From: Bacteroidales bacterium
GTDB lineage: Bacteria > Bacteroidota > Bacteroidia > Bacteroidales > PUMT01
Assembly: GCA_007120695.1 (NCBI GenBank)
Contig: SKND01000143.1
Location: 1-47,186 of the forward strand
Reading direction: 5' to 3'
DNA: 47,186 nucleotides
The position numbers and the translations under genes are program-made. Shown here one piece after another: positions 1 to 47,186 of this stretch (the stretch's first letter is position 1; the number at the start of each line of letters is the position of its first letter). The notes under the pieces were generated by a model. That model had not been told where the DNA came from, did not search any database, and was given only the letters and a program-made list of their open reading frames with translations.

Positions 1-160
1 AATTTTTTAATCTGAAATTACACACAGACAGATGAAAAAATTTCATGGGAAAGCGCAGCGGTTCCGACTGTAAGCATAAATTTTGGATATTTTTTATTAC
101 AAAATTTATGCTTTTTTACAGAAGAAATGTACATGAAATTTTTTAATCTGAATTTTTCAT
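1..160 (+). repeat. Dispersed two-hairpin intergenic repeat, copy A (left end probably outside window; partial second start from about 115)
   Basis: Hairpin 1 arms 1-14 / 29-43 around loop AAATTACACACAGA; linker AAAGCGCAGCGGTTCCGACTGTAA; hairpin 2 GCATAAATTTTG (74-85) / CAAAATTTATGC (100-111) followed by TTTTTTACAGAAGAAAT. Same blocks recur in copies B and C. Confidence 0.85.
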
Positions 161-226
161 CAGACAAATTTAGCAAAATGTAAAGCTGGTTACATGAAAA
201 ATCGACGCAGTCAAATTACACATATC

Positions 227-1177
227 TCAGGATTCTCCGATCAATCCCCGTCCTCTCTTGATAATCCGGTTTTCCTGCCTGAGTTGCTGTATTATATTGT
301 CCAGTATCCCGTTTATAAAATTGCTGCTCTTCTCGGTACTGTAAAATTTGGCAATCTCGATATATTCATTAAAAGTGACCCGTGTGGGAATTGAATCATT
401 TTCAAGTATTTCGGCAATGGCAAGCTCCATTATCAGAATATCCATGAAGGCTATTCTTTCCACATCCCAGTTACGGGTGTGATGGTCGATTAGCTTTTCA
501 TATTCACTGTGATGCAACACAATATTCCTGAAGAGCTTTTTAACAAACTCCCTGTCATCTTCATCCTTAAAAAGTGAAAAAACCGGAACCGGCTGTCCGC
601 CTGGACCTGAGTATTTTTTCAGACTTTTTTCAGTCATGCGGACTGCAAATTCAAGGTCATCATTCCAGTATATGCTCCTCTCCTCGAGTACCTGATCAAG
701 TGATAACGAGGTTAAAACAAAGTCATCGAGAATTTGTATTGTGAATTTTTTATCCGACCGCCAGGTTTGCTCCGGTTCGTCCATATAATGACGGTAAATA
801 TCGCTCTCAATTAGCTGGTTGTATAGCTCCCTTATCAGTTCCGGGTTGTTGACCCATGAAACTTTATATTTTCTTAAGTAATTATTGAGTTGTTCATGTT
901 CAACGAGGTGTCTTATAAGAAGATTGTCGATAAAACGTGTATTGGGATTGAGGTCTTCATGGCGGGGAGACAACTTTGACCGGGCCAGGTCGATCCTCTT
1001 CCCTGCGTACCGGGAAATATCAATCAGGAGCAAATAAAGTGAAAGGTAAAGTTCCCAGGTTTTTTCTATGCTGAAAAACAGTTCTTTCTCCGATTTATCA
1101 AGTGACTCCAATCCGGATTTAAAATATGCATAAGCTGCCTGTAAAACCTTTATTCTCAATAACCTTCTGCTTATCAT
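227..1177 (-). CDS. nusB: Transcription antitermination factor NusB (long Bacteroidota type)
   Basis: 316 aa; N-term MISRRLLRIKVLQAAYAYFKSG and C-term RVTFNEYIEIAKFYSTEKSSNFINGILD match the NusB core. Confidence 0.95.
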   Translation of the reverse strand: MISRRLLRIKVLQAAYAYFKSGLESLDKSEKELFFSIEKTWELYLSLYLLLIDISRYAGKRIDLARSKLSPRHEDLNPNTRFIDNLLIRHLVEHEQLNNYLRKYKVSWVNNPELIRELYNQLIESDIYRHYMDEPEQTWRSDKKFTIQILDDFVLTSLSLDQVLEERSIYWNDDLEFAVRMTEKSLKKYSGPGGQPVPVFSLFKDEDDREFVKKLFRNIVLHHSEYEKLIDHHTRNWDVERIAFMDILIMELAIAEILENDSIPTRVTFNEYIEIAKFYSTEKSSNFINGILDNIIQQLRQENRIIKRGRGLIGES

Positions 1178-1274
1178 CTTATTTAAAGAGCCTCTGTATC
1201 ATTACTTAAAGAGGTGCAAAGTAAACACTTTTTACCCAAAGAATCCTGATTTTTTGAATAATTAATCTGAATAT

Positions 1275-1425
1275 TTACAGAAGAAATATACATTAAATTT
1301 TTTCTGCGTAAAATTACACACAGACGCATGAAAAAATTTATTGTTAAAGCGCAGCGGTTCCGACTGTAAACCAAAATTTTGTTTATTATATTTTGACAAA
1401 ATTTTGGCTTTTTTACAGGAGAAAT
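1275..1425 (+). repeat. Dispersed two-hairpin intergenic repeat, copy B
   Basis: TTACAGAAGAAATATACATT; hairpin 1 arms 1295-1309 / 1324-1339 (TGCGT/ACGCA); linker AAAGCGCAGCGGTTCCGACTGTAA; hairpin 2 CCAAAATTTTG (1371-1381) / CAAAATTTTGG (1397-1407); TTTTTTACAGGAGAAAT. Confidence 0.88.
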
Positions 1426-1510
1426 TTGTGTTTGGCTTCCAAAATTATTTTATTTGTTAGAAATAACTTAACAAACTGGACAGTCAGAATTAATGACACA
1501 CAAGTATTAA

Positions 1511-1897
1511 TTGAAAAAAAGAAGGACGATGGAAGAGAATGACAAAAAAACCGAAGGAGAGAACGGAGGAAGACAGGAAATTTTCTCGCAAACGGTAAGA
1601 GCCGGCAAAAGAACCTATTTTTTTGATGTAAAGGCTACCAGAAACAACGACTACTACCTTACCATTACCGAGAGCAAGAAGCGGTTTAACAAGGAAGGCA
1701 AACAGTATTTCGAAAAACACAAGGTGTTCCTTTATAAGGAAGATTTTGAAAAGTTCAGCAACGGACTAAGCGAAGTTGTTTCATACATTACTTCTGAACA
1801 ACCAGCCCAGCCGGATCAGGACGGACTGGGAAATGAACCGGACAAAGAACTGAGCGAAAGCTTTACCAACGTCAGTTTCGACGATCTTGAAAAATAG
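1511..1897 (+). CDS. DUF3276 / PUR-family nucleic-acid-binding protein
   Basis: GKRTYFFDVKATRNNDYYLTITESKK...KHKVFLYKEDFEKF is typical of the Bacteroidota PUR-alpha-like family; start may be internal at MEEND (about 1529). Confidence 0.85.
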   Translation: MKKRRTMEENDKKTEGENGGRQEIFSQTVRAGKRTYFFDVKATRNNDYYLTITESKKRFNKEGKQYFEKHKVFLYKEDFEKFSNGLSEVVSYITSEQPAQPDQDGLGNEPDKELSESFTNVSFDDLEK

Positions 1898-1926
1898 GAT
1901 CAGGAGTCTGTTCCGGATTAACTTTT

Positions 1927-1960
1927 AAGCTTCCCGCAATAATGATGCAGGGAAGCTTTT
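1927..1960 (+). terminator. Intrinsic terminator-like hairpin after the PUR-family gene
   Basis: Perfect inverted repeat AAGCTTCCC (1927-1935) / GGGAAGCTT (1950-1958) followed by T residues. Confidence 0.7.
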
Positions 1961-2048
1961 ATGAATTCTGTGATTCAGATATCGTAAACTGAATTTTATG
2001 CCTTCTGATGGTGCCAGTGCTTAACCGGGACTTTGTGCCGGAGTCCTG

Positions 2049-2846
2049 TCAGTGAAAAAGGCTCAGGGGATAGGCATTACTGAATTCGTATATAGTTTCA
2101 TACATCTCAGGTGAAATACGGCTTACAACCTCCCTGGTTAATTGATCCGGAAGTTCCTTGTAATAAGCTTGTGCTATTCCCCCGGTGATGCTGGCTATAC
2201 TTCCGCTTTTACAGCTAAGCGACAAAGCAAGCCTTATTGCACTTTCAAAATCCTCACTGTCAAGAAATGCTATTATCGCTTCCGGCACTGATCCCTCACT
2301 TGACTGATCATAGAAATAACCCGGCCGGATCTCCTCTATGCTTTTGCTGAGGTTATAACCAAATGTACTCTCAATATAATCACGTATTTCAGTTTTATTT
2401 CGTCCGTTCTTAGCAAGAAAAACCGCGGCAGCCGCAGCCTGGGCTCCTTTTATCCCATCCGGGTGATTATGACTCACCTCAGCGCAACTACGCGCTTCAT
2501 CAAGTACTTCATTCAGGGTCCTGCAAGCGTAACCTATCGGACTAACACGTACAGCTGCTCCATTATTCCAGCTGCTATAAGGTTTCGGATAATCCCGGGA
2601 GAGCCACCTGCTGAAGGCAGTGCCATAACCCCTGCCAGGATATGATCTGCCGTAAAACTGAAGGGTTGATGTATATTCTCTTCCGTTAAGCAATGAGTCC
2701 ATTACTGCGACGGTCAGCACACTATCGCATGTATAATCAGATTTTTTACTTAAGAGCGGAGAACCAGAACTTTCCGGTTTTTCACAGCTATGATTATAGC
2801 CGGCCATATCTCCGGCAACAGCACCGATAATCAACTTTCCTTCCAT
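2049..2846 (-). CDS. ADP-ribosylglycohydrolase (DraG-like) family protein
   Basis: GAVAGDMAGY...SDYTCDSVLTVAVMDSLL...SHNHPDGIKGAQAAAAAVFLA...CKSGSIASITGGIAQAYY layout of ADP-ribosylglycohydrolases. Confidence 0.85.
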   Translation of the reverse strand: MEGKLIIGAVAGDMAGYNHSCEKPESSGSPLLSKKSDYTCDSVLTVAVMDSLLNGREYTSTLQFYGRSYPGRGYGTAFSRWLSRDYPKPYSSWNNGAAVRVSPIGYACRTLNEVLDEARSCAEVSHNHPDGIKGAQAAAAAVFLAKNGRNKTEIRDYIESTFGYNLSKSIEEIRPGYFYDQSSEGSVPEAIIAFLDSEDFESAIRLALSLSCKSGSIASITGGIAQAYYKELPDQLTREVVSRISPEMYETIYEFSNAYPLSLFH

Positions 2847-3005
2847 ACTTGCCTAAATTCTTGATTTTAACTTTCAGATAACCTGCAAAAGTATTAATTC
2901 CATTTAGAAAATGAAGTATCTCAAAGAGGTAAATAAACCTCCCCAGTCCCAGACAAAAGACAATAATGCAATCTTATACCATGGTTAATGACCTGTAACG
3001 TGTTA

Positions 3006-3770
3006 TTATAAACCGGGAAGTCCCTCCTCCTCATTATCAAAATTTCCCTCATCTTTCTGTCTTGTCACAAACTGATTTATCTCGTCGTAATTAAGAGTCT
3101 TAACATTAGTAACAACAAAATTGGGTCGCAGGAACCCTCCGTACTCATTACATTCGGCAATTGCCTTCTTGAAAACATCTCTTATGGAAACTTTAATTGG
3201 GATTACGGCCAGCATAGAACAGAAACTGTTCATAAAATTCACCTCTTCAAGTTCGGCATCATATTTTTTGAGATGAAAATCAATTTCAGTCCTTATAAGC
3301 TTTTGCTGTAACTCATCAAAATTCTTATCAAAACTGTTTATCAGTACCACAAAATACCTTAGTTTGGAACCTTTACCGCCAAGTCCTGTTGAAATGAAAA
3401 CCTGGTTTTCATCAAGCAGCTTACTCTGAAGAAGCATCCTGCTCTCCTGAAAAGCAAGTATGGCCCAGTCCTTTAGTTCCTTATCAGGCTTGTTGAGATA
3501 TTTCTCTATTACCCGGTATGCCTCAACCTCCTCAAGTGATGCCAGCTGAACAAGCAATTTCTTTTTGTTTACAACCGAATGGTTTTTATCAAACAATTTG
3601 TCTTTGACCGACAGAATATTGTCTGAAATAATGTTTTTCTTGAAATTTCTGGAAAATTCAAAATACTCCATCTGAAGATCAATATCAATCTTCTCTTCAA
3701 GAATATTGATATTCTCAGGAAAATGCCCGAATAAATCTTCAATCCTTTCAAAAATATTCTCATCATCCAT
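3006..3770 (-). CDS. Hypothetical protein, possibly HEAT-like helical repeats
   Basis: 254 aa intact ORF with alpha-helical-looking composition; no family recognised with confidence. Confidence 0.6.
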   Translation of the reverse strand: MDDENIFERIEDLFGHFPENINILEEKIDIDLQMEYFEFSRNFKKNIISDNILSVKDKLFDKNHSVVNKKKLLVQLASLEEVEAYRVIEKYLNKPDKELKDWAILAFQESRMLLQSKLLDENQVFISTGLGGKGSKLRYFVVLINSFDKNFDELQQKLIRTEIDFHLKKYDAELEEVNFMNSFCSMLAVIPIKVSIRDVFKKAIAECNEYGGFLRPNFVVTNVKTLNYDEINQFVTRQKDEGNFDNEEEGLPGL

Positions 3771-3949
3771 ATGCCGGCGTTTTTGTCAACATAAAACGTA
3801 ATTGCCAGGTAAAGATTATTATCAGGGGTAATTTATTTTCAATTAAGGTTGCACGGTATCCGGAAATATGCAGGCAACAAAGCAATATATCTATCCTTGA
3901 TCTTTTTCAAGGCTCAGTTATTACATAGTCCGTCTACAAAGTCAGTGTT

Positions 3950-4030
3950 ATTATAGTAAATATAACTATAATGACCATCAAAATACCTATTTATTGGTAT
4001 TTGAATAGTTTGTAACATAAGTTATTTTTG
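3950..4030 (+). promoter_or_regulatory. Predicted feoAB promoter with two inverted repeats (candidate repressor sites)
   Basis: TTTG (4000-4003)-N19-TATTTTTG (4023-4030) fits the Bacteroidota TTTG/TAnnTTTG promoter. ATTATAGT-7-ACTATAAT (3950-3972) lies upstream and AAATACC-8-GGTATTT (3981-4002) overlaps the -33 element. Confidence 0.55.
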
Positions 4031-4094
4031 CCTTCCATTATAACTACCGGCTAAAATAAATATCAACCGGGTATAATAAATACTTCCGGATACA

Positions 4095-6482
4095 GTGACC
4101 CTTGCAGAACTCCAGAACAACCAGAGTGGAATAATAACCAAGGTTAAAGGACGTGGTGCATTCCGCAAACGAATCACAGAGATGGGGTTCGTCAAGGGAA
4201 AGACTGTTAAGGTTATCAAGAATGCACCGCTTAAAGACCCCGTGGAATATAATATCATGGGCTATGAGATATCTCTCAGAAGAAGCGAGGCAGCACTTAT
4301 TGATGTGATATCTCCACAGGATGTTCCCGAAAGGGTTAAGGAAAAATTCAATGGAGTAATCTCCGAAGAGTGGCTAAAAACCAAGGCAGAAAAGAAGGGC
4401 AGGCTAATAAATGTTGCAATGGTGGGTAATCCCAATGCGGGAAAAACCACCCTGTTCAATTTTGTGACCCGTTCAAAGGAAAGAGTCGGCAACTATGGTG
4501 GAGTTACTGTTGATGCAAAATATGGCAAGTTTGCACTTGACGGGTATAAATTCAAAATAGTTGATCTTCCTGGCACTTATTCACTAACCGCATACTCTCC
4601 CGAAGAACTTTTTGTAAGGGATCATATTACAAACCAGATGCCTGATGTGGTGATCAATGTGGTAGATGGTTCCAACCTTGAACGAAACCTCTATCTTACC
4701 ACACAACTGATAGATATGGATATCAAGGTGGTAATGGCGCTCAATATGTATGACGAATTGCTGGAGTCGGGCGATAACCTTGATTATAATACACTCGGTA
4801 AAATAACAGGGATACCTGTTGTTCCCACGATTGGCTCGAAAAATATAGGCATTCAAGATCTGTTCAGAAAGGTCATTGATGTTTATGAAGATGATGACAG
4901 GGATCTAAGGCATGTGCATATCAATTACGGTGCTGAGATTGAGGCATCGATACAGGCACTGCAGAAAAAGATAAAACAAAAGGAGAACCTTCATATAACC
5001 GATAAGGTATCATCAAGATTTCTCGCAATTAAGCTGCTTGAAAAGGATGAGGAAGTAAACAAAAGAGTATCATGGCTTAATAATGCCCGGGAAGTAACAT
5101 CTGCCGCAAACGCTGAAATAAAACGCCTGGAAGAGGCCATGACGGAGGACAGCGAAACGCTGGTAACCGATGCAAAATACGGGTTTGTTTCGGGTGCCCT
5201 GAGAGAAACACTGAATAAAGGTAAAAATACCAGGCAAAAAAAGTCTGAGCTTATCGACACCATACTGACACACCAGATCATGGGTTTCCCGGTATTCCTG
5301 TTGTTTATCTATATAATGTTCCAGGTAACATTTTCTCTTGGGGAATACCCTATGGAATGGATCGAACAGGGTATATCTGCTTCAGGAGCTTTTCTTGATG
5401 CCAGGATGAGTGAAGGAAGCCTCAAAGATCTGCTAATCAACGGTATTATTGGTGGTGTAGGTGGGGTTATTGTCTTTTTACCCAACATATTAATCCTGTT
5501 CTTCTTCATTTCATTGATGGAAGACACCGGTTATATGGCCCGCGCCGCTTTTATCATGGATAAGCTGATGCATAAGATCGGGTTGCACGGGAAGTCGTTC
5601 ATTCCACTGATTATGGGGTTTGGATGTAATGTTCCTGCAATCATGGCTACGCGGACAATTGAGAACAGGAACAACAGGCTTCTCACAATACTGATCAACC
5701 CGTTTATGTCATGCAGTGCCCGCCTGCCTGTTTACGTTCTGATAATCGGGGCATTCTTCCCTGACCGTCCGGGAGTTGTGCTCTTCAGCATTTACGGTTT
5801 CGGTATTTTAATGGCCGTGGCGGTTGCCCTGATATTCAAAAAGACTCTCTTCCGCTCAGGGGACGTTCCTTTTGTAATGGAGCTGCCGCCATACAGGATG
5901 CCGACGCTCATTACCACTACCAGACACATGTGGAATAAGGGTTCGCAGTACCTGAAAAAAATGGGGGGTATCATACTTGTCGCCTCAATCATAATCTGGG
6001 CTCTCGGATATTTTCCAAGGCATCGTGACGTTATTCAGCATGATGCAGAAGTAATAACTGCAGCAGAGCAAAGATCTTATATTGAGAGGATCGGTTTGTT
6101 TATCGAACCCGCTATAGCACCGCTGGGTTTCGACTGGAAAATGGGTGTGGCATTACTTTCAGGTGTTGCAGCAAAAGAGATCGTTGTCAGCACTATGGGG
6201 GTTCTTTACCAGGATAGCCCGGAAAGAAGTCTGCCGACAGAATCCCTTGGCGAAAAACTCAGGCAACAGAAATATCCCGACGGCTCCAGGGTATTTACAA
6301 CGGCCTCGGCAATCTCCTTTTTGGTGTTTATACTTCTATATTTCCCATGTGTTGCAGTGATTGCAGCCATCAAAAATGAATCAGGACACTGGAAATGGGC
6401 TGCATTTGCAGTTTTATATACAACCGGACTGGCTTATATCATGTCGTTTATTGTTTACCGAATCGGAATTCTCATCTTTTAA
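4095..6482 (+). CDS. feoB: Fused FeoA-FeoB ferrous iron transporter (GTG start)
   Basis: N-term FeoA-like SH3 domain (MTLAELQNNQSGIITKVKGRGAFRKRITEMGFVKG); G1 GNPNAGKTTLF, G3 DLPGTYSL; FeoB membrane domain GFGCNVPAIMATRTIE...MSCSARLPVY. Confidence 0.97.
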   Translation: MTLAELQNNQSGIITKVKGRGAFRKRITEMGFVKGKTVKVIKNAPLKDPVEYNIMGYEISLRRSEAALIDVISPQDVPERVKEKFNGVISEEWLKTKAEKKGRLINVAMVGNPNAGKTTLFNFVTRSKERVGNYGGVTVDAKYGKFALDGYKFKIVDLPGTYSLTAYSPEELFVRDHITNQMPDVVINVVDGSNLERNLYLTTQLIDMDIKVVMALNMYDELLESGDNLDYNTLGKITGIPVVPTIGSKNIGIQDLFRKVIDVYEDDDRDLRHVHINYGAEIEASIQALQKKIKQKENLHITDKVSSRFLAIKLLEKDEEVNKRVSWLNNAREVTSAANAEIKRLEEAMTEDSETLVTDAKYGFVSGALRETLNKGKNTRQKKSELIDTILTHQIMGFPVFLLFIYIMFQVTFSLGEYPMEWIEQGISASGAFLDARMSEGSLKDLLINGIIGGVGGVIVFLPNILILFFFISLMEDTGYMARAAFIMDKLMHKIGLHGKSFIPLIMGFGCNVPAIMATRTIENRNNRLLTILINPFMSCSARLPVYVLIIGAFFPDRPGVVLFSIYGFGILMAVAVALIFKKTLFRSGDVPFVMELPPYRMPTLITTTRHMWNKGSQYLKKMGGIILVASIIIWALGYFPRHRDVIQHDAEVITAAEQRSYIERIGLFIEPAIAPLGFDWKMGVALLSGVAAKEIVVSTMGVLYQDSPERSLPTESLGEKLRQQKYPDGSRVFTTASAISFLVFILLYFPCVAVIAAIKNESGHWKWAAFAVLYTTGLAYIMSFIVYRIGILIF

Positions 6483-6491
6483 CACGTTATC

Positions 6492-6647
6492 ATGACCCAG
6501 GATATAATTACATACATCATAATTCTTTATGCAGTGACATACACCCTGATCACCACTGCCAGGTTATTCATCCCCGAAAGGCAAAAAATAAAGTCTCATG
6601 GCTGCTCTTCATGTACAGGATGCAACCTGAAGAGACAGGCCAATTGA
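6492..6647 (+). CDS. FeoB-associated Cys-rich small membrane protein (51 aa, not in ORF track)
   Basis: Translated by eye: MTQDIITYIIILYAVTYTLITTARLFIPERQKIKSHGCSSCTGCNLKRQAN*; one TM helix then CxxCxxC cluster, 10 nt after feoB stop. Confidence 0.85.
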   Translation: MTQDIITYIIILYAVTYTLITTARLFIPERQKIKSHGCSSCTGCNLKRQAN

Positions 6648-6681
6648 CATGTTCTGTGAGTAACCAAATCATTTTTACCGT

Positions 6682-7167
6682 ATGGACATACTGCTGATTG
6701 CCATATCTGTTTTACTGCTGCTTCTGGGAATGGCGGGATGCCTTCTGCCCGTAATACCCGGACCGCCGATCAGCTACCTTGCCCTGCTGATAATCAGTTT
6801 TACACGTTTTGCACACTTCAGCACCGATTTTCTTGTAATAATGGCGATAATTGCCGCATTTGTAACCGTAATAGATTTTTTTGTGCCTGTCTGGACGACA
6901 AAAAAGTTCGGGGGTTCCGTTTACGGTATGTGGGGAGCCGGAATCGGGATTTTTGCAGGGATTTTTTTTCTGCCGCCACTGGGACTTATTATCGGGCCGC
7001 TGGCGGGAGCTATCATAGGCGAACTGATAAAGGGTTCGGATACCGGAAAAGCGATTATCGCCGGACTGGGTTCTTTTGCCGGTTTTCTGCTGGGTGTGGG
7101 ATTGAAACTGATCGTCTCAATAACTATAACCATCTATTTTGTAAGGGAGGTTTTTGGCGGTGCTTAA
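6682..7167 (+). CDS. DUF456 family membrane protein
   Basis: 161 aa hydrophobic, Gly-rich: GCLLPVIPGPPISYLALL...WTTKKFGGSVYGMWGAGIGIFAGIFFLPPLGLIIGPLAGAIIGEL. Confidence 0.85.
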   Translation: MDILLIAISVLLLLLGMAGCLLPVIPGPPISYLALLIISFTRFAHFSTDFLVIMAIIAAFVTVIDFFVPVWTTKKFGGSVYGMWGAGIGIFAGIFFLPPLGLIIGPLAGAIIGELIKGSDTGKAIIAGLGSFAGFLLGVGLKLIVSITITIYFVREVFGGA

Positions 7168-9090
7168 TCATTTTTGTTTGCCAATGGTGTCATATACGGC
7201 CTGCAATATCTCGGTCCTGATATTCAGTGTACTTATCAGGTTATTGTCCCTTGTCGGATGCACCCTGTTGGACAGGAATATATAGAGAAGGTCGTAATCG
7301 GGATCCATCCACACAAAGGTCCCGGTAAAACCACTGTGCCCAAAACTATCGGGTGATGCACCTTTGCAGGGATAGGCCCTTTCGGCAGAACGCTCATGGT
7401 TGTCAATTACGGGCTTGTCAAAGCCTATCCCCCTGCGGTTATTGTTTTCAGGAAACTGTACCCTGGCAAATTCAGTAATTACTTCTTGCGATAGGTATCT
7501 CCTGCCACCATATTCACCACCGTTAAGGTACATCTGCAAAAGTTTGGCAAGATCCCCTGCGGTAGAGAATAATCCTGCATTGCCGCTCACACCTCCGAGT
7601 ACTGCCGCTGCCTCATCATGCACGAAGCCGCTTACCAGGGTCCTTCTGAAATTGTTATCTACTTCGGTCGGGACTATACGATGATGTGCAAAATGGCTGC
7701 GCGGATTATATCTGAGCGTGGAGGCGCCCAGAGGTTTGTAAAAATCATTATATAGTGCTTCTGAATAATCCCTTCCCTTAATATTCTCAATAACCCGGGG
7801 AGAGACAATAAAGGGAAGACAGGAGTACCTGTATTCACCATGAGGCAACAGATCGCTGCGGCGGATATCCCTGTAAACCCGTTGATTGAAGTTGTCTCTC
7901 AGGTACAGATGGCTGCCTATCTGGGTTGAAAAACCATCAAGCTCTTCATGCCTGTACCAGCGCCTGATATAATTGCCTCTCCTTACAGTCCGCTCCCAGT
8001 AGTTGAGATAAGGGGTTATACCGGACTGGTGGGTAAGGAGGTCTATAAGGGTAAGATCCTCTTTGTTGGACCTTCTGAACAGGCGGTTCTGCCAGTCATC
8101 CCAGTAATGGCTCAGAGGCAAACCGAGATCAATTGCCTTCTCATCAACGAGTTTCATGTACACAGGAAGGGGGCCGGTAATCTTGGTAACCGAAGCAAGA
8201 TCATATATATCGCCTTTTTCAACCTTTACCCTCCTGTCATAGGTGTGATATCCATAGGCATTATCAAGGATAACCTTTCCCCCAACGGCAACCAGCACCC
8301 TGCACCCGGGAAATGCTTCCGAGTCAAGTCCGGCGTATACTATTGAGTCGGTCCTGCGGTAAAGCACCCGGCTGTCCAGCCCTGCCTCTTCCGGAATAGT
8401 GTATTTCAGTCTAAGTCCCCCTGAAGTCTCCATTCCCCATCCTGCAGGAAAGTGATCTCCGGCAGCTTCAGGTAATGTTGCAGAGGTTCCTGTGGCACCG
8501 AAAACCAGTTGTGCCGACAGATCCTGGGCAAGGCTGCTTCCATCCGGTGCCGCAACAAGTCCGTCAAGCCTTTCCAGGCCTTTCCAGTCAGTAAGTGCCG
8601 GGGATCCGAAAACCACTGCAACAGACTTCTTTTCTTCGAGTTTCCTGATCAGATCATGTGCAAGGTTTAGTTGTTCTTCGTTCGCAGGAATGGCCCCGGC
8701 GGCAAAACCTGCAATCACCCTGTCATACTCCTCCAGCCGTTCCAGTCCCTTTGCAACCGACATCCCGGAAAACATATCAATCCTTATTACAGGCATTTCA
8801 AGATAATCGGTAACCCTGCCGGCAAATACCTCCGCATCGCCGGTTATAACTAACGCAAAACTTCCCTTCTCAAGTTCTTCAAGGGGGAGAATTCCATCCC
8901 TGTTAACAAGTACAGTTAAGGACCCTTCTGTTTCCTTCCTTATCTGAAGTTCTTTCAGATTGCCATTCTCTGCTGCGCCGCGTTCAACAGAGAGTGAACA
9001 AGGGGCTGCAGAGCCTGGGAGGTTCATAAAAACAGCAATTAATATAATACCTCTGCAAAAACTTTTTATACAGAACCTTTTAGTCTTCAT
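7168..9090 (-). CDS. Serine hydrolase (beta-lactamase/AmiE-like) with N-terminal remnant of a GH3 C-terminal domain; lacks GH3 catalytic barrel
   Basis: SxxK-type YDLASVTK, GHSGFTGT motif; C-terminal half clearly paralogous to 22154..25213; no KHFPGHGDTDxDSH motif. Confidence 0.85.
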   Translation of the reverse strand: MKTKRFCIKSFCRGIILIAVFMNLPGSAAPCSLSVERGAAENGNLKELQIRKETEGSLTVLVNRDGILPLEELEKGSFALVITGDAEVFAGRVTDYLEMPVIRIDMFSGMSVAKGLERLEEYDRVIAGFAAGAIPANEEQLNLAHDLIRKLEEKKSVAVVFGSPALTDWKGLERLDGLVAAPDGSSLAQDLSAQLVFGATGTSATLPEAAGDHFPAGWGMETSGGLRLKYTIPEEAGLDSRVLYRRTDSIVYAGLDSEAFPGCRVLVAVGGKVILDNAYGYHTYDRRVKVEKGDIYDLASVTKITGPLPVYMKLVDEKAIDLGLPLSHYWDDWQNRLFRRSNKEDLTLIDLLTHQSGITPYLNYWERTVRRGNYIRRWYRHEELDGFSTQIGSHLYLRDNFNQRVYRDIRRSDLLPHGEYRYSCLPFIVSPRVIENIKGRDYSEALYNDFYKPLGASTLRYNPRSHFAHHRIVPTEVDNNFRRTLVSGFVHDEAAAVLGGVSGNAGLFSTAGDLAKLLQMYLNGGEYGGRRYLSQEVITEFARVQFPENNNRRGIGFDKPVIDNHERSAERAYPCKGASPDSFGHSGFTGTFVWMDPDYDLLYIFLSNRVHPTRDNNLISTLNIRTEILQAVYDTIGKQK

Positions 9091-9131
9091 AATAATTTAT
9101 TGTGACTGTTTATTAATTTAAATCCCACCGT

Positions 9132-10517
9132 CTAAAAAAATAGCATTGATACCACACTGAAATAGATCAGCAATCCAGTAATATCGACCATAGTAGTAAT
9201 TGCGGGACTGGCGGCAACGGCCGGATCTCCACCCAGCTTTTTGACCAGAAGCGGCAGACCGGCACCAATAATTGTAGATGAAATCACCTGGAGACATAAT
9301 GCTCCGGAAATCGCCAAAGCAATGAACAGAAGATTGTATTCAGGGGGAATCTCTGTTTCCCATGACAGGAACAGGATCTTTCCGAATGCAATGATCCCCA
9401 GCACAATGGAGAGAAGAAAGGATATCCGGGCCTCCTTGAAAAGTATATTAACCCAGTTTTTCAATGAGATCTGGCCCAGCGCAAGTGCCCTTATGACCAT
9501 AGTTGCGGCCTGCGAGCCTGCATTACCTCCCGTATCGGCAATCATTGGCATGTAGAGTGCCAGGATAATCAACGACGACATAGCCTCCTCATAACTATGG
9601 ATTATCATTCCCGAGATGATCCCGATAATTCCCAGGGAGGAGAGCCAAACGACCCTCTTCCTGAAATGACCTAAAACTCCTGTTTCCACGTAGTTCAGAT
9701 CTTCGGTCCCCGAAACTATTCCCATGAATTTCTCCAGATCTTCAGTATGCTCGGCACGAATAACGTCAATTGCCTCGTCATGGCGAACAATTCCGGCAAG
9801 CTGCCTGTGTGCGTTCAACACAGGAATGGCAACCATGTCATATTTCTCTATCTTCCGGGCAACACTCTCCCTGTCCTCATTCACATCAGCCCACACATAG
9901 TCGGTCTGCAGAACATCCTTGACAAGGGTATCCGGCTGTGCCATTATTATATCCTTCAGAGTGATAAACCCCTTCATCTTCATATTCTCATCTACTACAT
10001 AGATGTAATAGATCATCTTCCTGGAAGGAGCATCATGTCTAATCTTTTCAATAGCCTGAGTTACGGTCATCTCTGCCTGTACCGTGGCGAAATCGGTTAT
10101 CATGATACTTCCCGCAGTCTCTTCCGGGAATGAACTAAGGAATAACACATCTTCGCGAATCTTTTTATCAAGAAATGGCAGGAGCTCAAGCTGCTGATCC
10201 TTGTCAAGATCCTGGTAAAGGTCGGCCCTGATATCGGACGACATATTGGTAAATATCCTTGCAAAAATCCTTCTGTCAATCAGATCAAATAGCTCCAGCA
10301 GCAGCTCCATATCCATATTGGACGCTATATAACCCAGGTCTTCGTCAGAGAAGACCGGCAGTAGCTGCAATACCTGTTCATGGGTCAGATTCTGGAGAAT
10401 ATCGGCTATCTCCACTGCCGGCATTTTTTTCAGGATTGCTGCCAGTGCTTCCATCTCATTTGCCTCAGCCAGTCCCCGAACAATCGACTTCCTCTGGTCT
10501 GTTATCAGATTTTCCAT
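9132..10517 (-). CDS. mgtE: Magnesium transporter MgtE
   Basis: N-domain, CBS pair and TM domain: PMIADTGGNAGSQAATMVIRALALG. Confidence 0.97.
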   Translation of the reverse strand: MENLITDQRKSIVRGLAEANEMEALAAILKKMPAVEIADILQNLTHEQVLQLLPVFSDEDLGYIASNMDMELLLELFDLIDRRIFARIFTNMSSDIRADLYQDLDKDQQLELLPFLDKKIREDVLFLSSFPEETAGSIMITDFATVQAEMTVTQAIEKIRHDAPSRKMIYYIYVVDENMKMKGFITLKDIIMAQPDTLVKDVLQTDYVWADVNEDRESVARKIEKYDMVAIPVLNAHRQLAGIVRHDEAIDVIRAEHTEDLEKFMGIVSGTEDLNYVETGVLGHFRKRVVWLSSLGIIGIISGMIIHSYEEAMSSLIILALYMPMIADTGGNAGSQAATMVIRALALGQISLKNWVNILFKEARISFLLSIVLGIIAFGKILFLSWETEIPPEYNLLFIALAISGALCLQVISSTIIGAGLPLLVKKLGGDPAVAASPAITTMVDITGLLIYFSVVSMLFF

Positions 10518-10601
10518 GATCCTGCTGTTTAATCAGTTAATAATAGTGCCTGAAGAAGTATCAATCCTGCAGAGAACCTGCAGCAGAAGGGTATACTAAT
10601 C

Positions 10602-10625
10602 AAAAAGCCCTTCCGAAGAAGGGGC
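10602..10625 (-). terminator. Riboswitch-linked intrinsic terminator (UUCG tetraloop) upstream of mgtE
   Basis: Minus strand GCCCCTTC-TTCG-GAAGGGCTTTTT: CCCTTC/GAAGGG stem, UUCG loop, T5 tract. Confidence 0.88.
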
Positions 10626-10686
10626 ATCCATCAATCCATCCCGGCATGCGGTAGTTACCGATTGATAATTAAAATTGCCCCTTGTT

Positions 10687-10843
10687 GAGTTTTAGCTCTG
10701 AATGACTTATTCCTCGGAAAATGGAAAGCTGCATTATGCCAAGCCTTAATCCGGCAGGGCCTGTTCTACCCATTGGCGTCTGTGGACGTTTTTGGGCAGC
10801 AGCCTGTGTTCATTCAGTAGCCTCACCTAACAGGCTAAAACCG
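10687..10843 (-). promoter_or_regulatory. M-box (ykoK leader) Mg2+ riboswitch controlling mgtE
   Basis: Minus strand: GTTTTAGC-CTGTTAGGTGAGGCTACTG...GCTGCTGCCCAAAAACGTCCACAGACGCCAATGGGTAGAACAG...AATGCAGC...GAGCTAAAAC. P1 GTTTTAGC/GCTAAAAC pairs; core matches the M-box consensus. Confidence 0.95.
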
Positions 10844-10847
10844 AACG

Positions 10848-10855
10848 CAAAATTA
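10848..10855 (-). promoter_or_regulatory. Predicted -7 element (TAATTTTG) for mgtE M-box transcript
   Basis: Minus strand TAATTTTG fits TAnnTTTG and lies just upstream of M-box P1; T-rich -33 region. Confidence 0.5.
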
Positions 10856-10917
10856 TAAAATTACAGTATAAAAAAAAACCTTACCATGAGTGATTATTAA
10901 ATTTACCAATAAACCGT

Positions 10918-11031
10918 CTGTTACAATATTTTCAATATGCTTACAGAAGGAATCGCTGCGCTTTAACATTAAATTTTTTCATGTGTATGTGTGTAATTTT
11001 ACACAGAAAGAATTCAATGTATATTTGGTTT
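10918..11031 (-). repeat. Dispersed two-hairpin intergenic repeat, copy C (inverted)
   Basis: Reverse complement AAATATACATTGAATTCTTTCTGTGTAAAATTACACACATACACATGAAAAAATTTAATGTTAAAGCGCAGCGATTCCTTCTGTAA aligns almost end to end with copy B; TGTGT/ACACA stem. Confidence 0.85.
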
Positions 11032-11106
11032 GAATTAAAAAACCTTTAATTTGCGCACTTTTAATGACAAACGGCATTAACAATATTATTTTAATTTTCC
11101 TTATCA

Positions 11107-12564
11107 ATGAACAGACTGCAAAAACTGGAACCAGAAATCATCTGGAAATATTTTGAAGATATTTGCGGGGTCCCTCGTCCCTCCAAAAAAGAGGATAAAA
11201 TAATTAACTTTCTGACTGAATTCTCAAAGAATCACGATCTGGAATGCAAAAAAGATCAGGCTGGAAATATCCTGATAACCAAACCGGCTTCTCGCGGATT
11301 TGAGAGAAAGAAGACGGTGGTCCTTCAAAGCCATATGGACATGGTTGGGGAAAAGAACTCTGAAACAGATCACAATTTTGAAACTGATCCTGTAGAACCA
11401 TTCATTGATGGTGAATGGATCAGGGCTAAAGGAACAACCCTGGGTGCCGATGATGGCATAGGAATGGCAGCTCAGCTCGCAATTCTATCAACAGACTCTG
11501 TCACACATGGTAAACTGGAGTGCCTGTTTACTGTTGATGAAGAGACGGGTTTGACAGGAGCTTTTGCACTAAAGCCAGGTTTTTTTGAAGGTAAGATACT
11601 TATCAACCTCGATTCAGAGGATGAGGGCGAACTTTTTATAGGATGTGCCGGCGGTATCGACACCCTGGCAACAATGGAGTTCGATACAGAAGATATACCT
11701 GCCTCTCATTCAGGGTTTATTGTGAAGGTAGAAGGCCTGACGGGCGGTCATTCAGGAGACGATATTCATAGAGGAAGGGGAAATTCCAACAAGATACTTA
11801 ACAGGTTTCTATGGAACCTGAACAACAGGTTCGATATGAAACTTGTTAGATTTGACGGTGGTAACCTGCGAAATGCAATACCAAGAGAGGCAGAAGCACT
11901 TTTTTCCATACACCGTGATGATACAGGCCCGATGAATGATTATTTTGCCTCATTCAAAGAAATAGTAGCTGCAGAGATGTCAGATGCCGAACCTGGTTTT
12001 GTTATTACGCTGGAGAATGCAGAAATTGCAGGTCCCGCAATTGATGAAGATTCTCAGCTGGACCTTCTCTACTCACTGTATGCCTGTCCCAATGGTGTGA
12101 TCTCCTGGAGCAGAAAAATTAAAGACCTTGTTGAAACGTCCACAAACCTGGCTTCTGTGAAATTTGTCGATAACAGAATTTTGATTACAACAAGTCAGCG
12201 CTCCTCATCTGATTCGGCAAAAGCCGATGTAGTATCAATGGTGGAGAGTGTCTTCCGGCTGGCAAATGCCAATGTAAAGAAATCAGGAGGTTATCCTGGC
12301 TGGAAACCTGACCAGGATTCAGAGATTCTCCGGATAACCAGGTCGGTTTATAAAAAACTTTTCAATACAGAACCTGTGGTAAGGGCTATCCACGCAGGAC
12401 TGGAATGTGGTTTGTTTCTTGAGAAATACCCGGATCTGGATATGATATCCATCGGACCGACCATCAAGGGTGCACACTCACCGGATGAGAGGCTGCATAT
12501 AGAGTCAGTACGAAAATTCTGGGATCTCCTGGCCGGAGTTCTGAAGGATATTCCTGAAAATTAG
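11107..12564 (+). CDS. pepD: Aminoacyl-histidine dipeptidase (Xaa-His dipeptidase, M20)
   Basis: LEPEIIWKYFEDICGVPRPSKKE, LQSHMDMVGEKN, GTTLGADDGIGMA, GGHSGDDIHRGRGN. Confidence 0.95.
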   Translation: MNRLQKLEPEIIWKYFEDICGVPRPSKKEDKIINFLTEFSKNHDLECKKDQAGNILITKPASRGFERKKTVVLQSHMDMVGEKNSETDHNFETDPVEPFIDGEWIRAKGTTLGADDGIGMAAQLAILSTDSVTHGKLECLFTVDEETGLTGAFALKPGFFEGKILINLDSEDEGELFIGCAGGIDTLATMEFDTEDIPASHSGFIVKVEGLTGGHSGDDIHRGRGNSNKILNRFLWNLNNRFDMKLVRFDGGNLRNAIPREAEALFSIHRDDTGPMNDYFASFKEIVAAEMSDAEPGFVITLENAEIAGPAIDEDSQLDLLYSLYACPNGVISWSRKIKDLVETSTNLASVKFVDNRILITTSQRSSSDSAKADVVSMVESVFRLANANVKKSGGYPGWKPDQDSEILRITRSVYKKLFNTEPVVRAIHAGLECGLFLEKYPDLDMISIGPTIKGAHSPDERLHIESVRKFWDLLAGVLKDIPEN

Positions 12565-12674
12565 AAACAGGTAGCAAATCCTGACGATCAGGTATCTGAG
12601 AGGCTTGCCGGAGATGAAATTGAGATATTCTGATGTCTATGTGCGCATTAGTGCAAGCATTTAAGAGGCATAGA

Positions 12675-12737
12675 TGATTTGTTCCGGCTCAGAAATGATT
12701 TATTCCGGCACAGTTAGTTCATTCGAGCCCGGTGTTA
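12675..12737. repeat. Degenerate ~21-bp tandem repeat (about 3 units)
   Basis: tgatttgttccggctcagaaa / tgatttattccggcacagtta / gttcattcgagcccggtgtta. Confidence 0.4.
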
Positions 12738-12739
12738 AT

Positions 12740-12901
12740 TCATTCCTGTTCGCTGAACTCCTCTGAACCTACTCCGCAAACCGGGCATCTCCAGCTGTCC
12801 GGCAGTTCTTCAAAAGCAGTGCCGGGTTCAATCCCACCCATCATATCACCATTATCAGGGTCATAAAGGTAACCGCAAACCTTACATCTGTATTTTTTCA
12901 T
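12740..12901 (-). CDS. Rubredoxin (53 aa, not in ORF track)
   Basis: Translated by eye: [53 protein letters not shown]; two CxxCG motifs typical of rubredoxin. Confidence 0.95.
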
Positions 12902-12971
12902 AATAGTTACTTTCGTTATGTCAGATCAAATATATGTAATGCATACCTCATGAAGCTTTACCTTCAACAGG

Positions 12972-14300
12972 CTACATCAGAAAGCTAAGCAGTATACCTG
13001 CCGCAACTGCCGATCCAATAACTCCCGACACATTTGGTGCCATGGCGTGCATCAGAAGATGATTTGTCGGGTCATAACGAAGACCCTCATGCTGCACAAC
13101 TCTTGCACTGTCAGGCACCGCCGAAACTCCTGCTGCTCCGATCAGGGGATTGATCTTATCTTCATTACTGAGAAACAAGTTCATTACCCTGGCAAAGATA
13201 AGTCCCCCGGCTGTAGCTATCATGAATGATACAGCTCCAAGTCCGAAGATCAATACCGATGTTGGTGTCAGGAAGACATCAGCCTGTGTTGATGCCCCCA
13301 CAGTTAGTCCCAGCAGTATGGTCACAATGTCTATCATACTTCCTCTGGCTGTTTCTGCGAGTCTTCTTGTTACAGTCGACTCTTTCAGCAGGTTGCCGAA
13401 AAATAGCATACCAAGTAAAGGCAATGAGCTGGGAGAAATCAGTGAGGTAATTATCAGGCCTATTATAGGAAAAAGAATCTTTTCAGTCTTTGATACCGCT
13501 CTGGGTGGTTTCATCCGGATAATTCGTTCTTTCCGGTTTGTAAGAAGCCGCATGATAGGAGGCTGGATAACCGGCACAAGTGCCATATATGAATAGGCAG
13601 CTATAGCTATCGGTCCTATGAGATTTCTGACGGTTGTCCCGTCAGGAAGGATATTCACCCCGTCAGCGAGTTTTGAGGATAAAAATATTGCCGTTGGTCC
13701 GTCAGCACCTCCTATTATACCAATAGCCCCCGCTTCAGGCAAGGCAAATCCAAGGTATAGAGCACCAAGAAAAGTGAGGAATATCCCAACTTGTGCCGCA
13801 GCACCCAGAAGCATTAGCCGGGGATTTGAAATAAGTGATGAAAAATCTGTCATTGCACCGATACCCAGAAATATAAGAGGAGGATAAACCCCTTTCAGCA
13901 CACCGAAATAAAGGTAATTCATAACACTTCCCTCTTCATAAATGCCAAGCTGAAGCCCGGCATCCTGAACAAAAGGCATATTCCCTATTATTATCCCGGT
14001 GCCGATAGGGACAAGTAACAGAGGTTCATACTCGAACCTTATGGCCAGAAAAATAAATATCAGGCCTATTGCAATCATAAAAATATTTGCCCACGTAATA
14101 TTCAAAAAACCGGAAAAGCTAAAAAAGGTCCTCAGCCCTTCCAGTGCCTGGGAGCCGGACTCACCTGCTTCACCAAAAGCAGTCTCATAAGTCTGCGATC
14201 CGCCTGCTACCTGGCCCTGCAACCCCGGAATTGTTCCCAGTCCTGTCCACAATAGTGCAAGGAGTACAACGATTCCAAAAACAGTGAGCAATCTCTTCAT
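12972..14300 (-). CDS. mmdB: Na+-translocating decarboxylase beta subunit (methylmalonyl-CoA/oxaloacetate decarboxylase)
   Basis: GIGAMTDFSSLISNPRLMLLGAAAQ, GAIGIIGGADGPTAIFLSSKL, GAAGVSAVPDSARVVQ. Confidence 0.93.
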   Translation of the reverse strand: MKRLLTVFGIVVLLALLWTGLGTIPGLQGQVAGGSQTYETAFGEAGESGSQALEGLRTFFSFSGFLNITWANIFMIAIGLIFIFLAIRFEYEPLLLVPIGTGIIIGNMPFVQDAGLQLGIYEEGSVMNYLYFGVLKGVYPPLIFLGIGAMTDFSSLISNPRLMLLGAAAQVGIFLTFLGALYLGFALPEAGAIGIIGGADGPTAIFLSSKLADGVNILPDGTTVRNLIGPIAIAAYSYMALVPVIQPPIMRLLTNRKERIIRMKPPRAVSKTEKILFPIIGLIITSLISPSSLPLLGMLFFGNLLKESTVTRRLAETARGSMIDIVTILLGLTVGASTQADVFLTPTSVLIFGLGAVSFMIATAGGLIFARVMNLFLSNEDKINPLIGAAGVSAVPDSARVVQHEGLRYDPTNHLLMHAMAPNVSGVIGSAVAAGILLSFLM

Positions 14301-14482
14301 TTGTTATGTATCTTATATTCCATTTCCGTATTTATCGGGTAAATGTCTTTTGGATTTTTTGACAACGTTATAATATATCCTATTTTTAAGCTTTTTAAAT
14401 TTACATGGTTAAATAATGGATCTATCCATCACAATCCCGGTACGGTTATTAATGACATAAAATTAAGTATTAATTTCTTCAT

Positions 14483-15706
14483 ATGCGCAGCAAGATAAAA
14501 AGTATTGTTAATTCTCTTGGGCCGGGCATTATTATTGCTGCTGTCGTCCTGGGGCCGGGTAGCATAACCGTATCATCTCAGATTGGTGCATCCTATGGCT
14601 ACACTTTTCTCTGGGTACTTTTATTCGCATGTATCTTTATGATCACTTACACCTCCATGAGTGCCAGGTTCGGAATCTCCAACAGTGCATCCATACTGCA
14701 AACAATCTCTGTTAAATATGGAAAGTGGTTCTCGGTTACAATAGGAACCGCAGCATTCCTTGCTTCTCTAAGCTTTCAATTTGGCAATAACTTTGGAGTA
14801 GGGATCGGGATGAATGGAATCACCGGGATTGATGAAAGGTTATGGCCGCTGATCTTTACACCTCTTGCTTTGTTGCTTATGTTCGGGGCAAAGAACCTTT
14901 ACAGGATTCTGGAAAAACTCATGATGGCCCTGGTGCTGATCATGATAATTTCCTTTTTTATAAATCTGATCCTTACCCGGCCTGAAATAATCCCTCTGGC
15001 AAAAGGCTTTATACCCCATTCGGTTGAAAGGGACCAGTTAGGTATACTTGCTGCATTACTGGGAACCTCATTCTCCCTGGTCGGTGCAATGTATCATTCC
15101 TACCTGGCACAGGATAAAGGATGGAAGAAAGAAAATCTCAAGGGAAGCCTGCAGGATACATTTTTTGGCATTATAATGCTTGCCACTATCACTGCAGTGA
15201 TAATTATTACTTCAGCCTCATCATTGCATCCGTTGGGCATTAAAGTTACCTCTGCAGCGGATATGGCCCTTCAGCTGGAAGCCCTTTTCGGGTTCTATGC
15301 GAAGGTAATTTTTAGCCTTGGACTTTGTGCTGCAGCTTTCTCGTCGCTGATGGTAAATGCGATTATTGGCGGGGGACTGATGTCAGACGGACTTGGACTG
15401 GGCCGGTCAATGAATCAGAAGATGCCAAAAATTTTTGCAATGATCATTTTGATTACAGGAATGCTGGTAGCAGTATTTCTCAGGGGAAATGTCATTTATG
15501 CTCTGATAATGGCACAGGCTTCCTCCATTCTGGCTGTCCCGCTTATAGGGCTGGGTTTGTTCATGGTGGCAAACAACAAGGAAGTGATGGGAATATACAA
15601 AAACAACACGCGGCAAAATATTATTGCGTTAATTGGCCTGTTTAGTATAACTTTAATGGTGTATTTTATGTATCGTTCACTTAATACCTATATAAGTGCC
15701 TTTTAA
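14483..15706 (+). CDS. Nramp (SLC11)-like transporter with non-canonical metal-site motifs
   Basis: LGPGIIIAAVVLGPGSITVSSQIGASYGY resembles Nramp TM1 but has GPGS instead of DPGN; TM6 region LVGAMYHSYLAQDKGWK. Confidence 0.8.
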   Translation: MRSKIKSIVNSLGPGIIIAAVVLGPGSITVSSQIGASYGYTFLWVLLFACIFMITYTSMSARFGISNSASILQTISVKYGKWFSVTIGTAAFLASLSFQFGNNFGVGIGMNGITGIDERLWPLIFTPLALLLMFGAKNLYRILEKLMMALVLIMIISFFINLILTRPEIIPLAKGFIPHSVERDQLGILAALLGTSFSLVGAMYHSYLAQDKGWKKENLKGSLQDTFFGIIMLATITAVIIITSASSLHPLGIKVTSAADMALQLEALFGFYAKVIFSLGLCAAAFSSLMVNAIIGGGLMSDGLGLGRSMNQKMPKIFAMIILITGMLVAVFLRGNVIYALIMAQASSILAVPLIGLGLFMVANNKEVMGIYKNNTRQNIIALIGLFSITLMVYFMYRSLNTYISAF

Positions 15707-15732
15707 CACTGAATATGTAAAAAGTATTTTAT

Positions 15733-16848
15733 ATGGATGCTGTATCGCTCACAAAAAAGCTGGTAGAATTCAATACCATCAATCCCCCGGGGAATGAAGC
15801 TCCAATGGCTGATTTCGTAGGTGACCTGCTTTCAACCAATGGTTTCACCGTTCATTATCCCGGCTTTGGAGAGAACAGAAAGCACCTGGTTGCTGAAAAA
15901 GGAGTGCCGGATTCAGGTAAACCACTCGTATTTTCCGGACACTTTGATGTTGTTCCGCTCGGTGCCAGGAAGTGGAGTAAAGATCCCTTTGTCTGCAAGG
16001 TTGAAGGGGACAGGTTATACGGACGTGGCTCAAGCGATATGAAATCGGGACTGGCAGCCATAATATGCGCGGCTACTGATGTGTCAGCAGAAAAGATGTC
16101 TGAAGAGGGCATACGGTTAATCTTGACCGCCGGAGAAGAACTTGGCTGTGAGGGCGCCCGGAAGCTTGTTAAAACATATACCGGTCTTGGAAGTGCAAGT
16201 GCTGTTATTATTGGTGAACCAACTGCTAACCTGCCGGCAACAGGCCATAAGGGGGCAATCTTTCTTACCGCAGTTTCCACAGGAAAGACAGTGCACTCTT
16301 CCATGCCGGAACTGGGAATAAACGCAATATACAAGGCCGCAAGGGCTATTTTGAAAACAGAGGGGTTCATGTTTAATGCCAGAAAAGACAATCTGCTCGG
16401 TTTTCCGACAATTAATGTAGGAAAAGTCACCGGCGGATTAAATCTCAACTCAGTACCTGACCATGCGGAATTTACTATTGACATGAGAACCACTGCAGAG
16501 GTTGATCATAAAGAGATCCTTATCCGGTTAGGAAAGGAGCTGGGTGATGAGATATCTCTTCAAAAGCATGTAGACCTCCCACCGGTTTCCAATAAAGATG
16601 ATGATCCGTTTATTCAGATGGTATACAAAATATGCGAATCGGAAGGTGTAACTTCTGCACGTTCACGTTCTTTGCCATATCTGACGGACGGCTCTGTACT
16701 GCAAGATTATTATCATAATGTACCAACAATTATCCTCGGCCCGGGTCAGCCGGATCAGGCCCACCAGACGGATGAATATTGCCTTATTTCTAAAATTGAA
16801 CAAGCAGTTAATATCTATAAAAAGATTATCATAAACTGGAGGAACTGA
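15733..16848 (+). CDS. M20 family deacylase/peptidase (ArgE/DapE-like)
   Basis: FSGHFDVVPLGARKW, LYGRGSSDMKSGLAA, TAGEELGCEGA, IGEPTANLPATGHKG. Confidence 0.92.
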   Translation: MDAVSLTKKLVEFNTINPPGNEAPMADFVGDLLSTNGFTVHYPGFGENRKHLVAEKGVPDSGKPLVFSGHFDVVPLGARKWSKDPFVCKVEGDRLYGRGSSDMKSGLAAIICAATDVSAEKMSEEGIRLILTAGEELGCEGARKLVKTYTGLGSASAVIIGEPTANLPATGHKGAIFLTAVSTGKTVHSSMPELGINAIYKAARAILKTEGFMFNARKDNLLGFPTINVGKVTGGLNLNSVPDHAEFTIDMRTTAEVDHKEILIRLGKELGDEISLQKHVDLPPVSNKDDDPFIQMVYKICESEGVTSARSRSLPYLTDGSVLQDYYHNVPTIILGPGQPDQAHQTDEYCLISKIEQAVNIYKKIIINWRN

Positions 16849-16849
16849 C

Positions 16850-17887
16850 ATGAATGAATTTCCAGACAGAATTAATAGTGAAGATCACCTGGAGGAACTG
16901 TTGTCTTATCCGGGAAAAGAAGCTACCGAGATGTTCAAAAGGATTGATGGTGACATGATCTTCCTGGGCATAGGAGGTAAAATAGGGCCTTCCCTTGCAC
17001 ATATGGCAAAGAGAGCCTGTGAACAGGCCGGAGTCCAAAAAAGATTTGTTGGTGTATCCCTTTTCCAGTCGGAAGAGCAACGGAAACAGATCGAGGATAA
17101 CGGTATTGAAACTATCCACGGCGATCTTCTTGATATGGATTTTATAAAAACCCTGCCCGCCCTTAAGAATGTTTTTTTTCTCGCAGGGATGAAATTCGGG
17201 TCTGTGGAGAACCTATCACTTACCTGGGCAGTAAATTCCTTTATGCCGGCACTGATTGCCTCTCATTTCAGGAATTCGAGGATTTCTGCTTTCTCCACCG
17301 GCTGTGTCTACCCTCTTGTTCCCATTCAGTCCGGCGGCTCAAAGGAAACTGATCCTCCCTCTCCGGTTGGTGAATATGCCCAGTCCTGCCTTGGAAGAGA
17401 AAGGATGTTCGAGTTTGGCAGCATAACCAACAAAACACCTGTCACACTCATAAGGTTGAATTATTCTGTCGAATTACGCTATGGCGTTCTGGTGGATATC
17501 GCCCTTAAGGTTAAAAACAGGCAGCCTGTTGATCTGAATATGGGGTATTTTAATGTGATATGGCAGGGAGATGCCAACGATCTGGTCCTGCGTTCTATTG
17601 AACTTGCTGAAAGCCCCGCAATGATACTCAATATTACAGGTACTGAAGTGCTCTCGGTAAGGGAAGTAGCACTCGAGTTTGGGAAGCTCTTTGGAGAAGA
17701 TGTCCGGTTCGAAGGCAGTGAGGCCCCTACAGCATTATTAAGCAATTCAACCCGTGCGTTCAATTTACTGAATCCTCCCCGAGTCCCCGTCAGCCAGGTA
17801 ATCAAATGGACGGCTGACTGGATTAAGCAGGGTGGAAAGATCCTGGGAAAACCAACCCATTTTGAAGTGCGTGACGGAAAATATTAA
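16850..17887 (+). CDS. NAD-dependent epimerase/dehydratase-like (extended SDR) protein, catalytic Lys substituted
   Basis: IFLGIGGKIGPSLA dinucleotide-binding motif; GCVYPL; EYAQSCLGRERMFE at the YxxxK position. Confidence 0.8.
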   Translation: MNEFPDRINSEDHLEELLSYPGKEATEMFKRIDGDMIFLGIGGKIGPSLAHMAKRACEQAGVQKRFVGVSLFQSEEQRKQIEDNGIETIHGDLLDMDFIKTLPALKNVFFLAGMKFGSVENLSLTWAVNSFMPALIASHFRNSRISAFSTGCVYPLVPIQSGGSKETDPPSPVGEYAQSCLGRERMFEFGSITNKTPVTLIRLNYSVELRYGVLVDIALKVKNRQPVDLNMGYFNVIWQGDANDLVLRSIELAESPAMILNITGTEVLSVREVALEFGKLFGEDVRFEGSEAPTALLSNSTRAFNLLNPPRVPVSQVIKWTADWIKQGGKILGKPTHFEVRDGKY

Positions 17888-17902
17888 TCTAAATACAGGT
17901 CT

Positions 17903-18970
17903 ATGCATTATACTGAATTACCAGGAGATATTCTCAGTTCTTTACACAGGGGAGTGGTGATCCCGGCGCTGCCTCTTGCACTTGACAAAAATCGCAATCA
18001 TGATATCAGGCGGCAGCGGGCACTTATGCGTTATTACCTCGATGCTGGTGCAGGCGGGGTGGCCGTTGCAGTTCACACTACACAGTTCGCCATACGACAG
18101 CCTCAATACAATCTTTATGAACCGGTCCTGGAACTGGCCAGTGATGAGTTTGACCGTTTCTCCCGGGACACTGGCAAGCCGGTGATCCGAATTGCAGGAG
18201 TAGTAGGAAAAACAGAGCAGGCTGCAAGGGAGGCTGAAATTGCACTAAAAAGTGGTTATCACGCAGTGCTTTTGAGTTTGGCCGCTTTCAGTGACGCAAG
18301 CAACAGGGAAGTTCTTAAACATTGTGAGGCTATTGCCGGAATAATACCGCTAATAGGTTTTTATTTGCAACCTGCAGTGGGAGGAAGAAAACTGGATGTG
18401 GATTTCTGGAGGGATTTTGCCGGCATCCGGAACGTGATCGCAATAAAGATTGCCCCATTCAACAGGTACCAGACGCTTGATGTAGTGAGGGGGGTGGCTG
18501 AATCAGGAAGACATGATGAAATAGCCTTATATACTGGTAACGACGATAATATACTGGTTGATCTGCTGACAGAATACCAGATCACTGTTGGCGATAAGGT
18601 TATCAGTAAAAGGATAACAGGGGGATTGCTGGGCCATTGGGCAGTATGGACACGATCGGCCGTTAAATTACTCGAGACAATTCAGAAATCTGGTTACAGG
18701 GGTGACATGCAGGAATTGCTTTCACTGAATGTTAAGATCACCGACTGTAATGCAGCCTTTTTCGATTCGGCAAATAATTTTGCAGGATGCATCACGGGTA
18801 TTCATGAGGTGCTCCGCCGCCAGGGGATACTGGAAGGACTGTGGACGCTTGATGAGAATGAAGTGTTGTCACCGGGACAAATGGCAGAAATTGACAGGGT
18901 ATATACACAGTATCCTGAACTGAACGATGACGTATTTGTATCGGAAAACCTCAGTAAGTGGTTGTCATGA
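17903..18970 (+). CDS. Dihydrodipicolinate synthase/N-acetylneuraminate lyase family protein
   Basis: IPLIGFYLQPAVGG and VIAIKIAPFNRYQT (Schiff-base Lys context). Confidence 0.85.
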   Translation: MHYTELPGDILSSLHRGVVIPALPLALDKNRNHDIRRQRALMRYYLDAGAGGVAVAVHTTQFAIRQPQYNLYEPVLELASDEFDRFSRDTGKPVIRIAGVVGKTEQAAREAEIALKSGYHAVLLSLAAFSDASNREVLKHCEAIAGIIPLIGFYLQPAVGGRKLDVDFWRDFAGIRNVIAIKIAPFNRYQTLDVVRGVAESGRHDEIALYTGNDDNILVDLLTEYQITVGDKVISKRITGGLLGHWAVWTRSAVKLLETIQKSGYRGDMQELLSLNVKITDCNAAFFDSANNFAGCITGIHEVLRRQGILEGLWTLDENEVLSPGQMAEIDRVYTQYPELNDDVFVSENLSKWLS

Positions 18971-19029
18971 GGAGTAGTCCGGATTTTTAAGTGTATCTTT
19001 TATCGGCCAGCGGGTTTTCCGGCATTATT

Positions 19030-19452
19030 CTAAACCAGTTCCAGCAATATATCTCCCTGCAGCACATTTGCTCCCGGGGTGACTTTGACAGACTCCACCA
19101 CACCATCTTTATCCGACTGGATCTTATTCTCCATTTTCATTGCTTCCATTACGAGCAGGGCCTGTCCCCTTTTCACAACATCCCCGGGTTTCACGAGTAT
19201 ACTAAGTATAGTTCCAGGCAGCGGCGCAATTACCGGTTCAGCAGTTCCCTTCTCCTTTTTTTCAATTCTGTCTTTTCCACTCGAAGGGATCTCTGCCCTC
19301 ACGAGAGTGGGTGTTTTTGTTTTTCTTATTTCTGTATGTAACTCTACATTATAAGGTGTACCGTTTACTTCCAGGCTGGCCATATTACCTTCGAAATTCT
19401 TTATCTCAACTTCGTATGTATTTCCGCTGATGGTGAATTTAAAATTTCTCAT
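19030..19452 (-). CDS. mmdC: Biotin carrier subunit of Na+-translocating decarboxylase
   Basis: C-terminal biotinyl domain with VMEAMKMEN. Confidence 0.9.
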   Translation of the reverse strand: MRNFKFTISGNTYEVEIKNFEGNMASLEVNGTPYNVELHTEIRKTKTPTLVRAEIPSSGKDRIEKKEKGTAEPVIAPLPGTILSILVKPGDVVKRGQALLVMEAMKMENKIQSDKDGVVESVKVTPGANVLQGDILLELV

Positions 19453-19455
19453 AAT

Positions 19456-19824
19456 CTATTGTCTGGGATTTTGTCGCAATCCGTAAATTTTTGAGCTCCA
19501 GGGAGAGTATCTTTTTGATATCTTTTTAATGGTTAACACACCACTCTCCTCATCATGCATTTCGTTTATATACAAGAATATGGCCATTCCTATTGCAGCA
19601 TTGACTTCACCGGTCACCTTAATTTCATCCTTTTCAGAGACGATCCTGTCTTCATTTCTACCCGAAAGCATCTTCTGCAGATCAAGTTTAAGCAGGGAGG
19701 GAAGATAGTAAAAGACGAGATACAGCAGTACCAGTGCTGCAAACACCACCAGGTAGCCCACCAGGGCAATAGTTGTGGCAAAGCTGTCAACCTGTGAAAA
19801 ATCAAGAAGCATTAGATAGATCAT
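19456..19824 (-). CDS. OadG/MmdD-like small membrane subunit
   Basis: One N-terminal TM segment, position between mmdA and biotin carrier genes. Confidence 0.8.
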   Translation of the reverse strand: MIYLMLLDFSQVDSFATTIALVGYLVVFAALVLLYLVFYYLPSLLKLDLQKMLSGRNEDRIVSEKDEIKVTGEVNAAIGMAIFLYINEMHDEESGVLTIKKISKRYSPWSSKIYGLRQNPRQ

Positions 19825-19835
19825 CTTATGGTAAT

Positions 19836-21395
19836 TTATAAAGGTATGTTGGAATGCTTCTTCGGCGGATTCAGATCCTTCTTGGACATAAGTGTCTGCA
19901 GTGCACGTATCACTCTGAACCTTGTATTTCTAGGTTCTATTATATCATCAATAAATCCGTGGCGCGCCGCCTCATAAGGGTTCGCAAATTTCTCAATATA
20001 CTCGCTTTCCCTTTCTGAAATGTATTCTTTCCTCTCCGCTTCGTCTTCAATCTTTGCAATCTTTTTACCTTCAAGAATTTCGATGGCGCCCTGTGCCCCC
20101 ATAACAGCAATCTCAGCAGTTGGCCATGCATAATTGATATCGCCACGCAACTGCTTGCAACTCATCACATCATGGGCCCCGCCATATGATTTTCTAAGTG
20201 TAACAGTCACTTTTGGCACTGTAGCTTCACCATATGCAAAAAGAAGCTTTGCTCCATGAATTATTATCCCGCCGTATTCCTGTGCACTGCCCGGCAGAAA
20301 TCCGGGAACATCAACAAGCGTAACAACCGGAACATTAAAAGCATCACAAAACCTCACAAACCTGGCAGCTTTCCTCGACGCTTCAGTATCAAGAACACCA
20401 GCCAGATAATTAGGCTGGTTTGCGATAATACCTGCCGGCATTCCACTGAACTTTGCAAAGCCTACCACGATACTTCTTGCATAATGACGGTGCAATTCCA
20501 GAAACTCCTTATTGTCTATTATCGAATATATTACATCCTTTACATCATATGACTGGTTTGACTCCTCGGGAATGATATCATTAAGACTGTCATCTGCCCG
20601 CTCTGACGGATCATTGCATTCGGTTACCGGCGGATCTTCCAGGTTATTCTGAGGCAGGTATTCAAGCAGTTTTCTTATTATCATCAATCCCTCCTCTTCA
20701 TCTTCAGCCTTGAAATGAGCAACGCCCGACCTGGTGGTGTGCACAGTAGCTCCACCCAGGTCTTCTGTACTTATAACCTCGCCGGTAACAGCTTTTGTAA
20801 CCTTTGGCCCGGTAACGAACATATAACTGGTCTTATCGCTCATTATAATCACATCGGTCAGCGCAGGAGAGTAAACGGCGCCTCCGGCGCAAGGACCGAA
20901 AATGGCAGATATCTGAGGTATAACACCCGAAGCCATAATATTCCGCTGAAAGATCTCAGCATAACCTGCCAGACTCATTACTCCTTCCTGTATCCTGGCA
21001 CCGCCACTGTCGTTAATGCCGATAACCGGAGCACCCACTTTCATTGCCTGATCCATTACCTTGCAAATTTTCTTTGCAAAGGTCTCCGAAAGAGAACCTC
21101 CAAGGACGGTGAAATCCTGTGAATAGACATAAACAACCCTGCCGTCAATTGTTCCGTGGCCGGTTATAACTCCATCACCCGGATATTTATGATTCTCCAG
21201 TCCAAAATCAGTGCATCGGTGAGTGATAAACATATCAAACTCCTCGAAGCTTCCTTCATCAAGCAGTATTTCAATACGTTCCCTAGCAGTCATTTTACCT
21301 TTGGCATGCTGGGCCTCAATTCTCTTTTTCCCGCCACCCAATTTGGCCTCTTCACGCAGTTCTACCAATCTTTTTATCTTATCCTGTCTGCTCAT
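19836..21395 (-). CDS. mmdA: Methylmalonyl-CoA decarboxylase alpha / carboxyltransferase subunit
   Basis: Start taken at [10 protein letters not shown] (21395), not the ORF-track 21449 that overlaps mce. [67 protein letters not shown]. Confidence 0.95.
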
Positions 21396-21408
21396 AATAT
21401 AGCGGCCA

Positions 21409-21819
21409 TTATTTGTTTTTATCTTCGCAAAGTTCAGTGAGAACGCCAAAGGTAGATTTTGGATGAAGAAAAGCTATATCAAGACCCTCAGCACCTTTTC
21501 TGGGCTTCTGATCGATAGCCTGTATTCCTTTATCAACAGCGTGTTCAAGCGATTTTTCTATATCGGCGACAGCAAAGGCGATATGATGAATCCCCTCACC
21601 ACGTTTTTCAATAAATTTCGCCACAGGTCCGTCTTCGGCAGTCGACTCAAGTAGCTCTATCTTGGTCTGTCCCACCATAAAAAATGCTGTCTTTACCTTC
21701 TGATCTGCAACCTCTTCTATATTATAGCACTTAAGGCCCAGAATATCTTCATAAAATCTGATAGATTCATCAAGGTTCTTAACTGCTATTCCGATATGTT
21801 CAATATGTGTTGTTTGCAT
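21409..21819 (-). CDS. mce: Methylmalonyl-CoA epimerase
   Basis: VOC fold: [24 protein letters not shown]...[16 protein letters not shown]. Confidence 0.95.
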
Positions 21820-21996
21820 AATACTGATTTTTAATTACAACAAATGTATCTATTAATGACATAAACTGATCATGATATTTATCAACATATCCGTTGTAAA
21901 TAATTGCTTTTAAACATATCAGCGTAAAAATCGCGGAACCATGATGATGTTGAACTGCTTTCAATTTTCCATTCAGTGTGTAGAGTTATTATGTGT

Positions 21997-22152
21997 TTAA
22001 ATTTCATGTACATTTACAGCTAAAGCGATTACACTCCACACACTAAGAATGATACCGGCGACAGGTTTCCTGATAAGCCTGGCAAGAGGATACAGACTGA
22101 AACCCATCAGGGTGATAAACAACAACCTGACCGATAACTGATATGATTGCAA
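21997..22152 (-). CDS. Possible small membrane protein (51 aa, TTG start) or remnant
   Basis: LQSYQLSVRLLFITLMGFSLYPLARLIRKPVAGIILSVWSVIALAVNVHEI*; two hydrophobic stretches with a positive segment between; not in ORF track, no family known. Confidence 0.35.
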   Translation of the reverse strand: MQSYQLSVRLLFITLMGFSLYPLARLIRKPVAGIILSVWSVIALAVNVHEI

Positions 22153-22153
22153 A

Positions 22154-25100
22154 TCAATTATCAATTATTGCATCATAGATAACCTGCTGGATCTTGGTCC
22201 TTACATTCATCCGAAGCAATTTATTGCTGAACTGGTCAGGATGAACCCGGTTGGACAGAAAAACATAGACCAGGTCATCTGCTGGATCTACCCAGGCTAT
22301 TGTTCCCGTAAAGCCACTGTGACCATAACTTCCGGGTGAAGCCGATTTGGCTGTCGGTCCGTTTCTGGAAGGATTCATTTCAGGTTTGTCAAAACCTATG
22401 CCTCTGCGGTTGCCGTTGCTGCTATTGGGAGCAGAGGTAAATCTTTTAATTGTTTCAGGCTGGAAATATGAAATACCGCCATATTCACCGTTCTGCAGAT
22501 ACACCTGCATTAGCTTCGCGAGATCATTGGCGTTTGAGAACAATCCTGCATGACCGCCTACCCCTCCTATCATTGCTGTTCCGGGATCATGAACGTGGCC
22601 ATGGACAAGCTGTCGTCTGAAAAAAACATCATTCTCGGTAGGAACAATTTCTGTTTCCCTGTACTTTTCAAGAGGAAGAAATGTCATCCTTTCAGCTCCG
22701 AGAGGTTTGTAAAATTTTTTCTGAGTATACAGTTCCAAAGGTTCAGAGCTTATGCGTTCGATAATACTCTTAAGATAATAATATCCCAGATCACTGTACA
22801 GGTAAGTGTTGCCCCGCCGGAGGGCAGATTCATTGATCCTCATATATATTGAATCCCGGTAAGCCTTGTTCATGAACATCCTGTTTGCAACCCTTATCGT
22901 GAAGTTACCCCTGGCATGGTCACTAAAAAGACTATCTACAAACTTGTAGTGGCGGTTCATAAACATATTGCCTGCAAGCATGTAAGGGTAATTGGCAGAA
23001 ACCCTTCTGGAGAAAAGCTCTTCATCTGGCATAAGACTCTCAAAAGTATCATAATAGAATGGAATCCACGGCTGTAAACCGGCCTGATGAGTCAGAACAT
23101 CCTTTATTACCAGATCATACTTGTTGGTTCCCTTGAGTTCCGGAAGATAGTATCCAAGTGTACGTTCAATGTCCAGCCTGCCCTCGTCCATCAGCACCAT
23201 CAGTGCCGGAACTGAAGCGGCAATTTTGGTAATAGATGCAATATCATAAAGATCAGAATTTCTGACCGGGCTTGTATTCCGGTATGTATGGTGTCCGAAT
23301 GACTTGTGATAAACGACAAGTCCCCTTCTGGCCACCAGTACCTGGGCACCAGGAGTAGCTTTCTCTCCTATGGCATTTTTTACAATTTCATCAATCTCCC
23401 GTAGTTTCCTTGAATCAAGACCTGCATCTTCAGGGATTGAGTACCCGAGCCGTCCAATGGAATTTCTATCAAGACCGGCACCTTTTGGGTATGCAGGAGC
23501 AGCATCAACCGGTAATCTCCCGACCGCTGCAACTGCGCCGAAAATCAGTTGTGCCGAATACTCCTGTACCTCCCTGCTGTCTTCATAGGAAACCAGTATA
23601 GATTTGACGGTTGTAAGATCATCAAAAAATGACAGACCGTAAGGAGAAGTGAAAAGAGTCATTACAATGTTACTGTTATATCCGGCAAGTCGTCTGATGA
23701 AAAATGAGGTCTGAGGGGTTACACCGAATTGCCTTGACCTGCGACTGTCAGGCTCATGAATTCCGACTATTACAAGATTGTACTTTTCCAGCTCCTGCAT
23801 CACCCTTGAAAACTCTTCGAGGGTGGCATATTTGTTTATACTGAAATGCCTCATCGGAGCATATAACTCAAGCATTTCCTGAAAAGCACTCTTTTGTCCG
23901 TTACCCACCGACACTGTTGCTATTTGAAGAGTATCAAGTCTGCCAAGTGGCAGCAGATGGTTTTTATTCTTTATCAGCGACAGCGATTCCTTAATGATCT
24001 TTCGTTTGGTCAGAACATAAGCCGGCTTATTCAGGTCGTCAATTAGATTGGTGGTCCTTAACGGAGAAACCCTGTTGAGGCCAAACCAGAATTTTGCCAT
24101 CAAAACCCTCCTGCACCTTTCATCAATCATCTCCTGAGTAAGCACGCCATTCGCAATTGCATCCCTGATTGAAGCAATTGCACGGTCTACATCAGGCGGA
24201 AACAGTAATATGTCATTGCCGGCCAGAAGTGCCTGAACCTCAAGGTCGCCGGGGGCAAAATGGTCGCTCACACCACTCATTGTCAGTCCGTCAGTAAAAA
24301 CAAGTCCCCCAAAACCCAGCTCATCCCTCAGCAACCCGTCTACGGCCGCTGCCGATAATGAAGTTGCGAGGCCGGGAGTATCATCAATTGCGGGAATATG
24401 CAGGTGGGCTGTCATAACACCCCCTATTCCCTTATCAATAAGTTCCCTGAAAGGAACCAGCTCAAGGGAATCAAACCTTTGTCTGTCATGAGAAATAACC
24501 GGAAGAGTATAATGAGAATCCAGATCAGTATCCCCGTGCCCCGGGAAATGCTTTCCCACAGCCATGATACCATTATCCTGAAGACCCTGCATAAATTGGA
24601 GCGCCTTTTCAGTTACATTCCATTTGTCCTCTCCGAACGACCGGCTGCCAATAACAGGATTTCGGGGATTGACATTGATGTCGAGTACAGGTGCAAAATT
24701 TACATGTACCCCGAGTCTTCTCATCTGACCTGCAAGATCGGCCGCCATATCATAAACAAGCCTGCTGTCGGGCACCGCTCCCATAACAAGATGCTGCGGG
24801 TAACTTATGGTGCTGTCAAGCCTCATACCCAATCCCCATTCTGCATCCATAGCAATCATAAGAGGTGTTTGGGCAATAGCCTGGTAACTGTTTGTGAGTT
24901 TTGCCTGCCGTACCGGTCCCCCTCGCATAAAAGCGAGTCCCCCGATATTGTAATTCCTTATAAGCCTCTTAATCTCATCGTCTCTTGCAAACCTTTCGTC
25001 CGAATAGGCATCAACCATGATAAGTTGTCCGATTCGTTGCTCTGGCGTAAGCGATTTGAAAACAGAATCCACCCAGCTTACTGCAACTTCTGAAAAAGCA

Positions 25101-25213
25101 GGTACCTGGATCCTCGACGACCTGTCGGACGCTTCGGTTACAGGCGAATTATTAACAGGAAGAAGAAGCAATAGCAGAGTAAAAGGAAATGAGAACCGGG
25201 ACAAGGAGAGCAT
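22154..25213 (-). CDS. GH3 beta-N-acetylglucosaminidase (NagZ-like) fused to a beta-lactamase-superfamily serine hydrolase (AmiE-like)
   Basis: GH3: AVGKHFPGHGDTDLDSHYTLPVI, FTDGLTMSGVSDHF; C-term: YDIASITK, YLYSDLGYYYL, GHSGFTGT. Confidence 0.93.
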   Translation of the reverse strand: MLSLSRFSFPFTLLLLLLPVNNSPVTEASDRSSRIQVPAFSEVAVSWVDSVFKSLTPEQRIGQLIMVDAYSDERFARDDEIKRLIRNYNIGGLAFMRGGPVRQAKLTNSYQAIAQTPLMIAMDAEWGLGMRLDSTISYPQHLVMGAVPDSRLVYDMAADLAGQMRRLGVHVNFAPVLDINVNPRNPVIGSRSFGEDKWNVTEKALQFMQGLQDNGIMAVGKHFPGHGDTDLDSHYTLPVISHDRQRFDSLELVPFRELIDKGIGGVMTAHLHIPAIDDTPGLATSLSAAAVDGLLRDELGFGGLVFTDGLTMSGVSDHFAPGDLEVQALLAGNDILLFPPDVDRAIASIRDAIANGVLTQEMIDERCRRVLMAKFWFGLNRVSPLRTTNLIDDLNKPAYVLTKRKIIKESLSLIKNKNHLLPLGRLDTLQIATVSVGNGQKSAFQEMLELYAPMRHFSINKYATLEEFSRVMQELEKYNLVIVGIHEPDSRRSRQFGVTPQTSFFIRRLAGYNSNIVMTLFTSPYGLSFFDDLTTVKSILVSYEDSREVQEYSAQLIFGAVAAVGRLPVDAAPAYPKGAGLDRNSIGRLGYSIPEDAGLDSRKLREIDEIVKNAIGEKATPGAQVLVARRGLVVYHKSFGHHTYRNTSPVRNSDLYDIASITKIAASVPALMVLMDEGRLDIERTLGYYLPELKGTNKYDLVIKDVLTHQAGLQPWIPFYYDTFESLMPDEELFSRRVSANYPYMLAGNMFMNRHYKFVDSLFSDHARGNFTIRVANRMFMNKAYRDSIYMRINESALRRGNTYLYSDLGYYYLKSIIERISSEPLELYTQKKFYKPLGAERMTFLPLEKYRETEIVPTENDVFFRRQLVHGHVHDPGTAMIGGVGGHAGLFSNANDLAKLMQVYLQNGEYGGISYFQPETIKRFTSAPNSSNGNRRGIGFDKPEMNPSRNGPTAKSASPGSYGHSGFTGTIAWVDPADDLVYVFLSNRVHPDQFSNKLLRMNVRTKIQQVIYDAIIDN

Positions 25214-25729
25214 AATCCGAACCTGATAAATTGTTAATTATTAAACACATTCGGCATAAAGGGCCGGCTGGTCATACAAAGATAATCCATTGCCCTGTAA
25301 TGCCTGATAAAAATTTATATTTTTGGAAAAAATTTAAACCGCTTAAATTAATTATCCAATATTTTCATTCAATTCAACGGCACCGGAACAGCAGTGGCTG
25401 AATATGCACTGGTTAAAATTATTAGTACGGATAAACAGGAATATTGTTGCCTAAACTTTTAAAATAGTATCTCCTGACCTGTGAAAACAATGCAAACGAA
25501 AATTAACCTCCGGTCGATCTCACATGCAATATACTTCTCATTGTTGATTAAAGTCCTCATTTGACATTAATCGTGTCTTATATGACCTGGCTAAGGGTGA
25601 TTAATATTCTTACTTCATAGACGGATACTAATTCACATGTGCAAAACTCCAGTATTGTTTTGCAATCATTTTTAGTAAATTTACGATCTGAACCATTAAA
25701 CAACTCATACAAATCAATACCGAATAATT

Positions 25730-28700
25730 ATGACAAAAAGAATTACAGGATTCCTGCTGCTTCTTTCCGTTCTCCTTGCAGCATCGGCACAGGATGAAGC
25801 GAGATTAATGAGATTCCCGGCCATCCATGGAGACCAGATAGTCTTCAGCTATGCCGGGAGCCTTTACACTGTGAACAGTTCAGGCGGAACAGCCAGAAAA
25901 CTTACCGGCCACGACGGTTATGAAATGTTTCCCAGGTTTTCACCGGACGGCAGTCGTATAGCCTTCACCGGTCAGTATGACGGGAATACGGAAGTATTCA
26001 TTATTCCGGCCGAAGGAGGTGAACCAAAACGTCTTACCTACACTGCAACACTGGGACGAGATGACGTGGGCGACCGCATGGGACCCAACAACATTGTCAT
26101 GGGCTGGACACCGGATGGCAGGGAGGTAACATTCAGGTCAAGAAAAAGATCCTTCAACTCATTCAAGGGACAGCTATACAACATATCTGCCGAAGGAGGT
26201 TTACCTGCGCAGATACCTCTTTCGGAAGGTGGATTTCTGTCGTATTCGCTTGACGGGAAAAAGATGGCCTATAACAAAGTCTTTCGTGAGTTCCGCACAT
26301 GGAAGTATTATGAAGGAGGCATGGCAGATGATGTATGGGTTTATGATATGGTATCGCGAACCAATACAAATATTACCAGTAATAACTCCCAGGATATTAT
26401 TCCTATGTGGACAAGGGATGAGATCTACTTCCTGTCCGACCGCGAACGCGTTATGAATTTGTATGTATATAACACAAACAGCGGACAAACAAGTAAGGTT
26501 ACAGACTTTACGGAATATGACATCAAGTTTCCTTCCCTCGGAAGGGATTTTATAGTTTTTGAGAATGGTGGTTACATCTATAAGTTCAACACCAGGAACA
26601 AGGAATATGAAAGGGTCCCCATCACCATAAGAGGCGATTTTATCCATGCCCGTGCTGAATGGAAAGATCTTTCAGGTTCTGTCCGTGCTGCCGGCATGTC
26701 GCCAAACGGAGAAAGGCTGGTTATCTCAGCCCGGGGTGAGGTATTCAACGTACCTGTAAAAAGCGGGATAACAAGAAATCTAACTCAATCGCCCGGTGTT
26801 CACGAGCGTAACGCAAGCTGGTCGCCCAGCGGTGAATATATTGCATGGGTATCAGATGAGAGCGGTGAGTTTGAAATCCATTTGCAGAGGCATGACGGAT
26901 CACAGCCGCCTGTTCAGCTAACATCTGCCGGCGACACATACATATTCGGATTTCAATGGTCGCCCGACAGCCGGAAGATCCTTTACCATGACAAGAAAAA
27001 CAGGCTTAGAATTGCAGATGTTGGCACAAAGACAATTACAGATGTAGCCTACTCCGGTGTAAGTGTAATATCTGATTACAGCTGGTCGCCCGATAGCCGG
27101 TGGGTTGCGTGGACCCGCCCGGAGCAGGGCATGAATGTCATCTGCCTTTACAATGTGCAGGACGGAAGCTCGCATGATGTAACCGAAGGATGGTACGCAT
27201 CAGGTAGTCCCGTATTCAGCTCAGACGGAAAGTACCTGGTATTCACCTCACGAAGGGATTTCAACCCTGTCTACAGCCAGACAGAATGGAATCATGCATA
27301 TACCGACATGACAAGGATATATCTGGCAACCCTTGCAGAAGAGACACCTCACCCGTTTGCCCCTGAAGATGACAAAGTTGAAACGGGTACCCCTTCACCC
27401 GCAGGAGGAAACGGTTCTGCCGGAACAGCTGCACGGCCGGCGACTCCCATAAAGGTTGATGTGAATGGTATCTCAAAAAGGATCATATCGCTTCCTGTAA
27501 AACCATCCAACTATTTCAGTGTTTATGCGGTTGAAAACAGGGTCTATTATAATGAAAGGTCAAGTTCCGGCGAAACAACCACAATGAAGATGTATGACCT
27601 GAAAGAGAAGAAGGAAACTGAACTGGGTGAAAACATGTCATTTAGCATTTCATCCAATAACAAAAAAATGCTCGTTAGGAGCAGGGACAAATATGCTGTT
27701 ATTGACCTCCCCTCATCAAGTATAAATATCACCGACCATGTGGATCTCTCGAACGTAAGAGCATGGGTTGATTATGCGCAGGAGTGGCAGCAGATCTTTG
27801 ATGAAAGCTGGCGGCAGATGAGGGATTTTTTCTATGATCCCGACATGCATGGAGTGGACTGGAAGGCTATGTATGAAAAATACAATGTTCTTATACCTCA
27901 TGCAAAGCACCGGACAGATCTGACATATGTTATCGGCGAACTGATTGCCGAGCTTAATGTAAGCCATGCTTATGCCCAGAATGGTGAACGCCCGATGCCC
28001 GAAAGAATTGATATGGGATTGCTTGGCGCTGAACTTAGTCCCCATCCCTCAGGCTTCATCAGGATTGACCGCATTCTTGAAGGTGCCAACTGGAGCAATG
28101 ACCTACGATCCCCCCTGACAGAAATCGGATTAAATATTAATCCCGGCGATTACATAATTGCGGTAAACGGGACCCCTGTAAGCGAAGTATCCAATGTTTA
28201 CAAGTTACTGGTCAACACTGCCGGGAAACTGGTTGAGCTGACCGTAAACAGTGAACCGGAAACAGCAGGCAGCAGGAAAGTATTAATAACGCCCATAAGT
28301 GATGAATCAGAACTCTATTACTACAATTGGGTTCAGGATAATATCCGCAAAGTTGATGAAGCGACAGGCGGCCAGGTTGGTTATATCCATATCCCGGACA
28401 TGGGTGTGAACGGACTGAACCAGTGGGCAAGGCTTTATTACCCGCAGCTTCAGAAACGGGGATTAATAATTGATGACCGTGGTAATGGCGGAGGGAATGT
28501 TTCTCCCATGATCATTGAGCGCCTGCAGCGGACCATGACCTATGCTACCATGCATACCAACCAGACAGAGGGTTCTGTTAATCCTGTGGGCACACACGTC
28601 GGTCCGAAAGTTGCGCTGATAGACCGCTATTCAGCATCGGACGGCGACCTGTTCCCCTACAGGTTCAGGCAGCACAATATCGGCACTATCATTGGTGTTA

Positions 28701-28981
28701 CAAGCTGGGGAGGAGTAGTCGGATACAGCGGTGCTATACCCTGCATGGACGGAGGTTCTATCATTACACCCTCCTATGCCCCATACGCAGCTGACGGCAG
28801 CGGTTTTATTATCGAAGGGACAGGCGTTGAGCCGGATATATGGCTGGATAATGATCCCGCAAGGGAATACAGGGGAATTGACGATCAGCTTAACAAAGCC
28901 ATAGAAGTCATCCTCGAAAAGATTGGCGACTTTGACCGGTGGGTGCCCCCTATACCTGCCTTCCCTGATAAAAGCAATTAA
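25730..28981 (+). CDS. Tricorn-like S41 protease (TolB/WD40-type propellers, PDZ, S41 core)
   Basis: Repeated SPDGSRIAF/WSPDSRKI blades, PDZ-like LNINPGDYIIAVNGTPV, S41-like GLIIDDRGNGGGNVSPMIIERL. Confidence 0.93.
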   Translation: MTKRITGFLLLLSVLLAASAQDEARLMRFPAIHGDQIVFSYAGSLYTVNSSGGTARKLTGHDGYEMFPRFSPDGSRIAFTGQYDGNTEVFIIPAEGGEPKRLTYTATLGRDDVGDRMGPNNIVMGWTPDGREVTFRSRKRSFNSFKGQLYNISAEGGLPAQIPLSEGGFLSYSLDGKKMAYNKVFREFRTWKYYEGGMADDVWVYDMVSRTNTNITSNNSQDIIPMWTRDEIYFLSDRERVMNLYVYNTNSGQTSKVTDFTEYDIKFPSLGRDFIVFENGGYIYKFNTRNKEYERVPITIRGDFIHARAEWKDLSGSVRAAGMSPNGERLVISARGEVFNVPVKSGITRNLTQSPGVHERNASWSPSGEYIAWVSDESGEFEIHLQRHDGSQPPVQLTSAGDTYIFGFQWSPDSRKILYHDKKNRLRIADVGTKTITDVAYSGVSVISDYSWSPDSRWVAWTRPEQGMNVICLYNVQDGSSHDVTEGWYASGSPVFSSDGKYLVFTSRRDFNPVYSQTEWNHAYTDMTRIYLATLAEETPHPFAPEDDKVETGTPSPAGGNGSAGTAARPATPIKVDVNGISKRIISLPVKPSNYFSVYAVENRVYYNERSSSGETTTMKMYDLKEKKETELGENMSFSISSNNKKMLVRSRDKYAVIDLPSSSINITDHVDLSNVRAWVDYAQEWQQIFDESWRQMRDFFYDPDMHGVDWKAMYEKYNVLIPHAKHRTDLTYVIGELIAELNVSHAYAQNGERPMPERIDMGLLGAELSPHPSGFIRIDRILEGANWSNDLRSPLTEIGLNINPGDYIIAVNGTPVSEVSNVYKLLVNTAGKLVELTVNSEPETAGSRKVLITPISDESELYYYNWVQDNIRKVDEATGGQVGYIHIPDMGVNGLNQWARLYYPQLQKRGLIIDDRGNGGGNVSPMIIERLQRTMTYATMHTNQTEGSVNPVGTHVGPKVALIDRYSASDGDLFPYRFRQHNIGTIIGVTSWGGVVGYSGAIPCMDGGSIITPSYAPYAADGSGFIIEGTGVEPDIWLDNDPAREYRGIDDQLNKAIEVILEKIGDFDRWVPPIPAFPDKSN

Positions 28982-29000
28982 GACCTGCCGGATAAAAATA

Positions 29001-29037
29001 AGGAAGCTGTCATTTACCGGGCGGCTTCCTTTTTTTG
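29001..29037 (+). terminator. Intrinsic terminator after tricorn-like protease gene
   Basis: AGGAAGC (29001-29007) / GCTTCCT (29024-29030) followed by a T7 tract (with stem T). Confidence 0.85.
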
Positions 29038-29250
29038 TCCAGTGGGTATATTAACACAAAACCGGGCAGTTTAGCCACCCATTCCCACACGAACCAGAAC
29101 TATCTCCCGCACGACTCACTGAATCAGTAATCTGTCTGTCTGATAATTAATTATCCGCTACCGGATTCTGAACATAAGGTCAGATGCCGGATTACCGTAT
29201 AAATTTATTATATCTTTACACTTTAACCATCTGAAAAAATTACATTAATT

Positions 29251-29646
29251 ATGGATATGGAAATCAGTTTTGAAGGAGAAAAGAAGGTCAATGCACATTA
29301 CAAGGGAATGATAATTAAAACCGACCAGCAGGTCCGTTCAGGCGGAGAAGGCAGTGCCCCCGAGCCATTCACACTTTTTCTTGCATCAATAGGAACCTGC
29401 GCTGGGATATATGTCAAATCTTTCTGTGACCAGAGAGGCATCCCTTCCGGAGATATAAAACTAATTCAGTCTATGAAGCTTAACCTCGAAACCAGGCTAA
29501 TCGAGAAGATTGATATAGAGATCAAGCTTCCTGAAGGATTTCCTGAAAAATACAGGGAAGCTGTTATCAAGGCTGCTGATCTGTGCACAGTTAAGAAGCA
29601 TCTGGCAGATCCGCCTAAGATTGATGTTAAAGCAGTAATCAGCTGA
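29251..29646 (+). CDS. OsmC family protein
   Basis: GGEGSAPEPFTLFLASIGTCAGIYVKSFCDQRG matches the OsmC Cys motif region. Confidence 0.85.
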   Translation: MDMEISFEGEKKVNAHYKGMIIKTDQQVRSGGEGSAPEPFTLFLASIGTCAGIYVKSFCDQRGIPSGDIKLIQSMKLNLETRLIEKIDIEIKLPEGFPEKYREAVIKAADLCTVKKHLADPPKIDVKAVIS

Positions 29647-29786
29647 TAATAAATCTCCGGCCTTTCTTTATCGACAAAAGGATTTCCTGAACAATCCCAG
29701 CCCATCAGGAGAAAATATCAAATGGGTTATAAATCTTAGTCTGGATGACTACAGCATAGGAAGCGGGCAGGGCAGCCAGGTTTAGA

Positions 29787-31724
29787 TCAATCGGTTTCAA
29801 ACCCGATAATCTCAAATTCGGTGCGCCTGTTCTCTGCCCTTCCATCTTCAGTCTCATTGGAAACAACGGGCATGGTCTCTCCGAATCCGGCATATTCAAT
29901 TCTCGAACCGGCTATTCCCGCCTCAACAAGATATGCGGCAACCGATTCCGTTCTGCGTTCAGACAGATCCATATTGTATTGAGGCTGCCCGATATTGTCA
30001 GTATGGCCGTTTATCCGTATACGGATCGCGGGGTTATCCGTCAAAAATCCCGCCAGCTTGTCAAGCTCAACTTTTGATTCAGGTTTCAGTTCATAGCTGT
30101 CAAATTCGAAGAATATATTCCTCAGAACAGTTTTTTCTCCCTCTTGGATCGGATCCAGCGGAATATCTTTCAGATATGGATCGGTCTGGTGTGCAAAGCC
30201 GCTGAGAGAGAAATGACCGGAATAGAAAAGGTAACCGGTTCTTGACACATTCAGTGCATAATCCCTTCCCGTGGTTATAGGAACAAGAAACTCTCCGGTA
30301 GACGGATCTGACATTGAATGGATAATGGTTTGTCCGCTATCGAGATCTATAAGCTCAAATCCCGCACCGAGTCTTTTCTTTGTATCTGAATCAAATACGG
30401 TTCCTTTCATATAGGAGACTTCGCGGGGACGTGCATCCGGGTGTAAATCAAATGAATAAATATCTCTCACTTTACCGGTCATCCTGTCAGATGCAAAATA
30501 ACCGCGGTCACCCCTTGCATTTACAATGAGTCCCAGTTCATCAAAATGGGTATTCAGGGGATACCCCATATTTTCAGGTTCCTGCCAGTTACCTTCATCA
30601 TCTTTCCGGGTAACGAACAGATCATACCCTCCCATTCCGGTATGTCCGTCAGAGGAGAAATAGAGTGTCATGTTATCGGGATGGATAAAGGGTGACATCT
30701 CATTCCCTGCAGTGTTTATTAACTCGCCCATATTAACAGGAGTGCCCCAAATGCCATTACCTGCAGAAACTGAATACCATATATCCATCTGTCCCTTGCC
30801 ACCCCGCCTGTTACTTGCGAAATAGAGAACCTTGCCATCTGGTGATATTGAAGGTTGTGCTTCCCATGCCTGCGAATTAACCGGAGCACCTATATTCACA
30901 GGTTCGCCCCAACGGTCACCTACTCTCCCGGCAAAATATATATCACAGCTTCCCAATCCGTCCTCCCGGTTGCAGGCCGTAAAGAAGATAAATCTACCAT
31001 CTGCCGTAACTGAAGGAGCTCCTTCATTCAAGTCCGAACTGATGGGTGGTCCTATATTCTCGGCACCACTCCATTCACCCTGATGATTACGGCTTATATA
31101 GAAATCCTCCCTCAGATTTGCAGGAACCCTTCTCCCTGAAGGATTCCTCATGGTCTGCCTTGTAAAGATAAGAACCTCCTCATCAGCTGTAAGGGTGGGC
31201 CAATATTCATCATCGCCGGTATTGACAGACGGGCCCAGATCCACCGGATCAAACGGAACCGGATTATTTTTAGCTTCTATTGCAAAATCACAGTTTTCAA
31301 TTCTTTGAACCGCAATGTTTCTGTATCTTGCGGGAACATCACTTCTTTCAGAAAGTGCAAGGTAAGACCTGCGAGCCTCTCCGTACTCACCTATTGCCAT
31401 CCATGTATTGCCCAGGTTGAACCACACCATAGGAAAGAAATCCGGATCCAGTGATATTTTCTTCTGATAATAACCGGCTGCTTCACGGAACCTTTTCATA
31501 TCAAAACATACGTCACCGGCAAGCAGGAAAGCCTCTTTAAAATTCCCATCAGCCGCTAAAGCCCTTTTGAACAGATCAAGCGCCTCCTCGTATTCCAGAA
31601 GTTCATATTTTTCTATTCCTGAACGATAGAATCTTGCAGCACGGTTACTGCGGGTTGAAAGATCCTGTGCATATACAGAGAAAGACAAAAGCACAAGTAC
31701 TATGAGAATAAAAAATCTCTTCAT
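29787..31724 (-). CDS. OmpA family protein with TPR and PD40 repeats
   Basis: Start taken at MKRFFILIVLVLLSFSVYAQ (31724) because the longer ORF overlaps queE. C-term INGHTDNIGQPQYNMDLSERRTESVAAYL. Confidence 0.92.
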   Translation of the reverse strand: MKRFFILIVLVLLSFSVYAQDLSTRSNRAARFYRSGIEKYELLEYEEALDLFKRALAADGNFKEAFLLAGDVCFDMKRFREAAGYYQKKISLDPDFFPMVWFNLGNTWMAIGEYGEARRSYLALSERSDVPARYRNIAVQRIENCDFAIEAKNNPVPFDPVDLGPSVNTGDDEYWPTLTADEEVLIFTRQTMRNPSGRRVPANLREDFYISRNHQGEWSGAENIGPPISSDLNEGAPSVTADGRFIFFTACNREDGLGSCDIYFAGRVGDRWGEPVNIGAPVNSQAWEAQPSISPDGKVLYFASNRRGGKGQMDIWYSVSAGNGIWGTPVNMGELINTAGNEMSPFIHPDNMTLYFSSDGHTGMGGYDLFVTRKDDEGNWQEPENMGYPLNTHFDELGLIVNARGDRGYFASDRMTGKVRDIYSFDLHPDARPREVSYMKGTVFDSDTKKRLGAGFELIDLDSGQTIIHSMSDPSTGEFLVPITTGRDYALNVSRTGYLFYSGHFSLSGFAHQTDPYLKDIPLDPIQEGEKTVLRNIFFEFDSYELKPESKVELDKLAGFLTDNPAIRIRINGHTDNIGQPQYNMDLSERRTESVAAYLVEAGIAGSRIEYAGFGETMPVVSNETEDGRAENRRTEFEIIGFETD

Positions 31725-31749
31725 AAACATTGTAATCCGGTTGAAACGA

Positions 31750-32376
31750 TCAGGGTATCCGCATAAATTTATGAGCCTGCAATGAAACATTCCACTTTGG
31801 GTTGGACTTAACATAATCTATAACGTCTGAAACAATAATATCGTATCGGCTCCATTCAGGCTGAAGGTAAAGCAGGCAATTGCCGCCAACCTTCCCGGCA
31901 TTTTCTTCTGCCCATTCCAGGTCAGATTTGCCGGCTATTATTACTTTCAGTTCATCTGCTTTTCGGTATATCTCCGGCCGTGGAGGACTCTGTTGTTTCG
32001 GAGAGAGACATATCCAGTCCCATTCGCCTGTCAGGGGATACGCTCCGGATGTTTCAATAAAGGTTTTTATACCCCTGAACCTCAAGTTTGTGCATATATA
32101 ATCGAGTGGATAGGATGAAGGTTCACCACCGGTAATTACAACCGCCTTTGCAGGAAAGGACAATGCCCTGGCTACTATTTCATCTGTTCTGACAAGAGGA
32201 TGAAGATGCCTGTTCCAGGTAAATTTTGCATCACACCAGTTGCAACCTATGTCACAGCCGCCCAGCCGTATAAAATATGCTGCTTTGCCGGTATGATAAC
32301 CCTCTCCCTGAATAGTGTAAAAATCTTCTACAAGTGGCAGTTTCCTGCCATCTTCAAAAACATCATCCATCAACAA
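31750..32376 (-). CDS. queE: 7-carboxy-7-deazaguanine synthase
   Basis: FYTIQGEGYHTGKAAYFIRLGGCDIGCNWCDAKFTW (radical SAM CxxxCxxC); TGGEPSSYPL. Confidence 0.93.
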   Translation of the reverse strand: MLMDDVFEDGRKLPLVEDFYTIQGEGYHTGKAAYFIRLGGCDIGCNWCDAKFTWNRHLHPLVRTDEIVARALSFPAKAVVITGGEPSSYPLDYICTNLRFRGIKTFIETSGAYPLTGEWDWICLSPKQQSPPRPEIYRKADELKVIIAGKSDLEWAEENAGKVGGNCLLYLQPEWSRYDIIVSDVIDYVKSNPKWNVSLQAHKFMRIP

Positions 32377-32502
32377 CAGTTTATGCAGGTAAATTTACTG
32401 AAATTCAACAGCCAGCTGAACCCGGCAAACTCCGGACAGTAAATGGAATTATTTCATAGCATGTCAGCCGTAGCAGGCGGACATTATGGACAGACTAAAT
32501 AT

Positions 32503-33582
32503 TCAATTTCTGCTGAAACCGAATGATTCGAGCATCCTGTCAAAAATACCTGTATTCTCATACATGCCGGTAAATCTTTCTGCTCCAGGACCCCAGGCAA
32601 ATACCGGTTGCATGAGACCGGTATGTCCTCCCGTAGTAAATCCGGCGGTTATTTCGCGTGTCTCGGGATCATATCCGTGCAATGCCATGCCTCCGGTATC
32701 ATGATCGCTTGTTATCACAACCAGGGTATTACCGTCGTTTTTGGCAAACTCCAATGCTTTTCCAACAGCCCTGTCAAAGTCAAGCATTTCATTTACAATA
32801 TATTCGATATCATTGTCATGGCCTCCCCAGTCAATCTGTGCTCCTTCTACTATCAGGAAAAACCCTGAAGGATCCTGGTTTAGAATGCTAATAGCCTTCT
32901 CCACGGCATCAGGCAGCATGTCTCCCCTGCCTTCATCATATCTTGGAGGATGATTGGGTGCAACAAGACCCGCCATTTTACCCGTACTGACAGACATTAC
33001 CTCGTCCATGTTGTAAGCCATCATGTATCCCATCTCTTCAAGTTCGGAGAGAAGATTGCGCCCGTCTTCCCGGTTTTCAAAATGGTTTCTTCCACCGCCT
33101 ATAAAAACATCAACACCCGAATTCACATAATCGAGGGCGATCTCCTCGGCCATGTTCCTGCTCGGCTGGTGTGCTATGAAAGCAGCAGGAGTTGCATGGG
33201 TCACTGCGCATGTTACGACAACACCTGTTGACAAACCGTTGTCAGAAGCAAGGTGCAGTATGCTTTTTACAGGATTCCCGTCGGGGTCCATGCCAATAAA
33301 GCCATTATTTGTTTTAACCCCGGTGGCAAGCGCCGTGCCTGCTGCGCCCGAATCGGTGGTGAAATTATCGGCCGAAGAGGTAAAAATGAATCCAATCTTT
33401 GTCAGTTGTTCCATGTTAAGCGGAGTTTCGCTGGCCAGGATTCCTGCCTGGAAATGAGCAAAGCTCATCCCGTCGCCAATAAGAAGAATAATGTTATCCG
33501 GTTTCTGATCCGTTTCAGCAGTACAGGATCCGAATAAAAACATTGCAATAAATGCAAATAATATAAGCCCTGATCTTTTCAT
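32503..33582 (-). CDS. Alkaline phosphatase (lipoprotein-type signal)
   Basis: LLIGDGMSFAHFQAG, TTDSGAAGTALATGVKT, TSDHDTGGMALHG. Confidence 0.93.
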   Translation of the reverse strand: MKRSGLILFAFIAMFLFGSCTAETDQKPDNIILLIGDGMSFAHFQAGILASETPLNMEQLTKIGFIFTSSADNFTTDSGAAGTALATGVKTNNGFIGMDPDGNPVKSILHLASDNGLSTGVVVTCAVTHATPAAFIAHQPSRNMAEEIALDYVNSGVDVFIGGGRNHFENREDGRNLLSELEEMGYMMAYNMDEVMSVSTGKMAGLVAPNHPPRYDEGRGDMLPDAVEKAISILNQDPSGFFLIVEGAQIDWGGHDNDIEYIVNEMLDFDRAVGKALEFAKNDGNTLVVITSDHDTGGMALHGYDPETREITAGFTTGGHTGLMQPVFAWGPGAERFTGMYENTGIFDRMLESFGFSRN

Positions 33583-33914
33583 AATTAATAAATTTATTTT
33601 GTAATATATAAAACTATCTCGATAACTAAAAGCAAAAATACTAAAAAAGGGGGGTAAATTGTTTACCTGACATTAAATAATTGTTAATCCCCGAAAAGCA
33701 GTGAGAGAAATAAATATGTTGCATGGAGACACTTTTGGAACATAATCAACTTGTTTACAAAATCTTATCATATCTCCTCAAACACCGGCAGGCTAAAACT
33801 TATCTGTCTGCAAGTGATAAGGAAATTAACAATAATAAGAATCCTTATCTGCCCGGTAATGAATTGAAATTGTAATTCCGGTGTTGACCTAAAATGACCT
33901 TGCCGGTATTGACT

Positions 33915-35198
33915 TTAAATTATCATCCCGGCCCCTACGGTTTCATTTGTCGCCTCATCAATCAGCACCAGGCTTCCGGTAGTCCTGTTAAGCCTGTAGG
34001 GATCATAAAATAACGGTCTGGTAGTTTTAATCCCTATACATGCGATATCATTAAGGCCAACCTTCTTATCATCATTATCTTTTTCAAGAGTGTTGATGTT
34101 CATTTTATAATCCACCTCTCTTACAACGCATCTTACATCAGAGGTTGTATGCTTAACCGCGTATTTACCGTCTAGCTGCATGGGCTTCTGATTCAGCCAG
34201 CAGATCATAAGGCGTATCTCCTGACCCGAGCGGGGTCCGTTTTTCAGTCCGGTGATCATGTCACCACGGCTGATATCCAGGTCATCCTCGAGGGTTATTG
34301 ATACTGACTGCGGGGCAAGTGCAGACTCAAGACTGCTGCCGAACATATCAATAGTTCTTATCTTTGAGGCCATACCCGAAGGCAGAACCCTGACTGCATC
34401 ACCCGCTTTCATTATCCCCCCCGCAAGTCTGCCGGCATATCCGCGGTAATCATGGTATTTATCAGACTGTGGACGTATAACATACTGAACCGGGAATCTC
34501 ACATCAACCAGATTATGATCTCCGGCAATATGAATATTTTCAAGAAGATACATGAGTGTGGGGCCGTCATACCAGGAGGTGCTGGATGAACGGTCAACAA
34601 CATTATCTCCGTATTTGGCACTTATTGGCACAAATCTGACATCTCTTATATCGAGTTTGCCGGCAAACTTCAGAAACTGGGCTCTTATGCTTTCGAACTT
34701 CTCACGGCTGAACCCGACAAGATCCATTTTGTTCACACAGATCACAACATGCGGAATCTGCAGAAGAGAGGCTATATAGGCATGTCTCAATGTCTGTTCA
34801 ATTACGCCATGCCTTGCGTCAACCAAAATAAGTGCAAGGTTTGCAGTTGATGCTCCGGTAACCATATTCCTTGTATACTGTATATGGCCGGGAGTGTCGG
34901 CAATTATGAACTTTCGTTTTGGTGTGGCAAAATACCTGTATGCCACATCTATTGTAATACCCTGTTCTCTTTCGGCTCTCAGGCCGTCAGTAAGTAATGC
35001 CAGGTTGACCTCCTCATCACCTTTTCTTATGCTGGCTGATGTAATTGCCTCCATCTGATCTTCAAAGATCGCCTTACTGTCATAAAGCAACCTGCCTATA
35101 AGAGTACTCTTTCCGTCATCAACACTGCCCGCAGTAGTAAATCGCATCAGCTCCATATCAAGGTAACCGGGAGCAGGGTCTGAATTTGTATTTTGCAT
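33915..35198 (-). CDS. cysN: Sulfate adenylyltransferase subunit 1
   Basis: TAGSVDDGKSTLIGRLLYDSKAIFEDQ, DTPGHIQYTRNMVTGAS, NKMD. Confidence 0.96.
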   Translation of the reverse strand: MQNTNSDPAPGYLDMELMRFTTAGSVDDGKSTLIGRLLYDSKAIFEDQMEAITSASIRKGDEEVNLALLTDGLRAEREQGITIDVAYRYFATPKRKFIIADTPGHIQYTRNMVTGASTANLALILVDARHGVIEQTLRHAYIASLLQIPHVVICVNKMDLVGFSREKFESIRAQFLKFAGKLDIRDVRFVPISAKYGDNVVDRSSSTSWYDGPTLMYLLENIHIAGDHNLVDVRFPVQYVIRPQSDKYHDYRGYAGRLAGGIMKAGDAVRVLPSGMASKIRTIDMFGSSLESALAPQSVSITLEDDLDISRGDMITGLKNGPRSGQEIRLMICWLNQKPMQLDGKYAVKHTTSDVRCVVREVDYKMNINTLEKDNDDKKVGLNDIACIGIKTTRPLFYDPYRLNRTTGSLVLIDEATNETVGAGMII

Positions 35199-35259
35199 TT
35201 TTTATCTATTGAAAAGAAGGCCAGTATATAAAAACCCAACCTCAATGTTTACTATCTAA

Positions 35260-36165
35260 TCAGAAATATCCCTCCTTCTTCCTGTCCTCCATTGCCGCAT
35301 CTGAACGCCTGTCGTCATATCTTCCACCTCGTTCAGTTATCCTGGTAGCAGCAATCTCACTAATAATATCCTCAAGGGAGTTGGCAGTTGACAAGGTCAC
35401 ACCGGTGCAGGTTATATCTCCGATTGTCCTGCAACGAACATCCCTCTCTTCAACCTTCTCATTGTCCTTCATCTGCATAAACGGTGCCCAGGCAAGCCAG
35501 ACTCCGTCACGATTAAACACTTTCCGTTTATGAGTAAAATAGAGGCAGGGAATTTCAATTCGCTCCATAAAAATATATTGCCATACATCAAGTTCGGTCC
35601 AGTTGCTTATCGGAAAAACCCTGAAGTGCTCGCCCATTATCTTCCTTCCATTGAACAGGTTCCATAGCTCCGGCCTTTGATTCTTGGGATCCCATTGCCC
35701 GAATTCATCCCGGTGAGAGAAGAAGCGCTCTTTAGCCCTCGCTTTTTCCTCATCGCGGCGCCCCCCTCCCAATGCGCAGTCAAACTTAAATTCCTCTATC
35801 GCATCCAGAAGAGTTACTGTTTGCAATACGTTTCTGCTGGCATTGACACCCCTCTCTTCCACCACCCTTCCGTTGTCAATTGTGTCCTGAACCAGCCTGG
35901 CGATACATGTGGCACCGGTCTTTTTCATCAAACCGTCACGAAAATCAAGGGTCTCCTGGAAGTTATGTCCGGTATCAATATGTAATAACGGGAAGGGTAC
36001 TTTGGCCGGCCAGAATGCTTTCCGGGCAAGATGAAACATCACTATCGAATCCTTGCCACCAGAGAACAGCATCACAGGCCTTTCGAACTGGGCGGCCACC
36101 TCCCTGATCACATACATTGACTCAGCCTCCAGTTCCCGCAGATGATTGATCTTCAAATCTTTCAT
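35260..36165 (-). CDS. cysD: Sulfate adenylyltransferase subunit 2
   Basis: PVMLFSGGKDSIVMFHLARKAFWPAKVPFPLLHIDTGHNF. Confidence 0.97.
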   Translation of the reverse strand: MKDLKINHLRELEAESMYVIREVAAQFERPVMLFSGGKDSIVMFHLARKAFWPAKVPFPLLHIDTGHNFQETLDFRDGLMKKTGATCIARLVQDTIDNGRVVEERGVNASRNVLQTVTLLDAIEEFKFDCALGGGRRDEEKARAKERFFSHRDEFGQWDPKNQRPELWNLFNGRKIMGEHFRVFPISNWTELDVWQYIFMERIEIPCLYFTHKRKVFNRDGVWLAWAPFMQMKDNEKVEERDVRCRTIGDITCTGVTLSTANSLEDIISEIAATRITERGGRYDDRRSDAAMEDRKKEGYF

Positions 36166-36269
36166 TACATATAATATTAATAACCGAAACAGCCATATTT
36201 TTTATGTCACTGTTATTCCGGCGAATTTGCAAATTTAACATAATTGGCAATGATAAGAAATCGGAAGTT

Positions 36270-36297
36270 AAAAAACCACCCGGTTAAAAAGGGGTGT
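36270..36297 (-). terminator. Possible intrinsic terminator downstream of ftcD
   Basis: Minus strand CACCC...GGGTGGTTTTTT; short stem. Confidence 0.4.
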
Positions 36298-36370
36298 TTA
36301 AATAGAAAACTAATTGATTCTTAACTAACGGGCCTGTTATATTCCAATTAACGTTATTGCCGTTCAGATA

Positions 36371-38059
36371 TCAGGATATTTTACTGTTAACAATCTCCAG
36401 TATCTCTTTCTCAGCCCTGATGGTCTTCTCCTCAATATTCCGGGCTTTATTTAAAAGAGATTCGACAAATTCCCTGTCTTCTATTCCCTGAGCATTGATC
36501 CTCACATTCAGGAAGGCTCCTATTACGCATGATCTGACTGCTAGTGCACCCACCCCGGCATCGGTAACCGAATTGGGGTTGCCTTTATCCACCATTGCTT
36601 TGATCACCTCAAGGGACTTCCAGGCAGTCTCCATTATTCTGTAGGGTATCTCTATTGCATATTTGGTGGCATTCTCAATGGCCTGCTTCCTGTCAGCCTT
36701 CTCCCCGGCAGACTTTTTCGGCATTGAAAAGGCATTTATAATTGCATTGAAGGCATTTGTATCTTCATCAATAAGAAACATAAGTTCCTCCTGTAATGCC
36801 CGGCCCTTTTCTGCCCAACCAGAGAACTCCTCCCACCTTTCATCCCAGCCCCGCTTATGTGAGGAGAGATTGGCCACCATGGTGGCCAGGGCAACACCCA
36901 TTGCCCCCATACAGGCAGATACTGATCCTCCTCCCGGAGCAGGTGATTCAGATGATGTTTCATCAACAAAGTCTGTCAGCGTGAAATCAACCAGCTTCTT
37001 TTTATCTTTAGCGGCCAGCACATATTCAATTATTTTCTCCCCGGGTTTGAAGGGATACAGGTCATCCAGTCCCATAGACTTAACAGCGATCTTGATAAGC
37101 TCCTTTTCTGAAACACCAACCGACCGCTGTTGTTTTTTGAGAAAATACCTTCCGGCATCCAGCATCGCCTTCAACGGGATCAGCCCCACTATTTCAGAGC
37201 CTGTAACCCTGACACCCCTGGCATCAGCTTTTCTGAACACCTCATCATATGCAATATGCACGGGGGTTATGCTTATGTTGGTCAGGTTCAGCGAGACCTG
37301 GGCAACACCAAACTCATCGATAAACCATCCGATACCCTTGACGGCCTTTAGTGATCCGGGTATCATAACGGGATTACCCTGCTCATCCTTTACTATCTCA
37401 CCGGTAAGAGGATTGTCCTTTCGTTTCACCCGCCCCTTTTCGCGCACGTCAAATGCAATAGCATTTGCGCGGCGTGTGGAGGTTGTGTTGAGATTTACGT
37501 TATAGGCAACCAGGAAATCCCTTGCCCCTACAGCAACAGCGCCCGACCGTGCATTGAAGGCGGCAGGTCCGAAGTCGGGTTTCCAATCCTTCCGGCCCAG
37601 CTTATCGGGCAGACCCTCATACTCACCCGACCGGCAGTAGGCAAGATTCCTTCGTTTTTCATCATATGCGGCATTTTCATAACAGTATACCGGAATGCCA
37701 AGCTCTTCACCAATCCTGCCGGCAAGTTTACGTGCATACTGCACGGCTTCTTCCATAGTAATATTTGAAACAGGTACCATCGGGCAAACATCGGTGGCCC
37801 CGAACCTCGGATGGGCCCCTTTGTGTTTACGCATGTCTATAAGTTCAGATGCTTTTTTCACTGCTCTGAAAGCAGCCTCAACAACCTCATCAGGTGTGCC
37901 TACAAAGGTTACTACCGTCCGGTTGGTCGCTTTCCCCGGATCAATATCCAGCAACTGCACACCCTCAACTGATTCAATTTCATCGGTTATCTGCCTTATA
38001 ATCGCCATATCATTTCCCTCGCTGAAATTGGGAACACATTCAATTAACTGCTTTTGCAT
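36371..38059 (-). CDS. ftcD: Bifunctional glutamate formimidoyltransferase-cyclodeaminase
   Basis: IECVPNFSEGNDMAIIRQI; HKGAHPRFGATDVCPMVPVSNITMEEA; C-terminal cyclodeaminase SPAPGGGSVSACMGAMGVALATMVANLS. Confidence 0.95.
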   Translation of the reverse strand: MQKQLIECVPNFSEGNDMAIIRQITDEIESVEGVQLLDIDPGKATNRTVVTFVGTPDEVVEAAFRAVKKASELIDMRKHKGAHPRFGATDVCPMVPVSNITMEEAVQYARKLAGRIGEELGIPVYCYENAAYDEKRRNLAYCRSGEYEGLPDKLGRKDWKPDFGPAAFNARSGAVAVGARDFLVAYNVNLNTTSTRRANAIAFDVREKGRVKRKDNPLTGEIVKDEQGNPVMIPGSLKAVKGIGWFIDEFGVAQVSLNLTNISITPVHIAYDEVFRKADARGVRVTGSEIVGLIPLKAMLDAGRYFLKKQQRSVGVSEKELIKIAVKSMGLDDLYPFKPGEKIIEYVLAAKDKKKLVDFTLTDFVDETSSESPAPGGGSVSACMGAMGVALATMVANLSSHKRGWDERWEEFSGWAEKGRALQEELMFLIDEDTNAFNAIINAFSMPKKSAGEKADRKQAIENATKYAIEIPYRIMETAWKSLEVIKAMVDKGNPNSVTDAGVGALAVRSCVIGAFLNVRINAQGIEDREFVESLLNKARNIEEKTIRAEKEILEIVNSKIS

Positions 38060-38200
38060 AATAAACTGGTTTTTTATTTATAAAAATCTTCCGGACTCAA
38101 AAAGAGTCAAGCCCTGATTCAATCCTTTTACAATAAGCAATATTAGCAAAACAGATTCAAAATTCCCGTCTGTTGCAAAAAGTGATCAGCATCCCTTCAT

Positions 38201-39463
38201 TCACTCTATGATCCGCCCATTTAGAATGACCTCGTCAATCAGATCGGAGCCATAGGCGTAGGGCATAAACTCATAACCGGGAATTTTTTTTGTAATGAAA
38301 ATATTGGCTCTCTTGCCCCTTGCAATGGAACCAACTTCCTTTTCAACTCCCATGGCACAGGCCCCGTTTATTGTTACTGCATTAACAACCTCTTCCGGGA
38401 TCATCTTTAGTTTGATGCAGCCCAGTGACATTATAAATTTCATATTGCCCGACGGAGATGAACCAGGATTGTAATCGGAAGCCAATGCCAGGGGAAGACC
38501 TGCTTCAATCATCTTCCTGGCCGGCGGATACTCCATGCCGAGGAAGAATGCCGCCCCCGGAAGCAAGGCCGGCATTGTCCCACTGCCGAGCAGGGCCTCA
38601 ATTTCATCACTGCCGGTGAATTCAAGATGATCAACAGAAAGTGCATTATGCCTCACCCCCGCCTGAATTCCTCCCGAATAATCAAGTTCATTGGCATGTA
38701 TCTTACCCCTGAGATTATACCTTTTGCCTGCCTCCAGTATCCTGTCGGTATCCTCAACAGAGAAAAACCCGCGGTCGCAAAAAACATCGATATAGTCAGC
38801 CAGCCCCTCCCCGGCAACACGGGGTATCATCTCATTTATCACCAGGTCGACATATTTCTCCCTGTTCCCCTTATATTTGGCGGGCAGGGCATGTGCCCCC
38901 AGGAAACTTGACCGTATGACAAGGGGTGTGGAATCCTTCAGGCGTTTTATTACCCTCAGCATCTTGATCTCATCATCTGTAGTAAGCCCGTAGCCGCTTT
39001 TGATCTCCACGGCACCGGTACCCATTTTGATGATCTCGTTTACCCTTTCCAGGGATTGCTCATACAGGTCATCTTCGGAAGTCTGCTGGAGCAGTTTTGC
39101 CGAATTTAGAATTCCCCCGCCCCTCTTTGCAATCTCCTCGTAAGAGAGTCCTCTTATCTTGTCAATATATTCAATCTCCCGGCTGCCAGCATAAACCAGG
39201 TGAGTGTGTGAATCACAAAATGAAGGAAAAACCAGTCCGCCGCCAGCATCGATCTCCTCAATTGCTTTCTTTTCCCCGAAAGGGATATCAGCCAAAGCCT
39301 GCGACAGAGAATCCATACTTCCGAAATCAGCTATCAGCCCGTTACTGATCAGCAACCAGGCATTGTCAAGCGACGGCAGTACAGCCATTGCAGCCCCGGC
39401 CACATTTGTACGCGGTGAGTCTTCAACCTGCACAAGCTTCTTTATATTTTTTATCAGCAGCAT
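38201..39463 (-). CDS. hutI: Imidazolonepropionase
   Basis: GGLVFPSFCDSHTHLVYAGSREIEY, SGYGLTTDDEIKMLRVI, ASDYNPGSSPSGNM. Confidence 0.95.
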   Translation of the reverse strand: MLLIKNIKKLVQVEDSPRTNVAGAAMAVLPSLDNAWLLISNGLIADFGSMDSLSQALADIPFGEKKAIEEIDAGGGLVFPSFCDSHTHLVYAGSREIEYIDKIRGLSYEEIAKRGGGILNSAKLLQQTSEDDLYEQSLERVNEIIKMGTGAVEIKSGYGLTTDDEIKMLRVIKRLKDSTPLVIRSSFLGAHALPAKYKGNREKYVDLVINEMIPRVAGEGLADYIDVFCDRGFFSVEDTDRILEAGKRYNLRGKIHANELDYSGGIQAGVRHNALSVDHLEFTGSDEIEALLGSGTMPALLPGAAFFLGMEYPPARKMIEAGLPLALASDYNPGSSPSGNMKFIMSLGCIKLKMIPEEVVNAVTINGACAMGVEKEVGSIARGKRANIFITKKIPGYEFMPYAYGSDLIDEVILNGRIIE

Positions 39464-39560
39464 ATAATCTGTGATTAAGTTATTTAGGATTCAATAACAC
39501 GGGACTCTGCGAGATCAACAACCTGATTCATGCGGCCGGGATACTGGTAACTCACAGCGT

Positions 39561-40715
39561 TCAGAACCCCCTTAACAAAAGGGCAATCATAACACCCAGG
39601 TAATTACCAACAGCATATCCTATTATTCCGACTGTAAGACCTGACACAATAATCTCCTTGTTTTTAAGCGCAGCGGCAACTACAGGAACAAACGGTGGAG
39701 AACAGATAAATGCGGTGGAGGTTATCATCAGGGTATCTGCATCAACCCTGAAAATCTTCGATAAAATGACCTGTACCAGCAATGAACCGAATACAGCCAG
39801 CGTGACGTACAAAAGTATTGAGGGACTTGCCGCGGCAAACCTCTGGATATCGGCCATTGATGCCACCACAATACTGAATACAAGTATAAGGTACATTCCC
39901 ACTTCAAAGGTTTTCTCAGTCCGGTTGACCCAGGGAATCAATGAAGCAAATATTCCAAGCGTGGTAATTATAAGTATTACCACAGCCATTTGCGCACTCT
40001 CCGGCAATATCAGGCTTACTCCCCCTCCAATGGCAAAGATAAGTACAGATAAGCCAAAAGCCTTTAAAAGAGGGATGAAAATTTTCCTGGTAAATATCCC
40101 TTCATAGGGGTCCATGCCGTCAAAATCGTCAAATCCTGCTGAATCAGGGTCACTGTGCCGGTAAGCCGGTAAAAATGTCAGAAAGAAACGCTGACCTACC
40201 GACAACATGAACAGAAGGTAAAAAACACCGATGATCAGATCATATGTATGTGTGACAACATAAATTGTTTCATCCACATCCAGGGCCAGCTTGATTGATG
40301 CGAGATTGGGTGTTCCCCCCGTGTAGACACCGACAAGCAAACCGGATACCTTCCAAAGGTCATTGATGCCGTAACCGCTGAAAAGGAAATATCCGATGAC
40401 CACAGTCGACAATACACCAACCAGGGCAAATACCATCGAAAGCATTGTGGTTCCCGCCACAGAGAACCACTTTTTGATATCAATCGAAAACAGAAGCAAT
40501 GGTATAGCCAGGGGGATCGTAATGGTTGTCAGCATATCCTGTACAACTCCGCTTGATTCCAGCCGCGGAAGCAGTCCCACATTCCCCAGAATCAGTCCGA
40601 CGATATAAGCGATAACAACAGCACCCAGCTTATTTACCCACCGGTAACGGTGACAGGCATGAAGGATCATAAGAGGAGCCAGAATATAGAAAAGTACAAG
40701 TATAATTGTTGCCAT
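39561..40715 (-). CDS. DUF819 family membrane protein
   Basis: 384 aa polytopic; GLLVGVYTGGTPNLASIKLALD and C-term GYAVGNYLGVMIALLLR. Confidence 0.85.
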   Translation of the reverse strand: MATIILVLFYILAPLMILHACHRYRWVNKLGAVVIAYIVGLILGNVGLLPRLESSGVVQDMLTTITIPLAIPLLLFSIDIKKWFSVAGTTMLSMVFALVGVLSTVVIGYFLFSGYGINDLWKVSGLLVGVYTGGTPNLASIKLALDVDETIYVVTHTYDLIIGVFYLLFMLSVGQRFFLTFLPAYRHSDPDSAGFDDFDGMDPYEGIFTRKIFIPLLKAFGLSVLIFAIGGGVSLILPESAQMAVVILIITTLGIFASLIPWVNRTEKTFEVGMYLILVFSIVVASMADIQRFAAASPSILLYVTLAVFGSLLVQVILSKIFRVDADTLMITSTAFICSPPFVPVVAAALKNKEIIVSGLTVGIIGYAVGNYLGVMIALLLRGF

Positions 40716-40951
40716 CTATCCCTTATTATATTATATAAAAGCAAAGAATAAAATAATCGGAGATATAAACAAAAAAACAATATGAAATCGGTATCGCCTG
40801 GTGCCTGTATCGTGTTGCACAAGCGCACTTGCACCTGATTTCCCGTTGTTTACCAACACATCTTGCAGAATATAAAAATTATTGGCACATGCAGGTATTT
40901 ATTCAATTTATTATATTTTTGTGATCAGTAAACCACTAAATAATAAAATCG

Positions 40952-41431
40952 ATGTTGCAGAAGAGTTTATGCATGCTGATAGTTGCAGTTTTACTTGCCG
41001 CATGCAGTTCAAATCAAACAGAAAGAGTATCAGATGACACTCTCACAGTTGAAGCCAGTATTTCAGATCTTCTGGCCGATCCCCTGGAATTTGATAACAG
41101 GAGCGTCAAAATTGAAGGTGTGATTTCACACGTATGCCGTCATAGCGGAGATAAGATGAGGATTTTGCAGGATGGATCAGATCTCAGTATACTGGTTATG
41201 CTGGGTGATTTCACGGGGCAGTTTGATACAGAGTCTGAAGGAATGAGGGTTTCCTTAGAAGGCCTTATGGTTACAGAAGTTACCAACTTCGATGAACTTG
41301 AGGCACACAGCCACGAGGACGAGGATCATGACTGCGAAAGCACACGTGAAGCTGTGGAGGCCATGAAGGCAAAAGGTCTGGATGCGACCATCCGTTCATA
41401 TATTGCACTCAGCCAGTACGAGGCCAGGTAA
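40952..41431 (+). CDS. Lipoprotein with possible OB-fold-like domain and His/Asp/Glu-rich segment
   Basis: MLIVAVLLAACSS lipobox; VKIEGVISHVCRHSGDKMRILQDG; EAHSHEDEDHDCE. Confidence 0.75.
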   Translation: MLQKSLCMLIVAVLLAACSSNQTERVSDDTLTVEASISDLLADPLEFDNRSVKIEGVISHVCRHSGDKMRILQDGSDLSILVMLGDFTGQFDTESEGMRVSLEGLMVTEVTNFDELEAHSHEDEDHDCESTREAVEAMKAKGLDATIRSYIALSQYEAR

Positions 41432-41450
41432 GAAAACTTGCCATTTAATT

Positions 41451-42002
41451 ATGCGCTTACGTAAACTAAACAGGGTTCTGCACAGGGATCTTGGGTATAT
41501 TTTCTTCGGGATGACCATCATATATGCCCTCTCGGGCATTGCCCTCAACCACAGGCATGATTGGAACCCAAGCTATATCATCACCCAGGAGGAGTTTGTC
41601 ACAGATATTGAGATTGGCCCGGAGCAACCCGACAAGGATTATGCCCTTAAGATGCTGGAAGATCTGGGTATCGATGCAAATTACAGGACCCATCTCCTGG
41701 CAGGAGACAATTTCAGGATCTTTGTTGAAGGTGGTTCAGTAAACATCAATATCAGCGAAGGCAGGGGAAATCTTGAAATAATCAGGAAGAGGCCTCTTTT
41801 CAACCAGATTAACTACCTGCATTACAATACTCCCCGGAAATTATGGACCTGGTTTTCGGACCTTTATGCCGCCAGCCTTATTATTATTGCCATAACAGGG
41901 CTTTTTATTATAAGGGGCAGGAACGGCATCACCGGCCGCGGAGCCTGGCTCACAACCCTGGGAATAATAATTCCAATTGCTTTTCTCTTTTTTTACCTTT
42001 AA
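41451..42002 (+). CDS. PepSY-domain/PepSY-associated TM protein
   Basis: Start at MRLRKLNRVLHRDLGYIFFGMTIIYALSGIALNH (41451) rather than 41382. Confidence 0.8.
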   Translation: MRLRKLNRVLHRDLGYIFFGMTIIYALSGIALNHRHDWNPSYIITQEEFVTDIEIGPEQPDKDYALKMLEDLGIDANYRTHLLAGDNFRIFVEGGSVNINISEGRGNLEIIRKRPLFNQINYLHYNTPRKLWTWFSDLYAASLIIIAITGLFIIRGRNGITGRGAWLTTLGIIIPIAFLFFYL

Positions 42003-42037
42003 TGACGTGGTTCGCTATTGCCGGATGAACCGTATAT

Positions 42038-42865
42038 CTAATCACACGGTCTGAAGCTCTTATCGTACTGGTGCATTGCCCGTGCGCTCATGCCCATGCT
42101 TGAGAATCCCCCATCATGAAACAGGTTCTGCATGGTTACCTTGCGGGTAAGATCAGAGAAAAGGGTTACGCAGTAATCGGCACACTCTTCGGCGGTGGCA
42201 TTACCAAGCGGCGACATCCTCTCGGTGAAGTCAACCAGCGAATCAAATCCCTTAACCCCGCTGCCGGCTGTCGTCATTGTTGGTGATTGCGAGATGGTGT
42301 TTATCCTGATTTTCCTGTCTCGCCCGTAAATATAGCCGAAGCTCCTGGCAATGGATTCCAGCAGGGCCTTGGCATCTGCCATATCGTTGTAACCATAGAG
42401 CGTGCGCTGGGCGGCAACATACGAAAGAGCAACAACCGACCCCCAGTCATTTATGGCATCCATCTGACGGGCCACCTGCAGGATCTTGTGAAATGACAAT
42501 GCCGAGATGTCAAGAGTCTTATGATAAAAGTCGTAATTGATTTCATCGTAAGGAATGCTTTTCCTCACATTCGGTGACATGCCGATAGAATGGAGAAGAA
42601 AATCTATCCTGCCATACTTATCCATGGCTCCCGAGAATAAATTTTCAAGATCTTTTACATCGGTTGCATCGGCTTTTATCACTTCGGTATTGCATGATTC
42701 AGCCAGTTTGTCTATTTCGCCGAAACGTATGGCTGCCGGTGCATTTGTAAGGATAAACTCACCACCCTGCTGATATGCCTTTTCGGCAACTTTCCAGGCA
42801 ATTGATTTTTCATTGAGCGCACCGAAAATGATACCTTTCTTTCCTTGAAGCAGATTACAAACCAT
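42038..42865 (-). CDS. fabI: Enoyl-[acyl-carrier-protein] reductase (NADH)
   Basis: GKKGIIFGALNEKSIAWKVAEKAYQQGGEFILTN; SYVAAQRTLYGYNDMADAKALLES. Confidence 0.92.
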   Translation of the reverse strand: MVCNLLQGKKGIIFGALNEKSIAWKVAEKAYQQGGEFILTNAPAAIRFGEIDKLAESCNTEVIKADATDVKDLENLFSGAMDKYGRIDFLLHSIGMSPNVRKSIPYDEINYDFYHKTLDISALSFHKILQVARQMDAINDWGSVVALSYVAAQRTLYGYNDMADAKALLESIARSFGYIYGRDRKIRINTISQSPTMTTAGSGVKGFDSLVDFTERMSPLGNATAEECADYCVTLFSDLTRKVTMQNLFHDGGFSSMGMSARAMHQYDKSFRPCD

Positions 42866-43081
42866 TTTTTTATTTTTTTAAAAACCAGGAAATAATTTAA
42901 AACTGACAAAAAATATTTGCCATTTTGCGGGATAAATATACAACCTATTACTAATAATAGGAAAAATCTCCCTGCTTAATTTAGAATTATTCTAAAGCCT
43001 GATCCGGAATACCTTAACTGCCAGTAAATTAAATTTAGAATCAGTAGTTTGGATGAGTGCAATACTGAAAGTAAAAAATTA

Positions 43082-44434
43082 TTAAAACAGGTAATTAAGA
43101 CCGATATACAGTCCTCCTCCTCCATCCCGGTTATCGAGAGGTTTTCCGTAATCAACGGCGACAATGAAGTTTTCATTCATCGCTATCCTGAAACCTCCTC
43201 CCAGGGTAAGGTGCAAAGACTCCTCCCCGCTATTGTAATACTGGAAAAACTCAGAACCCGCAGGTACATCAATCTCTCTCTCACCTACAACCTGCCCGGC
43301 ATCCATAAAGCCGTTAAATGCCAGGTAGATATTCTGATTGAACAAGACAGTCCTGTAAAACTTCCAGCGAAGTTCAAAATTACCAAAAGCAATTCCGTCT
43401 CCTACCACACGGTTACGCAACATGCCTCTTACCGTTCTGGATCCTCCCAGTCCGTCAGTATTGGATGAAAGAGAAAAGGAGTTTATCATATAGGGTAACA
43501 TATAGAAAGGCACATTACCACCCAGGGTTCCCTGGTAATTAAGCCTGTAGGCAAATGAGAGGTCATTTTCAATTATGGTGAAATACTGCCTGTGGGTAAG
43601 AGACAGCCTCGAATATGCAAAATCGCCGTTACCCATAAATCCGGGTGCCGCAAATACTACAGCTTCAGACCATATTCCCGACATGGGATTGGATTCATTA
43701 TCGCGGGTATCATAAACTACTCCGAGCTTGAAGTGATGTGTACTGCCACCGTCCTTTTCCTCCCGGGATATCACTCCCCAGTCAACATACCGGTCGTATA
43801 AACCGGGGACTTCATCAAGGCCGGGAAGCCTGTCCTCCTCATCCTGACCCTCATTCAGGGCGTCAATATCAACCGGTCCGATTGTGTTACGCATTAATCC
43901 TGCTCCGGCTATCCACCTTAGTTCTCTTCCCGATAATCTGCCCTGGAAATCAAGCGTAAAGCGGAACATGTTCCTCTCGTGCCTGTAAAACATGCGGCTT
44001 CTGTAATCATCGTCCGAATCATCCTCCCAAAGTGAATTGTATACCGCATTATAGCCGTTGAACCCGTAAAAGTCCAGTGCTTTTTCAGTAAAATAACTTA
44101 AATCGGCCGTTACCCTTATACTGGGTATCAGGAATTCGCTGTCATAAAAAAGCCTGTTTATTCCACTGCCCTTCGTGTAGCGTGATATCTCCGCATAGAT
44201 CTTATGCAGATACTTAGGGTATGATGAACCGTCTCCATAATAATAGAAGTCCACCAGTCCCCCATACTGAAAACCGAGATCCGTGTTATAGGATAAAGCT
44301 GGGAGTGCCCCGAAGGTCCATCCGGTCTTTCCGGGGTTCTCCTCATCATTGTTTGCCATCAGGCCTGATGCACCGGCCAGCAAAAAGGTAACAGAAACAA
44401 AAAATGGCAATGTCCGGTTTCGTATTGTGCTCAT
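43082..44434 (-). CDS. BamA/TamA-like outer membrane surface antigen (D15-type barrel)
   Basis: Signal peptide, YDTRDNESNPMSGIWSEAVVFAAPG, LGGSRTVRGMLRNRVVGDGIAFGNFELRWKF, C-term GGGLYIGLNYLF. Confidence 0.87.
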   Translation of the reverse strand: MSTIRNRTLPFFVSVTFLLAGASGLMANNDEENPGKTGWTFGALPALSYNTDLGFQYGGLVDFYYYGDGSSYPKYLHKIYAEISRYTKGSGINRLFYDSEFLIPSIRVTADLSYFTEKALDFYGFNGYNAVYNSLWEDDSDDDYRSRMFYRHERNMFRFTLDFQGRLSGRELRWIAGAGLMRNTIGPVDIDALNEGQDEEDRLPGLDEVPGLYDRYVDWGVISREEKDGGSTHHFKLGVVYDTRDNESNPMSGIWSEAVVFAAPGFMGNGDFAYSRLSLTHRQYFTIIENDLSFAYRLNYQGTLGGNVPFYMLPYMINSFSLSSNTDGLGGSRTVRGMLRNRVVGDGIAFGNFELRWKFYRTVLFNQNIYLAFNGFMDAGQVVGEREIDVPAGSEFFQYYNSGEESLHLTLGGGFRIAMNENFIVAVDYGKPLDNRDGGGGLYIGLNYLF

Positions 44435-44523
44435 ATAGTGTTCTTTTTAATGTGTAATTAAGAAACAATAATTAAGCAAGAAAAAGAATAAAAAGAATAT
44501 TAAAAAATAAATTCATCTGTTTT

Positions 44524-44567
44524 TGATTTTTTTCATCCGTTTGTTTGTAATTTACGCATAAAAAATT
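44524..44567 (-). repeat. Degenerate hairpin-1-only copy of the dispersed repeat, copy D
   Basis: Reverse complement CAATTTTTTATGCGTAAATTACAAACAAACGGATGAAAAAAATC aligns with hairpin 1 of copy B. Confidence 0.6.
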
Positions 44568-44670
44568 GACCTGCGGTCGATTTCTCATTCTAATTTCAAC
44601 ACATTGCAGTAATATTGATCCGATGAGAAATTAATATATTTGATTCTACCATAACCAAAACCAAATCCAA

Positions 44671-47082
44671 ATGCAATTATTCAGAAAAATTCTCACTGTA
44701 ACAGGCATCGTTTTGCTTATTCTCCTTGTAGCAGGCTTTATAATTATTAGAAACATATCAAGAAAAGCACTGCCGGATTATAACCTGGATGTTACAATTG
44801 AAGGTCTTGCAGGAGAAGTGACGGTAATAAGGGATCCACATGCAGTACCGGCAATAATTGCGGAAAATGAGAATGACCTCTACCGGGCCGTCGGATATGT
44901 AATGGCCCAGGACAGGCTCTGGCAGATGGACCTGCTAAGAAGGGTAACAACCGGCCGGCTGTCGGAAATGTTTGGAGAAGATATGGTTGACACAGACCTG
45001 CTGTTACGTTCGTTGCGTATTCCCGAAAAAACAGAGCTGGTTCTCCGGCAAACCGACCAGGAGGTGATGAATGCCCTGGAAGCATTCTCCGATGGAGTGA
45101 ACCAGTTCATAGACATGAACCGAGGTAACCTGCCCCCAGAGTTTACTATTCTCGGTTACGAACCTGAATACTGGGAGCCGTCACATTCAGTCAACCTTAC
45201 CGGTTATATGGCATGGGACCTGAACATGGGCTGGTCTACCGAGGTAGTATTGCATAAACTGCGGGAAAAGATTGACGACGATAAGTTCAGGGAACTTATA
45301 CCCGACCTTGATATGCACCCAAGCTATGTTTTTCCGGCAGGGATGCTCTCAAAAGCAGAGCTCCGGTCGGTACTCATGGAGCAATCGTCGAAACTACAGG
45401 AAAAAGGGCTCCTTATCTTTAGCGGGAGTAACAACTGGGCAGTATCGGGAGAGAAGAGCACAACGGGCAAGCCCATATTTGCCAACGATATGCACCTGGG
45501 ACTATTTGCACCGGGTATATGGTACCAGATGCACCATATCATAGAGGGAGAGCTTAACGTTACTGGTGTCGTACTCCCCGGCCAGCCCTTTGTCATTTCA
45601 GGCCACAATGAAAGAATAGCCTGGGGGATGACCAACGTGATGCTGGATGATATGGACTTCTATCTTGAAACAGTAAATCCTGATAACCCACGCCAGTATA
45701 TGTATATGGGGGAATGGATAGATATGGAGGTGCGCACGGAGACGATACAAACCGGAAAAAACAGTTCTGTTGAAAAGGAGCTCCTCTTTACACACAGGGG
45801 CCCGGTTATCTCCGATTTCAAAGACGTGGATGATCAGGTTATCTCGATGAAATGGACAGGTAATGAATACAGTAACGAGGTACGAAGCGTATACCTCCTG
45901 AACCGGGCCGGTAACTGGGAGGAGTTCAGGGAGGCTCTCACCACATTTTTGTCAGTCAGCCAGAACATCAATTATGCTGACGTAGATGGCAATATTGGGT
46001 TGCAGACCGCTGCGGGTATACCAATCAGGGAGGGCAGAGGAATATTCATTGTCTCGGGTGAAGACAATACATACGACTGGAAGGGGTTTGTACCCTTTGA
46101 GGAATTACCTTCGGTGTATAATCCGCCATCAGGTTTTGTCGCTTCTGCAAACAACAGAACAGTGCCTGATGATTATCCCTACTATATAAGTTACTGGTTC
46201 GACCCGCCAAACAGGTACGATCGCATAAGTGAGATGCTGATGGAAAAAGAGAGGCTTTCGACAGACGATTTCAAGGCAATAATGGGAGACAAGAAATCAA
46301 AAATGACTGAAAGGATCCTTCCTCGACTGCTCCATGAACTTGGAGGTATATCAAGACCAACAATAACCGGACGTCGTGCAATTGAGATGCTTGCCGGATG
46401 GGACCTGACCTACGGTCCGGATCGTGCGGAACCACTGATATTCGAAAAATTCTACATGCAGTTTATTGAAAATCTGCTTCTCGCAGATATGGGAGAAGAG
46501 CTTTACAATGAGTTTATCGGAAGTAAAATACTTGTACGCAATCTTGTTGACCAGATATGGTTCAGAAGAGAATCGGCCTGGTTCAAAGGAGACAAAACCC
46601 AAACTGGCCCCGGCACGTTTTCAGATATAGTGCACAAAAGCTTTTATGAAGCAATCGAATGGGCAGAGCTCAATTTCGGACCTAATCCTGACAGATGGGC
46701 ATGGGGAGATGTTCATAAGCTCACTCTTGACCATCACATCGGATCTGTAAGGATTATCGACAGGTTGTTCAAACTTAACAGGGGGCCATGGTCGCCGGGA
46801 GGAAGCTTCCATACAGTATGCCCCTATTCATACAGCTTCACAAATCCTTTTGACATTAATCACGGGGCTTCACAGAGGCATATTTACTCAACCGGCAACT
46901 GGGACGATTCCTTCTCGGTAATTCCCACGGGAACATCAGGTATTCCTGCAAGCGATTACTATTGCGATCAGACTGATATGTATGTCAATGGTCTCTACAG
47001 GGAGGATGTTTTTTCAAAAACGAAGGTTGAGAATGCGGGAAGGTACAGGATGAAAATGATCCCGGCACAAAACAAAGATTAA
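44671..47082 (+). CDS. Penicillin acylase family (Ntn-hydrolase) protein
   Basis: GLAGEVTVIRDPHAVPAIIAENENDLYRAVGYVMAQDRLWQMDLLRR; autocatalytic site GSNNWAVSGEKSTTGKPIFANDMHL. Confidence 0.95.
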   Translation: MQLFRKILTVTGIVLLILLVAGFIIIRNISRKALPDYNLDVTIEGLAGEVTVIRDPHAVPAIIAENENDLYRAVGYVMAQDRLWQMDLLRRVTTGRLSEMFGEDMVDTDLLLRSLRIPEKTELVLRQTDQEVMNALEAFSDGVNQFIDMNRGNLPPEFTILGYEPEYWEPSHSVNLTGYMAWDLNMGWSTEVVLHKLREKIDDDKFRELIPDLDMHPSYVFPAGMLSKAELRSVLMEQSSKLQEKGLLIFSGSNNWAVSGEKSTTGKPIFANDMHLGLFAPGIWYQMHHIIEGELNVTGVVLPGQPFVISGHNERIAWGMTNVMLDDMDFYLETVNPDNPRQYMYMGEWIDMEVRTETIQTGKNSSVEKELLFTHRGPVISDFKDVDDQVISMKWTGNEYSNEVRSVYLLNRAGNWEEFREALTTFLSVSQNINYADVDGNIGLQTAAGIPIREGRGIFIVSGEDNTYDWKGFVPFEELPSVYNPPSGFVASANNRTVPDDYPYYISYWFDPPNRYDRISEMLMEKERLSTDDFKAIMGDKKSKMTERILPRLLHELGGISRPTITGRRAIEMLAGWDLTYGPDRAEPLIFEKFYMQFIENLLLADMGEELYNEFIGSKILVRNLVDQIWFRRESAWFKGDKTQTGPGTFSDIVHKSFYEAIEWAELNFGPNPDRWAWGDVHKLTLDHHIGSVRIIDRLFKLNRGPWSPGGSFHTVCPYSYSFTNPFDINHGASQRHIYSTGNWDDSFSVIPTGTSGIPASDYYCDQTDMYVNGLYREDVFSKTKVENAGRYRMKMIPAQNKD

Positions 47083-47108
47083 ACCAGGAATGGTCATAAT
47101 TGCCGTCA

Positions 47109-47186
47109 TCATTCTCCAAGCAGTTCACGTGCATTTACAAGAGCAGCCTCAGACAGTCCGTCGCTGCTAAGCATCCTGGCGATCTC
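47109..47186 (-). CDS. recN: C-terminal end of DNA repair protein RecN (partial)
   Basis: Minus strand EIARMLSSDGLSEAALVNARELLGE* resembles the RecN C-terminus; 25 codons only. Confidence 0.7.
   Translation of the reverse strand, partial: EIARMLSSDGLSEAALVNARELLGE

Follow-up and report, generated by a model that had tools for sequence, protein, structure and literature searches.

The window analysed here, a stretch of 47,186 nucleotides that is the whole of contig C339 from a MAG (G000) of 3.76 Mb and 89% completeness, carries several copies of a short hairpin-forming sequence, which raises the question of what kind of element this is and how it came to lie where it does. The original prediction had described three copies (A, B and C) and a decayed fourth (D), and had hesitated between an sRNA or UTR element, a REP/MITE-like element mobilised in trans, and a protein-binding cruciform.

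Copies A, B and C represent one element of about 137 bp, composed of hairpin 1, a mini-hairpin and hairpin 2. A covariance model (R1; 137 positions, 41 pairs), built on 42 simple copies among which B was included and A and C were left out, matched the three with 122.8, 130.2 and 80.5 bits, respectively, confirming that they are real and share a common architecture. Copy A (1-128, plus strand; R1 match 1-126, model positions 13-137) is truncated on its left, because the window is the whole contig and the contig end cuts it; it retains hairpin 1 (ATCTG/CAGAT), the mini-hairpin, hairpin 2 (GCATAAATTTTG/CAAAATTTATGC) and the right end GAAAT. Inspection of the sequence shows that another copy sets in to the right of A (AAATGTACATGAAATTTTTTAATCTGA; 125-222, plus strand), with an unrelated hairpin and mini-hairpin element of ~62 bp nested in its loop at 152-213. 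Copy B is complete (1284-1425, plus strand; R1 match 1284-1423, model positions 1-137) and stands in tandem with the right-end remnant (TTTACAGAAG) of a lost copy (1274-1283, plus strand). It begins with AAAT followed by TrTACAT and ends with CAGGAGAAAT. Alignment and pair counts place its hairpin 1, with the loop AAAATTACACACAG, at 1291-1343; the mini-hairpin, with a GNA triloop and its first pair open (pair counts in columns 66-81, DNA fold), lies at 1345-1360, and hairpin 2 with an outer CTGTAA/TTACAG helix (pair counts in columns 82-149) at 1361-1421, all on the plus strand. Left of B, a nusB-type gene (227-1177, minus strand; Pfam NusB, 1.9e-22) has its start side facing the element.

Copy C (10913-11026, minus strand) is partly decayed. 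Its junction with the flank forms a -7-type box, TATATTTG (11020-11027, plus strand), facing the adjoining M20 peptidase gene (11107-12564, plus strand; Pfam), whose orthologues were used for the empty-site comparison below. This copy is exceptional in that a second, native-looking box sits closer to its gene. On its other side C adjoins an M-box magnesium riboswitch (10671-10841, minus strand; 148.9 bits), located upstream of an MgtE transporter gene (9132-10517, minus strand). Remnant D (44524-44641, minus strand, from the sequence; blastn match 44528-44567) is decayed, as had been supposed: a hairpin 1 remains recognisable, with another small hairpin and mini-hairpin element of ~65 bp inserted in its left arm. 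The same box, TATATTTG, occurs at the junction of D with its flank (44635-44642, plus strand), 28 nt 5' of the start codon, at 44671, of a penicillin amidase family gene (44671-47082, plus strand; Pfam, 2.4e-216).

The small elements nested in arms and loops of the main element form a second, independent group of 60-75 bp, present in the window at 152-213 and ~44568-44633 and at loci L030, L034, L041, L059, L040, L044, L104 and L105. Each consists of a hairpin with a variable stem, ending CATC...CATG, and then a mini-hairpin of the form CGAC-loop-GTCA; several different stems and loops occur, and the insertions lie at TNA^AATT-like points. A third element of ~150-180 bp, starting with TCCTCATC and containing a CCTCAT/ATGAGG hairpin, has AAA on both sides and was seen at L041, L048, L050, L051, L083, L086, L094 and L095; two contigs (C18 and C153) end inside it, and a longer version may therefore exist.

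The stems of the main element had been proposed to covary under selection for structure, and this was borne out. Copy B folds far more stably than shuffled sequences (z = -5.9 as RNA, -6.6 as DNA), and the 42-copy alignment displays covariation against shuffles in all helices, that is hairpin 1, the central mini-hairpin, the outer helix and hairpin 2. In this alignment 91.9% of cells are paired, whereas shuffles give 85.2% and slid registers no more than 48.1%; both sides are changed in 102 cells, versus 24 in shuffles, although with shared ancestry these counts are not independent events. The predicted outer CTGTAA/TTACAG pairing is present, and the helix extends further out with compensating C-G/A-T and C-G/T-A changes. 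What had been taken for a conserved linker is indeed conserved but is not a mere linker, as it forms the mini-hairpin GAAA-GC-GMA-GC-GG-TTC (columns 66-81), in which G-C to A-T changes occur in three sequences. Its core, GC-GMA-GC, has the form of the GNA-triloop DNA hairpins of the d(GCGNAGC) type, which are very stable; aptamer work makes use of mini-hairpins of this kind. On well-defined pairs there are 60 G·T against 9 A·C cells (99 against 9 on all pairs), so that the fold is kept on one strand alone, the one running from hairpin 1 to hairpin 2. This argues against a double-stranded cruciform.

The element is widely dispersed, with 58 blastn and 52 covariance-model matches in its own genome where few or no further copies might have been found; among the blastn matches, those with hairpin 1 only outnumber those with hairpin 2 only. 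Covariance-model matches were obtained in all 16 genomes of the family (4-63 each). Outside it, related copies are patchy among other Bacteroidia: a search of 396 genomes of the class scored eight copies in G270, two in G397 and one in G238, and one further copy was found in a Croceivirga MAG. Almost all carriers with a name are Bacteroidales or Bacteroidetes MAGs from sediments, belonging to the CSSed and T3Sed series; these sediments are presumably from soda lakes. A contig with two typical copies (L118, PWMW01000073.1) is filed under a Clostridiales MAG of the same sediment series, probably by a binning error. The linker pattern had no match in 2.9 million viral contigs. No already named family was recovered either: none of the Rfam covariance models matched at gathering score, the best weak match in a relaxed Rfam search reached 14.6 bits against a cut-off of 124, and our literature search, which covered papers outside subscription, returned no paper with GTANNTTTGC and none on Bacteroidetes MITEs and promoters by the terms chosen.

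The copies are strongly oriented with respect to the genes on their left: 87 of these read away from the element and 13 towards it (binomial p = 1e-14), at a median of 35 nt from left end to start codon (gene calls being longest ORFs, single distances are approximate). For 59% of left ends such a start is no more than 60 nt away, versus 15% of control intergenic AAA sites. Right-hand genes are unbiased (22 versus 21). For 87 of 100 neighbouring genes, the strand carrying the structure is consequently the template strand. Judging by their translations, the neighbours presumably include panB (with dnaK on the other side), glyA, folP, etfB and lplA.

Comparison of orthologous loci reveals recent movement. 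Two copies of G002 have exact empty sites with a single AAAT in the near relative G005, and further loci are empty in relatives, from which we conclude that the element is mobile. At L222 the filled site reads GGCACGC-AAAT-ATACATGAAA...GGGAT-AAAT-GTAATTG and the empty one GGCACGC-AAAT-GTAATTG; at L013 they read CCCGC-AAAT-GTACAT...CAGGAG-AAAT-ATACAAAAATG and TCAGC-AAAT-ATACAAAAATG, respectively. At L067, G005, G008 and G009 have an uninterrupted CAAACCTA where G002 has the element, whose right side there is a partial tandem copy and whose end is accordingly not exact; the element also adjoins itself in tandem copies elsewhere. A copy between rpsB and tsf occurs only in G000, one of the 15 genomes where tsf was found, and copy C likewise occurs only in G000, being absent from all other orthologous loci with a readable upstream region. 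All genomes are draft MAGs, prone to losing repeats. At the panB locus, complete copies are present in G000 and G011 and hairpin 1-like remnants in a few relatives; the remaining ones show a plain promoter, which reads TAGGTTTG or TACGTTTA at the position of the element.

In the 40 solo copies, AAA on the left is always followed by T (40/40), which the element supplies, whereas the base following AAA on the right varies (35 T, 2 G, 2 A, 1 C), being that of the target. The crossover therefore falls between AAA and nn, or within AAA, and a target site duplication is rejected. The alignment of copies discloses no terminal inverted repeats (left TrTACATnAAATTTTTT, right TTTTTTACAGGAGAAA).

The insertion point, CAAA^nnTA, is the reverse of TAnn^TTTG, and TAnnTTTG is the -7 box recognised by sigma-A in Bacteroidetes, extending from -12 to -5 (PMC9723704, PMC7366714). 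When the element is removed in silico, 31 of the 40 solo copies yield a perfect box (CAAAnnTA; the C is there in 35 and the TA in 33), compared with 1.2% of 25,106 AAA sites at the same loci. The relatives at L013 have GCAAATATAC, GCAAAGATAC and GCAAAGGTAC, all valid native -7 boxes. The left end of the element, TrTA(CAT), restores a box facing the gene (TAyATTTG), and the TA half of the native box is moved to the far end. In the window, the TATATTTG at the junctions of copy C and remnant D is such a rebuilt box. Judged from the sequences, insertion into the -7 box is precise and the box rebuilt on the gene side is perfect; the original prediction had missed both that the left end forms a promoter box and that this same box is the target. 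The rebuilt box probably lets the hit gene still be switched on. No -33 promoter part is clearly recognisable in the element; a candidate in the loop of hairpin 1 (GTAATTT, ~19 bp from the -7 box) was discarded for its weak match to the published TTTG/TTG/TGTG. At L197 and L201, both upstream of panB, and at L024, remains of hairpin 1, decayed or partial, retain CTGTGTGTAATTT...TGTAyATTTG before genes and are possibly domesticated promoters.

The promoter-box target is unusual and well supported, and the element represents a new miniature mobile element family. We hold it to be likely that it is a miniature non-autonomous element, mobilised in trans, that splits and rebuilds -7 boxes through a folded single-stranded DNA intermediate; the REP/MITE-like nature initially envisaged is thereby supported as an interpretation. 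The element inserts in the core of the box, between CAAA and nnTA, without target duplication, and its first bases TrTA(CAT) rebuild the box; the hit gene would thereby stay expressed, and insertions before essential genes would survive. Movement as folded single-stranded DNA is suggested by the strand imbalance, the identity of the folded strand with the template strand and the resemblance of the ends to those of the IS200/IS605 type. The folded strand would in that case be a transposition intermediate, and its hairpins may be recognition marks for a recombinase. A bolder version, which we consider doubtful, is a joining of the folded strand to the template strand of the -7 box while RNA polymerase holds the box open, the end being tuned to rebuild the box and promoters of essential genes being safe landing sites.

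The main rival of trans mobilisation through single-stranded DNA is a route through tyrosine recombination, in which a circle would spread by site-specific recombination at the AAAnnTA core, using an enzyme of the IntDOT kind or the host Xer. Element ends and target share AAAnnTA(C), the bases flanking AAA at each junction come from different partners, and copies accrete in tandem. Moreover, the target of CTnDOT, GTAnnTTTGC, is the same motif as the TAnnTTTG found at 31 of 40 sites. CTnDOT/IntDOT-type elements also resemble the element in recombining without strict homology (PMC6316836), but the latter measures 137 bp, has no genes and strong hairpins, and no IntDOT-type enzyme is evident in several carriers. 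No tyrosine recombinase gene was found adjoining any copy. Most carriers have only two or three Phage_integrase matches, with no obvious dedicated tyrosine recombinase in several, and G013, G009 and G011, which have many copies, have only two each, most of them apparently Xer-sized and one a fragment. Nor does this route alone explain hairpins selected on one strand, and we regard it as unlikely.

Selection instead of targeting offers another reading: copies would arrive at promoters by chance, and only those acting as useful promoters would survive. The closeness of left ends to genes and the persistence of hairpin 1 halves in decayed copies are in line with this, but the native TA half at the far right, no longer needed, is still present in 33 of 40 solo copies, and neutral insertions elsewhere should survive too; we find this improbable. 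Even less credit can be given to a structured RNA, whether an sRNA or a 5' UTR regulator. Covariation and tolerance of G-T pairs fit RNA equally well; however, most copies have their folded strand antisense to the promoter beside them, Rfam has no match, and the insertions are recent and at unrelated genes. Finally, an ordinary decaying repeat or a DDE-type MITE with terminal inverted repeats is scarcely credible, as the AAA on both sides can be read as a 3-bp duplication but is fixed in all copies, the base after it differs between sides according to the target, the ends are not inverted repeats, and covariation is strong.

Returning to a miniature element mobilised in trans, the observation that no transposase lies near the copies in the window holds. 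A Y1 transposase (PF01797) was found neither in G000 nor in G002, G007, G008, G011 and G012 (6 of 13 genus genomes), and none elsewhere is linked to an element copy; G002 is 98% complete and has recent insertions, yet is among the genomes without it. On these grounds a Y1 enzyme was set aside as the mobiliser. An IS91-type Y2 transposase was also set aside, since 12 genomes yielded only a single near-complete match and a fragment of 32 aa, both unlinked. On contig C118 of G004 (L273, L291), an IS91-type Y2 transposase gene with one in-frame TGA stands beside a tyrosine recombinase gene, unlinked to the element.

Several known systems share some of these properties. The BOX elements of Streptococcus pneumoniae are, like the element, modular and mosaic hairpin repeats near genes; they differ in sequence and phylum and are not known to have a promoter-box target. 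REP/REPIN sequences with their RAYT (TnpA-REP) enzymes (PMC3116915, PMC8266576) are similarly small, intergenic, hairpin-forming and present in many copies, and are moved in trans via presumed single-stranded DNA intermediates. The element differs from them by its three-hairpin unit of 137 bp with precise ends and a promoter-box target, and by the lack of a Y1 gene in several carriers, its own genome included; neither a GTAG nor a CGTC tag was seen at its ends in the alignment of copies. PATEs and non-autonomous IS200/IS605 elements (PMC7290912; family in PMC6006769) likewise have hairpins near both ends, cause no target duplication and insert 3' of a fixed short sequence (here CAAA), with a right end that resembles the target (here GAAA). 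The element agrees with PATEs in its one-strand structure and in insertion 3' of a fixed tetranucleotide without duplication. Unlike them, no cognate Y1 was found for it, and its target is also set on the other side (nnTA), coinciding with the -7 box. By eye, the 42-copy alignment has no clear TTTG-like guide 5' of either hairpin. Lastly, the IS upstream of cfiA, nim and erm in Bacteroides (PMC6927303) are also mobile DNA with an outward TAnnTTTG box, but these are full IS that carry promoters, whereas the element encodes nothing and splits and rebuilds an existing box.

Mobile elements that bring promoters are already known; insertion inside a core box together with its rebuilding would, if true, be a new solution to harmless landing. 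The covariance model and the exact empty sites make this targeting directly testable. A further consequence would be a promoter exchange at dozens of genes in each genome, among them core genes such as panB and glyA, for which relatives with the intact site are natural controls.
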